From Weissella sagaensis (lineage in GTDB: Bacteria > Bacillota > Bacilli > Lactobacillales > Lactobacillaceae), in the NCBI RefSeq assembly GCF_005405285.1, contig NZ_BJDT01000001.1, forward strand, positions 282,726 to 346,725: a stretch of DNA of 64,000 bases, read 5' to 3'. Below are positions 1-64,000 of this stretch, one piece after another (the first letter of the stretch is position 1; the number at the start of each line of letters is the position of its first letter). The notes beneath the pieces were generated by a model. The model did not search any database. It was not told the origin of the DNA and worked only from the letters and a program-made list of their open reading frames with translations. A program made the translations under genes and the position numbers.

Positions 1-37
1 TGGTTTTGAATAAATAAGATATTAATTGATTTATAGG

Positions 38-80
38 CATCCTATTGATGACATTCATTTGTTATCGATAGGATGTTTTT
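38..80 (+). terminator. Rho-independent terminator of the upstream gene
   Basis: A 12-bp stem (38-49 with 64-75, one G-T pair) is followed directly by TTTTT at 76-80. It closes the transcript of the gene whose last codons and TAA stop (11-13) lie at the very start of the window. Confidence 0.85.
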
Positions 81-150
81 GTTAAGATAAAGAGAGTTAA
101 AGTAACCTAAGAATGCATAAACAGCAATAATCTAAATTATGGGAGGTTGC

Positions 151-1347
151 ATGGAGGATTTTAGTTTTCAAAATAAGACAGCGATTCGTTTTGGTAAAGA
201 CCGTATTGATAAAGAGTTACATGATGCCGTTGCCCAATTTGGGCACAATGTATTATTAACGTATGGTGGTGGATCGATTAAGAAATCAGGCCTATATAAT
301 CGTGTTTTGGCCGCACTATCAGACTTAAATGTTGTTGAGTTATCAGGGATTGCGCCAAATCCCAAGGTGGCATCAATCCGTGATGGCCAAAAGTTGGTGA
401 AAGAGCATGCAGTTGATGTCATTTTATCAGTTGGTGGTGGTTCAGTATTAGATGCTGCAAAGGTCATTGCCTCAGCAAAATTTTACGAGGGGGATCCTTG
501 GGATTTAATCGGGGTAGCCGGCACAAAACGTCGTTATCAAATAGCACAATTACCAGTCGTTGATATCTTGACGTTGGCGGCTACGGGTTCAGAAATGAAT
601 AATGGCTCAGTGATATCTAATGCACAATTAAATATGAAATTAGATTCATTTGGTCCGCAAACTCCCGCAGTCTCATTTTTAGATCCACAGTTGACATATT
701 CTGTGTCAAAATGGCAAATAGCTGCAGGTTCATTTGATGTATTTTCACATTTGGCAGAACAATACTTTGATCGGGCAACAGCTAACGATGTGACAAGTGG
801 TATTATTGAAGGTATGATGCGCTCAGTCATTAAATGGGCTCCAGTTGCTGTGCGAGAACCAGATAACTATGATGCGCGGGCTAATTTAATGTGGGGTGCC
901 ACGATGGCATTAAACGATTTCGCTAGCTTAGGTAATGCTAACGATTGGACTGTTCATCCAATTGAACATGAATTATCAGCCTATTATGATATTACACATG
1001 GTGTTGGCTTGGGGATTTTAACACCACGCTGGATGAAACGTGCCTTGTCTACAGAAACACAAGCCCGTTTTGCCCGTTATGGTCGTGAAGTCTGGCATTT
1101 AACGGGGGAAGATGATTTAGATGTGGCACAACGTGCAATCCAAGCAACGTATGATTGGATTAAGTCATTGGGGATACCAATGACATTGTCAGGTGTTCAT
1201 ATTAATGATGATACAAATTTTGTTAAAATGGCGCAAAATGCAGTTCGAGTTGGACAGTTGGATCAAAATGGCGGCTACGTTAATTTAACAGTTGATGATG
1301 TTGTGGCCATCTTTGTTGCCTCGATGACGACTGATGGGTTTGAATAA
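151..1347 (+). CDS. Iron-containing alcohol dehydrogenase (YqhD/BdhA-like, NAD(P)H-dependent)
   Basis: Group III metal-dependent alcohol dehydrogenase, 398 residues, probably reducing aldehydes with NAD(P)H in the cytosol. The cofactor motif GGGSVLD is at residues 95-101. D196, H200, H269 and H283 are spaced like the four metal ligands of E. coli YqhD. An ATG at 139 is in frame, but the ribosome binding site GGGAGG (141-146) lies inside that longer version, so ATG 151 is the better start. It is monocistronic, flanked by terminators at 38-80 and 1364-1404. Its last codons and the bases after the stop almost match the start of the window (see findings), which hints at a tandem paralogue upstream. 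The exact substrate cannot be read from sequence. Confidence 0.9.
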   Translation: MEDFSFQNKTAIRFGKDRIDKELHDAVAQFGHNVLLTYGGGSIKKSGLYNRVLAALSDLNVVELSGIAPNPKVASIRDGQKLVKEHAVDVILSVGGGSVLDAAKVIASAKFYEGDPWDLIGVAGTKRRYQIAQLPVVDILTLAATGSEMNNGSVISNAQLNMKLDSFGPQTPAVSFLDPQLTYSVSKWQIAAGSFDVFSHLAEQYFDRATANDVTSGIIEGMMRSVIKWAPVAVREPDNYDARANLMWGATMALNDFASLGNANDWTVHPIEHELSAYYDITHGVGLGILTPRWMKRALSTETQARFARYGREVWHLTGEDDLDVAQRAIQATYDWIKSLGIPMTLSGVHINDDTNFVKMAQNAVRVGQLDQNGGYVNLTVDDVVAIFVASMTTDGFE

Positions 1348-1363
1348 ATAAAATAATATGAGG

Positions 1364-1404
1364 AATCAAAGTTAACCGGATTCGTCAGGGACTTTGATTT
1401 TTTG
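1364..1404 (+). terminator. Rho-independent terminator after the alcohol dehydrogenase
   Basis: AATCAAAGT (1364-1372) pairs with ACTTTGATT (1391-1399) and a T-run follows, 17 bases downstream of the stop codon. Confidence 0.8.
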
Positions 1405-1431
1405 TTTGCAAATAGAAAATGATGGTACAGT

Positions 1432-2280
1432 ATGAAAAAAATTGATAAAGGTGTCCAATTTGTCACCCAAAATCTAAAAATGTTTCGTTGCTTGGTTGAT
1501 AATGAACCTTATGATCATATCGTTGGGCATACCTTGGTATGTCCGCATGGTCATCGCCTAGATTTAAATAAAAAAGGATCGTTGTATTTTTTGAATAAAG
1601 CTGTAAATACAGAATACGATGATAATATGTTAGCATCACGACGTAAAGTACTAACAGCCGGGTTGTTTGACGGGATTGTACAAGCGGTTTATGAAGAATT
1701 ACCTCAGCAACCACAACGAATTTTAGACGTTGGTACTGGTGAAGGGACACCACTCAAGCGTTTATTAGACTTACGACAACAACATGACGTAGCTATCGGA
1801 TTTGATATTTCAAAAGCCGGGGTTAATTTAGCAACTCAATTAGACTCAGAAGCCTTTTTTGCAGTGGCTGATTTAGCAAATTTACCATTTACGGATGCTA
1901 GTTTTGATAGTGTTGTTGAATTTTTTTCACCAAGTGCATATGAAGAATTTAAACGAGTCTTAGCACCTGGCGGCACATTAGTTAAAATCGTGCCAGCATC
2001 AGGTTATTTGCATGAATTACGAGGGATATTATATCCAGTTGATTCACCAAAACATACGTATCAAAATGACAAAGTTGTGCAACGCTTTATGGAAAATTAT
2101 CCGACAGCCACACAACGCGAAATCACATATACGTGGGAAATTCCAAGTGACTTATATGTTGACCTATTACATATGACACCGCTACATTGGGGAGCACGTC
2201 CTGAAACACAAATAATCGCAGAAAATATGGCTTTAAAGCAGGTAACGGTGAATGTCGTCGTGATGACCTATCAGAATTAA
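1432..2280 (+). CDS. RlmA-type 23S rRNA (guanine-N1) methyltransferase
   Basis: 282-residue Rossmann-fold SAM methyltransferase of the RlmA family, which methylates a guanine in domain II of 23S rRNA (G745 or G748, depending on the subtype). The N-terminal zinc-ribbon region (about 20-55) is followed by the SAM motif ILDVGTGEGT at residues 97-106. In E. coli RlmA zinc is held by CxxC plus CxxxH. Here C20, C37 and H41 are kept, but the second cysteine is D23. The C-terminal 'HMTPLHWGA' segment is typical of the family. The ribosome binding site is weak. It is a single gene between a terminator and a DnaA-box cluster. G745 versus G748 specificity cannot be decided here. Confidence 0.8.
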   Translation: MKKIDKGVQFVTQNLKMFRCLVDNEPYDHIVGHTLVCPHGHRLDLNKKGSLYFLNKAVNTEYDDNMLASRRKVLTAGLFDGIVQAVYEELPQQPQRILDVGTGEGTPLKRLLDLRQQHDVAIGFDISKAGVNLATQLDSEAFFAVADLANLPFTDASFDSVVEFFSPSAYEEFKRVLAPGGTLVKIVPASGYLHELRGILYPVDSPKHTYQNDKVVQRFMENYPTATQREITYTWEIPSDLYVDLLHMTPLHWGARPETQIIAENMALKQVTVNVVVMTYQN

Positions 2281-2281
2281 T

Positions 2282-2333
2282 TGTGCATAATGTGGATAAA
2301 ACAAGTATTTTTCCACAAAAAATTGTGGAAAAA
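2282..2333. other. Cluster of four DnaA-box-like sequences
   Basis: Starting one base after the rlmA-like stop are TGTGCATAA (2282-2290) and TGTGGATAA (2291-2299), both exact minus-strand matches to TTATNCACA with no gap between them. They are followed by TTTTCCACA (2309-2317, plus) and TGTGGAAAA (2325-2333, minus), each one base from TTATCCACA and together forming an 11-bp inverted repeat (2308-2318/2323-2333). The surroundings are AT-rich. DnaA binding is an inference from the motif. Confidence 0.55.
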
Positions 2334-2334
2334 G

Positions 2335-2363
2335 TTACGAAAGTTCGGTAAAATAGTCATAAT
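2335..2363 (+). promoter_or_regulatory. Probable sigma-A promoter of the XRE regulator
   Basis: TTACGA (2335-2340), a 17-base spacer and CATAAT (2358-2363) lie directly downstream of the DnaA-box cluster and upstream of the XRE gene. Confidence 0.4.
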
Positions 2364-2409
2364 AGGGTGAAAGCCCGTTACACTATATTTAATGAATGGA
2401 GCTGCGTAT

Positions 2410-2811
2410 ATGTTTCCTGATCGCTTACGTGAATTACGAAAAGGTCGTAATATCACATTGGAAAATCTTGCTGAAGAAATGAATAAACATCTTGAGCCAG
2501 GTCAAAAACCAAATACAGCTGCTCAAATCGGAAACTGGGAACGCGGTGACCGTTCACCATCCTATATTGAAGTTCGTAAATTGGCGGATTTTTTTAATGT
2601 TTCGATGGACTTTTTAGTGGGACGTGCCATGTCAGAAAAGACAGATTTGTCATTGCTGTTTTTATCTGGTAAAGAAATTGATTTTAATGGTAAACCATTA
2701 ACCGATCAACAACGTTTTGATATTTTTCAATATGTTAATTCTTATTTGAATCCAGTTTCGTATACTGCTGAAGATGATTTACGTAGTAACCATCAAGAAA
2801 GTTTATTTTAA
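2410..2811 (+). CDS. XRE-family helix-turn-helix regulator
   Basis: 133-residue cytosolic DNA-binding protein. Residues 2-66 form a Cro/C1-type HTH (RLRELRKGRNITLENLAEEM, then WERGDRSPSYIEVRKLADFF and 'SMDFLVG'). The rest is a short C-terminal tail containing 'GKPLTDQQRFDIFQYVNSYL', a form common in lactobacillar regulators. An in-frame ATG exists at 2392, but GGAG at 2398-2401 sits eight bases before ATG 2410, so the shorter form is preferred. The target is unknown. It lies 13 bases before the next gene and is probably cotranscribed. DnaA could influence it through the upstream boxes. Confidence 0.8.
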   Translation: MFPDRLRELRKGRNITLENLAEEMNKHLEPGQKPNTAAQIGNWERGDRSPSYIEVRKLADFFNVSMDFLVGRAMSEKTDLSLLFLSGKEIDFNGKPLTDQQRFDIFQYVNSYLNPVSYTAEDDLRSNHQESLF

Positions 2812-2824
2812 AAAAGGAATGAAT

Positions 2825-3655
2825 ATGAACCAAACAGAATTAATTCGATTTGGTACTGGTCGACAGCTCACTGAGATTGATTATCTTAGTGAGCTGTTGT
2901 CGTATCAAACAATGTTTCAACCAATTCAATCAGTCGGCCAATTAATTGCACAAGTTAGTCAGACAATTAATGCAATTAACCAAGGTTTTTTACCCACAGA
3001 ATTACCAATGCTTGAAGTGAGTGATAATATGATTATGGATGTGCAACGATATGTTGTTGATAAATTTCCTAACCAACCTGCCAAAGGAAATGCTTTGTGG
3101 GGAAAATTAAGTGAATCTTTAGAAGCAGTTGATTTTTTAGTTCGTCATTTAAGAGATGCTTTGATAGAATATTTTAGTATGTATGGGTATGTTTCAACGC
3201 CATTTGTCCAAGATTTATCACGATATCTTGGTAATCAGCCTATTTTAGAATTAATGGCAGGGCATGGTTATTTATCAGCTGGCTTACGGGCGCTTAATCC
3301 AGAGCAAGTCATAATCGCGACGGATAATCAATTATGGCGTGAACAACCAGATATTACACTGGATCAGCCTGTAACAATAGTTGAAAATATGACCGGATTA
3401 GCTGCATTAGAAAAATATGGTCAAGAGGTTGCCGTCATCATGATGAGTTGGGCCCCTGATACTTCAACAGCTGACTGGGATTTATTACAAGTAATACGTG
3501 AAAACTATCCAACTAAAAAGTTATTAGTCATTGGTGAGTATCAAGGTGCAACAAATTCAAAAGTATTTTGGCAGCAAGCCAAATTAAAACCAGTGCTAGC
3601 AACGCACCATCATACTTTTGATTTAATTAATGAACAAGTTTATGAAGTAGAATAG
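2825..3655 (+). CDS. Putative SAM-dependent methyltransferase, uncharacterised
   Basis: 276 residues. The middle contains a class I methyltransferase-like glycine loop ('PILELMAGHGYLSAGLRAL', about residues 138-156) followed by a strand ending in an acidic residue ('IIATDNQLW'). The N-terminal 130 residues are helical and unlike known targeting domains. The AAGGA at 2814-2818 favours ATG 2825 over the upstream in-frame starts. It is probably cotranscribed with the XRE regulator. No substrate motif such as NPPY is seen, so whether it acts on nucleic acid or protein is unknown; the methyltransferase call rests on the one motif. Confidence 0.55.
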   Translation: MNQTELIRFGTGRQLTEIDYLSELLSYQTMFQPIQSVGQLIAQVSQTINAINQGFLPTELPMLEVSDNMIMDVQRYVVDKFPNQPAKGNALWGKLSESLEAVDFLVRHLRDALIEYFSMYGYVSTPFVQDLSRYLGNQPILELMAGHGYLSAGLRALNPEQVIIATDNQLWREQPDITLDQPVTIVENMTGLAALEKYGQEVAVIMMSWAPDTSTADWDLLQVIRENYPTKKLLVIGEYQGATNSKVFWQQAKLKPVLATHHHTFDLINEQVYEVE

Positions 3656-3669
3656 GATATTATTTAAAC

Positions 3670-4923
3670 ATGTTAGCTAAAACAAAACGTCAAACGATAG
3701 CGTTAGTTATTGCAACGATTGTCTTAGGAATCATTGTTGGCTTTAGCTCGTTATTATTAGGCCAATTATTAGATATTGTTGAACGGTTATTCTTACAGTT
3801 TGAGGAAAATGCGCATATACCCGTTGCCACTGCTGCAACACCGATTAATCGCTTACTTTCAGTAACCCTAGGTGGTATTATTGTGGCGTTGATTTGGTAT
3901 GCTTTGCAACGTTATGGCAAACCAACCGTTAGCATCAATAAAGCGTTACAAGGAGAACAAATGCCATTTGGTGTGACAATAATTCATGTGATGACGCAAA
4001 TTTTCTATGTAGCGACTGGTGGGTCAATTGGTCGTGAATTAGCACCGCGCGAAGCCGGAACACTGATGGCACAAACGTGGCAAAAATTTGCCGGTCGGAT
4101 AGGATTAGCCACACTATCAGCTGATGATCAGCGTTTGCTATTGGCTGCTGCTGCCGGAGCAGGATTTGCTGGTATCTATATTGCGCCCATTACGGGAATG
4201 TTATTTGCTGTTGAAATTTTACTTAAAAGAGTAGACATTCGAACAATATCAGTTAGTTTGAGTATGTCTGTTATTGCGATGCTAGTTGGTTCGATTACGA
4301 AGGGATTTGTGCCGTACTATTTGATTGCGCATAAGGATTTTTCAATAAAAATGTTACCATTTGTCGTAGTTGTTGCGTTAATGATGGGTGTCTTGGGCGG
4401 GCTTTTCCGACGTGGCTTTCAATGGGCAGGCAAGCATAGCGCCAAGTCCCAACAAATTTTATGGCAATTACCATTAGTTGCTTTATTAACCGGTATAATT
4501 GCAATGAAGATGCCGCAAATTATGGGGAACGGTCGTGGTTTGGCTGAATTTTCTTTTGTGAATCTTGATCAAAATGTTGTCGTGTTCTTGTTAGTAGGGG
4601 CTGCATTAAAAACAATTATGACCTTGCTGACCATTAAAGTAGGCGTGGCAGGTGGTACATTGACACCATCGATTGCAATCGGTGGTGCATTAGGTAGTAT
4701 CGTCGGGTTTGCTTATATGGTCATTATGCCTGGGTTATCAATGGCGACAATTGCGCAAGCAGGTGTTATTGGAGCGGTCGGTTTCTTAGCCGCTTCACAA
4801 CAAGCACCATTAATGGCATTGTTTATGTTATTTGAAGTGTGTCATTTAGATTCTTCAGCCTTATTACCATTAGGGCTAACGGTAGCTTTGGCCAGTGTGT
4901 CTTCTAAATTAGTTTTAAAGTAA
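3670..4923 (+). CDS. ClC-family chloride channel/antiporter-like membrane protein
   Basis: 417-residue integral membrane protein with about ten hydrophobic helices. The ClC selectivity segments appear in order: 'GGSIGRELAPREAG' (replacing the GREGP motif and keeping the glutamate at the gating position), then 'GVAGGTLTPSIAIGGALGS' (the GxFxP-type motif). It lacks the cytoplasmic CBS pair of larger ClC proteins, as is usual in bacteria. It starts 14 bases after the methyltransferase and probably belongs to the same transcript. Ion specificity (chloride, nitrate or fluoride) cannot be assigned from the variant motif. Confidence 0.85.
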   Translation: MLAKTKRQTIALVIATIVLGIIVGFSSLLLGQLLDIVERLFLQFEENAHIPVATAATPINRLLSVTLGGIIVALIWYALQRYGKPTVSINKALQGEQMPFGVTIIHVMTQIFYVATGGSIGRELAPREAGTLMAQTWQKFAGRIGLATLSADDQRLLLAAAAGAGFAGIYIAPITGMLFAVEILLKRVDIRTISVSLSMSVIAMLVGSITKGFVPYYLIAHKDFSIKMLPFVVVVALMMGVLGGLFRRGFQWAGKHSAKSQQILWQLPLVALLTGIIAMKMPQIMGNGRGLAEFSFVNLDQNVVVFLLVGAALKTIMTLLTIKVGVAGGTLTPSIAIGGALGSIVGFAYMVIMPGLSMATIAQAGVIGAVGFLAASQQAPLMALFMLFEVCHLDSSALLPLGLTVALASVSSKLVLK

Positions 4924-4925
4924 TT

Positions 4926-4959
4926 AAGTATACTGGTAAAAACAGTTGAATACTTTTTT
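4926..4959 (+). terminator. Probable terminator after the ClC gene
   Basis: AAGTAT (4926-4931) pairs with ATACTT (4950-4955), with an inner CTG/CAG pairing, and TTTTTT follows at 4954-4959. The stem is interrupted, so strength is uncertain. Confidence 0.5.
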
Positions 4960-5062
4960 ACATGGATTGAGACTTTTATATTGTGTACATGCATGCAATC
5001 AGGTGTTAAATTTGTCATACCTTATTTAAAGAAGATGCAAAATATTTATGGGGGAATTTGTG

Positions 5063-6292
5063 ATGCAAGAAGAACAAAAACTATCAATTTTGAAAGACAT
5101 TATTGCAATTCAATCTGTGAATGATCATGAAAAAGATGTTGCAGTTTATTTAAAGCAATTATTTGACGAAACGGGTATTAAAAATGACATTTTGCCTTTA
5201 GGCGATTCAAAAACACGTGCTAATTTAGTTGCTGAAATCGGTAATGGTAAGCCGGTGCTTGCGATTTCTGGGCATATGGATGTCGTTGAGGTTGATGCTG
5301 ACCGTTGGGATACGGATCCATTTACACTAACGGAAAAAGACGGTAATCTTTATGGTCGTGGTGCAACGGATATGAAAGCTGGTTTGGTAGCAATGGTGAT
5401 TGCCATGCTGGAATTAAAAGAGAGTGGCGCAAAAATTCCAGGAACGATTCGTTTGTTAGCGACTGCGGGCGAAGAAGTTGGTATGCCTGGTGCAAAGGCT
5501 TTTAAAGATCAAGGTTATATGGATGATGTTGATGCTTTGTTGATTACAGAGCCATCGGGTATTTATCGTGCTATTTATGCAAATAAAGGTGAGCTGAATG
5601 TTACTGTAAAATCAGCTGGTAAAGCTGCTCATAGTTCAATGCCATATCTTGGTAATAATGCCGTGGAACATTTGATTGCTGTTTTGCAAAAAATTAAGAC
5701 AGAAGTTAAAGATATAACGGCTGACTTTAACAATGATGTATTGGGTAAGACGGTTATTAATATTGATACAATTAAGGGTGGTAATCAGGTTAATGCAATT
5801 CCATCAGCTGCAGAAGCGGAAATTAATATCCGGACCATTCCAGAATTTGATAATGCTAAAATCTGGACAAAGTTGCAAGACATTGTTAACGCCTACAATG
5901 CTTCGGGAACGGGTGAGATTACAATAACAGTAGGTATGGATGTGACACCAATTAGTGGTAATAGTGATTCTAAGCTGTTAAAGGATATCCAACGCATAGC
6001 GGCTCCCTTTGTTTCTAGTGATAAGCTGTCTGATGATGAACGACAGAAATTGCGTGCAGAAGCTAAAGCTGTAGGTATTCAAAATTATACACCTGGTGAA
6101 ATTATTGCTGAAGGTGTTCCCGGGGGAACTGATGCAAGTCAATTAATCATTAATCAACCAGTGGGATTTGATTTTGTCATGTATGGTCCAGGTAATAATA
6201 CGCCGCATCAAGATAATGAATTTGTACCAAAGTCACAGTTTTTGAACTTTATTAACATTTATAAGCAACTATTTATGGAATTCGGCATTTAA
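5063..6292 (+). CDS. M20-family deacylase (ArgE/DapE/ACY1-like)
   Basis: 409-residue cytosolic zinc amidohydrolase; family members remove acyl groups from amino acids such as N-acetylornithine or N-succinyl-diaminopimelate. The metal motifs are clear: 'SGHMDVV' (H71, D73), 'GRGATDMKAG' (D103) and 'TAGEEVG' (E137, E138), with the dimerisation domain between and 'PGGTDASQ' and a final 'GPGNNTPHQDNEF' carrying the last histidine. GGGGGA at 5050-5055 supports ATG 5063 rather than the in-frame ATG at 5048. It is monocistronic. There is no dap or arg neighbour, so the choice between DapE, ArgE or a dipeptidase-like role is open. Confidence 0.8.
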   Translation: MQEEQKLSILKDIIAIQSVNDHEKDVAVYLKQLFDETGIKNDILPLGDSKTRANLVAEIGNGKPVLAISGHMDVVEVDADRWDTDPFTLTEKDGNLYGRGATDMKAGLVAMVIAMLELKESGAKIPGTIRLLATAGEEVGMPGAKAFKDQGYMDDVDALLITEPSGIYRAIYANKGELNVTVKSAGKAAHSSMPYLGNNAVEHLIAVLQKIKTEVKDITADFNNDVLGKTVINIDTIKGGNQVNAIPSAAEAEINIRTIPEFDNAKIWTKLQDIVNAYNASGTGEITITVGMDVTPISGNSDSKLLKDIQRIAAPFVSSDKLSDDERQKLRAEAKAVGIQNYTPGEIIAEGVPGGTDASQLIINQPVGFDFVMYGPGNNTPHQDNEFVPKSQFLNFINIYKQLFMEFGI

Positions 6293-6297
6293 CATAG

Positions 6298-6331
6298 AAA
6301 AAGGACTGATGAATGCTCATCAGTCCTTTTT
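6298..6331. terminator. Bidirectional terminator between the deacylase and pspC-like gene
   Basis: A 15-bp perfect stem (6298-6312/6317-6331) has a four-base loop. A-runs and T-runs at both ends let it work for the plus-strand deacylase and the minus-strand PspC gene. Confidence 0.9.
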
Positions 6332-6340
6332 ATTAATCTG

Positions 6341-6517
6341 TTATTTTTCAGGTAATAGTAGCCAAAGAATTAAATAAATAACCAAACCCGGGAAAGGACT
6401 TAGTGTTAGTAATACCCAAATAATTCTTAGTAAATTAACATTCCAATCAAAGCGTTCAGCTAAGCCACCTAAGACACCGGCAAAAACACGATGATTTGTT
6501 GAACGGTATAGATTCAT
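6341..6517 (-). CDS. PspC-domain mini membrane protein
   Basis: 58-residue protein starting MNLYRSTNHRVFAGVLGG and ending in a single hydrophobic helix, 'LVIYLILWLLLPEK'. This is the whole PspC domain, a small envelope-stress-associated membrane domain common in Firmicutes. A strong GGGGGA lies seven bases before the ATG. It is transcribed alone, converging on the deacylase, and ends at the shared terminator. Its role in this organism is unknown. Confidence 0.85.
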   Translation of the reverse strand: MNLYRSTNHRVFAGVLGGLAERFDWNVNLLRIIWVLLTLSPFPGLVIYLILWLLLPEK

Positions 6518-6595
6518 AATATATTCCCCCTATAAGCCTTTACGTTCATTATACATGAAAACTTATGAAATTCTAATAATCATTATCTAAATTAG

Positions 6596-7981
6596 TTACT
6601 CAAATTTTGCAGTAGCTCGTTTAACAAGATGCGAATTTGCAAATACGGCTGCCAAAATAATGCAGCCAAAATTAGCAAATGTAAAGATTAAGAATACCCC
6701 AGCAGTTCCTTGTTGTGCAATAAGTAGTGGAAAGACCAGGCTAATACCAAAGTTAGTTAACCAGATCATTGCAGTACTGATGGCATTGAACGTGGTACGT
6801 AATTGCTGTGGAAACATTTCAGAAAGTAACATCCAAGTAACTGGGCTAACAAGTCCCTGTTGGGTAGCTAAGAAATAAGCTAAAATAATCAAAATTAAAA
6901 TGTTATTCATGCTGGATGCTAAGGGCGTCGTTTTCATGACCCAGCTGAGTAAAGCTAGACTGAAAACATTGGACATTAAGCCAATTGTTAATAATCGATA
7001 GGGTGAAATCTGTTCAACGACATGTTTACCCGCAAAAATGGCAATGGCTGATACAACACCAATTAAGACGTTACCGTACAGTGATGCACCAGAACCAAGA
7101 CCAACTTTTTCTAAGATAGTTGAACCATAGTACATGACTGTATTAATACCGGAAGCTTGTTGAATAAAACCGATTGTCAGACCGGCACCAAGCAGGTATA
7201 TTGACGCTTTAGAAGAAAAAATTAATTGCCAATTAATTTTTTCTCCTTGCCCAATAGCTTGTTTTGCTTCATTAATATTTTCTCGAATGTCTAGTTTTGG
7301 AAAGCCTAATTTTTTAAACACGCCTTGTGCACGATCTCGTTGGCGTTTTAGGAGGTACCAAAATGGACTATTTGGAATGTTAGCAGAAGCAATCCACAAA
7401 AAGATTGCAGGAATAGCTGCGGCTAACATCATGACACGCCAAATTGGATGCCAGTTTGGCCAAAGCGAGCCGAGAATTGCATTGACTGTAAAAGCCGTTA
7501 ATTGACCGATAACAATGGCAATTGCGTTCTTATTGACGTTTCTTGTTTTAAGCCTGTCAGGAGAAATTTCATCTAAATATAATGGTGATAGACTTGAAGC
7601 ACAACCTACTGACAAGCCCAGAATAAAACGTGAAATAATTAGCATCCAGGCATTAATTGATAATGAACAAGCAACAGTTGCAATTGTAAAGACAGCTGCT
7701 ACCAATTGTAATAGCTTTTTACGCCCGAGATTATCCGCCAGTTTAGTGACTGCCAAAGCACCAAACATACAGCCTAATACTAAAGAACTAGAAATTAGTC
7801 CTTGGGTACTTGGTGCAGCGCCTAATTGATCAGCGCGACTAATAAAAGTTAAGGCACCATTAATCACACCGGTGTCATAACCAAATAAAAAGCCGCCTAA
7901 TGCGATAATATATGAGGTGTAATTAAGAAACGAGTTGTTCTTTTTGGGACCAGACTTTTCTTTATACGAAATAAAAAACAC
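6596..7981 (-). CDS. MFS sugar porter (sugar:proton symporter)
   Basis: About 461 residues and twelve hydrophobic segments. Sugar-porter signatures are visible: 'GGFLFGYDTGVINGAL' in helix 1, 'DNLGRKK' between helices 2 and 3, 'SRFILGLSVGCASSLSPLYLDEISP' and 'QQASGINTVMYYG' in helix 7. Relatives import xylose, arabinose, galactose or myo-inositol with protons; the substrate is not determinable. The start is awkward: GTG at 7981 overlaps the AAGGAAG ribosome binding site, so initiation may be a few codons downstream, possibly at the ATT of codon 4. No sugar catabolic gene is adjacent. Confidence 0.85.
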   Translation of the reverse strand: MFFISYKEKSGPKKNNSFLNYTSYIIALGGFLFGYDTGVINGALTFISRADQLGAAPSTQGLISSSLVLGCMFGALAVTKLADNLGRKKLLQLVAAVFTIATVACSLSINAWMLIISRFILGLSVGCASSLSPLYLDEISPDRLKTRNVNKNAIAIVIGQLTAFTVNAILGSLWPNWHPIWRVMMLAAAIPAIFLWIASANIPNSPFWYLLKRQRDRAQGVFKKLGFPKLDIRENINEAKQAIGQGEKINWQLIFSSKASIYLLGAGLTIGFIQQASGINTVMYYGSTILEKVGLGSGASLYGNVLIGVVSAIAIFAGKHVVEQISPYRLLTIGLMSNVFSLALLSWVMKTTPLASSMNNILILIILAYFLATQQGLVSPVTWMLLSEMFPQQLRTTFNAISTAMIWLTNFGISLVFPLLIAQQGTAGVFLIFTFANFGCIILAAVFANSHLVKRATAKFE

Positions 7982-8010
7982 TTCCTTTCAGAATTTAAAA
8001 AAACTCAATG

Positions 8011-8020
8011 GTTGTACAAC
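8011..8020. promoter_or_regulatory. Candidate operator palindrome upstream of the sugar porter
   Basis: GTTGTACAAC is a perfect 10-bp palindrome 30 bases before the porter start. The TTGTACAA core resembles half-sites of GntR/AraR-type repressors. No cognate regulator is nearby. Confidence 0.3.
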
Positions 8021-8140
8021 ATTTATCAAGCTAAAGATAAAAAATGATCATATTAAAAATAACATCCCTACAGAAAGTAGTGTACTATTTGTAAACTTAA
8101 AGAAAAATTAAATTTTTTGTCAGCCGTAATATCTATATTC

Positions 8141-8186
8141 AAAAAGTGTCAGCAACCTGCCCCTTTTATGGGGAGATTGCTGACAC
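8141..8186 (-). terminator. Terminator of pepF
   Basis: GTGTCAGCAA (8146-8155) pairs exactly with TTGCTGACAC (8177-8186), with an inner CCCC/GGGG helix. On the minus strand TTTTT follows (8145-8141). Confidence 0.9.
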
Positions 8187-8198
8187 TAAAAGTAGCTA

Positions 8199-10004
8199 TT
8201 AGACAAACTGTTCAGAAAGTTTTAGGAACTCATCAATATCTTGCTTAATTAAATCAGCGCCAGCTTGCCAGAAGTCAGGCTTTGTTAAATCAACACCCAA
8301 GTGCTTTTGGGCCAATTCTTCAGTCGTCATGTTGGCAGTATCACGTAGCAAAGCGATATACGCTTCCTCAAAGTTTTCCTGGGTTTGGGCCCAAGCATAA
8401 ATGCCTTGGCTAAATAGGTAACCAAAAGTATAAGGGAAGTTATAGAAAGGTACATCGTTAATGTAGAAGTGAAGTTTTGAGGCCCAAAAGTGGGGATGTA
8501 ATTCATCCAAAATACCACCAAAGGCCTGTTCTTGAGCAGCTGACATTAATTCATTTAGGCGTTTTGCCGGTACGAAACCAGCTTGTCGCTCTGCATAAAA
8601 GCTATTTTCAAATAAGAAACGTGCACGAATATTTAAAAACATGGCAATCGGATTAGCCATTTTAGCATCAAGTAAGACAACTTTTTCGGCATCAGATTTG
8701 GCTGCTTGAACATTAGCATCAGCGATTAACATTTCGGCAAAGGTTGAAGCTGTTTCAGCAACGTTCATTGCGTAATCGTCACGCCATACAGGTAGGTCAG
8801 TTAAGACTGAAGTGTGAAAGCCATGACCAATTTCGTGGGCGATTGTTGCTGAATCATTAACAGAACCTGTAAACGTTGTAATAATACGTGATTCATGGAT
8901 ATCTGGCACACTTTCCATCCAAGCACCAGGTGTTTTACCAGGCCGATTTTCTGCCTCAATCCATTGGTTTTCAAAAGCATGTTGTGCAAAAGCAGCCATC
9001 TTAGGTGAATATTTACCAAAATTTTTAATGATAAATGCAGCGGCTTCATCATAAGTTGTTGTCGTAGGGGTGTAATCACCTAACTTGGTAATTGGTGCCG
9101 ATTGATCCTGCCAACCAATTTTATCCAAATCAAGTAATTGTGCTTTACGATTAAAATAATCCTTAAACATTGCTTTATTGTCATCGACAACTTGCCACAT
9201 TGTGTTAAGTGTTTGTCGTGATAAGTGATTTAATTCTAGTGGTTCTGCTAAGAAGTCATCATAACCATGGGCAGCTTGTTCGGTTAAACGAGCCCCTGCC
9301 AAATGATTTAACGTGTCAGCAGCTAGATTTTCAGCATTACCCCACATTTTTTCATATTGTCGCATAATTTCAGCGCGAATTGTATTATCAGGATAGTCAT
9401 CAATCCGGTTTAATGATTGTCCAGCTGACAGTGTTTGTTGGACACCGTTTTCGTCAGTGTAGGTCATTGTTAAACCAGCACTAATCGTGTCATAGTGTTC
9501 AGACCAAGCATCTAAGCCGTCCAATTTTAATGTCGCCAATAATTGTTCAGTTTTATCGTCTAGTAGACGAGCAGCTTGGTGACACAATCCTTTTAAATGA
9601 AAGGCAACTGGTGCAATTGCAGGGGTTGCTAATGCTTGATTAAAATCGTCATCTGAAAAAGTTGTTAGTAGTTTAGAAAACGCATTTAATGGTGTTTGGT
9701 AAGCTACTGATAATTGGGCAACTTTTGTTTGATATGGCCGATATTCTGAATTTGTATAGTCGGCTGCTGATAAAGCATTAACGAACAGCGTGGCTGTGCG
9801 TAGGCCAGAAAAAATCGTTTGATTATCAGCGGTAAGCTGACTAAATGTTTTAAAATTTGTATCATTAACTAAATTATAGTCATTAACCGCTGTTTTTAAG
9901 TCGGCAATCTGTTGTGCTAATAATTTTAATTTGTCTGCAAATTCAGGTGAATGAATACCACCAGGATAAATGGTATCTAAGTTCCAATTTAATGAATAAG
10001 TCAT
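8199..10004 (-). CDS. pepF: Oligoendopeptidase F
   Basis: 601-residue cytosolic M3B metallopeptidase that cuts oligopeptides of roughly 7-17 residues, part of peptide turnover in lactic acid bacteria. The zinc motif HEIGH is at residues 390-394 (H390, E391, H394), inside the family signature 'SATIAHEIGHGFH'. Length matches the family (about 600). The ATG at 10004 is preceded by GGAGAT. It is monocistronic, with its own strong terminator at 8141-8186, and divergent from the sdpR-like gene. Confidence 0.95.
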   Translation of the reverse strand: MTYSLNWNLDTIYPGGIHSPEFADKLKLLAQQIADLKTAVNDYNLVNDTNFKTFSQLTADNQTIFSGLRTATLFVNALSAADYTNSEYRPYQTKVAQLSVAYQTPLNAFSKLLTTFSDDDFNQALATPAIAPVAFHLKGLCHQAARLLDDKTEQLLATLKLDGLDAWSEHYDTISAGLTMTYTDENGVQQTLSAGQSLNRIDDYPDNTIRAEIMRQYEKMWGNAENLAADTLNHLAGARLTEQAAHGYDDFLAEPLELNHLSRQTLNTMWQVVDDNKAMFKDYFNRKAQLLDLDKIGWQDQSAPITKLGDYTPTTTTYDEAAAFIIKNFGKYSPKMAAFAQHAFENQWIEAENRPGKTPGAWMESVPDIHESRIITTFTGSVNDSATIAHEIGHGFHTSVLTDLPVWRDDYAMNVAETASTFAEMLIADANVQAAKSDAEKVVLLDAKMANPIAMFLNIRARFLFENSFYAERQAGFVPAKRLNELMSAAQEQAFGGILDELHPHFWASKLHFYINDVPFYNFPYTFGYLFSQGIYAWAQTQENFEEAYIALLRDTANMTTEELAQKHLGVDLTKPDFWQAGADLIKQDIDEFLKLSEQFV

Positions 10005-10124
10005 TTTTAATCTCCATAAATCTCATGTTTTTTTAATTATTTTGTTATTTATTCTATCATAACTTTTTTCTAGTACAAAAACTATATGGGTATCACATTT
10101 AAGTATATTATAATACCGTGATAA

Positions 10125-10153
10125 TTGTTTTTATGGTATTGTTTAGATAAATA
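10125..10153 (+). promoter_or_regulatory. Probable promoter of the sdpR-sdpI pair
   Basis: TTGTTT (10125-10130), a 17-base spacer and TAAATA (10148-10153). The -10 element lies inside the first operator palindrome, the classic layout for autorepression. Confidence 0.5.
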
Positions 10154-10174
10154 TCTAATTAGACGTTTATCTAA
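10143..10174. promoter_or_regulatory. Two abutting 16-bp operators for the ArsR/SdpR-like repressor
   Basis: TTAGATAAATATCTAA (10143-10158) is a perfect palindrome. TTAGACGTTTATCTAA (10159-10174) is the same element with its left half diverged. A 10-bp perfect inverted repeat (10142-10151/10166-10175) links the outer arms. They start at the -10 and end 23 bases before the repressor start. Confidence 0.6.
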
Positions 10175-10197
10175 ATAGTGGAGAGGATGGGTCATTA

Positions 10198-10470
10198 ATG
10201 GGGTTTGAAAAAAGTTTTAAAGCACTATCTGATCCGGTTAGACGAGAAATTCTGCAGTTATTAAGAAATGGTGCAATGACTGCAGGCAATATAGCAGAGC
10301 ATTTTGATATGACCAAGGCAACAATTTCATATCATTTGCGTTTATTAAAAGAAGCTGGCTTAATTTTTGAGGAAAAAGAGAAGAATTTCATTTATTATGA
10401 TTTAAATACCACATTAGTTGAAGAAATGATGGGGTGGTTAATGTCATTAAAGGAGCGTAAAAATGACTAA
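10198..10470 (+). CDS. sdpR: ArsR/SdpR-family autorepressor
   Basis: 90-residue winged-helix protein: 'KALSDPVRREILQLLRNGAMTAGNIAEHFDMTKATISYHLRLLKEAGLI' is the SdpR-type ArsR HTH. There are no metal-binding cysteines, so metal sensing is unlikely. In B. subtilis SdpR represses sdpRI and is sequestered at the membrane by SdpI when toxin SdpC is present. Here it overlaps the sdpI-like gene by eight bases, and tandem palindromes precede it. The ATG at 10198 follows GGAGAGGATGG. No sdpABC toxin genes are in the window. Confidence 0.85.
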   Translation: MGFEKSFKALSDPVRREILQLLRNGAMTAGNIAEHFDMTKATISYHLRLLKEAGLIFEEKEKNFIYYDLNTTLVEEMMGWLMSLKERKND

Positions 10471-11098
10471 AAAAGAATTACGACGGTTATTGATCGTCAC
10501 AACGATTGTCATGTTAGTCCCTTTGGTTGTTGGATTAATGATTTGGGCACAATTACCAGATAACATTGCAACACACTTTGGCGCTGGTGGTCAAGCAAAT
10601 GGTTGGCATAGCAAAAGCAAGACAGTATTTGGACTACCTTTATTGATGATTGTTATACAATATATTTGTTTTTTTAGCCTTTATTTTGATCCTTCAAAAA
10701 ATAATATTAATATAAGATTGTTCAAAGGCTTATTATGGATTGCGCCAATAATTGAAAACATCATGATGTTTAGTATTTATGGCATTGCTTTAGGATATTC
10801 GCTTAATATTGTGATGATTGTTAATTTTATGGTGGGAATATTATTTATTACCTTGGGTAACTATTTACACAAAGTGAAGCAAAATTATACAGTAGGCATT
10901 AAAATTCCGTGGACATTGCACAGTAAAGAAAACTGGAATCGAACACATCGTTTTGCGGCTTGGTTATTTTTAATCGTTGGTATTTTTATGCTGATTAATG
11001 GTTTTTTGCAACAAACTTGGTTGCTTATTATACCTATTTTAAGTATCGTCATTTTGCCAATTGGTTATTCATTTATACTGTATCATAAGGGTATTTAG
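10463..11098 (+). CDS. sdpI: SdpI-like membrane protein (DUF1648 + SdpI domain)
   Basis: 211-residue membrane protein with about six hydrophobic helices. The N-terminal DUF1648 segment 'QLPDNIATHFGAGGQANGW' follows the first helix. The C-terminal SdpI domain holds 'VGIKIPWTLHSKENWNRTHRFAAWLF', the family signature. In B. subtilis SdpI gives immunity to the SdpC toxin and captures SdpR. Translational coupling with the repressor supports a two-gene signal module; an orphan immunity or envelope role is inferred. Confidence 0.85.
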   Translation: MTKKELRRLLIVTTIVMLVPLVVGLMIWAQLPDNIATHFGAGGQANGWHSKSKTVFGLPLLMIVIQYICFFSLYFDPSKNNINIRLFKGLLWIAPIIENIMMFSIYGIALGYSLNIVMIVNFMVGILFITLGNYLHKVKQNYTVGIKIPWTLHSKENWNRTHRFAAWLFLIVGIFMLINGFLQQTWLLIIPILSIVILPIGYSFILYHKGI

Positions 11099-11212
11099 AT
11101 AGTCGGTCTGTTTTTATATACTTTGCGGTGTATATATGGTAATCTAAAGCTAAATTAAAAGAAAATTGAGGACTGTCCATTGAAGAATTAATACGATTTT
11201 GAAATTGCAATG

Positions 11213-11293
11213 ATGACTATATCTTTTAGGGGTGTAGTGTGCATTTCAGGTGGTATTAGTTTAGATGGAGAGTCTTTTTTATGTGCTCTTTAA
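11213..11293 (+). CDS. Probable leader peptide of the ABC-F gene
   Basis: A 26-codon ORF (27 if the adjacent ATG at 11210 is used) begins MTISFRGVVCISGG and ends at TAA 11291-11293, 42 bases before the ABC-F start. Its ribosome binding site is weak. Support comes from position and RNA structure: TTCAGGTG (11245-11252, inside the ORF) pairs with CACCTGAA (11307-11314), which overlaps TCACCT (11306-11311), the complement of the ABC-F ribosome binding site AGGTGA (11326-11331). This is the arrangement of translational attenuators that sense ribosome-stalling drugs. Confidence 0.45.
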   Translation: MTISFRGVVCISGGISLDGESFLCAL

Positions 11294-11331
11294 TCGTACT
11301 GTTGCTCACCTGAATTCTTAAAGTGAGGTGA
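11245..11331 (+). promoter_or_regulatory. Alternative RNA hairpins controlling the ABC-F ribosome binding site
   Basis: Helix A is 11245-11252/11307-11314 (8 bp). Helix B is 11306-11311/11326-11331 (TCACCT/AGGTGA), which hides the ribosome binding site. The two share 11307-11311 and cannot coexist. No T-run follows, so control would be translational rather than by termination. Confidence 0.5.
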
Positions 11332-11335
11332 CAAT

Positions 11336-12832
11336 TTGAGTACTATTGAATTAAAACAATTAACATTTGGTTTTGATAATCAGGCGCAATCTTTGTTTGA
11401 AAAAGCTGATTTAACAATTGACGTGTCTTGGAAATTGGGATTAATTGGGCGAAATGGTCGTGGTAAAACAACATTGTTAAATTTATTACGTGGCATGTAC
11501 CCCTATCAAGGCACGATTACACATCAAGTCAGTTTTAACTATTTTCCACAATCAATTAAAGATGCTAGTCAATTAACTTATGATGTATTAAATGAAGTCG
11601 CGAACGTTGAAATTTGGCAGATTGAAAAAGAACTGCGGTTAATGCAAACGGATGCTGCTGTTTTATGGCGACCATTCGCTAGCCTATCCGGTGGTGAAAA
11701 AACAAAAGTTTTATTGGGATTATTGTTTAGTGATCATGAGCATTTTCCACTAATTGATGAACCAACTAATCATTTAGATCAGCAATCAAGGAAACAGATT
11801 GCCCAATATTTAAAAAATAAGAAGCAAGGTTTTATTTTAGTTAGTCATGATCGTGCATTCGTTAATGAAGTCGTGGACCATGTGATTGCAATTGAAAAGC
11901 AGCAATTAATAAGCTATCAGGGGAATTTTGCGACCTATGAAGAACAAAAGTCTAGACGTGATCAATACGAATTAGATCAGAATAAAAAATTACAAACAGA
12001 AATTGGCCGTTTAAAGCAAACAGCAAGTGAAAAAGCAGAGTGGTCACGTGGTCGTGAAAAAGAAAAATTTGGTAATCGTCACGTTGAAGGCAGTGGTGCT
12101 ATTTTTGACCGTGGCGCGATTGGTGCGCGTGCTGCACGGACCATGAAGCGTTCCAAAACATTAGTGCGCCATATGGAAAGTAAAATTGCTTCTAAGGAAC
12201 AATTGCTTAAAGAAATTGAAACCATTGATCGGTTAATCATGAATTATCAACCGAGCTACCATAAAACACTAATCAGTGTTAAAAATCTGCAATTAGCTTA
12301 TGAACAATCATTATTTGAACCAATTTCTTTTCAACTAGCAAAAGGTGAAAGGCTGGCTATTCAAGGAAATAATGGCTCGGGTAAAACATCAATTATTCAT
12401 TATTTATTGGGAATGTTTGCTGGTCAAATTGCTGGTGAAATAACAATGCCAGAGAATATACGTATTAGTTATGTGCGTCAAAATTATGAAGATAATACAG
12501 GGACTTTGGCAGAATTTGCAGCTGAACATCACTTATCTTACGAAATATTATTAAACAACTTACATAAATTGGGTTTGGAACGTCACATATTCAATACGCG
12601 TATTGAAAATATGAGTATGGGACAGCGAAAACGTGTCGAATTGGCCAAATCATTAGCGACACCGGCAACCTTATTTATTTGGGATGAACCTTTAAATTAT
12701 TTGGACGTTTTTAATCGGGAACAATTGGAGGAAGTCATTCAATCAGTGCAACCGACTATGTTGCTAGTTGAACACGATGAAACATTTTTGAATAATATCG
12801 CCACACAAGTGATTAAGCTGCACCACGAATAA
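11336..12832 (+). CDS. ABC-F ATPase, Lsa-like ribosomal protection family
   Basis: 498 residues, the same length as E. faecalis Lsa(A) and closely resembling it at the N-terminus ('KLGLIGRNGRGKTTLLNLLRG'). Two ABC domains without membrane helices: Walker A at GRNGRGKTT and GNNGSGKTS, signatures LSGGEKTK and MSMGQRKR, with Walker B lines ending DEPTNHLD and DEPLNYLD. A charged linker (about 195-300) would reach the ribosomal E/P site. Lsa proteins protect ribosomes from lincosamides, streptogramin A and pleuromutilins; intrinsic resistance here is inference. The start is TTG 11336, after GAGGTGA. A leader ORF and competing hairpins precede it. Confidence 0.85.
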   Translation: MSTIELKQLTFGFDNQAQSLFEKADLTIDVSWKLGLIGRNGRGKTTLLNLLRGMYPYQGTITHQVSFNYFPQSIKDASQLTYDVLNEVANVEIWQIEKELRLMQTDAAVLWRPFASLSGGEKTKVLLGLLFSDHEHFPLIDEPTNHLDQQSRKQIAQYLKNKKQGFILVSHDRAFVNEVVDHVIAIEKQQLISYQGNFATYEEQKSRRDQYELDQNKKLQTEIGRLKQTASEKAEWSRGREKEKFGNRHVEGSGAIFDRGAIGARAARTMKRSKTLVRHMESKIASKEQLLKEIETIDRLIMNYQPSYHKTLISVKNLQLAYEQSLFEPISFQLAKGERLAIQGNNGSGKTSIIHYLLGMFAGQIAGEITMPENIRISYVRQNYEDNTGTLAEFAAEHHLSYEILLNNLHKLGLERHIFNTRIENMSMGQRKRVELAKSLATPATLFIWDEPLNYLDVFNREQLEEVIQSVQPTMLLVEHDETFLNNIATQVIKLHHE

Positions 12833-12880
12833 AGATAAATTATGAAATTCATCGTGATAAATAAAGCCATTAAGCCCTTG

Positions 12881-12889
12881 TGCTATAAT
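12881..12889 (+). promoter_or_regulatory. Extended -10 promoter of the alpha/beta hydrolase gene
   Basis: TGCTATAAT (12881-12889) is an ideal extended -10 element. No good -35 is seen. It lies about 40 bases before the hydrolase start. Confidence 0.5.
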
Positions 12890-12930
12890 ATCTTGAGTAA
12901 GTTTGATAGGGACAAGATAAGGATTTAAAG

Positions 12931-13896
12931 ATGATAAAACAACATAAAAAATGGTCAACAAAACGCAAGGTATGGACGGCGGTCGCTACGCTGGTTGTCG
13001 TGGTTGGCGCAGCTATTTTGGGTGCAGGAGGCTATTTCTTCCATGTTGCCGAAGTAAGGGCTAAAAAAGATTTTGTGGGTAGTGGTTTAGTTAGCAAAAA
13101 AAATCCACTCTATGCTCAGCAAGAAAAGTGGCTAGCTGCGGATACAAAGGAATGGCATCTAAAAGCCAAAGATGGTACTAAACTAGTAGGAAATTACTTG
13201 CCTGCTGCAAAAAAAACAAATAAAACAGTCATCGTTATTCATGGCTTTGGGGTTGATCATAAAGCAATGGCGCCATATGGTGAGATGTTCCATCGTTTTG
13301 GGTATAATGTTTTGATGCCAGACGATCGCGCATCAGGTAAATCTGAAGGTAAGTATATTGGCTTTGGTTACTTGGATGCTAAAGATTATCAAGGATGGAT
13401 TAACCAGATTATTGCTAAAGATGGTAAAAACAGTGAAATTTTGGTCATGGGTGCTTCAATGGGAGCAGCGACGACTATGATGTTATCGGGTATGAATCCA
13501 CCATCACAAGTAAAAGCTTATATTGAAGATTCAGGATATACATCAGTTGCGGATGAATTACATTATGAAGCCGGTAATATGTATGGCTTACCTAAATGGT
13601 TAGCAAATGTGTTAATTCCAGTTGTATCAGGTTATTCAAAGGTTTTGGCAGGTTATAGTTATCACCAGGCAGATGCTGAAAAGTTGTTAGCTAATAATAA
13701 ACGACCAATGTTATTTATTCATGGTGATAATGATAAATTTGTGCCAACAAAGTTTATGGCACCCGTTTATCAGGCAACTAATGGTCCTAAGGAAAAATAC
13801 CTTGTACCGGGTGCTGCTCATGTAGAATCCTATCGGACTAATCCGGTTCAATATGAAAAAACAGTTCAAAAATTTTTACAAAAATATTTTAATTAA
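12931..13896 (+). CDS. Membrane-anchored alpha/beta hydrolase
   Basis: 321 residues. A basic N-terminus and one hydrophobic helix (about 14-37) suggest an uncleaved anchor with the catalytic domain outside the cell. The hydrolase fold shows the oxyanion strand 'VIVIHGFGVDH', the nucleophile elbow GASMG (serine), acid 'FIHGDNDKFVP' and the last histidine in 'GAAHVES'. Relatives are annotated as serine aminopeptidase S33-like or DUF1749-like hydrolases; the substrate is unknown. AAGGA precedes the ATG. It is followed after 12 bases by the RsmC-like gene. Confidence 0.8.
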   Translation: MIKQHKKWSTKRKVWTAVATLVVVVGAAILGAGGYFFHVAEVRAKKDFVGSGLVSKKNPLYAQQEKWLAADTKEWHLKAKDGTKLVGNYLPAAKKTNKTVIVIHGFGVDHKAMAPYGEMFHRFGYNVLMPDDRASGKSEGKYIGFGYLDAKDYQGWINQIIAKDGKNSEILVMGASMGAATTMMLSGMNPPSQVKAYIEDSGYTSVADELHYEAGNMYGLPKWLANVLIPVVSGYSKVLAGYSYHQADAEKLLANNKRPMLFIHGDNDKFVPTKFMAPVYQATNGPKEKYLVPGAAHVESYRTNPVQYEKTVQKFLQKYFN

Positions 13897-13908
13897 AAGA
13901 GGAGTATT

Positions 13909-14526
13909 ATGCCGGAACATTATTATACAGCTAATCCAACTACGGCCCATGACGAACATACCTGGACATTTGATTTGTTGGATCATGCTTTAACTTTTAC
14001 AACTGATGCTGGGGTCTTTTCCAAAGGAACCGTTGATTATGGGACACGAGCAATGTTAACTGCCTTTAATCGAGATATCCCGGCTGGAAAAATTCTTGAT
14101 TTAGGAGCTGGCTACGGACCAGTTGCGATTAGTTTGGCTAAAGTATTGCCAGAACGGGCGTTTGTTGCAGCCGAAATTAATTCACGGGCAGCTGAATTAG
14201 TCCAACGAAATGCACAACGTAACCATGTGGAGCAACAAATTACAGTTGTGCAATCTGATCGTTATGAAAATGTTGACGGCAAGTTTGCAGCTATTTTAAC
14301 TAATCCACCAGTACGAGCTGGTAAGCAAATTGTAACTGACATGATTACTGGTGCAGCTGATCACTTGGTACCGGACGGCACATTAACCGTTGTTTTGCAA
14401 AAGAAGCAAGGGGCACCATCTGCTAAAAAATTGATGGCTCAATTATTTGGAAATGTACAAACCATTGCCAAAGATAAAGGGTATTACATTTTGGAGAGTA
14501 CGTATGTCGGTACCACTAACAGCTAA
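13909..14526 (+). CDS. Class I SAM methyltransferase, RsmC/YbxB-like
   Basis: 205 residues. The family start 'HYYTANPTTAHDEHTWTF' is followed by the SAM loop 'ILDLGAGYGPVAISLA' (about 63-78) and the catalytic NPP motif 'ILTNPPVRAG', typical of m2G rRNA methyltransferases. E. coli RsmC modifies 16S G1207; the short single-domain YbxB form is the Gram-positive version and its target is less certain. Starts after AGAGGAG. Its 3' end overlaps tadA by 23 bases, so the two are coupled. Confidence 0.85.
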   Translation: MPEHYYTANPTTAHDEHTWTFDLLDHALTFTTDAGVFSKGTVDYGTRAMLTAFNRDIPAGKILDLGAGYGPVAISLAKVLPERAFVAAEINSRAAELVQRNAQRNHVEQQITVVQSDRYENVDGKFAAILTNPPVRAGKQIVTDMITGAADHLVPDGTLTVVLQKKQGAPSAKKLMAQLFGNVQTIAKDKGYYILESTYVGTTNS

Positions 14527-15034
14527 TCAAATTCAGTATTTTATGGGTGAAGCTTTGCATGAAGCACGCAAGGCAGCATTAATTGGTGAAGTGCCAATTG
14601 GTGCAGTTGTTGTACAAAATGGGCAAATTATTAGTCGGGCGTTTAATTTACGTGAACACTTACAAGATGGTAGTCAACATGCTGAGTACCAAGCTATTTT
14701 AGAAGCAAATCGTTTGCAACATTCATGGCGGTTACCTGAAGCCCAACTGTTTGTAACGTTAGAGCCTTGTATTATGTGTGCAGGTTTAATTCAACAAACG
14801 CGTATCACAGATGTTTATTATGGTGCGGATGATGCAAAAGGTGGTGGTGTCACATCAATGTATGAACTATTGACTGATGAGCGCTTAAATCATCAAGTAA
14901 ATGTACATGCAGGTGTTCGTGATCAAGAAGCAAGTGCGCTTTTGAAAACCTTTTTCAAAGATGTGCGAAAACGAAAAAAAGCAGCTAAAAAAGCACGGCA
15001 ATTGGCTGATAAAAAAGCTGGTCAAAATCTTTAG
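14504..15034 (+). CDS. tadA: tRNA adenosine deaminase (A34 to inosine)
   Basis: 176 residues. Deaminates the wobble adenosine of tRNA-Arg(ACG) to inosine. The zinc and catalytic motifs are complete: HAE ('SQHAEYQAI') and PCxxC ('LEPCIMCAG'). An in-frame ATG at 14447 would add 19 residues, but GGAGAG at 14493-14498 and family alignment favour ATG 14504. The basic lysine-rich tail ('RKRKKAAKKARQ') is common in Lactobacillales. The gene lies just before the SRP RNA, whose promoter begins within or right after its 3' end. Confidence 0.95.
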   Translation: MSVPLTANQIQYFMGEALHEARKAALIGEVPIGAVVVQNGQIISRAFNLREHLQDGSQHAEYQAILEANRLQHSWRLPEAQLFVTLEPCIMCAGLIQQTRITDVYYGADDAKGGGVTSMYELLTDERLNHQVNVHAGVRDQEASALLKTFFKDVRKRKKAAKKARQLADKKAGQNL

Positions 15035-15038
15035 TTCT

Positions 15039-15047
15039 TGCTATAAT
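15039..15047 (+). promoter_or_regulatory. Promoter of the SRP RNA
   Basis: TGCTATAAT (15039-15047) is an extended -10 immediately upstream of the SRP RNA, with its predicted start near 15054. Confidence 0.6.
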
Positions 15048-15054
15048 ATAGTTT

Positions 15055-15131
15055 GTGGGGCAAGTATGCACTTCGAATTGTGTCAGGGTCGGAAGACAGC
15101 AGCACTAAGGAGACCGTGTATTGTGCTTCAC
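15055..15131 (+). ncRNA. ffs: Signal recognition particle RNA (small 4.5S type)
   Basis: The conserved helix 8 core is clear: GTCAGG (15082-15087), GGAA loop (15091-15094) and GCAGC (15098-15102), the Ffh-binding site. Outer arms GTG/CAC (15055-15057/15129-15131) with GCA/TGC and ATGCAC/GTGTAT pairings close a long hairpin. This is the short form without the Alu domain of Bacillus SRP RNA. Ends are estimated; the 3' end may extend to the terminator. Confidence 0.85.
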
Positions 15132-15149
15132 TTCTTAAGTAAATTAGCG

Positions 15150-15182
15150 GAGGTTAGAACAAATTGTTCTAACCTCTTTTTT
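15150..15182 (+). terminator. Terminator after the SRP RNA
   Basis: GAGGTTAGAAC (15150-15160) pairs with GTTCTAACCTC (15166-15176), followed by TTTTTT. Confidence 0.9.
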
Positions 15183-15320
15183 GTCTATTATTGGCATGTA
15201 ATCTCAGACTAGGTTTGTTTAAATGTGTCTGTTCGTAAAACGCTTTTTCTGATATTATTGGTAATGATAGTTACACACATAAATCAGGAGTAAAAACTGA
15301 TAGAAAAGGGGTCACAAGTC

Positions 15321-17054
15321 ATGGCATATCAAGCTTTATATCGGACATGGCGTCCACAAAAATTTAGCGATATGATTGGTCAAGAAGTCGTGACCAAAAC
15401 ATTGAAAAATGCCATTATTACGGGGCAAACAACCCACGCTTACTTGTTTAATGGTCCTCGGGGGACTGGTAAAACGTCGGCAGCAAAAATTTTTGCCAAG
15501 GCAATTAATTGTTTGCATCCAGTCGATGGTGAACCAGATGGTACTTGTGAGATTTGTCAGGCCATGGATGCAGGTACATTAGGTGATGTCATTGAACTAG
15601 ATGCCGCATCAAATAATGGGGTTGATGAAATCCGTGAAATTCGCGAAGATGTTACCTACGCACCAACGCAAGCAAAGTATAAAGTATACATTATTGATGA
15701 GGTACACATGTTATCAACGGGAGCGTTCAACGCCCTGTTAAAAACATTAGAGGAACCACCAGCCAATGTTATTTTTATTTTAGCAACGACTGAACCACAA
15801 AAAATTCCGGCTACGATTATTTCACGAACGCAACGGTTTGACTTTAAAAGAATTAATGCCCAAGCAGCATTTGAGAGAATGGTTTACATTTTAAATGAAC
15901 GTGGTAATACCTACGATGAAGCAGCTTTACATGTCATTGCTAATGCAGCTGATGGTGGTATGCGTGATGCTTTAAGCATTCTTGATCAGGCATTATCTTT
16001 TGGGGATGGCCATGTGACATTGGAAAATGCTTTGCTGGTAACGGGTTCCGTTACGCAAACCTTGTTAGGGCAGTATGTACAAGCAGTGGTACAGCAAGAT
16101 ACCAAGGCTGCATTGGCCAAACTTGCTGAAGTGTTGGATGCTGGTAAAGATGCTAACCGTTTTGTTGAAGACTTAATTAGTTATGCACGTGATTTATTAC
16201 TCTACACGCAAGCGCCTGAATTAGTAACGTTGGTACCCGATGAAGTATTTATGCAGTTAGCGCAAGAGCAAGAAGCGTTACTTTGGTATAATATGATTGA
16301 TCAATTGAATGAAACACAACAGCAGTTACGTTTCACGAATCGCCCAGCTATTTATTTAGAGGTATTAACCGTAAAGCTTAGTCAGCCAATTACAACAGTT
16401 GTTCAACATACGTCGATGACACCAGACTCGAAGAAACAGCCAATAAAAACGGCAGCAACCAAAATAGTTGAGCAGGCGCCAGTAGAGGCCGAATCTGAGC
16501 CAACCACTGAGCCAAAGACTGACAAAATATCACATAAGCCAGCAGTTACTGTTCATGTGAGTGAAGATCAGACATCGGTCTTTAAGGTGTTAGCTGAAGC
16601 AACACGTGGTGATTTAAATCGCATAACGGCAGTATGGGCAGACATGGTAAATATGCTGCCGGTTTCTGAGCAAGCGATGTTAAATGTGTCACGACCAGTA
16701 GCAGCATCTGCTAGTGGCTTAGTTGTTGCTTTTAATTTTGATATTATTCGGCATAATGCGATGCAAAAAAACGATCTATTGCAAACGATGGTGACGCAAA
16801 TTCGTGAATTAACGCAAGCAGCTAATGAGCGACAACTGGTATTTATTACAAGTGATGATTGGCAACAATTACGAGCTAAATACGTTGCACAACTGCCAAA
16901 TCAACACACACAAGCACAACCCATACCTGATGAAATGGCAACACAAATTTCGGATGAACCGGCAATTGATCAGCCAGTAGAACAGGCAGATAATTTAATA
17001 ACAGAAGCAAAAAACATCTTTGATGAAGCACTTGTTGAAGAAGTAGATGATTAA
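15321..17054 (+). CDS. dnaX: DNA polymerase III subunit gamma/tau
   Basis: 577 residues. AAA+ clamp-loader ATPase that loads the beta clamp and couples leading- and lagging-strand polymerases. Visible: Walker A GPRGTGKTS (about 45-53), a zinc site with cysteines in 'NCLHPVDGEPDGTCEICQA', DEVHM Walker B and the SRC-like 'ISRTQRF' arginine finger. The C-terminal third holds the tau-specific region. No convincing slippery frameshift site was found, so a single product is expected. It heads dnaX-ybaB-recR-yaaL, the usual Firmicute order. Confidence 0.95.
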   Translation: MAYQALYRTWRPQKFSDMIGQEVVTKTLKNAIITGQTTHAYLFNGPRGTGKTSAAKIFAKAINCLHPVDGEPDGTCEICQAMDAGTLGDVIELDAASNNGVDEIREIREDVTYAPTQAKYKVYIIDEVHMLSTGAFNALLKTLEEPPANVIFILATTEPQKIPATIISRTQRFDFKRINAQAAFERMVYILNERGNTYDEAALHVIANAADGGMRDALSILDQALSFGDGHVTLENALLVTGSVTQTLLGQYVQAVVQQDTKAALAKLAEVLDAGKDANRFVEDLISYARDLLLYTQAPELVTLVPDEVFMQLAQEQEALLWYNMIDQLNETQQQLRFTNRPAIYLEVLTVKLSQPITTVVQHTSMTPDSKKQPIKTAATKIVEQAPVEAESEPTTEPKTDKISHKPAVTVHVSEDQTSVFKVLAEATRGDLNRITAVWADMVNMLPVSEQAMLNVSRPVAASASGLVVAFNFDIIRHNAMQKNDLLQTMVTQIRELTQAANERQLVFITSDDWQQLRAKYVAQLPNQHTQAQPIPDEMATQISDEPAIDQPVEQADNLITEAKNIFDEALVEEVDD

Positions 17055-17078
17055 ATAAAAGAAAATGAGGAATTAATA

Positions 17079-17387
17079 ATGTTCGGTGGACAAAATATGC
17101 AACAAATGATGAAGCAAGCTAAGAAAATGCAAAAGCAAATGGAAGATGAGCAATCTGCCATTGCGCAAACAGATTACGTTGGGCATGCACCATCTGATTT
17201 AGTTTTGGCAACATTTAGTGGTGATCGTGAGTTGAAAGATTTACAAATTAACGCAGATATTGTTGATCCTGAAGATGTTGATGGCTTAGCAGATATGGTG
17301 TTGGTTGCCGTTAATGATGCCTTGAAGCAAATCGAACAAGACCAACAAAAGCGTTTAGGTCAATTTGCTCCTAAGGGTATGTTCTAA
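17079..17387 (+). CDS. YbaB/EbfC-family nucleoid-associated protein
   Basis: 102 residues beginning 'MFGGQNMQQMMKQAKKMQKQM', the typical methionine- and glutamine-rich coiled-coil start, and ending with the conserved small domain. Dimeric DNA-binding protein, always between dnaX and recR. Starts 24 bases after dnaX behind TGAGGAA. Confidence 0.95.
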   Translation: MFGGQNMQQMMKQAKKMQKQMEDEQSAIAQTDYVGHAPSDLVLATFSGDRELKDLQINADIVDPEDVDGLADMVLVAVNDALKQIEQDQQKRLGQFAPKGMF

Positions 17388-17413
17388 CATACCAATAGAA
17401 AGAAGGCGGCTGT

Positions 17414-18013
17414 ATGCAGTATCCAGAGCCAATTGCGAAGTTAATTGATAGTTATACAAAATTACCAGGTATCGGGATAAAGACGGCGACGCGATTAGCA
17501 TTTTTTACGATTGATATGCCTGAAGAAGATGTAACAAGTTTTGCGCAATCTTTGATTTCGGCAAAACGTGATTTACATTTTTGTTCAATATGTGGGAATT
17601 TAACGGAAACAGATCCATGTGTTATTTGTTCGGATAATAGTCGTGATCAAAGCACGGTTTTAGTGGTGGCAGAAGTTAAAGATTTAATGGCAATTGAAAA
17701 TACCGGTGAATATAAAGCACTGTATCACGTGCTACACGGGGTATTATCACCACTTGAAGGTAAGGGACCTGATGATATTAATATTGAGGCGTTAGTCAAT
17801 CGCTTACAAAAAGACGATACGATTCAAGAAATTATTGTTGCAACTAATGCCAATGCCGAAGGTGAAGCGACAGCGATGTACTTATCACGATTGTTAAAAC
17901 CAGCTGGTTTGAAAGTATCTCGTCTCGCAACGGGCTTATCGGTTGGTAGTGATATTGATTACGCTGATCAAATTACCTTGATTAAGGCGGTTGAAGGGAG
18001 GACGCAATTGTAA
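17414..18013 (+). CDS. recR: Recombination mediator RecR
   Basis: 199 residues. Works with RecO and RecF to load RecA at gaps. An HhH motif ('[15 protein letters not shown]') leads, then a zinc finger with four cysteines ('[17 protein letters not shown]', C57-C72 region) and a Toprim domain containing '[12 protein letters not shown]' and '[15 protein letters not shown]'. Preceded by AAAGAAGGCGG. Its stop overlaps the next start (TAATG). Confidence 0.95.
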
Positions 18014-18276
18014 TGTTTAAATTACGAAGTAAGCGTCCTAAATTTGATGCTAAAGCTTACGATGAGCGTTTGAATCAGGCAATTGAACACGCTAAGTATG
18101 ATTATGAAAAAGCACGTATTTCTGAGAGGGCTATGTTTGAAAGCGATATTGCCCCAAGTATGATTAAATCCGAAACAGCACTTGCTAAGCAAAAGTATTT
18201 TTTCTTATTACGGGCGGCTCGACAACGTGGTATGAAAGGTCATTGGTCCACAGCTTTTGTTCATCCCGAGAAATGA
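18013..18276 (+). CDS. YaaL-like protein (DUF2508)
   Basis: 87-residue, charged, mostly helical protein ending 'RQRGMKGHWSTAFVHP'. Members sit directly after recR throughout Firmicutes; their function is unknown. One-base overlap with recR indicates translational coupling. A terminator follows. Confidence 0.85.
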   Translation: MFKLRSKRPKFDAKAYDERLNQAIEHAKYDYEKARISERAMFESDIAPSMIKSETALAKQKYFFLLRAARQRGMKGHWSTAFVHPEK

Positions 18277-18328
18277 AAAAATAATAAATTTTGTATAAAT
18301 AATGAAATTTATTGATGGTTATACGAAA

Positions 18329-18364
18329 AAGAGGTCGAAGCTATTTTGTGTCGACTTCTTTTTT
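18329..18364 (+). terminator. Terminator of the dnaX operon
   Basis: AAGAGGTCGA (18329-18338) pairs with TCGACTTCTT (18351-18360, one G-T pair) and the T-run continues to 18364. Confidence 0.85.
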
Positions 18365-18374
18365 AGGTTATAAT
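18346..18374 (+). promoter_or_regulatory. Promoter of the tmk operon, overlapping the terminator
   Basis: TTGTGT (18346-18351), a 17-base spacer and TATAAT (18369-18374). The -35 lies in the terminator loop. Confidence 0.55.
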
Positions 18375-18409
18375 TAAAAACAAATGATGATTAGAAAGTG
18401 GTGAAATAC

Positions 18410-19054
18410 ATGTCTGGGACATTTATTACATTTGAAGGTTCTGAAGGTGCAGGGAAAACATCAGTCTTACGCGCGATAGTAGAACGGCTAACACCTTTGT
18501 TAAATGAGAAACTCGTTTTAACTAGAGAACCGGGTGGACAGGGAAGCCCGGTGGCTGAGGCAATTCGTGACTTGGTATTAAATCCAAATTTACCTAGCAT
18601 GGATGCATGGACTGAAGCATTGTTGTATGCAGCATCTCGTCGTCAACATTTGGTAGACACGGTATTACCAGCGTTGGCAGCTGACAAGGTGGTCATTAGT
18701 GATCGCTATTTAGATAGTTCGATTGCCTATCAAGGTGGAGGACGTCGTCTAGGTGTAGATGCTGTGACAACGATTAATCAATTTGCGACGAATGGTGTGA
18801 TGCCAACAGCAACGGTTTATTTGGATATTAGACCAGAAATTGGCTTACAAAGAATTCAAGAGCATCGTCAAGATGAAATTAATCGCTTGGATGTTGAGGC
18901 GTTGTCGTTTCACAAACGGGTAGCTGATGCATATCATCAATTGGCTGCACAATCCCCGGAACGCTTTCTAATTATTGATGCTGAGCAAGACTTAGCAACT
19001 GTTATTTCAGATACATGGACAGCACTGATGCCAATACTTGGTATCCAGGAATAG
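18410..19054 (+). CDS. tmk: Thymidylate kinase
   Basis: 214 residues. Phosphorylates dTMP to dTDP. P-loop 'FEGSEGAGKTS' (about 7-17), the DR[YF] motif 'ISDRYLDSSIAYQGGGR' and the LID region are present. The upstream in-frame GTG at 18398 belongs to the ribosome binding site AAAGTGGTGA, so ATG 18410 is chosen. It is first in tmk-darA-holB-rsmI-thioesterase, the Firmicute order. Confidence 0.95.
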   Translation: MSGTFITFEGSEGAGKTSVLRAIVERLTPLLNEKLVLTREPGGQGSPVAEAIRDLVLNPNLPSMDAWTEALLYAASRRQHLVDTVLPALAADKVVISDRYLDSSIAYQGGGRRLGVDAVTTINQFATNGVMPTATVYLDIRPEIGLQRIQEHRQDEINRLDVEALSFHKRVADAYHQLAAQSPERFLIIDAEQDLATVISDTWTALMPILGIQE

Positions 19055-19068
19055 GAGGTTTTCACATT

Positions 19069-19398
19069 ATGAAAATGATTATTGCAATTGTACAAGATAA
19101 AGATGCGAATAAATTAGGTGGTAAGTTTGTCAAGGCAAACGTACGTGCAACCCGTTTGGCAACATCTGGAGGATTTCTTCGTTCTGGAAACACAACATTT
19201 ATGATTGGTGTTGAAGATGACCGTGTTCAAGAAGTACTTGATTTGATTGAAGAAACATCACACACACGTAAGCAATTTATGACGCCAGCAGTTAGTCTTG
19301 ATGTTGCAATGGAATCAACGGCTGCAACGCCAATGGAAGTTCAAGTTGGTGGTGCAACAGTCTTTGTTCAAGACATTGAGCAATTCCACCGTTTTTAA
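19069..19398 (+). CDS. darA: Cyclic-di-AMP receptor (DarA/PstA-like, DUF970)
   Basis: 109-residue PII-like protein, trimeric in relatives, which binds cyclic-di-AMP; downstream partners are unknown. 'MKMIIAIVQDKDANKLGGKFVKANVRATRLATSGGFLRSGNTTFMIG' is the family signature, with GGFLRSGN in the ligand loop. AGGAGG (19053-19058) supports ATG 19069. It sits between tmk and holB as usual. Confidence 0.95.
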   Translation: MKMIIAIVQDKDANKLGGKFVKANVRATRLATSGGFLRSGNTTFMIGVEDDRVQEVLDLIEETSHTRKQFMTPAVSLDVAMESTAATPMEVQVGGATVFVQDIEQFHRF

Positions 19399-19407
19399 GA
19401 GGTGCTC

Positions 19408-20412
19408 ATGGATGCTGAAGAATTAATTGCGCGTGTCAATGACTTACAGCCACGATTAATTGCGCAACTACAAAAGGCGTCAGCAAGTCAACAACTTGCT
19501 CACGCTTTTTTGTTTACGGGTCCAGCTGGGCGGGGACAAACATTGGTGGCTGACTGGTTAGCAATGCGTTTAATGTGTCCGAATATCGATGAAGATGGAC
19601 AACCTGATGGTACTTGCCATCAATGTCAACGAATTACCAATCATGAACACCCTGACGTGATTGAAATAAAACCGGATGGTAAAAGCATTAAAGTTGATCA
19701 AGTACGTTTTTTGAAAGAAGAATTTACTAAAACTGCGGTTGAAGGACAACAGAAGATTTTTATTATTAACGGTGCTGATACAATGACGAGTAGTGCAGCG
19801 AATGGTTTGTTAAAATTTATTGAAGAACCAGCACCAGGTCAGACGGCCATTTTAATTGCTGAAAATAAAGCCCAATTATTACCGACAATTGTTTCACGAA
19901 CACAGGTTATTAATTTTACTAATGTTAGTCCACAACAATTTAAAGTGGTACTACGTAATATGGGATATGCAGATAATCAAATACCGTTAGTGCAATCATT
20001 AACAGATAGCGCGCAAGTTGCTAAAGACTGGTTGATTGATGATTGGTTTACGCAAGTAAGTGAGGCGGTTTCAACATTAGCAATTGCGATGTTAGAGAAT
20101 TCTAACCAAGCATTTACACAGGTACAAACAACTTGTTTAGCTTTAGCAGGTGAACAAGCAGATAAACAAACTATTTTGATGATGTTTGCACAGGTTTGGC
20201 GAGATATTCTGTTAACAAAATCTGGTATTCAAACAAATCATTTTGCTAAAGATTGGACACAGCTAGTAAAACGATACGATGAAACCACGTTGCTGGCTGT
20301 CGTTAACATTGTGTTAGCAGCCCCACAAAAATTACAAAAAAATATTAGTTTTCAAACAACTTTAGAAGCCACCATATTAGAAAGTCAATTTAAGTTAGCA
20401 GGTTTAACATGA
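19408..20412 (+). CDS. holB: DNA polymerase III subunit delta prime
   Basis: 334 residues. Clamp-loader wrench subunit, AAA+ fold without ATPase activity: the P-loop position reads 'GPAGRGQTLVA' (lysine lost), as expected for delta prime. A zinc module follows ('MCPNIDEDGQPDGTCHQCQR'), then the SRC-type 'IVSRTQVI'. The upstream GTG at 19402 is inside the ribosome binding site AAGAGGTG; ATG 19408 is the start. Its stop overlaps rsmI. Confidence 0.93.
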   Translation: MDAEELIARVNDLQPRLIAQLQKASASQQLAHAFLFTGPAGRGQTLVADWLAMRLMCPNIDEDGQPDGTCHQCQRITNHEHPDVIEIKPDGKSIKVDQVRFLKEEFTKTAVEGQQKIFIINGADTMTSSAANGLLKFIEEPAPGQTAILIAENKAQLLPTIVSRTQVINFTNVSPQQFKVVLRNMGYADNQIPLVQSLTDSAQVAKDWLIDDWFTQVSEAVSTLAIAMLENSNQAFTQVQTTCLALAGEQADKQTILMMFAQVWRDILLTKSGIQTNHFAKDWTQLVKRYDETTLLAVVNIVLAAPQKLQKNISFQTTLEATILESQFKLAGLT

Positions 20413-21287
20413 AACAACAAAAGAGTTTTGGCACCCAGACAATGGGAACCTTATATTTAGTGCCTACGCCAATTGGTAATCTAGGTGATATGACTAATCG
20501 TTCGATTGAAGTGATGCAATCAGTTGATTTAATTGCAGCTGAAGATACGCGGCATACACAACAATTATTAAACCAATTTGATATTGATACGAAGCAAATT
20601 TCCTTTCATGAGCATAACAAAGAAAATCGTATTCCTGAATTAGTTGCCCGGCTACAGGCAGGCGATAGTATTGCTCAAGTATCCGATGCAGGGATGCCAT
20701 CGATATCTGATCCAGGACATGAATTAGTGAAAGCTGCTATTTTAGTTGATATTCCAGTTGTCCCAATTCCAGGTGCTAGTGCTGGGATTACAGCATTAAT
20801 TGCGTCAGGGCTAGCCCCACAACCATTTATGTTTTATGGTTTTTTACCACGTAAGCCCAAAGAACAACGATATGAATTAGAAACGTTAAAGGTGCATCAA
20901 GAAACAATGATTTTTTATGAAGCACCACATCGTTTGGCTAAGACCTTAAAGGCAATGGCAACAGCCTTTGGCCCGGATCGCCAGGTTGTGCTAGCTCGTG
21001 AGTTAACAAAACGTTACGAAGAGTTTTTACGGGGAACAGTTGCTGAATTAGTCACTTGGGCTAATGAGAACGAGGTTCGCGGTGAATTTGTTGTTTTAGT
21101 AGCAGGTAATGACCAAGCTGAACAAGTAGAGGAGGTAGATCCTTTAGCTGAAATGACTTCAGTGCAAGCAGTGCAAGCATTGGTTGATGAGGGTCTAAAG
21201 CCTACAGCAGCTATTAAGCAAATTGCTAAACAACGTGCATTAGACCGTCAAACATTGTATTTACAATATCAAGGAGAAAATAAGTAA
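20409..21287 (+). CDS. rsmI: 16S rRNA 2'-O-ribose C1402 methyltransferase
   Basis: 292 residues, tetrapyrrole-methylase fold. Methylates the ribose of C1402 in the ribosomal decoding centre. Family signatures: 'GTLYLVPTPIGNLGDMTNRSIEVM', 'AEDTRHTQQLLNQF', 'VSDAGMPSISDPGHELVKAA' and 'FYEAPHRL'. The ATG overlaps the holB stop by four bases. A second in-frame ATG at 20442 would give the more usual start MGTLYLVP. Confidence 0.95.
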   Translation: MKQQKSFGTQTMGTLYLVPTPIGNLGDMTNRSIEVMQSVDLIAAEDTRHTQQLLNQFDIDTKQISFHEHNKENRIPELVARLQAGDSIAQVSDAGMPSISDPGHELVKAAILVDIPVVPIPGASAGITALIASGLAPQPFMFYGFLPRKPKEQRYELETLKVHQETMIFYEAPHRLAKTLKAMATAFGPDRQVVLARELTKRYEEFLRGTVAELVTWANENEVRGEFVVLVAGNDQAEQVEEVDPLAEMTSVQAVQALVDEGLKPTAAIKQIAKQRALDRQTLYLQYQGENK

Positions 21288-22030
21288 TGGCTGTAGAATT
21301 CCGGATGCCACATGACGTCGTATATTATGAAGCTGATGTAACTGGCAAATTAAGTTTGCCAATGGTTTATAATTTAGCGATTCTTAGTTCAACGCAACAA
21401 GCGATAGAATTAGGAATTGGCCCTGATTATACTCATGACAAAGGCGTTGGTTGGGTTGTGTTGCAGCAGGTAGTCACGATTAAGCGTCGACCAAAAGATG
21501 GTGAAAAAATCATCTTAGCAACAACGGCTAAGCAGTTTAATCCGTTCTTTGCTCGTCGTCAATATCGTTTGCTTGATGCAGATGATCATGAATTGGTTGT
21601 TATGGAAAGCTTGTTTTCAATGATTGACATGGATAAGCGTAAGTTAGCGCGTATTCCAAAAGATATGGCTGAGGCATATCAACCGGAACATGTCCGTAAG
21701 ATTCCACGTTTAGCAGATGTTAGTGAATTTGATGAGTCACAAGCAATTGATTATAAAAAAGAATATGAAGTTCGCTACTTAGATATTGATTCAAATCATC
21801 ATGTGAATAATTCTAAATATGCTGACTGGATGGTAGATGTCTTGCCACTAGAATTTTTAACCAGTCATGAACCAACGGCAATGAATATTAAGTATGAACA
21901 TGAAGTCTTGCCAGGAAATCAAGTGAAATCTGAAGTACAAGTCGTTGGCAATACGACAAAGCATCGTATTATGTTTGGGGAAACTGTTTCAGCAGAAGCA
22001 ACAATTGATTGGACGTTAGTAAATATTTAA
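21287..22030 (+). CDS. Acyl-ACP thioesterase (FatA-like)
   Basis: 247 residues, double hot-dog fold. Releases fatty acids from acyl carrier protein. N-terminal half has 'VGWVVLQQVVTIKRRPK'; C-terminal half has 'YLDIDSNHHVNNSKYADWM', holding the Asn-His catalytic motif. It overlaps rsmI by one base (TAATG), a conserved neighbour in lactobacilli. Physiological substrate chain length cannot be inferred. Confidence 0.9.
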   Translation: MAVEFRMPHDVVYYEADVTGKLSLPMVYNLAILSSTQQAIELGIGPDYTHDKGVGWVVLQQVVTIKRRPKDGEKIILATTAKQFNPFFARRQYRLLDADDHELVVMESLFSMIDMDKRKLARIPKDMAEAYQPEHVRKIPRLADVSEFDESQAIDYKKEYEVRYLDIDSNHHVNNSKYADWMVDVLPLEFLTSHEPTAMNIKYEHEVLPGNQVKSEVQVVGNTTKHRIMFGETVSAEATIDWTLVNI

Positions 22031-22068
22031 GCTAAACTAAAGATATTAAGACGATAAGGAGAATAAAA

Positions 22069-23061
22069 ATGTCCGTATTAGTATTGGGGGGAGCTGGCTA
22101 TATCGGTTCTCATATGGTGGCTACATTATTAGCTGCAAAGCGGGATGTAGTTGTCGTTGATAATCTATTAACAGGTCATCGTTCATCTGTACCAGAGGGG
22201 GTACCTTTTTACGAAGTTGATATTCGTGATAAGGCAGCATTAACTGAAGTATTTGAAAAAGAAAATATTGATCAAGTTGTTCATTTTGCAGCATCTTCAA
22301 TTGTACCTGAATCAGTGGAACAACCATTGAAGTACTTTGATAATAATGTTTACGGTATGATTAACTTGCTTGAAGTAATGTTGGATTTTGATGTTAAGCA
22401 AATTGTCTTTTCATCAACTGCTGCAACATATGGTGTGGCTAAAGAAAATCCAATTAAGGAAACAACGCCACAAAATCCAATTAATCCATATGGTGAGTCA
22501 AAGCTTCAAATGGAACACATTATGAAATGGGCTGATCAAGCTTATGGTTTGAAGTGGGTGGCACTACGTTACTTTAACGTTGCTGGTGCAAAAGCTGATG
22601 GTTCTATTGGAGAAGATCATCCAATAGAAACCCATCTCGTACCAATTATTTTGCAAACGGCGCTTGGAAAACGTGAAAAGATTATGATGTTTGGTGATGA
22701 CTATAATACACCAGATGGTTTTAATGTCCGTGATTACGTTCATGTAATGGATTTGGCAGACGCTCATGTGTTGGCATTAGACTACTTAGCTAAGGGAAAT
22801 GATTCAAATCAATTTAATTTGGGATCAGCAAATGGTTTCTCAGTTAAGCAAATGGTTGAAGCAGCTCGTCAAGCAACAGGTAAGGAAATTCCAGCTGAGA
22901 TCGGACCTCGACGTGCAGGAGACCCAGATTCATTAGTTGCTTCATCAGCTAAGGCGCGTGAAGTGCTAGGTTGGGAACCAAAGTATGATGATGTCAAAGA
23001 AATTATTCGTACGGCTTGGAACTGGCTACAAAAGCATCCAAATGGTTATGAAGACCGTTAA
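22069..23061 (+). CDS. galE: UDP-glucose 4-epimerase
   Basis: 330 residues. Interconverts UDP-glucose and UDP-galactose with bound NAD, feeding galactose use and cell-surface polysaccharides. NAD motif 'GGAGYIGSH' (about 7-15), the SDR pair YxxxK in 'PYGESK' and the catalytic serine in 'FSSTAATYG'. AAGGAG precedes the ATG. It stands apart from other gal genes and ends at a terminator, suggesting a constitutive surface-sugar role. Confidence 0.95.
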
Positions 23062-23079
23062 TTAAAATTAAGTTAAACA

Positions 23080-23115
23080 AAAGGCCGCTGAATTCTCTTG
23101 AATTTGGCGGCCTTT
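23080..23115 (+). terminator. Terminator after galE
   Basis: AAAGGCCGC (23080-23088) pairs with GCGGCCTTT (23107-23115). The T-run is short. Confidence 0.75.
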
Positions 23116-23293
23116 AATATAGTGTTATTTTTAGATATACTTACATGTATATGAGCCTGTGTTTTGTCATCATCAAAATCAAAAATATGATATGAGGTGT
23201 TCAGTGCTCGTTATCAATGTAATAAATGTGTAGTTCTATTAAATTTGCGGTAAAATGAATAATAGTATTTTACAAATAAAGGAGTTAGGTGAT

Positions 23294-24019
23294 ATGAAAA
23301 CCATTGCTTTTGATACAAGCAATCAACCTTTGAGCGTGGCATTATTTGAAGATGACCAATTAATTGACCAACGTGAAACTAATATAAAACGAAATCATTC
23401 CACACAATTATTACCATTTATTGACGAATTGGTGCGCCAAGTAAATTGGACACCACAAGATTTAGATAATGTGATTGTTAGTCAAGGACCAGGATCATAC
23501 ACAGGTTTGCGAATTGCAGTAACGACAGCTAAAACATTAGCATTTACACTTGGCTTAACGTTAACAGGTATTTCAAGTTTGGCACTGTTGGCTAGTAATG
23601 TTAATGATGACAACGTTGTGATTGTACCTATTATGGATGCACGTAATCAAAATATTTATGCTGCCCAATATCAATGGCAAGCAGGCCATTTAACGGTTGT
23701 ACAACCTGATGCTCATATGAATCTTGATAAATTACAAGCAGCTTTAGTTAATCCGCAACAAGATATTGTATTTGTTGGAGAATGGCAACGGTTTGAAATG
23801 CAATTAAAAACAGCTTTTCCGCAGGCAAAATTTGCGAGTGATAATTTACCACATGCATCAAACAGTCTACAATTAGCTAAAGACGGTCATAAATTAACAA
23901 ATATGAATGATATTCATCAATTTGTGCCGCAATATCATCGGCTATCACAGGCTGAAGCTGATTGGGCGAAAGCACATCCTAATGACAAAGGTGGACACAC
24001 CTATGTGGAAAAAGTTTAA
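23294..24019 (+). CDS. tsaB: tRNA t6A biosynthesis protein TsaB
   Basis: 241 residues, ASKHA fold; partners TsaD and TsaE to put threonylcarbamoyl on A37 of ANN-decoding tRNAs. Signatures: 'IAFDTSNQPLSVAL', 'NHSTQLLPFID' and 'VSQGPGSYTGLRIAV'. An in-frame start at 23255 lies close to a TAAAAT -10-like element; AAAGGAG fits ATG 23294. First of tsaB-rimI-rimI2-tsaD. Confidence 0.95.
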   Translation: MKTIAFDTSNQPLSVALFEDDQLIDQRETNIKRNHSTQLLPFIDELVRQVNWTPQDLDNVIVSQGPGSYTGLRIAVTTAKTLAFTLGLTLTGISSLALLASNVNDDNVVIVPIMDARNQNIYAAQYQWQAGHLTVVQPDAHMNLDKLQAALVNPQQDIVFVGEWQRFEMQLKTAFPQAKFASDNLPHASNSLQLAKDGHKLTNMNDIHQFVPQYHRLSQAEADWAKAHPNDKGGHTYVEKV

Positions 24020-24587
24020 AGAGTGGTTGAAACTGGTCAAACAGCCAGTGCCAGAAAGTATGCAGCGTTTTCGGCAAAAAATTGTGATTAAAGATTTTGA
24101 ATTTGATTTAATGCCTGCACAGTTATCTGATTTGGCTGATATAATTGCATTACAAGAAAATGCATATCAGGGTGAAATGCAATGGCCTTTGGAAGTTTTT
24201 ACGGAAGAATTACAACGAACGAATGATCGTTTGTATGTGGTTGTTCGTCAACCGGAAACGGGTTCATTAGTTGCACTTATTGGTGGTGCTTTTCGTATGG
24301 GAATTCATGAAGTACATATTACCAACATTATGGTAGCACCCCATTGGCAAAATCGAGGGATTGGGACTTTTTTGGTGATGTATATGATGACCATTGCGCA
24401 GCAACTTGATTTTCATCGTATTTCATTAGAAGTGCGTGTATCAAATGTCGCAGCAAAAGCCCTTTATGAACGACTAGGATTTCAAGTTGTTCGACGCAAA
24501 ACGCATTACTATGGGGAAAATGATGAGGATGCGTTTGATATGGCACAAATATTAGGAGATCATAACGATCATGAACTTCTTAAATAA
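24003..24587 (+). CDS. rimI: RimI-like ribosomal-protein/N-terminal alanine acetyltransferase
   Basis: 194 residues. GNAT domain from about 35 to the end, preceded by a basic N-terminal extension ('MWKKFKEWLKLVKQPVP'). The acetyl-CoA loop reads 'QNRGIGTFLV' (Q/RxxGxG intact), followed by 'LEVRVSNVAAKALYERLGF'. ATG 24003 has AAAGGTGG eight bases upstream and overlaps tsaB by 17 bases. RimI acetylates the N-terminus of ribosomal protein S18 in E. coli and sits with tsaB/tsaD in many Firmicutes. Confidence 0.85.
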   Translation: MWKKFKEWLKLVKQPVPESMQRFRQKIVIKDFEFDLMPAQLSDLADIIALQENAYQGEMQWPLEVFTEELQRTNDRLYVVVRQPETGSLVALIGGAFRMGIHEVHITNIMVAPHWQNRGIGTFLVMYMMTIAQQLDFHRISLEVRVSNVAAKALYERLGFQVVRRKTHYYGENDEDAFDMAQILGDHNDHELLK

Positions 24588-25026
24588 ACAAGAATTAACG
24601 GCCCAACAGTTATTTCAAGTAGCTGATGATGCTTATTTGAATGGGTCACCATGGCAGCTTAAAACATTTCAAACAGAATTACTAAATGAATATACGTATT
24701 ATTTGGGGATGGTTGATGACCTAGGACGATTAATCGGTTTTGTAGGAGGTACCTACTTAGATGGTGTATTAGACATTAGTAATGTTGCAATTATGCAGGC
24801 TTATCAAAAACAACATCTTGGCGAGTTATTATTAAGAACATGGTTTAATATGTTTGTAGCGCAAACAACGGTGTTATTAGAAGTACGTGATGGTAATGAG
24901 GGCGCGAAACGTTTATATCGTCGTTTAGGCTTTGAGACATATCGCAAACGAAAAGCATATTATAATCATCCTGTTGAAGATGCTGTGCTGATGATGTTGC
25001 AATTACCAATAAGATCAAAGGAGTAA
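24571..25026 (+). CDS. Second RimI-like GNAT protein, degenerate CoA loop
   Basis: 151 residues. GNAT fold with 'LDISNVAIMQAYQKQHLGELLL' and 'LEVRDGNEGAKRLYRRLGFETYRKRKAYY'. The final glycine/alanine of the Q/RxxGxG/A loop is leucine (QHLGEL). It overlaps the first rimI by 17 bases and is followed three bases later by the tsaD start. It may be a regulatory or specialised paralogue of RimI. AGGAGA precedes the ATG by 11 bases. Confidence 0.8.
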   Translation: MNFLNKQELTAQQLFQVADDAYLNGSPWQLKTFQTELLNEYTYYLGMVDDLGRLIGFVGGTYLDGVLDISNVAIMQAYQKQHLGELLLRTWFNMFVAQTTVLLEVRDGNEGAKRLYRRLGFETYRKRKAYYNHPVEDAVLMMLQLPIRSKE

Positions 25027-25029
25027 GTG

Positions 25030-26055
25030 ATGACAGAAACACGTTATATCATGGCGTTTGAATCAAGTGCTGATGAAACGAGTGTCGCCATTGTTAAAAA
25101 TGGTGTCGAAATTATTAGTTTGGCGACAGCGACCCAAATTAAAAGCCACCAAAGATTTGGCGGTATCGTGCCAGAAGTAGCTAGTCGTCATCATATTGAA
25201 CAAGTGACTATTTTAGCAGATGCTGCATTAGCAGATGCTAAGTTAACATACCAAGACTTAACTGCGATTGGTGTGACACAAGGCCCAGGTTTAGTGGGCG
25301 CTTTGTTAATCGGTGTAACAGCAGCCAAAACAATTGCTTGGGCGCATAACTTACCATTAGTGCCTGTATTACATATGGCTGGTCATATTAGTGCTGCTAA
25401 TTTTGTTGCACCTATTCAGTATCCAGCGTTAGCTTTAATGGTATCAGGTGGGCACACTGAGCTAGTCTTAATGCCTAAAGAATATGAATACGTTATTATT
25501 GGTGATACTCGCGATGATGCTGCGGGGGAAAGTTACGATAAAGTAGGACGCACGATGGGCTTGCAGTACCCAGCTGGTAAAATATTAGATGAGATGGCGC
25601 ATCGTGGCCAACCATCATATAATTTACCACGAGCACTTATGAATGATGATGCCTATGATTTCTCATTTTCTGGTTTGAAAAGTGCGGTCATTAATTTGAT
25701 GCATAATGCTGATCAGCGTGGTGAAACAATTGATCATGATAATTTAGCTGCTTCATTTCAAGCGGCGGTGGTTGAAGTGCTGGTCACTAAGACAGCACGA
25801 GCACTGGATAATTATCCTGTGAAATCATTTATCGTGGCCGGTGGAGTTGCGGCTAATCGTGGCTTACGTGATGCGCTAACTGAGATGCTGACAAAGCGAC
25901 CACAAATTAACTTTTTACCAGTGCCAATTAAGTTGGCTGGTGATAATGCAGCCATGATTGGTGCTGCCGCTGATATTGCTTATCGTCATGGTCAACGTGG
26001 TGACTGGACGTTAAATGCTAATCCAGCTTTAGAATTTGATTATCAAGAACTATAA
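25030..26055 (+). CDS. tsaD: tRNA N6-adenosine threonylcarbamoyltransferase
   Basis: 341 residues, Kae1/Gcp family. Transfers threonylcarbamoyl to A37. Metal motif HxxxH in '[12 protein letters not shown]', '[10 protein letters not shown]' and '[13 protein letters not shown]' are conserved. A GTG at 25027 is in frame, but AAAGGAG (25017-25023) spaces well to ATG 25030. Last gene of the t6A operon; a strong terminator follows. Confidence 0.97.
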
Positions 26056-26106
26056 AAAATAGCCAGTTTCCATACCGCAATTATTGCAGTTGGAAACTGG
26101 CTTTTT
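26054..26106. terminator. Bidirectional terminator between tsaD and the prenyl synthase
   Basis: AGCCAGTTTCCA (26061-26072) pairs with TGGAAACTGGCT (26091-26102), with a nested GCAAT/ATTGC helix. T-runs on both strands serve the converging genes. Confidence 0.95.
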
Positions 26107-26145
26107 AATTAAAAAAACATTTTTTCTACTATATAATGGTGTTAA

Positions 26146-27135
26146 TTAATTAGCACGTTCAAGTAGCGCCTCGCTGATGGCAACTAGCGTATCTTTAGCA
26201 TCACTTTCGGGTAGTTTGTCTAATTGTTCTAGTGCATTGTTAGTATAGTCACTGGCTAAAGCAATGGCATCATCAACAGCACCGCTAGCTATTACCATAT
26301 CACGTAAAGCAATGGATTCATCATTACTGATTTGTTCTTTTTTCTTTAATAGTGTTTGAATTTCATCATTATTCTGCATTGCGATGATTAAGGGTGCTGA
26401 GTAAACGCCCTCACGAACATCTTGTAGTGTTGGCTTACCTAAATCATGAGTAGTTGATTGGTAGTCTAAGATATCATCTAAAATTTGAAATGCCATCCCA
26501 ACATTATAAGAAAAATCAGAAACCAAAGTCATAAATTCTTCTGGTGCGTTTCCGTTAGCAGCACCAAGCTTAGCTGATAATACAAATAGTGCAGCAGTTT
26601 TACCTGCAATTTGTTCTTTATAGTTGGCTAATGTCATATGACGATCATAATGATTTGTGCGCTGGGTTAATTCACCTGTCAAAATAGCTTCTAATAACGA
26701 AGTCGCTTGTTGGACAAGTTTCATATCACTTGTATGGTAGGCAAGTGTTTTAAATGTTGCAGCAAACAAATAATCACCGGCATAAGCGGCAACATCTTTG
26801 CCAAAGCGAGACTGAATGCTAGGCGCATGACGTCGTTCAGGAGAATCATCAATGATATCATCATGAACAAGCGTTGCAGTGTGTAGCATTTCAATTGCAG
26901 CAGCGATATGTTTTAAATCTGAATTATTGCGAGGGTAAAACTGACCAATTATCAGTGTAAAAGCAGGCCGTAGCATTTTACCACCAGCACGGAACATATC
27001 CAACAATGCTTGTTCAACTTCTTTGTCATTTGCATGTAATGAATTTTGAATAATCAATAACACATCTTGGAGCTCCGCTTGAACTGTTGGAAAGTTCTCC
27101 CACATAGGGTGGATTTGTGTAAGAGTTTGTTTCAT
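26146..27135 (-). CDS. Polyprenyl diphosphate synthase (heptaprenyl type, component II-like)
   Basis: About 329 residues. Trans-prenyl transferase condensing isopentenyl diphosphate units, most likely to make the menaquinone side chain. Both aspartate-rich motifs are present: 'LVHDDIIDD' and 'QILDDILDY'. An ATG at 27174 would add 13 residues, but AAGGA (27151-27147 on the minus strand) and a TACTATA -10-like stretch between the two starts favour ATG 27135. No men genes are in the window. Chain length cannot be read directly. Confidence 0.85.
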   Translation of the reverse strand: MKQTLTQIHPMWENFPTVQAELQDVLLIIQNSLHANDKEVEQALLDMFRAGGKMLRPAFTLIIGQFYPRNNSDLKHIAAAIEMLHTATLVHDDIIDDSPERRHAPSIQSRFGKDVAAYAGDYLFAATFKTLAYHTSDMKLVQQATSLLEAILTGELTQRTNHYDRHMTLANYKEQIAGKTAALFVLSAKLGAANGNAPEEFMTLVSDFSYNVGMAFQILDDILDYQSTTHDLGKPTLQDVREGVYSAPLIIAMQNNDEIQTLLKKKEQISNDESIALRDMVIASGAVDDAIALASDYTNNALEQLDKLPESDAKDTLVAISEALLERAN

Positions 27136-27280
27136 TAATTTGGCATTCCTTAAATCTACTATATAGTAAAACATAAATTGACATACTGTCTTTTAAACTA
27201 ATTCCTATTATATATGAAAAAAATAGAATGCGCAGGTAAAAATTCGAAAAAAAGATATTTAAACAATTCGAGAGTTTTTA

Positions 27281-27310
27281 TTGGAATTTTTTTGGGAAAT
27301 TGTGTATTAT
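27281..27310 (+). promoter_or_regulatory. Possible distal promoter of the S10 operon
   Basis: TTGGAA (27281-27286), an 18-base spacer and TATTAT (27305-27310). It is weaker than the proximal promoter. Confidence 0.35.
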
Positions 27311-27378
27311 AAATAACGTTGTGATGCGACAGGATTATTATTTAAAATAATTCTGATAAAGTAAACAAAAACACTTGA

Positions 27379-27406
27379 TTGTCCGGCATAACTGCTGTAT
27401 TATAAT
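27379..27406 (+). promoter_or_regulatory. Main promoter of the S10 operon
   Basis: TTGTCC (27379-27384), a 16-base spacer and TATAAT (27401-27406). Transcription would start near 27413, giving a leader of about 185 bases. Confidence 0.65.
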
Positions 27407-27412
27407 CAAGTA

Positions 27413-27597
27413 CGCTAATTGAGGGATATTTTAATATCCTTGTATATTAGTGTGCACAAACAAGCAATGATGCGGGAGGTTGCGACACACCCGGCAGCAT
27501 TGCCACGAGGCCCATTGCCATGGAGCCTTGTGGGGTGTGTCGGTAGTTTCCGCGGAGTTAGTTTCATATTCCAATATGGACGAAGGGAGAATTTATC
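27413..27597 (+). ncRNA. Structured leader RNA of the S10 operon (candidate autoregulatory r-leader)
   Basis: Unlike the AT-rich surroundings, 27470-27556 is GC-rich. CGACACACCC (27483-27492) pairs exactly with GGGTGTGTCG (27533-27542), enclosing GGCA/TGCC (27493-27496/27501-27504) and AGGC/GCCT (27508-27511/27525-27528) hairpins. CGG/CCG arms add an outer helix. A separate hairpin GGATATT/AATATCC is at 27424-27439. By analogy with S10 leaders, L4 is the likely ligand. A 69-codon ORF crossing it (27419-27628) is not believed. Confidence 0.65.
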
Positions 27598-27906
27598 ATG
27601 GCTAACAAGAAGATTCGTATCCGCCTAAAGGCATACGAGCACAAGATTTTGGATTCATCAGCTGAAAAGATTGTTGAAACTGCAAAGCGTACAGGTGCTG
27701 AAATTTCAGGTCCTATTCCATTGCCAACTGAACGTACACTATACACAGTTTTGAGTTCACCTCACAAGCACAAAGATGCACGTGAGCAATTCGAATTGCG
27801 TACACACAAGCGTTTGATTGACATCATGAACCCAACTGCCAAGACAGTCGATGCATTATCAAAGTTGGAATTGCCAAGTGGTGTTGACATCGAAATTAAG
27901 TTGTAA
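27598..27906 (+). CDS. rpsJ: Ribosomal protein S10
   Basis: 102 residues, '[31 protein letters not shown]', the NusE/S10 signature. 30S head protein and antitermination factor. First gene of the ribosomal superoperon, after AAGGGAGA and the structured leader. Confidence 0.98.
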
Positions 27907-27995
27907 TCCTTATAACTTTAATTAAGATAATGACTTGCCCAGTTATGCATTTAACTAACTAAAAATTTTAGATTTACTATGAAAAGGAGATAGTC

Positions 27996-28622
27996 ATGAC
28001 TACTAAGGGTATCTTAGGCCGCAAAGTCGGCATGACTCAGGTATTCACTGAGACTGGTGAACTTATCCCTGTAACGGTTGTTGAAGCTACACCAAACGTT
28101 GTTTTGCAAGTTAAAACTTTGGAAAACGATGGTTACAATGCACTTCAATTGGGTTACCAAGATAAGCGCCAAGTTTTGAGCAACAAACCTGAGCAAGGTC
28201 ACGTTGCCAAAGCAAATACGACCCCTAAGCGCTACATTCGTGAAATCCGCGATGCTGAGGGAGAATTCAATGTTGGGGATGAAGTAAAGGTTGATATCTT
28301 TGCCGCTGGTGAAGCTGTTGACGTTACTGGAATTACGAAGGGTCATGGTTACCAAGGTAACATCAAGAAGGATGGCCAATCACGTGGACCTATGGCTCAC
28401 GGTTCTCGTTACCACCGTCGTCCTGGTTCATTGGGTGCCATTATTAACCGCGTCTTCAAGGGTAAGAAATTGCCTGGACGTATGGGTAACCACAAGCGTA
28501 CTGTACAAAACTTGCAAGTTGTTCGCGTTGATGTAGAAAATAACGTGATCTTGGTTAAGGGTAATGTTCCTGGTGCCAACAAGTCACTTGTTACTGTTAA
28601 GTACTCAAAAAAAGCTAAGTAA
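27996..28622 (+). CDS. rplC: Ribosomal protein L3
   Basis: 208 residues, beginning '[17 protein letters not shown]'. It carries the long loop '[19 protein letters not shown]', which reaches the peptidyl transferase centre. AAAAGGAG precedes the ATG; 89 bases separate it from rpsJ. Confidence 0.98.
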
Positions 28623-28646
28623 TAAGGACGAAGGGAGGAAATTAAC

Positions 28647-29270
28647 ATGACTAAGGTTGCTTTGTTTAAGCAAGACGGTTCAAATGCCGGTGATATTGAG
28701 CTAAATGCTTCAGTATTCGGTGTAGAGCCAAACAACAATGTCATTACGGATGCCGTATTGATGCAACGCGCTTCAATGCGTCAAGGAACTCACGCCGTTA
28801 AGAACCGTTCAGCGGTTTCTGGTGGTGGAAAGAAGCCTTGGCGTCAAAAGGGAACGGGTCGTGCCCGCCAAGGTTCAATCCGTTCACCACAATGGCGTGG
28901 GGGTGGAGTTGTCTTCGGACCTACACCACGTTCATATGCCTACAAGATGCCTAAGAAGGCATACCGTTTGGCATTGAAGTCAGTGTTGTCACAAAAGGTT
29001 TTGGATTCTTCATTGGTAGTTGTTGATGCATTGTCATTTGACGCACCAAAGACTAAAGAATTTAAGGCAGTTTTGAACAACTTAAACGTAAATGAAAAGA
29101 CGTTGGTTGTCTTGGACGATGATAATGCTAATGCAGCACTAGCAGCACGTAACTTAGAAAACGTGACTGTTATGACTGCTAAGGGTGTTAACGTGCTTGA
29201 CGTAATCAACAACGATAAGTTGATTGTAGTTCAATCAGCTTTGGCACAAGTTGAGGAGGTTTTGGCATAA
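28647..29270 (+). CDS. rplD: Ribosomal protein L4
   Basis: 207 residues. The exit-tunnel loop '[29 protein letters not shown]' region (about 63-91) is intact. L4 is the usual feedback regulator of S10 operons and thus the likely ligand of the leader at 27413-27597. Its stop overlaps rplW (TAATG). Confidence 0.98.
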
Positions 29271-29557
29271 TGGACGCACGCGATATCATTTTGCGCCCGG
29301 TCATCACTGAACAAACGATGAACGTTTTGGATGAAAAGCGTTACACGTTTGAAGTTGATGTTCGCGCCACAAAGCCACAAATTAAGCGCGCTGTTGAAGA
29401 AATTTTCGATGTTAAAGTTGAAAAAATCAACACCGCTAACGTACGTGGTAAGTTGAAGCGTCAAGGACGCTTTTCTGGTTACACTAAGAAGCGTAAGAAG
29501 GCAACTGTTAAGTTGTCTGCAGCTTCTAAGGACATTCAATTGTTCAACGAAAACTAA
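29270..29557 (+). CDS. rplW: Ribosomal protein L23
   Basis: 95 residues ('[24 protein letters not shown]'). Tunnel-exit protein that docks SRP and trigger factor. One-base overlap with rplD. Confidence 0.98.
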
Positions 29558-29573
29558 TTAGGAGGAAATTAGC

Positions 29574-30407
29574 GTGGCTATCAAAAAGTACAAGCCAACC
29601 TCTAACGGTCGTCGTAACATGACTTCTTCAGATTTTTCTGAAATCACTAAGACGACGCCCGAAAAGAGCTTGTTGGAATCAAAGTCAAACACTGGTGCTC
29701 GTAACTCATACGGTCACATGACTGTACGCCACCGTGGTGGTGGACACAAGCGCCAATACCGTATTATCGACTTCAAGCGTACTAAGGATGATGTACCAGC
29801 TAAGGTTGTTGCGATCGAATACGATCCAAACCGTACTGCAAACATCGCTTTGCTACAATATACTGATGGAACTAAGGCATATATCTTGGCTCCTAAGGGA
29901 CTAGAAGTTGGTATGACTGTTCAATCTGGAGCAGATGCTGATATTAAGGTAGGTAACTCACTACCACTATCAAACATTCCTGATGGAACTCAAATCCACA
30001 ACATTGAATTGAAGCCTGGTCACGGTGGACAACTTGTTCGTTCAGCCGGTGCCTCAGCTCAAGTGCTAGGTAAAGAAGGAAAGTACGTTCTAGTTCGCCT
30101 ACAATCAGGTGAAGTTCGTATGATCTTGGCTGTTAACCGTGCCACAGTTGGAGTTGTTGGAAACGAACAACACTCATTGATCAACTGGGGTAAGGCTGGT
30201 CGTCGTCGTTGGAAGGGTCAACGTCCACACGTTCGTGGATCTGTAATGAACCCTAACGATCACCCTCACGGAGGTGGTGAAGGAAAGGCTCCTATCGGAA
30301 TGCCATCACCATTGTCACCATGGGGTAAGAAGACAGCTGGTAAGAAGACTCGTAACGTTAAGGCTCGTTCAACTAAGTTTATCGTTCGTGGTCGCAAGAG
30401 CAAGTAA
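29574..30407 (+). CDS. rplB: Ribosomal protein L2
   Basis: 277 residues, GTG start behind AGGAGG. The conserved C-terminal block '[14 protein letters not shown]' with the functionally key histidine is present. Core 23S rRNA binder near the peptidyl transferase centre. Confidence 0.98.
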
Positions 30408-30462
30408 TTAATAACTACGCCAGCTATTATAAGTTTTTAAAAAACGAGAGGAGGACCTCAAA

Positions 30463-30744
30463 ATGGGTCGTAGCCTAAAAAAAGGGCCATTTGCTGATGC
30501 TTCTTTGTTAAAGAAGGTTGAAGAGGCTAACGCTTCTGAAAAGCATACTGTCATTAAGACATGGTCACGTCGCTCAACGATTTTCCCTAGCTTTATTGGA
30601 TTGACTTTTGCAGTTTACGATGGTCGTAAGCACATGCCAGTTTTGGTACAAGAAGACATGGTTGGTCACAAGCTTGGAGAGTTCGTTCCTACGCGTACGT
30701 TCCGCGGACACGCAGCAGACGATAAAGCAACTAAGCGTAAGTAA
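30463..30744 (+). CDS. rpsS: Ribosomal protein S19
   Basis: 93 residues, '[20 protein letters not shown]' start and '[15 protein letters not shown]' near the end. 30S head protein partnering S13. GAGGAGG precedes the ATG. Confidence 0.98.
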
Positions 30745-30760
30745 TTAGGAGGACAATACA

Positions 30761-31108
30761 ATGGCTGAACAAATCACGTCAGCACGCGCCACGGCCAAGA
30801 TCGTCCGTGTCGCACCACGTAAGGTCCGCCTAGTGCTTGACCAAGTTCGTGGTAAGTCTGTGGCAGAAGCATTTGCAATTTTGCAATTTATGCCAAACCA
30901 CAGCTCAGAAGATGTATACAAAGTGTTGAACTCAGCAGTAGCAAATGCTGAGAACAACTTCTCATTAGATCGTGAAGATTTGGTAGTTGCTGAAGCCTTT
31001 GCAAACGAAGGACCAACGCTAAAGCGTTTCCGTCCACGTGCCAAGGGTTCAGCTTCACCAATCAACAAGCGTACAAGCCACATTACGATTGTGGTAACAG
31101 AAAAGTAA
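30761..31108 (+). CDS. rplV: Ribosomal protein L22
   Basis: 115 residues. '[25 protein letters not shown]' globular part and the beta-hairpin '[24 protein letters not shown]' that lines the exit tunnel (macrolide site). AGGAGG before the ATG. Confidence 0.98.
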
Positions 31109-31121
31109 GGAGGATTGAGTC

Positions 31122-31790
31122 ATGGGTCACAAAATTAACCCAACTGGTATGCGTGTCGGCATCATCCGCGACTGGGATGCAAAATGGTACGCAAACAAGA
31201 AGGACTTCGCAACAACTTTGCATGAAGATTTAAAGTTGCGCGAGTACATCGAAGCTAAGTTGGCTGAAGCATCAATTTCACGTGTTGAAATTGAACGTAC
31301 TGCTAACCGTGTAAATATCTCAATCCACACTGCTAAGCCAGGTATGGTTATTGGTAAAGGTGGTTCTGAAGTTGATGCATTGCGTAACGAGCTTTCAAAG
31401 ATCGTTGCCAAGGGTGAACGTGTTCACATCAACATCATTGAGATTAAGAAACCTGATTTGGACGCCCACTTGGTAGGTTCACAAATTGCAGCAGACTTGG
31501 TTCGCCGTGTGGCTTTCCGTCGTGCAATGCGTAGTGCTATCCAACGTGCAATGCGTGCTGGTGCCAAGGGTATCAAGACACAAGTTTCTGGACGTTTGAA
31601 CGGTGCAGATATGGCTCGTATTGAGCAATATACTGAGGGTACAGTGCCTTTGCACACATTGCGTGCAGACATTGACTACTCATGGGATGAGGCAACAACT
31701 ACTTACGGTCAAATCGGAGTTAAGACTTGGATTTACCGTGGTGACATTTTGCCAGAGAAGAAGTCAGTAAAGAAGCAAGGAGGCGAGTAA
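31122..31790 (+). CDS. rpsC: Ribosomal protein S3
   Basis: 222 residues with the KH domain motif '[14 protein letters not shown]' and C-terminal '[30 protein letters not shown]'. mRNA-entry protein and helicase. AGGAGG precedes the ATG. Confidence 0.98.
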
Positions 31791-31791
31791 C

Positions 31792-32211
31792 ATGCTAGTT
31801 CCAAAGCGTGTAAAGTACCGTCGCCCACACCGCGGTAAGATGCGTGGTGAGGCTAAAGGTGGTAAGACAGTAGCTTTCGGAGATTTCGGTTTACAAGCTA
31901 CTGAATCACACTGGATTACAAACCGTCAAATCGAGGCTGCTCGTATTGCTATGACGCGTTATATGAAGCGTGGTGGTAAAGTATGGATTAAGATTTTTCC
32001 ACACTTGGCCTACACTTCAAAGGGTGTTGGTGTTCGTATGGGTAACGGAAAAGGTACCCCAGAAGGCTGGGTAGCACCTGTTAAGCGCGGCAAGGTATTA
32101 TTTGAAGTTGCCGGTGTTCCTGAAGAGGTTGCCCGCGAAGCCTTGCGTCTTGCATCTAACAAGTTGCCAGTCAAGACTAAAATCTTGGCTCGTCAAGTGG
32201 AGGGTGAATAA
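31792..32211 (+). CDS. rplP: Ribosomal protein L16
   Basis: 139 residues ('[19 protein letters not shown]', '[20 protein letters not shown]'). 50S protein near the A-site tRNA. One base after rpsC; its stop overlaps rpmC. Confidence 0.98.
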
Positions 32212-32417
32212 TGAAGATCAAGGATCAACAAAATGAAATCAAGGGTCTCAGCCAAGCTGAGCTAGTTGCCAAGGAAAAGAGCTACAAGGAAGAGTTGTTC
32301 AACTTGCGTTTCCAATTAGCTACTGGTCAACTTGAGAACACGGCTCGATTGTCAGAAGTACGTAAGCAAATTGCCCGTATCAAGACGGTCATTCGTCAAC
32401 AAGAATTGAACAAGTAG
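32211..32417 (+). CDS. rpmC: Ribosomal protein L29
   Basis: 68 residues, two helices ('[32 protein letters not shown]' region). Tunnel-exit protein beside L23. TAATG overlap with rplP. Confidence 0.97.
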
Positions 32418-32440
32418 ACTAAGAGAGGAGACCGTTCGTT

Positions 32441-32707
32441 ATGACTGAAGCTCGTAACACACGTAAGGTTTACCAAGGCCGCGTGGTTTCAGATAAGATG
32501 GATAAGACAGTTACTGTTGCCATCAACACTTACAAGAACCACCCAGTATATGGTAAGCGTGTTAAGTACACGAAAAAGTTTAAGGCTCACGATGAGAACA
32601 ACGAAGCTAAGACAGGTGATTTGGTACGTATCATGGAGACACGTCCAACATCAGCTACAAAGCGCTTCCGTTTGGTAGAAATCGTCGAGAAGGCCGTTAT
32701 TATCTAA
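32441..32707 (+). CDS. rpsQ: Ribosomal protein S17
   Basis: 88 residues, OB fold with '[16 protein letters not shown]' and '[20 protein letters not shown]'. Early 30S assembly protein. Preceded by GAGAGGAG. Confidence 0.98.
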
Positions 32708-32752
32708 TCGTTTAATCTCGAATATTACCAATAACGGAAGGAGGACAAAATC

Positions 32753-33121
32753 GTGATTCAACAAGAGAGTCGTTTAAAGGTTGCAGATAACTCAGGTGCA
32801 CGTGAAATCTTGACTATCAAGGTGTTAGGTGGATCTGGTCGTAAGTTTGCCGGAATCGGTGACATGATCGTCGCAACTGTTAAGCAAGCTATTCCTGGTG
32901 GAAATGTTAAGAAGGGTGACGTTGTTAAAGCCGTTATCGTTCGTACTGCCGCTAGTACACACCGTGCTGATGGTTCATACATCAGTTTCGATGAAAATGC
33001 TGCTGTTATCGTTAAAGATGATAAAAGTCCAGTAGGTACTCGTATCTTTGGACCTGTTGCGCGTGAATTGCGTGACAATGATTACATGCGTATTGTGTCA
33101 TTGGCACCTGAAGTATTGTAA
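32753..33121 (+). CDS. rplN: Ribosomal protein L14
   Basis: 122 residues, GTG start ('[19 protein letters not shown]'). Forms an intersubunit bridge and binds RsfS. Strong GGAGG upstream. Confidence 0.98.
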
Positions 33122-33153
33122 TTACCATCATTAAATCAAGGAGGAAGCCTCGC

Positions 33154-33462
33154 ATGTTTGTGAAGACTGGTGACAAGGTTAAGGTTATCGCCGGCAAGGA
33201 CAAGGGTAAGGAAGGCGTAATCGTAAAGATTGACGCAGCCCAAAACCGCGTTGTTGTTGAAGGTGTCAATATGGTTAAGAAGCACCAAAAGCCTAATAAC
33301 CAATACCCACAAGGTGGTATTGTTGAGCTTGAAGCTCCAATCCACGTTTCAAACGTACAATTGCTTGACCCTTCTACTAACGAACCAACTAAGGTTGGTT
33401 ACAAAGTTGAAGATGGTAAGAAGGTACGTTTCGCTAAGAAGTCTGGAAAGACTTTAGCATAA
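33154..33462 (+). CDS. rplX: Ribosomal protein L24
   Basis: 102 residues with the KOW motif '[22 protein letters not shown]'. 50S assembly initiator. Ends 'GKTLA'; AGGAGG upstream. Confidence 0.98.
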
Positions 33463-33492
33463 TTTTCTAGGTGAAAGGAGGAAATCATTATC

Positions 33493-34035
33493 ATGGCAAA
33501 TCGCTTGAAGGAAAAGTACGTCAATGAAGTTACACCTTCATTGGTCGAGAAGTTTGAGTATTCATCAATCATGCAAGCACCTAAGATCGAAAAGATCGTG
33601 CTTAACATGGGTGTTGGTGATGCTGTTTCAAACTCAAAGAACTTGGATGAAGCTGTTGCTGAATTGGAATTGATTGCTGGTCAAAAGCCAGTTATCACTC
33701 GTGCTAAGAAGTCAATCGCTGGCTTCCGTTTGCGTGAGGGTATGGCAATCGGTACAAAGGTTACTTTGCGTGGTGAACGTATGTATGACTTCTTAGATAA
33801 GTTGATCAACGTTTCATTGCCACGTGTTCGTGACTTCCGTGGAGTTTCACCAAAGGCTTTTGATGGCCGTGGAAACTACACATTGGGAGTTCGTGAGCAA
33901 CTTATTTTCCCAGAAATTGATTATGATAAGGTTAACCGCGTTCGTGGTTTGGATATCGTTCTTGTAACGACTGCCAACTCAGACGAGGAATCTCGTGAAT
34001 TGCTTACTCAAATGGGTATGCCTTTCTCAAAGTAA
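33493..34035 (+). CDS. rplE: Ribosomal protein L5
   Basis: 180 residues ('[21 protein letters not shown]', '[27 protein letters not shown]'). Binds 5S rRNA and contacts the P-site tRNA. In most Firmicutes rpsN (S14) follows; here only 43 non-coding bases separate it from rpsH. Confidence 0.98.
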
Positions 34036-34078
34036 TCAACACTGATTTACAGTAATTAATAATAGGAGGCAAATATCA

Positions 34079-34477
34079 ATGTCAATGACTGACCCAATTG
34101 CAGATTTTTTGACACGCATTCGTAATGCGAACATGGTTCGCCACGACTCAGTTGAAGTACCTGCATCAAAGATCAAGAAGGACATCGCCGAGATCTTAAA
34201 GAGTGAAGGCTTTGTTCGTGACGTTGAATACATTGAAGATGACAAGCAAGGTGTCATCCGTGTTTTCCTTAAGTATTCTGCTGACAAGACTCGCGTAATT
34301 ACAGGTTTGAAGCGTATTTCAAAGCCTGGTCTACGTACATATGTTAAGTCAGATAATGTACCTAAGGTATTAAACGGTTTGGGTATTGCAATCATCTCAA
34401 CTTCTGAAGGTGTTATCACCGATAAAGAAGCTCGCGCCAAGAAAATTGGTGGCGAGGTATTGGCTTACGTCTGGTAA
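34079..34477 (+). CDS. rpsH: Ribosomal protein S8
   Basis: 132 residues, '[31 protein letters not shown]' and C-terminal '[26 protein letters not shown]'. Binds 16S helix 21. In E. coli S8 represses the spc operon. AGGAGG upstream. Confidence 0.98.
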
Positions 34478-34508
34478 AAACAAAATTTAAATAAGGAGGT
34501 GTCAACCA

Positions 34509-35045
34509 ATGAGTCGTATTGGTAATAAGGCCGTAACATTGCCAGCTGGCGTTGAACTATCACGCGAAGGTGACGTTGTTACTGTTAAAGGACCTAAAGG
34601 TGAGCTATCACGCACGATTGCTCACGAAATCAATTTGACTGTTGATGGAACTGAGGTTTCATTCACTCGCCCATCTGATGATGGACGCATGAAGGCACTT
34701 CACGGAACTACTCGTGCCATTGTTAACAACATGGTCGAGGGTGTTTCAAATGGCTTCAAGAAGACATTGAAGCTAGTCGGTGTTGGATACCGTGCAGCAA
34801 AGCAAGGCGACAAGCTTGTTTTGAACGTAGGTTACTCACACCCCGTAGAATTTGAAGCTCGTGAAGGGTTAACTGTTGAAGTTCCTGACTCAACGACGGT
34901 TACAGTTGCAGGAATCAGCAAGCAATTTGTTGGTGATTTCGCTGCTGAAATCCGCGCCGTACGCGCACCTGAACCATACAAGGGTAAGGGTATTCGTTAC
35001 GAAGGTGAATACGTTGCACGTAAGGAAGGTAAGACTGGTAAGTAA
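34509..35045 (+). CDS. rplF: Ribosomal protein L6
   Basis: 178 residues; two repeated domains, ending '[25 protein letters not shown]', the L6 signature. AAGGAGG precedes the ATG. An 87-base gap with two hairpins follows. Confidence 0.98.
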
Positions 35046-35046
35046 A

Positions 35047-35089
35047 CTTAAGCTTTGTGCTTAAAGTCGTAAGCAACGTTACGATTTTA
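35047..35089 (+). other. Two small hairpins in the rplF-rplR gap
   Basis: CTTAAGC/GCTTAAAG (35047-35066 region) and CGTAA/TTACG (about 35069-35085) occur back to back in the longest intergenic gap inside the spc part. No T-run follows. They could be RNA-stability or protein-binding elements. Confidence 0.3.
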
Positions 35090-35132
35090 CTTATGAGTAT
35101 ATCTTTCGAACTGAAAAAAAGAGGTTACGAAC

Positions 35133-35489
35133 ATGATTACGAAGTCAGACAAGAACAAAGTGCGTCAACACCGACACACTCGCGTTCGTGGAAAGATTTC
35201 TGGTACTGCTGAGCGCCCACGCTTGAACGTTTACCGTTCTAACAAGAACATCTACGCGCAATTAATTGATGACGTAGCGGGTGTGACGCTTGCTAGTGCC
35301 TCAACTTTGGATAAGTCAATTGAGACTGCTCCAAAAACTGAACAGGCAGCTAAAGTTGGTGCTTTAATCGCAGAACGAGCAAAAGAAGCTAATGTTGAAG
35401 TTGTTGTATTTGATCGTGGTGGTTACTTGTACCACGGTCGTGTACAAGCTTTGGCTGAAGCAGCTCGTGAAGCTGGTTTGAAGTTCTAA
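35133..35489 (+). CDS. rplR: Ribosomal protein L18
   Basis: 118 residues ('[34 protein letters not shown]', '[24 protein letters not shown]'). 5S rRNA binder. AAAGAGG upstream. Confidence 0.98.
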
Positions 35490-35509
35490 GGGAAGGAGGA
35501 AAGAAAAAC

Positions 35510-36013
35510 ATGGCATTTATTGATGCAAATAAGCTCGGTGAGCTTGAAGAAAACGTTGTAGCCATCAACCGTGTTACCAAGGTTGTTAAAGGTGGACGCC
35601 GTTTGCGTTTCGCTGCTTTGGTAGTTGTTGGTGACCGTAACGGACATGTTGGTTTTGGTACTGGTAAAGCGCAAGAAGTTCCTGAAGCAATCCGTAAGGC
35701 TGCTGAAGATGCAAAGCGCAACATTATTAGTGTACCTATGGTTGGTACAACCCTTCCTCACTCTACATTGGGTGTCTTTGCTGGTGGCCGCATCCTAGTG
35801 AAGCCCGCCGTTGAAGGATCTGGAGTAGCAGCTGGTGGTGCTGCTCGTGCCGTTTTGGAACTAGCTGGAGTTGGTGATGTGACTGCAAAGTCATTAGGCT
35901 CAGCTACACCAATTAACGTTGTACGCGCAACTTTCGATGCAATCAACTCATTGAAGAACGCTGAAGAAGTTGCTGAATTGCGTCAGGTCTCATTAGAGCA
36001 CTTGGCAGATTAA
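35510..36013 (+). CDS. rpsE: Ribosomal protein S5
   Basis: 167 residues: the S5 dsRNA-binding-like domain ('[31 protein letters not shown]') then the C-terminal domain ('[29 protein letters not shown]'). Decoding-fidelity protein. AAGGAGG upstream. Confidence 0.98.
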
Positions 36014-36024
36014 GGAGGCAGAAA

Positions 36025-36210
36025 ATGGCTGAACAAGTTAAAATTACTCTTGTAAAGAGTGCTGCCCACCGTTTGCCAAAGCAACGTGCGATTGTTAAGG
36101 CCCTTGGTTTGAACAAGGTCCAATCATCAGTCGTATTGCCTGACAACGCAGCAACGCGTGGTGCAGTGTTCAAGATTGCTCACTTGGTTACTGTTGAAGT
36201 AGTTAAGTAA
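36025..36210 (+). CDS. rpmD: Ribosomal protein L30
   Basis: 61 residues ('[36 protein letters not shown]'). Short bacterial L30, in the usual place between rpsE and rplO. AAGGAGG upstream. Confidence 0.97.
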
Positions 36211-36251
36211 GAGCTAAATAATTAGATTGCATTGAAGGAGGTAAAACCCTA

Positions 36252-36686
36252 ATGAAGCTAAATGAACTCCAAGTAGCTGAAGGTGCACGTAACGTCCGCA
36301 ACCGTGTTGGACGTGGTGAGTCATCAGGTAATGGTAAGACTGCAGGTCGTGGTCAAAAAGGTCAAAAGGCTCGTGGTAAGACTCGTCAAGGTTTCGAAGG
36401 TGGACAAATGCCATTGTTCCGTCGTATGCCAAAGCGTGGTTTCACGAACATTAACCGTAAGGAGTATGCTGTTGTCAACCTTGACATGTTGAATCGTTTT
36501 GATAACGGTACTGAAGTTTCTCCAGCATTGTTGGTTGAAGCAGGTATTGTTAAGAACGAATTGAACGGTGTTAAGATCTTGGCAAATGGTCAACTTGAGA
36601 AATCATTGACTATTAAAGCTAACAAGTTCTCAGCAGCAGCAACCGCAGCTATCGAAGCTGCTGGTGGTAAAGCTGAGGTGATCTAA
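36252..36686 (+). CDS. rplO: Ribosomal protein L15
   Basis: 144 residues with the glycine/arginine-rich N-terminus ('[27 protein letters not shown]') and '[18 protein letters not shown]'. Late 50S assembly protein. Its stop overlaps secY (TAATG). Confidence 0.98.
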
Positions 36687-37993
36687 TGCTGAAAACCGTG
36701 CTCGATTCACTTAAAGAAAAAGATATTCGAAAGAAACTATTTTTTACTTTGGGAATCCTAATTGTTTATCGGTTAGGTGCCTATATTACTGTCCCGGGTA
36801 TTAACACGGCGGCATTAACAGAGGTAGCAAATTCTGGGCTCGGCAGCATTTTGAATATGTTTAGCGGTGGTGGATTAACAAATTACTCATTATTTGCAAT
36901 GGGAGTTTCACCATACGTTACTGCACAAATCGTGGTACAGCTCCTACAAATGGATATTGTGCCACGATTTGTTGAATGGTCGAAACAAGGTGAAGTGGGA
37001 CGACGTAAGTTGAACCAAGTTACTCGGTGGCTGACCATTGTCCTAGCTTTTGTCCAATCTATTGGAATCACGGCAGGATTTAATCAACTAAGCCAAGTTA
37101 ACTTGGTGAAAACACCAAATGCAGAGACTTACATATTAATCGGATTCATTTTAACGGCTGGTACAATGTTATCAGTTTGGTTAGGTGAGATGATTACTGA
37201 ACGTGGTCTTGGTCAAGGTGTTTCAATGTTGATTTTTGCTGGTATAATTGCGCGTTTACCAGCAGGTATTTATCAACTATTCAAGGAACATATCCTACAA
37301 GGTGACGATCCAGCGCGTGGATGGGCATTTTTGATTGGACTAATGATGATTTTTATAATTGTTATTGGCTTTGTTACTTGGTTTAATCAGGCGATTCGCA
37401 AGGTACCAATGCAATATACACGTCGTTCGACAGGTGCAGGAAGTTCTTCCTATCTACCATTACGTATTAATATTGCGGGGGTTATCCCGGTTATCTTTGC
37501 GTCATCATTATTGGTTACGCCACAAACTATTTTGCAAGCATTTGCAACTAAGTTTGCAGACGCAAGTTGGTATAATACAGTTATGCAATACCTTTCAATT
37601 CAAACGATGCAAGGTGGTATTGTGTATACATTACTGATTGTTTTGTTTACATTCTTCTATGCGTTTGTTCAGGTTAATCCTGAAAAGGTACAAGAGAATC
37701 TACAAAAACAAGGTAGTTATATTGTAGGCGTCTGGCCTGGTCCATCTACTGAAAAGTGGATGTCAGGACTATTGATGCGTTTGTCAGTAGTCGGCGCTTT
37801 GTTCCTAGGATTTGTCGCTTTAGCACCAATTCTAGCAACACACTTCTTTGGGTTGGATAGTAACCTTGCAATGTCAGGAACGTCGATCTTGATTGTCATT
37901 GGTGTGGCAATTGACCTGATTCGCCAACTTGAAGGATTGATGATGAAGCGGCAGTATGTTGGATTTATTCGAGAAGGAGTCGAGACAAAATGA
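36686..37993 (+). CDS. secY: Preprotein translocase subunit SecY
   Basis: 435 residues, ten membrane helices. The channel of the SecYEG translocon. Seen: N-terminal 'KLFFTLGILIVYRLGAYITVPG', 'LFAMGVSPYVTAQIVVQLLQ', and the cytoplasmic loop 'PMQYTRRSTGAGSSSYLPLRINIAGVIPVIFASS'. One-base overlap with rplO and four-base overlap (ATGA) with adk. It gains GTC/TTA codons compared with the highly biased ribosomal genes. Confidence 0.98.
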   Translation: MLKTVLDSLKEKDIRKKLFFTLGILIVYRLGAYITVPGINTAALTEVANSGLGSILNMFSGGGLTNYSLFAMGVSPYVTAQIVVQLLQMDIVPRFVEWSKQGEVGRRKLNQVTRWLTIVLAFVQSIGITAGFNQLSQVNLVKTPNAETYILIGFILTAGTMLSVWLGEMITERGLGQGVSMLIFAGIIARLPAGIYQLFKEHILQGDDPARGWAFLIGLMMIFIIVIGFVTWFNQAIRKVPMQYTRRSTGAGSSSYLPLRINIAGVIPVIFASSLLVTPQTILQAFATKFADASWYNTVMQYLSIQTMQGGIVYTLLIVLFTFFYAFVQVNPEKVQENLQKQGSYIVGVWPGPSTEKWMSGLLMRLSVVGALFLGFVALAPILATHFFGLDSNLAMSGTSILIVIGVAIDLIRQLEGLMMKRQYVGFIREGVETK

Positions 37994-38559
37994 GTTTGAA
38001 CATCATGTTGTTGGGTTTGCCAGGTGTTGGTAAAGGAACCCAGGCTGCAAAGATCGTTGAGATGTACAACTTGCCACACATCAGTACGGGTGATATGTTC
38101 CGTGCGGCAATGGCCAACGAAACTGATCTTGGTATGCAAGCAAAGTCTTATATGGATGCTGGTAACTTAGTTCCTGACGAAGTTACTAACGGTATTGTTG
38201 CCGAGCGTCTAGCAGAAGAAGATACGAAACCAGGATTTATCTTAGATGGATTCCCTCGTAACTTAGAGCAAGCGAAAGCTTTAGAAGATATGCTAAGTAA
38301 AGAAGGCCGTTCATTGGACGCTGTTCTTTACTTTACTGCTGATATGCAAGTATTAGTTGATCGTATGATGGCCCGTGGACGTGCAGATGACACGCCTGAA
38401 GTGATTCAAAATCGCTTGGACGTTAATGGTAAGCTTACTGAACCAATCGCTGAATTTTATGACGAAAAAGGTCTATTAAATAAAATCGATGGTTCACGTG
38501 AGCTTGATGTCGTGTTCGCAGATGTAAAGAAGTTACTTGATAGTTTGAAGAACGACTAA
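37990..38559 (+). CDS. adk: Adenylate kinase (short, zinc-less LID)
   Basis: 189 residues. Converts AMP and ATP to two ADP. P-loop 'GLPGVGKGTQA' (about 9-19), 'LDGFPRN' and AMP site 'ISTGDMFRAA' are standard. The usual Gram-positive LID with four zinc cysteines (about 30 extra residues) is replaced by a short loop, 'GRADDTPEVIQNRL', and there is no cysteine. This short form resembles the eukaryotic AK1-like length class. Confidence 0.96.
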   Translation: MSLNIMLLGLPGVGKGTQAAKIVEMYNLPHISTGDMFRAAMANETDLGMQAKSYMDAGNLVPDEVTNGIVAERLAEEDTKPGFILDGFPRNLEQAKALEDMLSKEGRSLDAVLYFTADMQVLVDRMMARGRADDTPEVIQNRLDVNGKLTEPIAEFYDEKGLLNKIDGSRELDVVFADVKKLLDSLKND

Positions 38560-38579
38560 GTTTAACCAATATTTTTTAC

Positions 38580-38608
38580 TTTTCAAGGTAAATCTATCGT
38601 GTTATAAT
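38580..38608 (+). promoter_or_regulatory. Internal promoter before infA
   Basis: TTTTCA (38580-38585), a 17-base spacer and TATAAT (38603-38608), 44 bases before infA. It would give infA-rpmJ-rpsM-rpsK-rpoA-rplQ extra transcription. Confidence 0.6.
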
Positions 38609-38651
38609 AACTTGTTACGTTCTCCAATGTCACAACTAAGGAGGCAGCAAC

Positions 38652-38867
38652 GTGGCCAGTGATGTTATTGAAATTTCTGGTGTGGTAAAGGAAACTTTGC
38701 CCAATGCCATGTTTACCGTTGAACTGGAAAACGGCGCAGACATCTTAGCACACGTTTCTGGTAAGATCCGAAAGAATTTCATTCGTATTCTACCTGGAGA
38801 TCGTGTAACGGTTGAGATGTCGCCATATGATTTGACGAAGGGCCGTATTACATACCGGTTCAAGTAA
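38652..38867 (+). CDS. infA: Translation initiation factor IF-1
   Basis: 71 residues, OB fold ('[24 protein letters not shown]', '[31 protein letters not shown]'). GTG start after AAGGAGG. Occupies the 30S A site during initiation. Confidence 0.97.
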
Positions 38868-38902
38868 GCAAATCGTACAAAAAATTCAAGGAGGTAAATA
38901 TC

Positions 38903-39022
38903 ATGAAGGTTCGTCCATCAGTTAAGCGTATGTGCGACAGCTGCAAGGTTGTCAAGCGTAATGGTCGTGTAATGGTGATTTGCTCTGCAAACCCAAAGCA
39001 CAAGCAACGTCAAGGTAAGTAA
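38903..39022 (+). CDS. rpmJ: Ribosomal protein L36 (zinc-binding form)
   Basis: 39 residues: '[20 protein letters not shown]' then '[16 protein letters not shown]'. Zinc ligands C11, C14, C27 and H33 are all kept, so this is the zinc (C+) type. AAGGAGG precedes the ATG; it lies between infA and rpsM as usual. Confidence 0.97.
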
Positions 39023-39075
39023 TTTTACTGACGTTAGAAAATTTATTTATTATATAGAAAAAGGAGGTAATCGTA

Positions 39076-39441
39076 ATGGCTCGTATTGCTGGTGTTGATT
39101 TGCCTCGCGATAAGCGTATCGTGATCGCATTAACATATGTATATGGAATCGGGAATGCAACTGCACAAAAAGTTTTGGCAGATGCAAAGGTTTCTGAGGA
39201 TGTCCGTGTTCGTGACTTAACCCCAGACCAAGAAGACGCTATCCGTGCCGTCGTTGATGGTATTAAGGTAGAAGGTGACTTGCGTCGTGAGGTCTCAATG
39301 AACATTAAAGGTCTACAAGAAATCAATTCATACCGTGGTATCCGTCACCGTAAGGGCTTACCAGTTCGTGGACAACACACGAAGAACAACGCTCGTACTC
39401 GTAAGGGCCCAGCTGTTGCAATTGCAGGTAAGAAGAAGTAA
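39076..39441 (+). CDS. rpsM: Ribosomal protein S13
   Basis: 121 residues ('[26 protein letters not shown]' and '[27 protein letters not shown]'). 30S head protein bridging to L5. AAGGAGG upstream. Confidence 0.98.
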
Positions 39442-39473
39442 TTTAAACTAACTAGAAAGGAGATAACTTGATT

Positions 39474-39860
39474 ATGGCAGGTCGTACTAATCGTAAGCGT
39501 CGTGTACGTAAGAATATTGAGTCTGGTGTAGCACACATCCACGCAACGTTCAACAACACGATCGTAATGATCACCGACGTTCAAGGAAATGCTGTTGCTT
39601 GGTCATCAGCTGGTGCACTTGGTTTTAAAGGTAGCCGTAAGTCAACGCCGTTTGCTGCGCAAATGGCTGCTGAAGCTGCTGCTAAGAGCGCAATGGAAAA
39701 TGGCATGAAGACTGTTGAGGTAACTGTTAAGGGACCTGGTTCAGGTCGTGAGTCAGCTATCCGTTCGTTAGCCGCTGCAGGTTTGGATGTTTCATCTATT
39801 AAGGATGTTACACCAGTACCTCACAACGGTTCACGTCCACCAAAGCGTCGTCGTGTCTAA
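39474..39860 (+). CDS. rpsK: Ribosomal protein S11
   Basis: 128 residues ('[26 protein letters not shown]', '[18 protein letters not shown]'). A TTG at 39468 is in frame, but the family starts MAGR/MA, so ATG 39474 is chosen; AAAGGAG lies 11 bases before. Platform protein. Confidence 0.97.
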
Positions 39861-39911
39861 TTGCCGGTTGCAAATAGTGCACAACAAGCTTTGAAAGGGG
39901 TAACAAACAGT

Positions 39912-40856
39912 ATGCTTGAATTCGAAAATCCTAAGATTATGCTGGTTGAAGAGGATAGCAATTACGGTAAGTTTGTGGTTGAGCCGCTTGAACGTGGTTA
40001 CGGAACTACTTTGGGTAACTCACTACGCCGTGTATTGTTGTCTTCATTGCCTGGTGCGGCAATCAATTCAGTACAGATTGATGGCGTTTTGCATGAATTT
40101 TCAACGGTCGAAGGTGTCGTTGAAGATGTCACGCAAATTATTTTGAACCTTAAAAAGGTTTCAATGCGCATCGACAGTGACGATGAAAAAACACTCGAAG
40201 TTAACGTAACCGGTCCCGCTGATGTGACGGCCGGTGATATAACTGGTGATAGTGATGTTGAAGTCTTGAATAAAGATCTTCACATTGCTACTGTTGCGGC
40301 TGGGGCTACTTTGCACATGACTTTGACTGCTGCTCGTGGTCGTGGTTATGTTTCAGGGGACCAGAATAAGGAATTGCATGATGAAATGCCTATTGGCGTT
40401 CTAGCAATTGATTCAATCTTTACCCCAATCGAACGCGTCAACTATCAAGTTGAAAACACTCGTGTTGGTCAACGTGATGACTTTGATAAATTAACTTTGG
40501 ATGTTTGGACTGACGGTTCATTGACAGCTACTGAAGCTGTTTCTTTGGCCGCTCGTATTATGTCTGATCATTTGAACGCATTTGTTGATATGTCTGAGCG
40601 TGCAATTACTGCACAAGTGATGGCAGACAAGGAAGAAGAGCCAACCGCAAAACATGCAGATACGCCAATTGAAGAATTGGACTTGTCTGTTCGCTCTTAT
40701 AATTGTCTCAAAAGGGCCGGGATTAACTCTGTCCAAGAGTTAACTGAGCGTACGGAGACTCAAATGATGTCTGTTCGTAACCTCGGTCGGAAATCACTTG
40801 ACGAAATCCAAGACAAACTTACATTGCTAGGTTTGGGATTCCGCAAGGAAGATTAG
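39912..40856 (+). CDS. rpoA: RNA polymerase subunit alpha
   Basis: 314 residues. N-terminal dimerisation domain (about 1-230; '[20 protein letters not shown]'), linker and alpha-CTD with '[30 protein letters not shown]', which binds UP elements and activators. A longer version from TTG 39861 exists, but AAAGGGG (39894-39900) and family starts (MIEFEKP) favour ATG 39912. Confidence 0.97.
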
Positions 40857-40894
40857 ATTAAACGATAGAATACCAAGTAAAGGAGGACACACTC

Positions 40895-41281
40895 ATGGGA
40901 TACCGTAAGTTGGGACGTAACAGTGCACAACGTAAGGCTTTGTTGCGTGATTTGACTACTGATCTATTAATCAATGGTCGTATCATTACGACTGAAGCTC
41001 GTGCAAAAGAAGTTCGTCGTACTGCTGACAAAATGATTACGTTGGGTAAGCATGGTGATTTATCATCACGCCGCAAGGCAGCTGCCTTTATGCGTAACGT
41101 TGTTGCAGACGTAAAAACAACTGATGATAACAAAGTTCAAGTTGAAACAGCTTTGCAACACTTATTTAACGATGTTGCACCTCGCTTTGAGGGTCGTGCC
41201 GGTGGTTACACTCGCATTTTGAAGACTACTCAACGTCGTGGTGACGCTGCTCCAATGGCTATCTTGGAATTGGTTGACTAA
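40895..41281 (+). CDS. rplQ: Ribosomal protein L17
   Basis: 128 residues ('[25 protein letters not shown]', '[27 protein letters not shown]'). Last gene of the superoperon, followed by the L17 downstream element. AAGGAGG upstream. Confidence 0.98.
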
Positions 41282-41314
41282 TTTCATTGGTTAATTAATA
41301 AACACAATGAGATC

Positions 41315-41412
41315 TCTCATGTTATATGGTATAAACCGCTAAGATGATGGCTAATAGCCAAGTCTAGGTTGAAAGGCATTTATGTCGCACCTATAACGTG
41401 TGAGGTTTTTTT
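41315..41412 (+). ncRNA. L17 downstream element (3'-UTR RNA)
   Basis: A long closing stem, CTCATGTTATATGGT (41316-41330) with ACCTATAACGTGTGAG (41389-41404, small bulges), encloses a hairpin GGCTAATAGCC (41349-41359) and AGGTTGAAAGGCA-type loop sequence. A run of T follows (41406-41412). Position and shape match the L17DE motif known downstream of rplQ in Lactobacillales. It also serves as the operon terminator. Confidence 0.75.
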
Positions 41413-41528
41413 GTGCTTTTTTTTGTATACCCGAAACTCGGGACTGCAGTAATGAAAGACTTTTGTAGTGTTGAGTTTTTGATTTATCGAAAAAAAATAA
41501 TGATTTTTCTAAAAATCACTTTTAATAA

Positions 41529-41557
41529 TTTACGTGTTAGCAAAGCTAGTATATACT
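41529..41557 (+). promoter_or_regulatory. Promoter of the mini-NfeD/SPFH unit
   Basis: TTTACG (41529-41534), a 17-base spacer and TATACT (41552-41557), followed 31 bases later by the start codon. Confidence 0.65.
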
Positions 41558-41587
41558 AAAACAAAAGTGTTCTTGGGGGGGTTACAA

Positions 41588-41803
41588 ATGAATAGGAAAC
41601 GTAATGTAAATACAACGGGTATGACAATACACTTAACACCAAGTAATTTTATGGCAAATCGTATGTTAGTTAATGGTCACTATTTTGATTATCGGGGTAT
41701 TGATCTAAAGATGGGTGATACAGTTCGAATTCGGCAACAAGTCGGTAATTTTCTAGTTGTTGAAAAAGCATTTAAATATGGTAAAAACTATTATGAACTA
41801 TAA
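41588..41803 (+). CDS. Small NfeD/OB-like protein, copy 1
   Basis: 71 residues, no membrane helix. 'MANRMLVNGHYFDYRGIDLKMGDTVRIRQQVGNFLVVEKAF' looks like the C-terminal OB domain of NfeD proteins (G..Y.A.......G..V.V....G..L.V). GGGGGGG at 41575-41581 supports ATG 41588. The next gene is a similar short protein and then an SPFH protein, the usual NfeD partner. Assignment rests on fold-level pattern and neighbourhood. Confidence 0.55.
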   Translation: MNRKRNVNTTGMTIHLTPSNFMANRMLVNGHYFDYRGIDLKMGDTVRIRQQVGNFLVVEKAFKYGKNYYEL

Positions 41804-42002
41804 TTTTGATAATCGCCTGTTGGATAAATCGTTTACTTTATCTATGGATAACTATGCGGATGGCTTTGTTAAATTAAATGGTATTTATTATCGTGTTACG
41901 ACAACCGAAAAATTAATCTGGGGAGATGAGGTTGTAATCGTTGCAGTACAAGGCAATGCGATTAGCTTAGAAAAGGAGACGTCAAAAAATGATATTAGCT
42001 AG
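41793..42002 (+). CDS. Small NfeD/OB-like protein, copy 2
   Basis: About 69 residues from ATG 41793 (other in-frame starts at 41757 and 41778; none has a good ribosome binding site). 'VKLNGIYYRVTTTEKLIWGDEVVIVAVQGNAISLEK' lines up with copy 1 'MLVNGHYFDYRG...MGDTVRIRQQVGNFLVVEK', so the two look like a diverged tandem duplication. It overlaps copy 1 by 11 bases and the SPFH gene by 14, implying coupled translation. Confidence 0.5.
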   Translation: MNYNFDNRLLDKSFTLSMDNYADGFVKLNGIYYRVTTTEKLIWGDEVVIVAVQGNAISLEKETSKNDIS

Positions 42003-42861
42003 TATTTTATATGTCATTATCTTTTTATTGATCATTTATTTGTTGGTTTCAAGTATTCGAATCATTCCACAAAATATGGTAGGTATGGTTTCGATTTTAG
42101 GTAAGTATAAAAAGCAAATTACACCTGGTATTCATTTTACAATACCGATTATTACGCGAGTGGATCGAGTCGATTTGGCACAGGTACCACTTAGTTTAAG
42201 TGAACAAAGTGTTATTTCACAAGATAATGCAGAAGTTATTATTTCACTTTCAATGAATTATCATGTTACGAACCCATATAAATTTACTTTTGAAAATGCG
42301 GATTCAATTAAATCTATGGTTCAACAATCGAGAGCGCATTTACGTGGAATTATTGGTACGATGGATTTGAATGATGTTCTTAATGGGACAGAAAGAATTA
42401 ACGCTGCGTTAAGTCATGAATTAGCGACAATTACGGATGCTTATGGTGTTAATGTTGATCGGATTAATATTGATACAATCCAACCAACACCGGAAATTCA
42501 AGAATCAATGAATAAGCAAATTAATGCCACGCGTGAACGTGAGGCAGCTATTGCAAAAGCAGAGGGTGAAGCACGTTCAATTGAATTGACCACAAAAGCT
42601 AAAAATGACGCCTTAGTGACGACTGCTGAAGCGAAAGCAAAGGCAGTGCGTTTAGCGGCTGATGCTGAAGCATATCGTATTCAAAAAGCGAATGATGCCC
42701 TAGCAGCTGTAGATAGCAAGTATCTAGCTGCGCAAAATATTGATGCTTTCCGTGAAGTTGCAAACGGCCAATCTAATACGGTTGTTGTTCCTAATACAGC
42801 CATTGATGCGTTGGGAAATCTAACGGTTGCAAATGAATTATTTCAACAAAAAAATAAATAA
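41989..42861 (+). CDS. SPFH/stomatin-like membrane protein (QmcA/HflC type)
   Basis: 290 residues. N-terminal membrane helix (about 2-22), then the SPFH domain ('RIIPQNMVGMVSILGKYKKQITPGIHFTIPII', 'ISQDNAEVIISLSMNYHVTNPYKF', 'LNDVLNGTERINAALSHEL') and a long helix rich in Ala/Glu/Lys ('AIAKAEGEARSIELTTKAK'). Forms membrane microdomain scaffolds in relatives. AAAGGAGA precedes the ATG. NfeD-SPFH pairing is a known conserved operon. Confidence 0.9.
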   Translation: MILASILYVIIFLLIIYLLVSSIRIIPQNMVGMVSILGKYKKQITPGIHFTIPIITRVDRVDLAQVPLSLSEQSVISQDNAEVIISLSMNYHVTNPYKFTFENADSIKSMVQQSRAHLRGIIGTMDLNDVLNGTERINAALSHELATITDAYGVNVDRINIDTIQPTPEIQESMNKQINATREREAAIAKAEGEARSIELTTKAKNDALVTTAEAKAKAVRLAADAEAYRIQKANDALAAVDSKYLAAQNIDAFREVANGQSNTVVVPNTAIDALGNLTVANELFQQKNK

Positions 42862-42863
42862 AA

Positions 42864-42900
42864 AATAAGGATGGAACATTTTTGTTCCATCCTTATTTTT
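42864..42900. terminator. Bidirectional terminator between the SPFH gene and metI
   Basis: AATAAGGATGGAACA (42864-42878) pairs with TGTTCCATCCTTATT (42883-42897) with T-run on the plus strand and A-run upstream for the minus strand. Confidence 0.95.
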
Positions 42901-42908
42901 ATTAACAT

Positions 42909-43601
42909 TTAGTTATGACGAGCATGCTTTGCTAGTAAGTCACCCACAAATTGAATAATGACAATGAACAGTAGGATAATGACCGTTGCAGTCCACATAA
43001 CGTCGTTTTGGAAACGTTGGTAACCGGTAACGATTGCAGTTGTTCCAAGACCACCAGCACCGATAGCGCCAGCCATTGCAGTCAAACCAACTAAACTGAT
43101 TAATGTAACAGTTGAAACACGAATTAGTTCGGCACGACCTTCTCGTAAGTAGACGTCTGAGATAATGTCCCAATTAGTTGCGCCAAACGAACGAGCAGCT
43201 TCAACTTTACCACCTTCAACACCAAGTAAAGCAACCTGTACCTGACGAGCGTAAAAGGGGAAAACACCAAGGGACAGTGGGACTAGCGCAGCTGTTGTTC
43301 CAATAGTTGTACCGACAATTAATTGTGTTAGAGGTGAGAAAGCCACCACCATAATGATGAATGGAATAGCACGCCCAACTGAAACAATTTTATCTAAGAT
43401 TTGGAAAGCTGTGCGATTAGGTGCAATCCCGTCATCGGCAGTCAAAACTAAGCCAATCCCAAATAACAAACCAATAATACCACCAATAATGGCGGCGCCG
43501 AGAGTCATATAAACTGTTTGCCAAATTGCAACACCCCAGCCATAGTCACCTGACCAGCCCAAAGCGTAAGCATTAGGCATATGTTCTTGAATCCATCCCA
43601 T
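42909..43601 (-). CDS. metI: Methionine ABC transporter permease
   Basis: 230 residues, five to six helices with the EAA loop 'EAARSFGATNWDIISDVYLREGRAEL' that docks MetN. 'GRAIPFIIMVVAFSPLTQLIVG' is a MetI hallmark. Two bases separate it from metN. It ends at the shared terminator 42864-42900. Confidence 0.95.
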   Translation of the reverse strand: MGWIQEHMPNAYALGWSGDYGWGVAIWQTVYMTLGAAIIGGIIGLLFGIGLVLTADDGIAPNRTAFQILDKIVSVGRAIPFIIMVVAFSPLTQLIVGTTIGTTAALVPLSLGVFPFYARQVQVALLGVEGGKVEAARSFGATNWDIISDVYLREGRAELIRVSTVTLISLVGLTAMAGAIGAGGLGTTAIVTGYQRFQNDVMWTATVIILLFIVIIQFVGDLLAKHARHN

Positions 43602-43603
43602 AA

Positions 43604-44650
43604 TTAGTTGGTACCTCCTTGTAATTCAGTAATGACCACCCCGTGATCACTAAAACTTGCTTTAGCAGCCTTACGATTAGCAACCGTTCCCTTAAATATT
43701 GCAACGGCAAGACCAACAGGTGTCTGTGTCAAGATTTCCATGTTTGAATAGAGAATATTTGTTGTGACATCGAAATCTGCATAAATTGTTGATAGTAATG
43801 GTTGCGCTGTATCGGCACCAACATAACTGATTTTGATTAGTTCTTCATCGTCTGCTAGTGGTTGGGTGGTTAATAGCTCATTCACCTTAACAAGTGCTTC
43901 ATCCAAATTAGTAGCTGTATTGATGAAATCTTTTGTTAGTGGCTTTTGAGGATTGGTAAAAATTTCTAATAACGAACCACGTTCAATGATCGTACCGTTT
44001 TCCATCACAGCAACTTTGTTAGCAGTTTCTTTGATGGCTTGCATTTCGTGAGTAATCAAAACAATAGTTAAGCCTAATTCACGATTTAATTGCTTTAGTA
44101 ATGCCAAAATTTGGTTAGTCGTTCGGGGGTCTAGGGCTGAAGTTGCCTCATCAGAAATCAAAATTTCAGGATCATTTGCCAATGCACGTGCAATGGCCAC
44201 ACGTTGCTTTTGACCACCAGAAAGTTGATTAGGATAGTTATCAGCACGGTCATCAAGACCAACAAGTTTTAGTAATTTGTTAACCTTTTTAGCTTTATCA
44301 ACTTTTGATAAATTAGAATGTTTCAAAGGTTGTGCGACGTTGCCAAAAATTGTTAACTCATTCATTAGATTGAAATGCTGGAAAATCATCCCAATTTTCT
44401 TACGTTGATTACGTAATTCTTTTGGTGAAAGTTGTAGCATGTCGATATCGTTTACAATGACTGAACCTTTGGTTGGACGTTGCAATAAATTAATGGTACG
44501 AACCAGCGTTGACTTACCAGCACCAGAATAACCAACAATGCCATAAATATCGCCTTTTTCAACTTCGATGGATTCATCTTGAACAGCGACAATTTCACTT
44601 TTTTTTTGTTTAAAAGTTACATTTATATTTTTTAATGAAATAACAGCCAT
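43604..44650 (-). CDS. metN: Methionine ABC transporter ATPase
   Basis: 348 residues. Walker A 'GYSGAGKST', Q-loop, signature '[15 protein letters not shown]', Walker B '[12 protein letters not shown]' and H-loop 'VLITHEM'. The C-terminal part (about 265-340) is the NIL domain, which binds methionine and gives transinhibition in E. coli. Middle gene of metQ-metN-metI. Confidence 0.95.
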
Positions 44651-44715
44651 ATTCTTCTCCTACTATTGATATGTATGTGAACGAGCGAAGGCCCGTCACG
44701 GTTGTTGCAAATGGC

Positions 44716-45549
44716 TTACTTCAACTTGATATCCCATGATGGAATTTCAGCCTTACCCCAAGTATCCTTTAGGTATTGCTTTGTTTGCTTGCTTTGGTAA
44801 GTTTTAACGACTTGCTTGTATGCTTTCTTGTTAGCATCACTCTTGCGGGCAACAATAACATTAATCCATTGCTTTGACTTTTTATTAATTGGTTCAACGT
44901 AGACAGCTGAATTTAACTTAAGTTTAGCTTCTTGGGCATAGTTAGTATTAATAACAGCACCATCCATTGACTTTAGAGAAGATGGGCCTTGATCAGCAGC
45001 AACTTCTTTAAATTTAAGGTTTAACTTGTTCGATTGAATATCTTTAAGGGTTGGCAAATCAACCCCTTTCTTGATTTTAATCAAGCCAGCTGATTGTAGC
45101 AAAGTTAAAGCACGGCCTTCATTAGTACTGTCATTTGGTACGGCAATACTATCACCCTTTTTAAAATCTTTAACGTCTTTGTATTTTTCAGAATAAAGAC
45201 GAATTGGGGTAATGAAAGTTTTACCAATTGCTTTGACCTTATTGTTATTTGATTTATTCCAGTTGTTTAAGAAATAAACGTGTTGGAAAGCATTTAAGTC
45301 AAGTGATCCGTCAGCAACGGCTTTGTTTGGTTGGTTGTAGTCAGTAAAGACTTTTGTTTTAACAGTTAAGTTATATTTCTTTTGCGTTGTTTTGTTGATA
45401 TTATCCCAAAGTTCTTTATCACTAGTACCAACAATTCCAACAGTTACTGTTTTTTTGGCAGCAGCATTAGCCGTAATAGGCGCAATAGTTCCAGCAGCAA
45501 AGGCACTAACTGCTAAGATAGTACCAATTTTTAATCCTTTATGTGTCAT
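44716..45549 (-). CDS. metQ: Methionine-binding protein MetQ without lipobox
   Basis: 277 residues, NlpA/MetQ family ('VGIVGTSDKELWDNI', 'DGSLDLNAFQHVYFL', 'IAVPNDSTNEGRALTLLQSAGLI', 'LNSAVYVEPINKKSKQW'). The N-terminus is a signal peptide, 'MTHKGLKIGTILAVSAFAAG', running to 'TANAAAK'. There is no cysteine in the first 50 residues, so the usual lipoprotein anchor is missing; an AxA signal peptidase I site (ANA-A) is present instead. CTAAGGAG precedes the ATG. A Met T-box controls it. D- or L-methionine specificity is unknown. Confidence 0.9.
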   Translation of the reverse strand: MTHKGLKIGTILAVSAFAAGTIAPITANAAAKKTVTVGIVGTSDKELWDNINKTTQKKYNLTVKTKVFTDYNQPNKAVADGSLDLNAFQHVYFLNNWNKSNNNKVKAIGKTFITPIRLYSEKYKDVKDFKKGDSIAVPNDSTNEGRALTLLQSAGLIKIKKGVDLPTLKDIQSNKLNLKFKEVAADQGPSSLKSMDGAVINTNYAQEAKLKLNSAVYVEPINKKSKQWINVIVARKSDANKKAYKQVVKTYQSKQTKQYLKDTWGKAEIPSWDIKLK

Positions 45550-45611
45550 AACGTTTCTCCTTAGACAATTTTATAAGTATGAGTTAGTGTATTTTAGAAA
45601 GGAAGGGGAAC

Positions 45612-45930
45612 AAAAAAGACTCGTCCCATCATGATTAGATATAATCTGATAGAAACGAGTCTCGTGTTACCATTCTACTTTTATTTTAACTATTACTAAT
45701 TAAAACCTTAGCAACGAGCGAGCAGTGAGCGATATGATGCTATGCTGATTCGTGTGTCTTTTAACGTAGACCATTCCGTCGTTAATTTATAGACTTGCTA
45801 CTCATTAACGCCAATCACAGGCCATTTTCAACTAGTATGATTTGAACAGCTTACACCAAATACTGTCTCTCTTAACAAATCATAATTAATTTACTTTCCT
45901 GATCAACTTGTTTATTCTTCTGAAATACTT
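45612..45930 (-). promoter_or_regulatory. T-box riboswitch (tRNA-Met) upstream of metQ
   Basis: On the minus strand a long leader ends with the T-box bulge TGGT (45672-45669, expecting a discriminator A as in tRNA-Met) in 'AATGGTAACACGAGAC'. The terminator follows: AGACTCGT with ACGAGTCT (45617-45662) plus TTTTT. Upstream stem I has an AG bulge (AGAGAGA) and a likely ATG specifier (45825-45823). Low charged tRNA-Met would allow read-through into metQNI. Confidence 0.85.
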
Positions 45931-45936
45931 AACCGT

Positions 45937-45965
45937 ATTTTAGTTGATATTATCTGTTGTGTCAA
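45937..45965 (-). promoter_or_regulatory. Promoter of the metQNI operon
   Basis: Minus-strand TTGACA (45965-45960), a 17-base spacer and TAAAAT (45942-45937), a near-consensus sigma-A promoter starting just after the yoaK-like stop. Confidence 0.85.
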
Positions 45966-45974
45966 CTACCACTA

Positions 45975-46637
45975 TCATTTTTCTTCACGATTAACCAAAA
46001 CAAGGATGCCTAGTATTAAAATGGGGGCGATGAAGAGTGCACCTTGATGTAATAATTGCATCGCAAAAAAAGCCAAAATTGCTGAAGCAAAAAAAGCCAA
46101 AATAACGGGAGCCACCCGTCCAGCACGATGCAACGCCGATTTATCATGCCATAATAAACCATTAGTTAAACCACTACTAAGGGTTCGTAAATTACCAGTG
46201 CTTAAGATGGTCATATAAGGCATTCCATGAATGAGATTAAATGTATCTGCCTGAATGGCCATAAAAAAGGCTAGTAATGGCAGGATAATATTGGATGAAA
46301 CAGTGTGATATTCTAATAAAGCGACACCGACTAAACCTATAAATTCAATGAGTAAAGCTATCATAGTATGTGATTGCTGGTGTTTTTTTGCAAATTGTTT
46401 CAAAAGCTGGTTAAAACTAGTGCCCATTAAAAAAGCAAATACGGGCCAGAAATAAATTAAGGCATGTAACCATTTACCGTTGGCAATATTTAGACCAATT
46501 TGTAATAAATTACCGCTTTGAAAGCTTGCAAAACGCATATCATGAATTTGAAATGTATAGGCATCAATAAAGCCAGCTGTTGCTGCGAGCAACATCCCCG
46601 TGCGCATTGATTCTTTAATTGGATAATGATGAATCAT
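45975..46637 (-). CDS. YoaK-family membrane protein (DUF1275)
   Basis: 220 residues, about six helices. 'TGMLLAATAGFIDAYTFQIHDMRFASFQSGNLLQIG' is the DUF1275 signature. Function unknown; some relatives are linked to membrane transport. It reads towards the metQ operon, but the T-box promoter 10 bases after its stop makes the met genes independent. Confidence 0.85.
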   Translation of the reverse strand: MIHHYPIKESMRTGMLLAATAGFIDAYTFQIHDMRFASFQSGNLLQIGLNIANGKWLHALIYFWPVFAFLMGTSFNQLLKQFAKKHQQSHTMIALLIEFIGLVGVALLEYHTVSSNIILPLLAFFMAIQADTFNLIHGMPYMTILSTGNLRTLSSGLTNGLLWHDKSALHRAGRVAPVILAFFASAILAFFAMQLLHQGALFIAPILILGILVLVNREEK

Positions 46638-46775
46638 GATAATCGTTCCTTAATAAAAAATTATTGCTGTGACAATTTCCTTAGTATACCACTAGTTATA
46701 TCATCCTAACATGACTTTACACCCTGTGATTTGTGTTAAAATAGTAACAATATAGAAAATGAGGAGAATTTTGTT

Positions 46776-48251
46776 ATGGCTTTAGCATATCCAGATGATA
46801 GCTTGGCATTACACACAGATGCGTACCAATTATCAATGATGCAAACGTACTTTATGAAGGGAATTCATGAACGCAAGGCAGTTTACGAAATGTACTTTCG
46901 CAAACTACCATTTCAAAATGGTTATGCCGTTTTTGCAGGATTGGAACGGGTTGTAAATTTTTTGAGTGGGTTACATTTTTCTCAGAGTGATCTTGATTAT
47001 CTACGTTCAACTGGGGAGTTTAATGAAGCATTTTTAGATTACTTAAAAAATTGGCGCTTTAAAGGAACCGTTCGGATGCCAAGCGAAGGAGATGTTGTTT
47101 TTAACAATGAGCCTATCGTGCAGGTTGAGGCAACTGTTTTTGATGCGCAATTAATAGAGACCCCGTTACTAAACATTATTAACTATCAAACTTTGATTGC
47201 CACAAAGGCTTCAAGAATTCGTTCAGTTGTTGGTGATCAAACTTTGATGGAATTTGGTTCACGTCGTGCACAAGAAATGGACGCAGCCCTTTGGGGAACA
47301 CGTGCTGCTTACATTGGGGGCTTTAACGCAACTTCAAATGTGCGAGCAGGTAAATTATTTGGTATTCCAATTTCTGGGACACATGCACACAGTTTAGTAC
47401 AAGTCTATCGTAATGATTATGAAGCTTTTAAAGCCTATGCAGAGACGCATCATGATGTGGTCTTTTTGGTTGATACGTATGATACATTACGCTCTGGTGT
47501 GCCAGCTGCAATTCGTGTGGCACAAGAAATGGGTGATAAAATTAACTTTATCGGTGTTCGTATCGATTCAGGTGACTTGGCTTACGTCTCTAAAGGGGTT
47601 CGTAAGATGTTGGATGAAGCTGGTTTTCCAGAGGCATCTATTGTGGCATCAAATGATTTGGATGAAACAACGATTAAGAGTTTGAAGTTCCAAGGTGCTA
47701 AAATTGATACATGGGGTATTGGAACAAAATTAATCACGGCATACGACCAGGCTGCGCTTGGTGGTGTTTATAAAGTGGTATCAGTCGAGGATGAAAATGG
47801 TGAGATGACCGACACAATTAAGATTTCAGGGTCGGCTGAAAAGATTTCAACGCCAGGTCAAAAGCAAGTTTGGCGTATTACACGTAATTCTGATGGTAAG
47901 TCACAAGGGGATTATGTTGCCTTATGGCATGAAGACCCAACTAATTTGCCTGAGGGCTTGTATATGTTCCATCCTAGTTATCCATACTTGAATAAGACAG
48001 TTGTTGATTATACAGCACGACCAATCTTACAAGATATTTTTGTGGACGGCGAATTGGTTTATAAACTACCAACTTTGGATGAAGTACGGACATTTGCCCA
48101 ACACCACATCAATTCATTATATTCAGAATATCGCCGTGATATGAATCCACAAGAATATCCTGTTGATTTGTCACAAGATGCATGGGACCATAAGATGAAT
48201 CTTATTAAGAAAACCCGTGCATATGTTGATGAAATTAATAAAAACAATTAA
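46776..48251 (+). CDS. pncB: Nicotinate phosphoribosyltransferase
   Basis: 491 residues. Converts nicotinate and PRPP to nicotinate mononucleotide, the entry to Preiss-Handler NAD salvage. 'LHTDAYQLSMMQTYF' start, 'MEFGSRRAQEMDAALWGTRAAYIGGFNATSN' with the phosphorylated-His region 'GTHAHSLV', and 'VRIDSGDLAYVSKGVRK'. Forms an operon with nadE. A TAAAAT -10-like element (46737-46742) and TTTACAC/GTGTTAAA arms around it may be a NiaR-type site, unproven. GAGGAGA precedes the ATG. Confidence 0.95.
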   Translation: MALAYPDDSLALHTDAYQLSMMQTYFMKGIHERKAVYEMYFRKLPFQNGYAVFAGLERVVNFLSGLHFSQSDLDYLRSTGEFNEAFLDYLKNWRFKGTVRMPSEGDVVFNNEPIVQVEATVFDAQLIETPLLNIINYQTLIATKASRIRSVVGDQTLMEFGSRRAQEMDAALWGTRAAYIGGFNATSNVRAGKLFGIPISGTHAHSLVQVYRNDYEAFKAYAETHHDVVFLVDTYDTLRSGVPAAIRVAQEMGDKINFIGVRIDSGDLAYVSKGVRKMLDEAGFPEASIVASNDLDETTIKSLKFQGAKIDTWGIGTKLITAYDQAALGGVYKVVSVEDENGEMTDTIKISGSAEKISTPGQKQVWRITRNSDGKSQGDYVALWHEDPTNLPEGLYMFHPSYPYLNKTVVDYTARPILQDIFVDGELVYKLPTLDEVRTFAQHHINSLYSEYRRDMNPQEYPVDLSQDAWDHKMNLIKKTRAYVDEINKNN

Positions 48252-48278
48252 TAGTAATATTTCTTAAGGGAGGCTGTT

Positions 48279-49103
48279 ATGCGAACATTACAAGCAGAGA
48301 TTATTCAAACATTAGGTGTTCAACCGACAATTGATTCAGAAACTGAAATTAACCGTTCAATATCATTATTGAAAGATTACTTAATTAAGACCGGTCTTAA
48401 GACTCTTGTATTAGGTATTTCAGGTGGCCAGGACTCATTGTTGGCTGGTAAGTTAGCGCAGTTGGCTGTTATGCAACTACGTGCAGAAACTGGTGATAAA
48501 ACTTATCAATTTATTGCGATGCGGTTACCATATAGTCAACAATCTGATGAGTCAGATGCAATGGCTGCTATTGCTTGGCAAGGTGCTGATCAAACAGTAA
48601 CGGTTAATATTAAAGATTCAGTTGAAGGTGTTGTGACGCAGTTAGAAGCTAATGGTATTGCAGTAACTGATTTTAATAAGGGAAATATTAAAGCTCGTGA
48701 GCGTATGATTGCACAGTATGGTGTTGCTGCAGCTAAACAAGGTGTTGTGATTGGAACTGATCATGCAGCCGAAGCGTTAGCAGGCTTTTATACGAAGTTT
48801 GGGGATGGTGCAGCAGATGTGACACCATTATATCGTTTAAATAAACGACAAGGTCGTCAGCTATTAGCTTACTTAGATGCACCAAAAAACTTATACGAAA
48901 AGGTGCCAACAGCTGATTTGGAAGAAGATCGGCCAGCATTGCCTGACGAAGAGGCTTTAGGCGTAACCTATGATGCAATTGATGACTATTTGGAAGGCAA
49001 AGAAGTATCTGATGCGGATGCTAATCAAATTGAGCATTTGTATACAACTTCTGAACATAAACGCCGTCAACCTGTAACTGTCTTTGATGAGTGGTGGCGT
49101 TAA
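48279..49103 (+). CDS. nadE: NAD synthetase (ammonia-dependent)
   Basis: 274 residues. Amidates nicotinate adenine dinucleotide to NAD. PP-loop '[15 protein letters not shown]' (about 45-59), '[34 protein letters not shown]' and the final '[14 protein letters not shown]' are characteristic. There is no glutaminase domain, so it uses ammonia. Second gene of pncB-nadE; AAGGGAGG upstream. Confidence 0.97.
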
Positions 49104-49126
49104 AAAATAAAAAGTGTAAAAATTAT

Positions 49127-49176
49127 GGGCCGTTAGTCTAACCATTTTGAGATGGTAGATTAACGGCCCTGTTTTT
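49127..49176 (+). terminator. Terminator after nadE
   Basis: GGGCCGTTA (49127-49135) pairs with TAACGGCCC (49161-49169), with inner TCTA/TAGA and CCAT/ATGG helices. TTTTT follows at 49172. Confidence 0.9.
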
Positions 49177-49187
49177 ATGATGTGATT

Positions 49188-50204
49188 TTAATGTGCTTGC
49201 CAATCAATACGAGGTTGTTGGCTTAAAATATTATCGATTTGATCTAATTCAGCTTGGCTAAAGTTTAAGTGGTTTAAAGCTTTAACATTGTCAACTAATT
49301 GTTCCGGACGACTAGCGCCGATAATAACACTAGCGACTTCAGAATGTCTAAGATCCCAAGCTAAAGCCATTTCAGCTAATGTTTGGTGGCGGTTTTTAGC
49401 AACCTCGTTTAAGTTTTGAACAGTTTGAATAGTAGCTTCGACTTGATTTTCATGCAAGAAGGGACTGTTACTTTTAGCTGCACGTGAGGACTTTGGAATA
49501 CCATTTAGATATTTATCAGTCAACAAACCTTGTGATAGCGGACTAAAGACAGCGGCTGCTTTGCCATACTGGCGTAAGACGGGCAATAAATCCTGTTCAA
49601 TTTGACGATTGAACATATTATAGCGTGGTTGATGAATAATGAAAGGTGTCTTTAAATCATTGAAAATTTTAATCATTGCCTGAGTTTGAGCACCAGAATA
49701 GTTAGAAATACCAATATATAGTGCTTTGCCAGTGCGAACAAGTTGATCCAAAGCCAGTGCTGTTTCTTCAATTGGTGTGTCTGGGTCAGGGCGATGAGAA
49801 TAAAAAATATCCACGTAATCTAATTGTAGTCGTGCTAAACTTTGGTCAGCACTGGCGATGATGCTTTTTTTAGAACCCCAATTACCATAAGGACCATCCC
49901 ACATTTCATAACCTGCTTTACTTGAAATAACAAGTTCATCACGATAGGCATGTAAATCCTGCGCTAAAATATGGCCAAAGTTTTGTTCCGCACTACCAGG
50001 TATTGGCCCGTAGTTATTGGCCAAGTCAAAATAGGTAATGCCCAAGTCAAAGGCCTGATGGATAATGGCTTTTTGATTTTCAATAGGATCGACACTGCCA
50101 AAATTATGCCAGAGACCTAATCCGATAGCTGATAATTTTAGACCACTTTGACCAACACGATTATAAACCATCTTGTCATAACGTTCTTTATTTGCTTGAT
50201 ACAT
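49188..50204 (-). CDS. Aldo/keto reductase (YghZ/Gpr-like)
   Basis: 338 residues, TIM-barrel NADPH-dependent reductase. The tetrad region 'FDLANNYGPIPGSAE', lysine strand 'ELVISSKAGYEMWDGPYGNWGSKK' and 'IFYSHRPDPDTPIEET' match E. coli YghZ, which reduces methylglyoxal and glyceraldehyde 3-phosphate. A longer frame starts at 50291, but GGGGGA just before ATG 50204 fixes the start. Monocistronic; it converges on nadE. Substrate is inference. Confidence 0.9.
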   Translation of the reverse strand: MYQANKERYDKMVYNRVGQSGLKLSAIGLGLWHNFGSVDPIENQKAIIHQAFDLGITYFDLANNYGPIPGSAEQNFGHILAQDLHAYRDELVISSKAGYEMWDGPYGNWGSKKSIIASADQSLARLQLDYVDIFYSHRPDPDTPIEETALALDQLVRTGKALYIGISNYSGAQTQAMIKIFNDLKTPFIIHQPRYNMFNRQIEQDLLPVLRQYGKAAAVFSPLSQGLLTDKYLNGIPKSSRAAKSNSPFLHENQVEATIQTVQNLNEVAKNRHQTLAEMALAWDLRHSEVASVIIGASRPEQLVDNVKALNHLNFSQAELDQIDNILSQQPRIDWQAH

Positions 50205-50408
50205 TAAAATTCCCCCGATGATTTTATGATATACAATAGCTATTCTTAATTGTAAATTATAGCTGTAATTTAGTGGGGTGTCCAAAGCCATTTAGACCAC
50301 ATTCTAAGTCATAGAGAAATATGGTAAAATATTTATATCGATACTGACATTTAGTCAGTTAATAAAAATGAGGGTTACCACATTTTTAAAAGGAGAGAGG
50401 GACGTAAC

Positions 50409-51821
50409 ATGATGAAAATGTTTAATACCATGACGTTGACTAAGGAAGATTTCCAACCTATGCATGAAGATAAAATCAGTATGTATGTTTGTGGGCCAAC
50501 TGTCTATAATTATATTCATATTGGAAATGCACGTTCCGCAATTGCCTTTGATACGATTCGTCGTTATTTTGAGTATCGCGGTTATGAGGTGGATTACGTA
50601 TCTAATTTTACTGATGTGGATGATAAAATGATCAAGGCAGCAGCAGCTCAGGACATTACAGTCCCACAGTTAGCTGAGAAATATATTGCTGCCTTTAATG
50701 AGGATACGGCTGCGTTAAATATTAAGCCAGCTACAGTACGACCTCGAGCAACCGAACACATTACAGAAATCATTGATTTTGTGACTGACTTAATTGATAA
50801 AGGTTACGCTTATGAATCAGCTGGTGATGTGTATTATCGTGCCAAAAAATTTAAAAATTATGGTGCACTAGCTCATCAAGATTTACAAGAGATGACTTCA
50901 AATGCAGCAGGGCGTTTGGACGATGTTGAATTGGCCCGTAAAGAAGATCCAATGGATTTTGCAGTTTGGAAAGGTGAAGATGGTGATGGTGCGATTGCCT
51001 GGGATTCACCATGGGGTAAAGGTCGTCCAGGATGGCATATTGAATGTTCAGTGATGTCGACGAAGTATCTGGGTAACCATTTTGATATCCATGGTGGGGG
51101 CATTGATTTAGCGTTCCCACATCATACGAATGAAATTGCGCAAAGTGAAGTTCATACGGGCGAGCAATTTGTGAATATGTGGTTACATAATGGCTTTGTG
51201 ACAGTTGGTGATGAAAATGAAAAGATGTCTAAGTCACTTGGAAATTTTGTGACTGTTCATGACTTATTACAACAGATTGATGATCCAATGGTATTACGCT
51301 TTTTCATGGCCACAACACAATATCGTCGTGCGATTGCCTATTCAACAAAAAACATGGCGCAAGCAGGTCAAAACTTGGAACATATTCGTACTGGTTATCG
51401 TAATTTACAATTCCGCTTGCAGGATGCGCTTGAGGGGAATGACGAGCACATAACAAAGCAAGTTAATACACATATTGCAGCATTTAATGCAGCAATGGAT
51501 GATGATTTTAATGCGCCCAATGCGTTAACAGCGATTTATGAGCTAGTGGATTTGGCTAATCAATATGCGAATGCTAAGGCTGTTTATCAACAAGCAGTTC
51601 AATTTATTTTGGATAGTCTTGTGACGTTAATGGGTGTTTTTGGGGTTGATGGTTTAGCACAAGAAGAATTATTAGATGCTGATATTGATGCATTGATTAA
51701 AGAACGCGACCAAGCTCGAGCAGCAAAAAACTTTGCCCGTTCTGATGAAATTCGGGACACGTTAGCAAAGCAAGCAATCATTTTAGAAGATACACCACAA
51801 GGAACACGTTGGCATCGTTAA
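50409..51821 (+). CDS. cysS: Cysteinyl-tRNA synthetase
   Basis: 470 residues, class I. HIGH motif as '[11 protein letters not shown]', KMSKS as '[10 protein letters not shown]', and zinc ligands in 'YVCGPTVYN', '[13 protein letters not shown]' and '[10 protein letters not shown]'. AAAGGAGAGAGG precedes tandem ATGs at 50409 and 50412. No T-box is visible in the 117 bases upstream. In most Firmicutes mrnC follows cysS; here luxS comes next. Confidence 0.97.
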
Positions 51822-51859
51822 TAATAAATGGCAAAAATGAGCTTTTTTTAATCAAACAG

Positions 51860-51888
51860 TTGACACAACGTGAGATTAGATTTAGCAT
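51860..51888 (+). promoter_or_regulatory. Promoter of luxS
   Basis: TTGACA (51860-51865), a 17-base spacer and TAGCAT (51883-51888). It shares a 12-base string around the -35 with the metQ promoter. Confidence 0.7.
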
Positions 51889-51894
51889 AGTCGT

Positions 51895-52132
51895 ATCGAC
51901 AGCGATAAGATGAGTACGGTCAATGTGTTTTATAGAGAGTCAGTGATGGGTGAAAACTGATAAACACTTGATTGGAAGATGGTCTTGGAGTCATAAATGA
52001 CATGAACAACACGTGAATGCCGTTCGGAAACGCCCGTTATAGCGATGAGAGGATGAGCCTAATTGGTTTATTAAATTCGGGTGGTACCACGTGATAACGT
52101 CCCGTAATCTTAATTGATTACGGGACGTTTTT
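51895..52132 (+). promoter_or_regulatory. T-box riboswitch (tRNA-Met) upstream of luxS
   Basis: T-box sequence GGGTGGTACCACG (52079-52091) with bulge TGGT (52082-52085). Terminator 52096-52109/52116-52129 plus T-run. Stem I has AGAGAG and the distal loop 'TGATGGGTGAAAACTGA'. Likely specifier ATG at 51979-51981 (in GAAGATGG). Links methyl-cycle luxS expression to methionine charging. Confidence 0.9.
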
Positions 52133-52183
52133 GTTTAAAAGCATGTCGATAATTTAGGGGAAGTTACTTAGGAGGAATTTAAC

Positions 52184-52663
52184 ATGGCAGAAGTTGAAAG
52201 TTTTTCATTGGATCACACCAAGGTACAAGCACCATACGTTCGTAAAATCGAGACACAACAAGGACCTGCAGGTGGACAAATTGTAAATTATGATTTACGT
52301 TTGACGCAACCAAACGAAACCGCCATCGAAACTGCTGGTGTACACACTTTGGAACACTTATTTGCAAGTTTGGTGCGTGATGAATTAGACGGTATTATTG
52401 ATATTTCACCATTCGGTTGCCGTACTGGTTTTCATGTGATTAGTTGGCAAGATTATTCATCGACTGAGGTAGCTGTTGCCTTTACGCATGCACTACGTAA
52501 GATTCGTGATGATATTCAATGGGATGACGTGCCTGCAACAACAATTCGTGAATGTGGTAATTTTAAAGACCACAGTTTGCACTCTGCTAAAGAATGGGCG
52601 CGCATTATTTTGGATCAAGGTTTTTCAGATGATCCATATGTTCGTCATGTTGTGGAAGCTTAA
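52184..52663 (+). CDS. luxS: S-ribosylhomocysteine lyase
   Basis: 159 residues. Splits S-ribosylhomocysteine into homocysteine and DPD, the AI-2 precursor. Metal ligands H54 and H58 (HTLEH) and C124 ('[10 protein letters not shown]'), with catalytic E57 and C79 ('[10 protein letters not shown]'). TAGGAGG lies before the ATG. No pfs gene is adjacent. A terminator follows. Confidence 0.97.
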
Positions 52664-52684
52664 TTTTTGAAATGATGATAAGAC

Positions 52685-52735
52685 AAAAAAGTTGGTTAAA
52701 ATACTTGATTTACAAGTCATTAACCAGCTTTTTTT
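52685..52735 (+). terminator. Terminator after luxS
   Basis: AAAAAAGTTGGTTAA (52685-52699) pairs with TTAACCAGCTTTTTT (52720-52734), one mismatch, with an inner ACTTG/CAAGT helix. Confidence 0.9.
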
Positions 52736-52863
52736 GCCCACTAAGCAAAATAGAAGAAGACTTTAAAAGTGAAAAATCGCAATAGTTAGCATATAATATT
52801 TAAAAATTAATAATTTCTAATAATGTTTAGCAAATGAACTAGTCAAAGAGCGGGGGAAAAGAT

Positions 52864-53718
52864 ATGCCAAAAATTAGTGAAGTATTTCAAGAGTATGGCT
52901 TTAAGGACGATCGTTTAACTTTACTAGCCGGCCCATGTGCCATTGAATCATATGAAACTTGTGCTGAAGTTGTTGAAGAATTGAAGAAGATTACTGATGA
53001 GTTAGGGATTAACTATGTGTTTAAGTCATCCTTTGATAAGGCTAACCGTAGTGCCATCTCATCTGATCGTGGTTCTGGCATGGAGACGGGACTTGAAATT
53101 CTACGTCAGATTAAAGAGAAGTATAATGTGCCAATTGTGACTGATGTCCATGAGTCTTACCAATGTGCACCAGTTGCTGAAGTTGCTGATGTGTTGCAGA
53201 TTCCAGCTTATTTGAGTCGTCAGACTGATTTATTGTTAGCTGCTGCTAAGACAGGTCGCGTTGTTAACATTAAAAAGGCGCAGTTCATGGCACCAGAAGA
53301 TATTCAGAGTGCAGTGAATAAAGTTGCCTCACAAGATAATGAGCATATTTTAGTCACTGAACGTGGTACCATGTTTGGTTATCATCAGTTGGTGGTGGAT
53401 ATGACGAGTTTGATTCAAATGCGTGAAACTGGCTACCCAATCATTTACGATGCAACCCATTCAGTTCAAATTCCGAGTGGTTATGGTAACCATTCTGGTG
53501 GTAATCGTGAATACATCTTCCCATTGATGCGGGCAGCCTTATCAATTGGTATTGATGGTATTTTTGCTGAAGTCCACCCTAACCCACCTAAGGCTATTTC
53601 TGATCAAGATAGTCAGCTCTATCTATCAAAGGCACGTCCAATCCTAGAAGAAGCCAACAAGCTATTCCACGAACATCTTAACAGTAAGGTGGTGTATGCA
53701 GATGAAGACTTATTATAA
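52864..53718 (+). CDS. kdsA: 3-deoxy-D-manno-octulosonate 8-phosphate synthase (class II, metal-dependent)
   Basis: 284 residues, the usual KdsA length. Condenses arabinose 5-phosphate with phosphoenolpyruvate to Kdo-8-phosphate. The motif KANRS (59-63) marks KdsA; DAHP synthases have KPRTS here. C25, H199, E236 and D247 keep exactly the spacing (174, 37, 11) of the Aquifex metal ligands Cys11, His185, Glu222 and Asp233. 'AGPCAIES', 'SRQTDLLLAAAKTGR' and 'IYDATHSVQ' also match Aquifex KdsA. It follows GCGGGGGAAAAGAT and overlaps kdsD by 17 bases. Kdo synthesis is unexpected in a lactic acid bacterium; kdsB, kdsC and Kdo transferases are absent from the window. Confidence 0.93.
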   Translation: MPKISEVFQEYGFKDDRLTLLAGPCAIESYETCAEVVEELKKITDELGINYVFKSSFDKANRSAISSDRGSGMETGLEILRQIKEKYNVPIVTDVHESYQCAPVAEVADVLQIPAYLSRQTDLLLAAAKTGRVVNIKKAQFMAPEDIQSAVNKVASQDNEHILVTERGTMFGYHQLVVDMTSLIQMRETGYPIIYDATHSVQIPSGYGNHSGGNREYIFPLMRAALSIGIDGIFAEVHPNPPKAISDQDSQLYLSKARPILEEANKLFHEHLNSKVVYADEDLL

Positions 53719-54655
53719 AGATGCTAAAGAGACCTTTAATATTGAAATTAAAACTTTAGAAAAGGTCCGTGATGCTTTAGACGAAAGCTTTGACCAATTT
53801 GTTGATGATGTTTTACAGATGACAGGTCGTTTAATTTTTATCGCGATTGGTAAATCAGGTATTATTGCTGAAAAAATTTCGGCTTCATTTTCCTCGATTG
53901 GGGTACCAAGCTTTTTCATCGATGCTGGAAACGCCTTTCATGGTGACTTAGGTCGAGTATCCGCAGATGATGTGGTTGTATTTGTCTCTAATAGTGGTGA
54001 AACAGAAGAAGTATTACAAACGTATTTTGCGTTGCAAGAGATTTTTGGTAAAGATTTAAAAACAATTGCTTTAACAGGTGCATCAGATTCAACATTGGCA
54101 AAAAATACACAGGAGGCATTAATTGTTGATGTGGCTTCTGAAGCGGACGTTACCAAATTAGCGCCAACCAACTCAACAACGGCAACGTTGGTCGTTGGGG
54201 ATGCGTTATTAATTGCGGTTCAAAAAGAAAAGCAATTCACGAAAAAAGATTTCGCTTTGTATCATCCAGGTGGATCAATTGGTAAGCTGTTGTTGCAAAC
54301 AGTTAAAAATGTCATGCATACCAAGGTACCTTATGTTGATATCGAGACACCGCTTAACGATGTTATCTACCGTATTAGTGATTTTGGTATTGGAATGACG
54401 CTAGTAAAGGATCAAGATAAAGTTGTTGGGATTGTGACAGATGGCGATATTCGTAAGAAAATGCTTCATGTTACTAAGGTTAAGGAATCAACAGCTGCTG
54501 ATTATATGACAGAAGGGTTTATTAGTATCGACGTTAATAAACGAAATCGAGCAGCATGGCGTAAGATGGCTACGCATAACATCTCTAATTTAGTTGTTAC
54601 TGAAAAAGGTGAAGTTGCGGGAGTTATTACCATCAACGACGTTGTTGATGAATAA
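53702..54655 (+). CDS. kdsD: Arabinose 5-phosphate isomerase (KpsF/GutQ type, SIS + two CBS)
   Basis: 317 residues. Converts ribulose 5-phosphate to arabinose 5-phosphate, the KdsA substrate. SIS domain about 35-180 with 'GKSGIIAEKI' (K51), 'HGDLG' (80-84), 'SNSGETEE' (96-103) and 'YHPGGSIGKLL' (H188). K51, E103, E147 and H188 line up with the catalytic residues of E. coli KdsD. 'LAPTNSTTATLVVGDAL' is the family signature. CBS domains are at about 205-260 and 268-317. AAGGTGG lies nine bases before ATG 53702 and only three before the in-frame ATG 53696. Pairing with kdsA supports a Kdo module over a general SIS isomerase. Confidence 0.9.
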   Translation: MKTYYKDAKETFNIEIKTLEKVRDALDESFDQFVDDVLQMTGRLIFIAIGKSGIIAEKISASFSSIGVPSFFIDAGNAFHGDLGRVSADDVVVFVSNSGETEEVLQTYFALQEIFGKDLKTIALTGASDSTLAKNTQEALIVDVASEADVTKLAPTNSTTATLVVGDALLIAVQKEKQFTKKDFALYHPGGSIGKLLLQTVKNVMHTKVPYVDIETPLNDVIYRISDFGIGMTLVKDQDKVVGIVTDGDIRKKMLHVTKVKESTAADYMTEGFISIDVNKRNRAAWRKMATHNISNLVVTEKGEVAGVITINDVVDE

Positions 54656-54731
54656 CAAACTTAATGAAAAATAAAATCTGTTAAACTAATGAGTTAAACG
54701 TTTTAATTATATTTTACTAGTTAGTTAACTG

Positions 54732-54760
54732 TTTACCTAAGTAAATAAACATGATATAGT
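54732..54760 (+). promoter_or_regulatory. Promoter of the pyrimidine operon
   Basis: TTTACC (54732-54737), a 17-base spacer and extended -10 TGATATAGT (54752-54760). Confidence 0.6.
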
Positions 54761-54784
54761 AATGTCAATCAAGAATAACCTTTA

Positions 54785-54906
54785 AGTGTAGTCCAGTGAG
54801 GCTAACAAAGGATACCCAAGTTGATGGCAGTCATCCAAAATAGGTGAATCATACTATCGAATAACTTAGTAAGCCTTATGAATCACTGGATTCATAGGGC
54901 TTTTTT
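54785..54906 (+). promoter_or_regulatory. PyrR-dependent attenuator of the pyr operon
   Basis: AGTCCAGTGAGGCT (54790-54803) followed by AAAGGAT is the PyrR RNA-binding loop (consensus TCCAGAGAGGCT). A terminator follows: 13-bp stem 54872-54884/54889-54901 with TTTTTT. UMP-bound PyrR would favour termination. pyrR itself is not in the window. Confidence 0.9.
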
Positions 54907-54928
54907 GCGTAAACAATGAGGAGATAGC

Positions 54929-55852
54929 ATGCGAAACTTTGTGAATTTAAATGATTTAACAATACAAGAAATTATGCAATTAATTAAAAAGAGTTTGGCG
55001 TATAAAAATGGACAATTAGCGTTGCCTACCCAGTCAAAACATGTTGCCAATTTATTTTTTGAAAATTCAACACGGACAGCTAGTAGTTTTCAAATGGCTG
55101 AATCAAAGTTAGGGTGGCAACCAATTCAAGTTAATCCCCAGACGAGTTCAACGCAAAAGGGAGAATCACTCAGTGATACGCTAAAAACTCTTGGTGCAAT
55201 TGGGGTAGATGTAGTGGTACTCCGGCACAGTATTAATGATTGGTATGAGCCATTAATTGCTGAAAATTCAGCCTTGATGCCACAACTTGTTAATGCAGGT
55301 GATGGCAATGGTCAGCATCCATCACAAAGCTTACTTGACTTAATGACAATTTTTGAACAGTTTGGTTACTTTGCAGGTTTAAATATTCGTATTGTAGGCG
55401 ATTTAGCGCATTCAAGGGTGGCGCGTTCAAATGCTGAAATTTTAAAACGTTTAGGTGCACAAGTGAGTTTTTCAGGACCCAAACAGTGGTATCCGACTGA
55501 CTTTGATCAATATGGTACTTATCGGGAAATGGATGCGGGTCTAGAAACCTTAGATGTTTTGATGTTATTGCGTGTGCAGCATGAGCGGCTAGCCCAACAA
55601 GAAAATGCTGATTTTTTAGAAACAACGTATCATCAACAATTCGGCTTAACCTACAACCGTTATAGTCGATTAAATGACAAAGCCATTATTATGCATCCAG
55701 CACCTGTTAATCGGGGGATTGAAATTGCTGATGAATTAGTAGAAGCAGACAAATCACGTATTTTTACGCAAATGGCTAATGGTGTTTATGCCCGTATTGC
55801 CATCTTAACTGGCCTGATGGAGGAGACAGTAAATGACATCAATATTGATTAA
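54929..55852 (+). CDS. pyrB: Aspartate carbamoyltransferase catalytic subunit
   Basis: 307 residues. Makes carbamoyl aspartate. Carbamoyl phosphate motif 'FFENSTRTASSF' (STRT), 'GDGNGQHPSQSLLDLMTI' with the HPSQ loop, 'GDLAHSRVARS', and 'MHPAPVNRG'. No pyrI. GAGGAGA precedes the ATG. Overlaps pyrC by 20 bases. Confidence 0.97.
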   Translation: MRNFVNLNDLTIQEIMQLIKKSLAYKNGQLALPTQSKHVANLFFENSTRTASSFQMAESKLGWQPIQVNPQTSSTQKGESLSDTLKTLGAIGVDVVVLRHSINDWYEPLIAENSALMPQLVNAGDGNGQHPSQSLLDLMTIFEQFGYFAGLNIRIVGDLAHSRVARSNAEILKRLGAQVSFSGPKQWYPTDFDQYGTYREMDAGLETLDVLMLLRVQHERLAQQENADFLETTYHQQFGLTYNRYSRLNDKAIIMHPAPVNRGIEIADELVEADKSRIFTQMANGVYARIAILTGLMEETVNDINID

Positions 55853-57110
55853 GAATGCACAAAGTGTTGGGACAGATGGTGCCTTAATTCGCCAAGATAT
55901 TTTAGTAATTGACGGCATGATCACAAAGGTGGCAACTAATATCAAAGAAACGACTGACCGTGTGATTGATGCCAATGGTGCGTTAGTTACACCAGGATTG
56001 GTCGATGTGCATGTACATTTTCGTGAACCGGGATTTGACTATAAAGAAACTGTCACAACTGGGTCAAAAGCAGCGGCACGTGGGGGATTTACGACAGTAT
56101 TAGCGATGCCTAATCTAGATCCAGTGCCAGACAACTTAGAAAATTTTCAAATGATTCAAGCTAATAATGAGGCTAATAGTTTAATTCATTTAAAGCAATA
56201 TGCAGCTATTTCAACAGCTTTAACGACTGAAGAGGTCAGTGATATTGATGCACTAGCCAAGGCAGGTGCCGTTGCCTTTACAAATGATGGTAAGGGTGTG
56301 CAAACGGCGGCTACGATGCTAATGGCAATGAAAGCTGCTGCCAAAGTACAACGACCATTAGTGGCACATGTGGAAGATAATTCATTAATTAACGGTGGCG
56401 TGATGAATTTAGGTGAAAAATCAAAAGCATTACAGTTACCAGGTATGGATCCTTTAGGCGAATCCTCTCAGCTTGCACGTGATTTAGTATTAGCTAAGGC
56501 TAGTGGGGTGCATTATCATGTCGCACATCTTTCGACAAAGTCATCAGTGGCGCTCGTTCGATTTGCTAAATCACAAGGAGTCAACGTGACGGCTGAAGTC
56601 TCGCCGCACCATTTGTTATTGGATGAAACCCATATTACGGGTGATAATGCTTACTTTAAAATGAATCCGCCGCTTCGAACACCAGCTGATCGGACCGCTG
56701 TTATTGCGGGATTATTGGATGGCACCATTGATATGGTAGCAACTGATCATGCACCGCATAGTAAAGCAGAAAAAGAAGGGTCATTTATCGGGGCTGCTTT
56801 TGGGATTACGGGGATTGAAACAAGTTTCCAATTGCTTTATACCCACTTAGTTAAACCGGGTATTGCAACGTTGAACCAATTATTGGATTGGATGGTTGTT
56901 AAACCACAACAAGCCTTTGGGTTACAAGGAGCACAGAAAATAGCTGCTGGGCAACCAGCAGATTTGGCATTATTTGATATTAATCATGCACACAAAATTA
57001 CAGCAGACGAATTTGCCTCAAAAGGGGTTAATACACCATTTATTGGGGCAACAATTTACGGGCAGACAGTATTAACCATGGTTGATGGTCAAATCGTTTA
57101 CGAGGCATAG
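55833..57110 (+). CDS. pyrC: Dihydroorotase
   Basis: 425 residues, type I amidohydrolase. 'DVHVHFREPGFDYKET' holds the first two zinc histidines, 'VSPHHLLLDE' and 'VATDHAPHS' the others and the catalytic aspartate. GGAGGAG inside the end of pyrB supports ATG 55833. Confidence 0.97.
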   Translation: MTSILIKNAQSVGTDGALIRQDILVIDGMITKVATNIKETTDRVIDANGALVTPGLVDVHVHFREPGFDYKETVTTGSKAAARGGFTTVLAMPNLDPVPDNLENFQMIQANNEANSLIHLKQYAAISTALTTEEVSDIDALAKAGAVAFTNDGKGVQTAATMLMAMKAAAKVQRPLVAHVEDNSLINGGVMNLGEKSKALQLPGMDPLGESSQLARDLVLAKASGVHYHVAHLSTKSSVALVRFAKSQGVNVTAEVSPHHLLLDETHITGDNAYFKMNPPLRTPADRTAVIAGLLDGTIDMVATDHAPHSKAEKEGSFIGAAFGITGIETSFQLLYTHLVKPGIATLNQLLDWMVVKPQQAFGLQGAQKIAAGQPADLALFDINHAHKITADEFASKGVNTPFIGATIYGQTVLTMVDGQIVYEA

Positions 57111-57119
57111 GGGGAAAAC

Positions 57120-58205
57120 ATGCAACGTTATTTAGTTTTAGAAAATGGGTCAATTTATACTGGTGAAGCTTTTGGCGCTACAAAAGATGTTGCAGGAGAG
57201 CTCGTTTTTAATACGGGTATGACGGGTTATCAAGAATCATTAACGGATATTTCTTATTCAGGACAAATTCTAACTTTTACGTATCCATTAATCGGCAATT
57301 ATGGTATTAATCGTGATGATTATGAATCATTAAAGCCAACAGCAAATGCCATTGTGGCACATGAAATTGCACGCCGTCCTTCTAATTGGCGCCAACAAAT
57401 GTCACTTGCTGAATGGGCAGAAAAAATGGATTTGCCAGGTATTACGGATGTTGATACACGTGCCCTAACAAAAGAAATTAGAGAATACGGTGTGATGCGG
57501 GCAGTTATTGTTGATGAAGTTACTGATGACACATTGGCGCAACTACAGGCAGCAAAACCAGCAACAGATGAAGTTAACAAAATGACGACGAAAACGACGT
57601 ATGTTAACCCGACGGATGGGCCATCAATTGCGTTGATTGATTTTGGCTTGAAAAATTCTATTTTACGTTCATTAGCTAAACGTGGTGTGAATGTGATGGT
57701 TTTCCCAGCTAATGTTGATGCAAAGACTATATTAGATATGGATCCGGATGGCGTCTTATTGTCAAATGGACCAGGAAATCCTGAAGATGTGTTGCATATC
57801 TTACCAGTTATTCGAGAATTACAAGAAAAGATGCCATTGATGGGGATTTGCTTAGGCCACCAATTGTTTGCTCTAGCTAATGGTGCAACGACGTTTAAGT
57901 TGAAATTTGGTCATCGTGGTTTTAATCATGCTGTTCGTAATAAAGTTAAAAATCAAATTGACTTTACATCACAAAACCATGGCTACGCTGTTGACGCTAA
58001 GTCGATTGCACAAACGAATTTGGAAATCACCCATGAAGAAATTAATGATCACACAGTTGAAGGACTTAAGTTAAAAAATCACGCTGCATTTTCAGTTCAG
58101 TTTCATCCAGATGCAGCGCCTGGTCCCCATGATGCGGAATACTTATTTGATGATTTCCTAGCAATGATTGCACAAAGTAAGAAAGGACAATTACAACATG
58201 CCTAG
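57120..58205 (+). CDS. carA: Carbamoyl-phosphate synthase small subunit (glutaminase)
   Basis: 361 residues. Supplies ammonia from glutamine to CarB. N-terminal '[11 protein letters not shown]' domain, then class I GATase with nucleophile in '[12 protein letters not shown]' and the histidine in '[13 protein letters not shown]'. The third triad position, Glu in E. coli (HPE), is Asp here (HPD). Nine bases after pyrC; overlaps carB by eight bases. Confidence 0.96.
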
Positions 58206-61200
58206 ACGTACAGATATCCACAAAATTTTGGTCATTGGTTCAGGTCCCATTATTATTGGTCAAGCTGCTGAATTTGATTATTCAGGAACACAAGCAGCGA
58301 TGTCTTTAAAAGAAGAAGGGTATGAAGTTGTCTTAGTTAACTCGAATCCAGCAACCATTATGACGGATAGTGAAACGGCTGATGAAGTTTATATCGAACC
58401 ATTATCATTTGAATTTTTAGCACGAATCTTGCGTAAAGAACGTCCAGACGCAATTTTGCCAACTTTGGGTGGCCAAACAGGCTTGAATATGGCCAAAGAA
58501 TTGTCAGAAGCAGGTATTTTGGATGAATTAGGGATTATTTTATTGGGAACCAAGTTATCAGCCATCGAAGAAGCTGAGGATCGTGAAGCTTTCAAGAACT
58601 TAATGAATCGCTTGCATGAACCGGTACCAGAGTCATTGATAGCCGTAACGGTTACAGAAGCTGTTGACTTTGCAAATCAAAGTGGTTATCCCGTGATTGT
58701 ACGGCCGGCCTACACATTAGGTGGTACTGGTGGTGGTATTGCTAATAATGAAACGGAACTAAAGGATATTGCCGCAAATGGATTAGAGTTGTCACCGGTG
58801 ACACAAGTACTTATTGAACAATCGATTGCTGGCTATAAAGAAATTGAATTTGAAGTGATGCGTGATGCTGCTGATAATGCACTAATTGTTGCTTCAATGG
58901 AAAACTTTGATCCAGTTGGTATTCATACAGGTGATTCTATCGTCGTTGCCCCCGTACAAACTTTAGCTGATCGTGAATTACAAATGATGCGTGATGCTGC
59001 TTTGAAAATTATCCGCGCTCTGAAAATTGAAGGGGGCGTTAATATTCAAATGGCGTTAGATCCAAATTCATTTGAATATGACATTATTGAGGTTAACCCC
59101 CGTGTCTCACGTTCATCAGCGTTGGCGTCTAAAGCAACTGGGTATCCAATTGCAAAAATGGCTGCCAAAATTGCGGTGGGATTGACATTAGATGAAATTA
59201 TCAATCCAGTAACGGGTACTACTAAAGCAGCCTTTGAACCAGCTTTGGATTATGTCGTTGTTAAAATTCCACGTTGGCCATTCGATAAGTTTGCGACAGC
59301 CGATCGCCATTTGGGGACGCAAATGAAGGCAACCGGAGAAGTTATGGCCATTGGACGCAACATTGAAGAAGCGTTGAATAAAGCCGTTCGTTCATTAGAA
59401 ATTGGGGCGACTGGGTTACGTGATATCAACTTTAATGATATTAATAGCCAACAATTATTAGCTGACTTAATGCCCGCACGTGATGACCGATTGTTTATGA
59501 TTAGTGAATTAATACGTCGAGGTGTTGCAATTGATGTCATTCATGAACGAACAAAAATCGATTATTTCTTCTTAGACAAAATTTTGCATGTTATTGAAAT
59601 TGAGCAAGCTTTAGCACAGCATGTTGGCAATAATAAAGTATTGTTGGCTGCTAAAAAGAACGGGTTTGCCGATCAAACCATTGCTGATATTTGGGGATGG
59701 ACAAGCCAGGAAGTATCAGACTATCGTATGGAAGCTGATATTAAGCCCGTTTATAAAATGGTTGATACGGTGGCTGCTGAATTTGAATCACAAACACCTT
59801 ATTATTATGCAACTTATGAAATGCAAAATGAATCCGTTGTTAGTCAAAAGCCCAGTGTGCTTGTTTTAGGATCAGGACCCATTCGTATTGGTCAGGGTGT
59901 TGAGTTTGATTATGCAACTGTACACGCTGTTAAGGCAATTCAAGCAGCTGGCTATGAAGCGATTATTATGAATTCTAATCCAGAAACAGTGTCAACTGAT
60001 TTTTCGGTTTCATACAAGCTTTATTTTGAACCGCTCACGTTAGAAGATGTCTTAAACGTGACTGAGTTAGAAAAGCCAATTGGTGTTGTAGTCCAATTTG
60101 GTGGTCAAACAGCTATTAATTTAGCACAACCGCTAGTTAATGCAGGCGTCAATATTTTAGGGACGAGTGTTACCAACTTAAATCGTGCCGAAGATCGAGA
60201 AGAGTTTGATCAAGTGATTAAGCAGCTAGGTTTGGCGCAACCAGTTGGGAAAACTGCTACGACCATCGACGGTGCCTTAGCCGCCGCAAATGAAATTGGG
60301 TACCCCGTATTAGTACGACCATCTTATGTTTTGGGTGGACGAGCAATGGAGATTGTTAATAACCAAGCTGAATTAAAGGATTATATGGGACGCGCAGTAA
60401 AAGTATCCCATGATCATCCTGTTTTGATTGATTCGTATCTAGTTGGTTCAGAAGCTGAAGTCGACGTATTATCTGATGGCAAAACGGTGGTTATTCCAGG
60501 AATTATGGAGCATATTGAACGAGCAGGTGTGCATTCAGGTGATTCAATGTCCGTCTATCCGACACAAACATTGTCTGATAAAGTACGTTCTGAAATTGTT
60601 GCTGCGTCAATAGCATTGGCAAAGAGTTTGAAAACAATTGGTTTAATGAATGTGCAATTTGTTATTCATGATAATACGGCTTATGTGATTGAAGTTAACC
60701 CAAGAGCATCACGGACAGTCCCCTTTATTTCAAAAGTAACGCAATTAAAGTTAGCGCAATTAGCGACCCGTGTGATGTTAGGTGAAAAATTAGCAGATAT
60801 GGGATTTGAAACAGGTCTAGTGCCAGAATCAGAAATGGTTCATGTGAAATCACCAATCTTTTCATTTACCAAGTTACCAGCAGTAGACTCATTGCTTGGA
60901 CCTGAAATGAAGTCAACTGGAGAAGTAATGGGGTCTGATAAGACCTTTGAAAAAGCTTTATATAAGGCCTTTGTGGCATCAAACATTAAAATTCCACATG
61001 CTGGTAATGTTTTGTTTACGATTGCTGATGAAGATAAGGCAGAAGCACTAGGATTGGCTCACCGTTTTAATGAATTAGGTTTTCAATTATTTGCTACGGC
61101 GGGAACAGGTGAATATTTACAAAAAAACGGTCTGCGGGTACAAATCCTAGATAAGATTAGTGAGACAGCACATAATGCGGTGACTGCTTTGAGCAAGGGG

Positions 61201-61374
61201 TCATTACAATTGGTTATTAATTCGACCCATCAAGATATTGCGACAGTTAATGATAGTCGTCGCATTCGCAATGCAGCAATTGAAAATGCAGTGCCTTTGT
61301 TTACAGCATTCGATACAGTTAAAGCACTACTTAGTGTCCTTGAATCACAATCATTTACAGTTAACCCTGCATAA
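58198..61374 (+). CDS. carB: Carbamoyl-phosphate synthase large subunit
   Basis: 1058 residues. Two duplicated ATP-grasp halves (about 1-400 and 550-930), joined by an oligomerisation domain, with a C-terminal regulatory methylglyoxal-synthase-like domain ('[15 protein letters not shown]'). Starts of both halves show '[22 protein letters not shown]' and '[22 protein letters not shown]'. ATG 58198 follows AAAGGAC; a frame opening at 58168 is rejected. No arginine genes adjoin, so this is the pyrimidine-linked CPS. Confidence 0.97.
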
Positions 61375-61394
61375 AATAAAAGGAGAGTCTTCCC

Positions 61395-62360
61395 ATGAAT
61401 AATAACCGTTATGCTGTGTCATTACCTGGTTTGGAATTAAAAAATCCATTTATGCCATCGTCAGGTTCATTCTATTATGGACTGGATCACATTGATGACT
61501 TTGATTTAAACGAATTAGGTGCGCTAGTATTAAAAACAACAACGATGCAGCCACGCAAAGGTAACCCACAACCATGGACTATTCAAACAAAAGCGGGGGT
61601 GTTAAATTCAGTTGGTTTGGCGAACCCAGGTATTGCAGCTGTTAAAGCAGATTACTTACCCAAGTTAGCTGAAAAATTACCAAACCTACCAAAAATGCTG
61701 TCAATTTCTGGAGAAACAATTACTGAGTTTACTGAATTGGCTATCATCATTGATAAAATACCAATTATTAGTGCCATTGAGTTAAATCTTTCATGTCCAA
61801 ATGTTGATGAGGGTGGCCGTGCATTTGGTGTTTCTACTGCTGGTATTACAGCAGCTGTTAGTGCTGTACGTGCCGTTACTACCAAAGCCGTGTATGCAAA
61901 ATTGTCACCAAATGTGACTGATATTAAGCCACTGGCGCTTGCAGCTCAAAAAGCGGGTGCAGATGGGTTAACGATGGTAAATACTTTGGTTGGAATGAGT
62001 TTAGACTTAATGGATCGTTCAGTTCGTTTATACCGTGGTAAAGGTGGCTTATCCGGAAAAGCAATTCACCCATTGGCTGTAGAGTTTATCTGGGAAGCAG
62101 CGTCGGTTGTGGATATTCCAATTATAGGGGTTGGTGGTGTGACAACAATTGATGACGCCCTTGAATTAATGTTAGCAGGGGCATCAGCAGTTCAAGTTGG
62201 CATTATGAATAAAGAGGATCCACTCTTTTTGTCAAAGTTGATTAAACAATTACCAGCAGCCCTTGATAAATACCATTTTGAAACAGCTGCTGATGTAACA
62301 CATGCACTGCAACCGCTGCCTACTGATGAAGATGCATGGGTTAAGGCGCAAGAAAAGTAA
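61395..62360 (+). CDS. pyrD: Dihydroorotate dehydrogenase, class 1B catalytic subunit
   Basis: 321 residues, FMN TIM barrel. Catalytic cysteine in 'LNLSCPNVDEGGRAFG', 'KTTTMQPRKGNPQPW' and 'VNTLVGMSLD' fit class 1B, which passes electrons to NAD through the PyrK subunit. pyrK normally lies just upstream; here carB ends 20 bases before and no pyrK exists in the operon. AAAAGGAGAG precedes the ATG. Confidence 0.93.
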   Translation: MNNNRYAVSLPGLELKNPFMPSSGSFYYGLDHIDDFDLNELGALVLKTTTMQPRKGNPQPWTIQTKAGVLNSVGLANPGIAAVKADYLPKLAEKLPNLPKMLSISGETITEFTELAIIIDKIPIISAIELNLSCPNVDEGGRAFGVSTAGITAAVSAVRAVTTKAVYAKLSPNVTDIKPLALAAQKAGADGLTMVNTLVGMSLDLMDRSVRLYRGKGGLSGKAIHPLAVEFIWEAASVVDIPIIGVGGVTTIDDALELMLAGASAVQVGIMNKEDPLFLSKLIKQLPAALDKYHFETAADVTHALQPLPTDEDAWVKAQEK

Positions 62361-62379
62361 TCATCATAAAGGAGCTATT

Positions 62380-63087
62380 ATGAATGAAAACAAGCCAGTG
62401 TTTATTGCCTTAGATTTTGCCGATGCTAAAACAACCTGGGCATTTTTGGCACAGTTTCCAGCACAGCAATCATTAGCGGTCAAAGTTGGTATGGAACTAT
62501 TCTATCGTGAGGGACCGCAATTTGTTGCTGCATTAAAGCAACGCGGATACACGGTCTTTTTAGATTTAAAGTTATACGACATCCCACATACTGTGGGACA
62601 AGCGACTAAAAATTTAGCGCGCTTAGGCATCGATTACTTAACACTACATGCAGCTGGTGGTGAGAAAATGTTAACTGCAGCTAAGTCAGCAATTGTTATG
62701 GCTAACCAATCAACGAAATTACTAGCAATTACACAATTGACTTCGTTTACGCCAACTGAATTACAGACAACCCAACAGTTGGCTGTGTCATTGGATGAAT
62801 CAGTGGTTCATTTGGCGCAATTAGCAAAGCAAGCAGGCATGGCCGGTGTTATTTCATCAGCTTTTGAAACACCAATGATTCATCAAGCAACGAGTACTGA
62901 ATTTTTATCAATTACACCAGGGATTCGTTTACAAGGGGATGCCAAAGGTGATCAAAGCCGGATTATGACGCCGCAACAAGCACGTAAAAACGGCGCTAAT
63001 GGTATTGTGGTGGGGCGCTCAATTACACAAGCACCTAATCCAGTTGCTGCCTACACACAAATAACAAAAGCGTTTAATGAGGAGTAA
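62380..63087 (+). CDS. pyrF: Orotidine 5'-phosphate decarboxylase
   Basis: 235 residues. Makes UMP from OMP. Active-site DxKxxDI as 'FLDLKLYDIPHT', 'VKVGMELFYREGP' and the phosphate site 'TPGIRLQGD...IVVGRSIT'. AAAGGAGC before ATG 62380 overrules a frame opening at 62302. Confidence 0.97.
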   Translation: MNENKPVFIALDFADAKTTWAFLAQFPAQQSLAVKVGMELFYREGPQFVAALKQRGYTVFLDLKLYDIPHTVGQATKNLARLGIDYLTLHAAGGEKMLTAAKSAIVMANQSTKLLAITQLTSFTPTELQTTQQLAVSLDESVVHLAQLAKQAGMAGVISSAFETPMIHQATSTEFLSITPGIRLQGDAKGDQSRIMTPQQARKNGANGIVVGRSITQAPNPVAAYTQITKAFNEE

Positions 63088-63089
63088 AC

Positions 63090-63710
63090 ATGACAGACTA
63101 TCAAAAACAGGTTGCCCAGGCATTATTAGATATTGAAGCAGTGAAATTACAACCACAGGCACCTTTTACATGGGCATCAGGGATTAAAAGTCCCATTTAT
63201 ACAGATAATCGTAAAATTATTTCATTTCCGAAAGAACGTGAGATTGTTATTGCAGGATTAACTGCTTTGATTAAAACACAATATCCAGACGTTCAAGCTA
63301 TTGGGGGCGTTGCTACAGCCGGTATTCCTCATGCAGCTTGGGTAGCGCAAGCCATGAATCTTCCCTTAATCTATGTGCGTGCAAAACCGAAAGATCATGG
63401 TACCGGTAAGCAAATTGAGGGGGCTTTGACGGCGCAACAAAAAGTTGTTCTCATTGATGATTTGATTTCAACTGGCGGTTCAGTCTTAGGGGCAGTTAAA
63501 GCAACTCGTGCAGAAGCTGGTAATGTGATTGGTGTGGTATCAATTTTTTCTTATGAATTGCCAGCAGCAGTGAAAAATTTCGCAGCAGCCCAAACCAGTT
63601 TTGCATCATTAACTAATTTTTCTAGCTTAATTCAAGTTGCGCAACAGTCAGGGAAGATTACACCCGCTGAGTTGCAGATGATTCAAGAATGGCATCAAAC
63701 ACTCGCCTAA
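63090..63710 (+). CDS. pyrE: Orotate phosphoribosyltransferase
   Basis: 206 residues. Joins orotate with PRPP. PRPP motif 'VVLIDDLISTGGSVLGAV', 'FTWASGIKSPIYTDNR' and 'YVRAKPKDHGTGKQIEG' loop are complete. Two bases after pyrF with GAGGAG. Last gene of the operon; no clear terminator is seen before the next gene. Confidence 0.97.
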   Translation: MTDYQKQVAQALLDIEAVKLQPQAPFTWASGIKSPIYTDNRKIISFPKEREIVIAGLTALIKTQYPDVQAIGGVATAGIPHAAWVAQAMNLPLIYVRAKPKDHGTGKQIEGALTAQQKVVLIDDLISTGGSVLGAVKATRAEAGNVIGVVSIFSYELPAAVKNFAAAQTSFASLTNFSSLIQVAQQSGKITPAELQMIQEWHQTLA

Positions 63711-63751
63711 AATGTTTGCCAATACTTACTATCCAAATTTTTGCAATAAAA

Positions 63752-63760
63752 TGGTATGAT
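63752..63760 (+). promoter_or_regulatory. Extended -10 promoter of mrnC
   Basis: TGGTATGAT (63752-63760) is an extended -10 whose predicted transcription start falls at about 63767-63768, the first base of the mrnC ATG. Confidence 0.5.
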
Positions 63761-63767
63761 AATAAGC

Positions 63768-64000
63768 ATGAATGAGAAGATAAATTATGAACAATTAAAT
63801 GGTTTGGATTTAGCTTATTATGGGGATGCGGTGTATGAAGTATATATTCGTCAACATCTACTAGCAAAGGGCATTACCAAACCAGCAAAGTTACAACGTG
63901 AATCGACAAAGTATGTTTCAGCCAAGGCACATGCTGCATTATATGCATTGATAGTAGAAGATGGCATTTATACTGAAACAGAGCAACAATATTTTAAGCG
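63768..64000 (+). CDS. mrnC: Mini-ribonuclease III, 5' part (runs off the window)
   Basis: The first 77 codons are present. 'LNGLDLAYYGDAVYEVYIRQHLLAKG' and 'RESTKYVSAKAHAALYALI' are the Mini-III catalytic core, an RNase III domain without dsRNA-binding domain that matures 23S rRNA ends. The catalytic aspartate is in GDAVYE. No ribosome binding site is visible and the start seems leaderless. The gene is usually next to cysS, which here is 12 kb upstream. Confidence 0.92.
   Translation, partial: MNEKINYEQLNGLDLAYYGDAVYEVYIRQHLLAKGITKPAKLQRESTKYVSAKAHAALYALIVEDGIYTETEQQYFK

Follow-up and report, generated by a model that had tools for sequence, protein, structure and literature searches.

A kdsA-kdsD pair between luxS and the pyr operon

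The window, a 64,000-nucleotide stretch of the Weissella sagaensis genome (G000; 1.93 Mb, 99.97% complete), carries two overlapping genes on its forward strand. The first, kdsA (52864..53718, + strand; 284 aa), follows the ribosome site GGGGGA and encodes a Kdo-8-phosphate synthase of the metal-dependent class, an assignment that draws on profiles, PDB matches, a tree and residue comparison. The second, kdsD (53702..54655, + strand; 317 aa), encodes a kdsD/kpsF-type arabinose-5-phosphate isomerase with a SIS domain and a CBS pair. An alternative ATG at 53696 would give a kdsD product of 319 aa, but the second ATG, at 53702, is the more likely start, because it agrees with the starts of homologues and lies farther from AGGTGG; with this start the two genes overlap by 17 bases. 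Kdo, a sugar acid, is mostly associated with the outer membranes of Gram-negatives, and its biosynthesis serves as an LPS marker and a Gram-negative drug target.

The gene order is luxS, kdsA-kdsD, pyr operon, and the GC content of the pair is close to that of its neighbors. Direct reading of the sequence reveals a terminator-like inverted repeat with a T run between luxS and kdsA, 3′ of luxS (52688..52735, + strand); the repeat is absent from the list produced by our terminator scan, its loop being longer than the scan permits. A promoter-like site for the pair, GTGAAA-17-TATAAT (52769..52797, + strand), matches at 10 of 12 positions; such sites occur in the region at chance level (9 observed, 8.8 expected), and what supports this one is its position. 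On the 3′ side, a PyrR-binding attenuator 5′ of pyrB (54775..54907, + strand; RF00515) borders the unit, with a score barely at the gathering threshold (54.1 bits vs 54). From this layout of terminator-like repeat, promoter-like site and bordering PyrR site, kdsA-kdsD is probably a separate two-gene transcription unit. Farther upstream, a T-box leader precedes luxS (51893-52107; 117.4 bits, gathering threshold 93).

Identity of the two proteins

KdsA exceeds the cut-offs of two curated equivalog profiles, NF003543 (385 bits, cut-off 242) and TIGR01362 (361.4 bits, cut-off 314), and falls below that of a third KdsA model, NF009109 (287 of 457). Its best match in the PDB is the Aquifex KDO8P synthase (295 bits), while DAHP synthase chains reach at most 97 bits. 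The KANRS motif lies at residues 59-63, and the metal ligands C25, H199, E236 and D247 are spaced by 174, 37 and 11 residues as in the Aquifex enzyme, where the ligands are presumably numbered C11/H185/E222/D233. Motif and ligands, both singled out in the preliminary description of this DNA, are retained in all 31 KdsA sequences from lactic acid bacteria. The closest named proteins come from Weissella fangxianensis and W. paramesenteroides (92%). The protein thus resembles the Aquifex-type metal-dependent synthases in family, motif, ligands and spacing; it differs in that its host has no recognizable KdsB or KdsC and in that the lactic acid bacterial KdsA sequences form a clade of their own.

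KdsD passes the cut-off of the KpsF/GutQ subfamily (TIGR00393, 234.6 bits, cut-off 203.7), and Pfam finds a SIS domain followed by two CBS stretches. The narrow KdsD equivalog, NF008141, is matched below its cut-off (239.3 bits, cut-off 505), and the GutQ equivalog cut-off of 481 is likewise unreached. The catalytic residues, which we take to be K53, H82, E105, E149 and H190, are conserved among the 31 sequences from lactic acid bacteria: the last four in every one, and K53 in 30, the exception (L132) being a sequence from which that part is absent. The presumed catalytic residues and the two CBS domains proposed at the outset are present. In domain architecture, catalytic residues and subfamily score, the protein is like the KdsD/KpsF/GutQ isomerases; it is unlike them in falling short of both equivalog cut-offs and in having as its best PDB sequence match a SIS-only structure, 5uqi, presumably the c3406 paralogue of E. 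coli CFT073. Clade-specific changes in the CBS domain and at position 151 were considered as a pointer to a new ligand, since F275 and D151 at first appeared specific to the lactic acid bacteria; we rejected this idea, because Y occupies position 275 in the nearest Bacteroidales KdsD and 5uqi has D at position 151.

Judged by sequence, the match of the pair to KdsA and KdsD is far beyond chance. We infer that both enzymes would be active as an arabinose-5-phosphate isomerase and a Kdo-8-phosphate synthase: KdsD would convert ribulose-5-phosphate to arabinose-5-phosphate, and KdsA would join arabinose-5-phosphate and PEP to give Kdo-8-phosphate.

Distribution and descent

A survey of Lactobacillaceae finds KdsA (E up to 1e-40) in 30 of 397 genomes, spread over 8 of 40 genera and including 6 of the 26 listed genomes of the host's own genus; in an order-wide sample, 6 of 395 genomes have a KdsA match, every one of them Lactobacillaceae. 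A KdsD spanning both SIS and CBS parts (E 1.7e-104 or better) occurs in the same 30 genomes and nowhere else among the 395 searched, although the match in G348 stops at residue 291. The two genes are adjacent at all 31 loci from lactic acid bacteria. A Gram-positive that has no LPS pathway, Clostridium tetani, reportedly has an arabinose-5-phosphate isomerase, API, described by Cech et al. in 2017; in contrast to that enzyme, the KdsD of Weissella and other lactic acid bacteria is always accompanied by KdsA in the genomes searched.

Carriers with a name include Leuconostoc gelidum, L. rapi, L. litchii, L. miyukkimchii, L. falkenbergense and Ligilactobacillus ubinensis, and the pair is also found on plasmids of L. 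citreum and L. mesenteroides. Among 110 plasmid records with any match, 2 show 80-90% identity and 108 lie under 60%. In one genome (G338:C6:155773-156558, in L132), kdsD is matched from residue 59 on and has one in-frame stop, with kdsA intact; this copy of kdsD is probably in decay.

We built trees of both proteins. The KdsA tree, a quick one, has 105 rows (104 KdsA sequences plus the host's own DAHP synthase as an outgroup with a very long branch). In it, the 31 KdsA rows from lactic acid bacteria form one clade (SH-aLRT 99) apart from the DAHP synthase, and its nearest relatives are one Bacteroidales and one Planctomycetia assembly, the Bacteroidales relative likewise having kdsA and kdsD in tandem. 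The main groups of the KdsA tree recur in the KdsD tree, with minor differences inside them. The simplest reading of these sequences would be a single entry of the pair from a Gram-negative-like donor, followed by descent with losses and plasmid spread. A clean empty insertion site was not found: in eight non-carrier Weissella genomes and in G719, a genome outside the KdsA survey, the 8-kb surroundings of luxS are without the cysS, pyr and car neighbors. Compared with L134, KdsD is 98% and KdsA 93% identical at the protein level; a mosaic origin of the Weissella kdsD was considered and rejected, as DNA identity along the region has no clear break.

Both genes are under purifying selection. The dN/dS of kdsA lies at 0.018-0.060 in 14 of 16 pairs, with one pair saturated and another, of near-identical plasmid copies, at 0.29; that of kdsD lies at 0.015-0.077 in 15 of 16 pairs, the other being saturated. 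Several of the dS estimates are rough, at values above 1.

Later steps of the Kdo pathway in the carriers

The preliminary description had noted that kdsB, kdsC and waaA are missing nearby; family searches extend this to the whole host genome and to all 30 carriers. The KdsB family (PF02348) gave weak matches alone, in 15 of the 30 genomes, with a best score of 25.5 bits and nine tallied above the low cut-off of 22.6 bits, against matches in 11 of 14 controls. Fourteen of these 15 matches fall in frames of GlmU length (459-470 aa), the fifteenth in an IspD/TarI frame of 243 aa; the six GlmU-length frames scanned further, including the host's own, are all GlmU. For KdsC, no carrier exceeds the cut-off of 106.95 (best 45.9 bits), and 4 of 14 controls do. 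Matches below this cut-off occur in all 30 carriers, and the two that were scanned are Hydrolase_3 HADs, general HAD phosphatases, so a stand-in phosphatase for KdsC is possible. The search for Kdo transferases covered two families: WaaA (PF04413; found in 3 of 14 controls) and KpsC/KpsS (PF05159; 2 of 14 controls) are both absent from the 30 carriers.

A complete CMP-Kdo pathway, which requires KdsB, KdsC and either WaaA or KpsC/S, is thus not present in the carriers as far as these families are concerned; the profiles used would miss a non-homologous activating enzyme or a novel transferase elsewhere in the genome. With no recognizable KdsB, the route has no known way to CMP-Kdo. An IspD/TarI cytidylyltransferase was considered as a teichoic-acid-like activator and rejected: scores above 100 bits occur in 4 of the 30 carriers and not in the genome of the window.

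Complete kds sets in other Bacillota

Of ten loci read in Bacillota other than lactic acid bacteria, eight (six from Bacillaceae, plus L014 and L020) have KdsB-like, kdsA, kdsD and KdsC-like genes side by side, interrupted at L019 by one additional gene; no KdsC neighbor was seen at L026 and L049. The five of these eight that were scanned all encode KdsB (NF003952) and KdsC (TIGR01670) above the cut-offs near kdsA-kdsD, and do not reach the narrower cut-offs of TIGR00466 and NF007019. These loci serve as a check that the profiles detect KdsB and KdsC genes in Gram-positives.

Judged by eye, the six Bacillaceae sets sit among glycan-like genes. An island of Bacillus coahuilensis m2-6 contains kdsA, kdsB, kdsC, kdsD and kpsC together with glycosyltransferases (PMC4744853). 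The island resembles the Weissella locus in that a Gram-positive has acquired Kdo genes, and differs in having a full set with kpsC and glycosyltransferases, where Weissella has kdsA and kdsD alone (PMC4744853).

Gene neighborhoods of the pair

The 31 loci from lactic acid bacteria present many differing gene contexts. Within three genes of the pair lie 87 neighbor families, of which 67 were scanned (6 of these 67 have no Pfam match), and no glycosyltransferase is found among the 67. Stress and redox functions are represented (glutathione peroxidase, AhpC, thioredoxin, SDR, PNPOx), as are enzymes of PEP and pyruvate metabolism (PPDK, PflBA, LutB, pyruvate oxidase, malic enzyme); 6-phosphogluconate dehydrogenase and transporters are also seen. 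The main exception is L118, where the gene immediately upstream of kdsA encodes a polysaccharide pyruvyl transferase. At L116, a gene for a 744-aa PF00884 protein (sulfatase-fold, LTA-synthase-like) lies about 5.6 kb upstream.

In one genus, four of five loci (L116, L117, L119 and L120) have a CcpN-like regulator and PPDK downstream of kdsAD; the match to the regulator, at 198 bits, is below the cut-off of 260. The product of PPDK, PEP, is a substrate of KdsA.

Downstream of the pair on two Leuconostoc plasmids come an IS30 element, genes for an SDR and a CorA protein, and Gls24/AmaP stress genes. In the plasmid stretches covered (34.6 of 47.7 kb for the second plasmid), no gene is annotated as KdsB, KdsC or a Kdo transferase; the gene tables of the plasmids are incomplete. 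These plasmids (L113 and L114), both from Korean fermented foods, have in common the block kdsA-kdsD, IS30, SDR, CorA, DUF1345 and Gls24/AmaP. On the chromosome of L. miyukkimchii (L008), kdsAD likewise has the SDR, CorA, Gls24 and AmaP clusters next to it.

Another polysaccharide pyruvyl transferase is encoded on one plasmid with the pair. We rejected this enzyme as a partner of the pair, as it is common to Weissella carriers and non-carriers: PF04230 occurs in 4 of 6 Weissella carriers (as short fragments only in the genome of the window) vs 15 of 20 known non-carriers, and also in 2 of 2 Weissella genomes outside the KdsA survey.

A proposed role for the pair

We put the probability at roughly 0.55 that the pair forms a truncated, self-contained and conserved Kdo route, which makes Kdo-8-phosphate for a soluble product with a role in stress or carbon physiology rather than for an LPS-like glycan. 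The product would be either Kdo-8-phosphate as such or, after the action of a general HAD phosphatase, free Kdo, and it would serve stress or central-carbon physiology. A soluble octulosonate is the simplest candidate because the searches turned up none of the later steps and the pair spreads in their absence. We infer both the phosphatase step and the soluble fate, the latter from this absence and from neighborhoods that differ between genera; it is the weakest part of the proposal. The pyruvyl transferase genes at L118 and on one plasmid and the LTA-synthase-like gene at L116 speak against it. A more tentative suggestion, to which we give less than even odds, is that Kdo-8-phosphate may be used without CMP activation or LPS, either as a soluble protective octulosonate or in a polymer linked by its C8 phosphate. 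If true, such a polymer or soluble octulosonate would mean that the Kdo pathway can end in a new way.

The surface glycan suggested in the preliminary description is the part of that account that gains no support: the synthesis of arabinose-5-phosphate and Kdo-8-phosphate remains predicted from the protein families, but the searches revealed no KdsB, WaaA or KpsC/S, and no glycosyltransferase among the neighbors scanned. In such a scheme, Kdo-8-phosphate would enter a glycan through an unrecognized replacement for KdsB or KdsC plus a new transferase, or through a teichoic-acid-like phosphodiester link at the C8 phosphate. To our knowledge, every characterized use of Kdo is in a glycan. The pyruvyl transferase gene adjoining kdsA at L118 points the same way, as do the complete Bacillaceae sets amid glycan-like genes, including that of B. 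coahuilensis (PMC4744853). Against this, none of the 30 carriers has a KdsB-family protein beyond the GlmU-length and IspD-type frames, or a WaaA or KpsC/S; the true IspD/TarI proteins are confined to four carriers other than the window's genome; PF04230 is no more frequent in Weissella carriers than in non-carriers; and the scanned neighbors lack glycosyltransferases. In our judgment a glycan is less likely than not, and a soluble product is modestly favored over it. It is improbable that the pair serves only to drain or to regulate pentose-phosphate and PEP, for instance through an arabinose-5-phosphate signal, as has been proposed for GutQ, with Kdo-8-phosphate as waste. Several genera do have neighbors in PEP, pyruvate and pentose-phosphate metabolism (CcpN-like regulator with PPDK, PflB-PflA, LutB with a LutA-like gene, pyruvate oxidase, malic enzyme, 6-phosphogluconate dehydrogenase), but these sets vary by genus and could be chance, and a SIS-plus-CBS KdsD is never seen without KdsA in 395 genomes, so arabinose-5-phosphate alone is not what is kept.

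That the pair is a non-functional relic of horizontal transfer might be read from its patchy spread and the broken kdsD of G338; the low dN/dS of both genes across deep divergence, their strict pairing and the concordance of their trees in the main groups make this very unlikely. Least credible of all is that KdsA is a DAHP synthase or its backup, a reading that the preliminary description had named as one that would overturn it. The common Pfam family, PF00793, would allow it, but profile and PDB scores are far higher for KDO8P synthase, KANRS is present, the tree places the protein in a separate clade, and the host genome has its own DAHP synthase (TIGR01361, 354.7 bits, cut-off 267.75).

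The enzymes themselves are of known kinds, and database annotation already names both genes in Leuconostoc. Among the best matches listed from the open-licence literature, we found no treatment of an orphan kdsA-kdsD pair in lactic acid bacteria. A conserved two-enzyme version in food lactic acid bacteria, with no recognized activating step, implies an unrecognized fate of Kdo-8-phosphate, and an annotation of kdsA or kdsD by itself does not predict Kdo-containing glycans. Leuconostoc, Weissella and the plasmid-borne copies are workable hosts for finding that fate.

Other relatives of the two genes

Relatives of the SIS half of KdsD alone, mostly 200-235 aa long and 32-51% identical to that half, occur in G009, G049, G107, G132, G186, G316, G370 and G393, and as a second copy in G330; apart from G330, these eight genomes are absent from the KdsA carriers. 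A search of phages returned 14 records with a top identity of 47.8%. Unannotated Listeria, Staphylococcus and Enterococcus 'phage' records (OR84xxxx) have DAHP-synthase-like matches, with 27-30% identity to KdsA; several are just 2-8 kb long, and the records look like host contamination. A Streptomyces plasmid carries kdsA, a SIS gene and kdsB.
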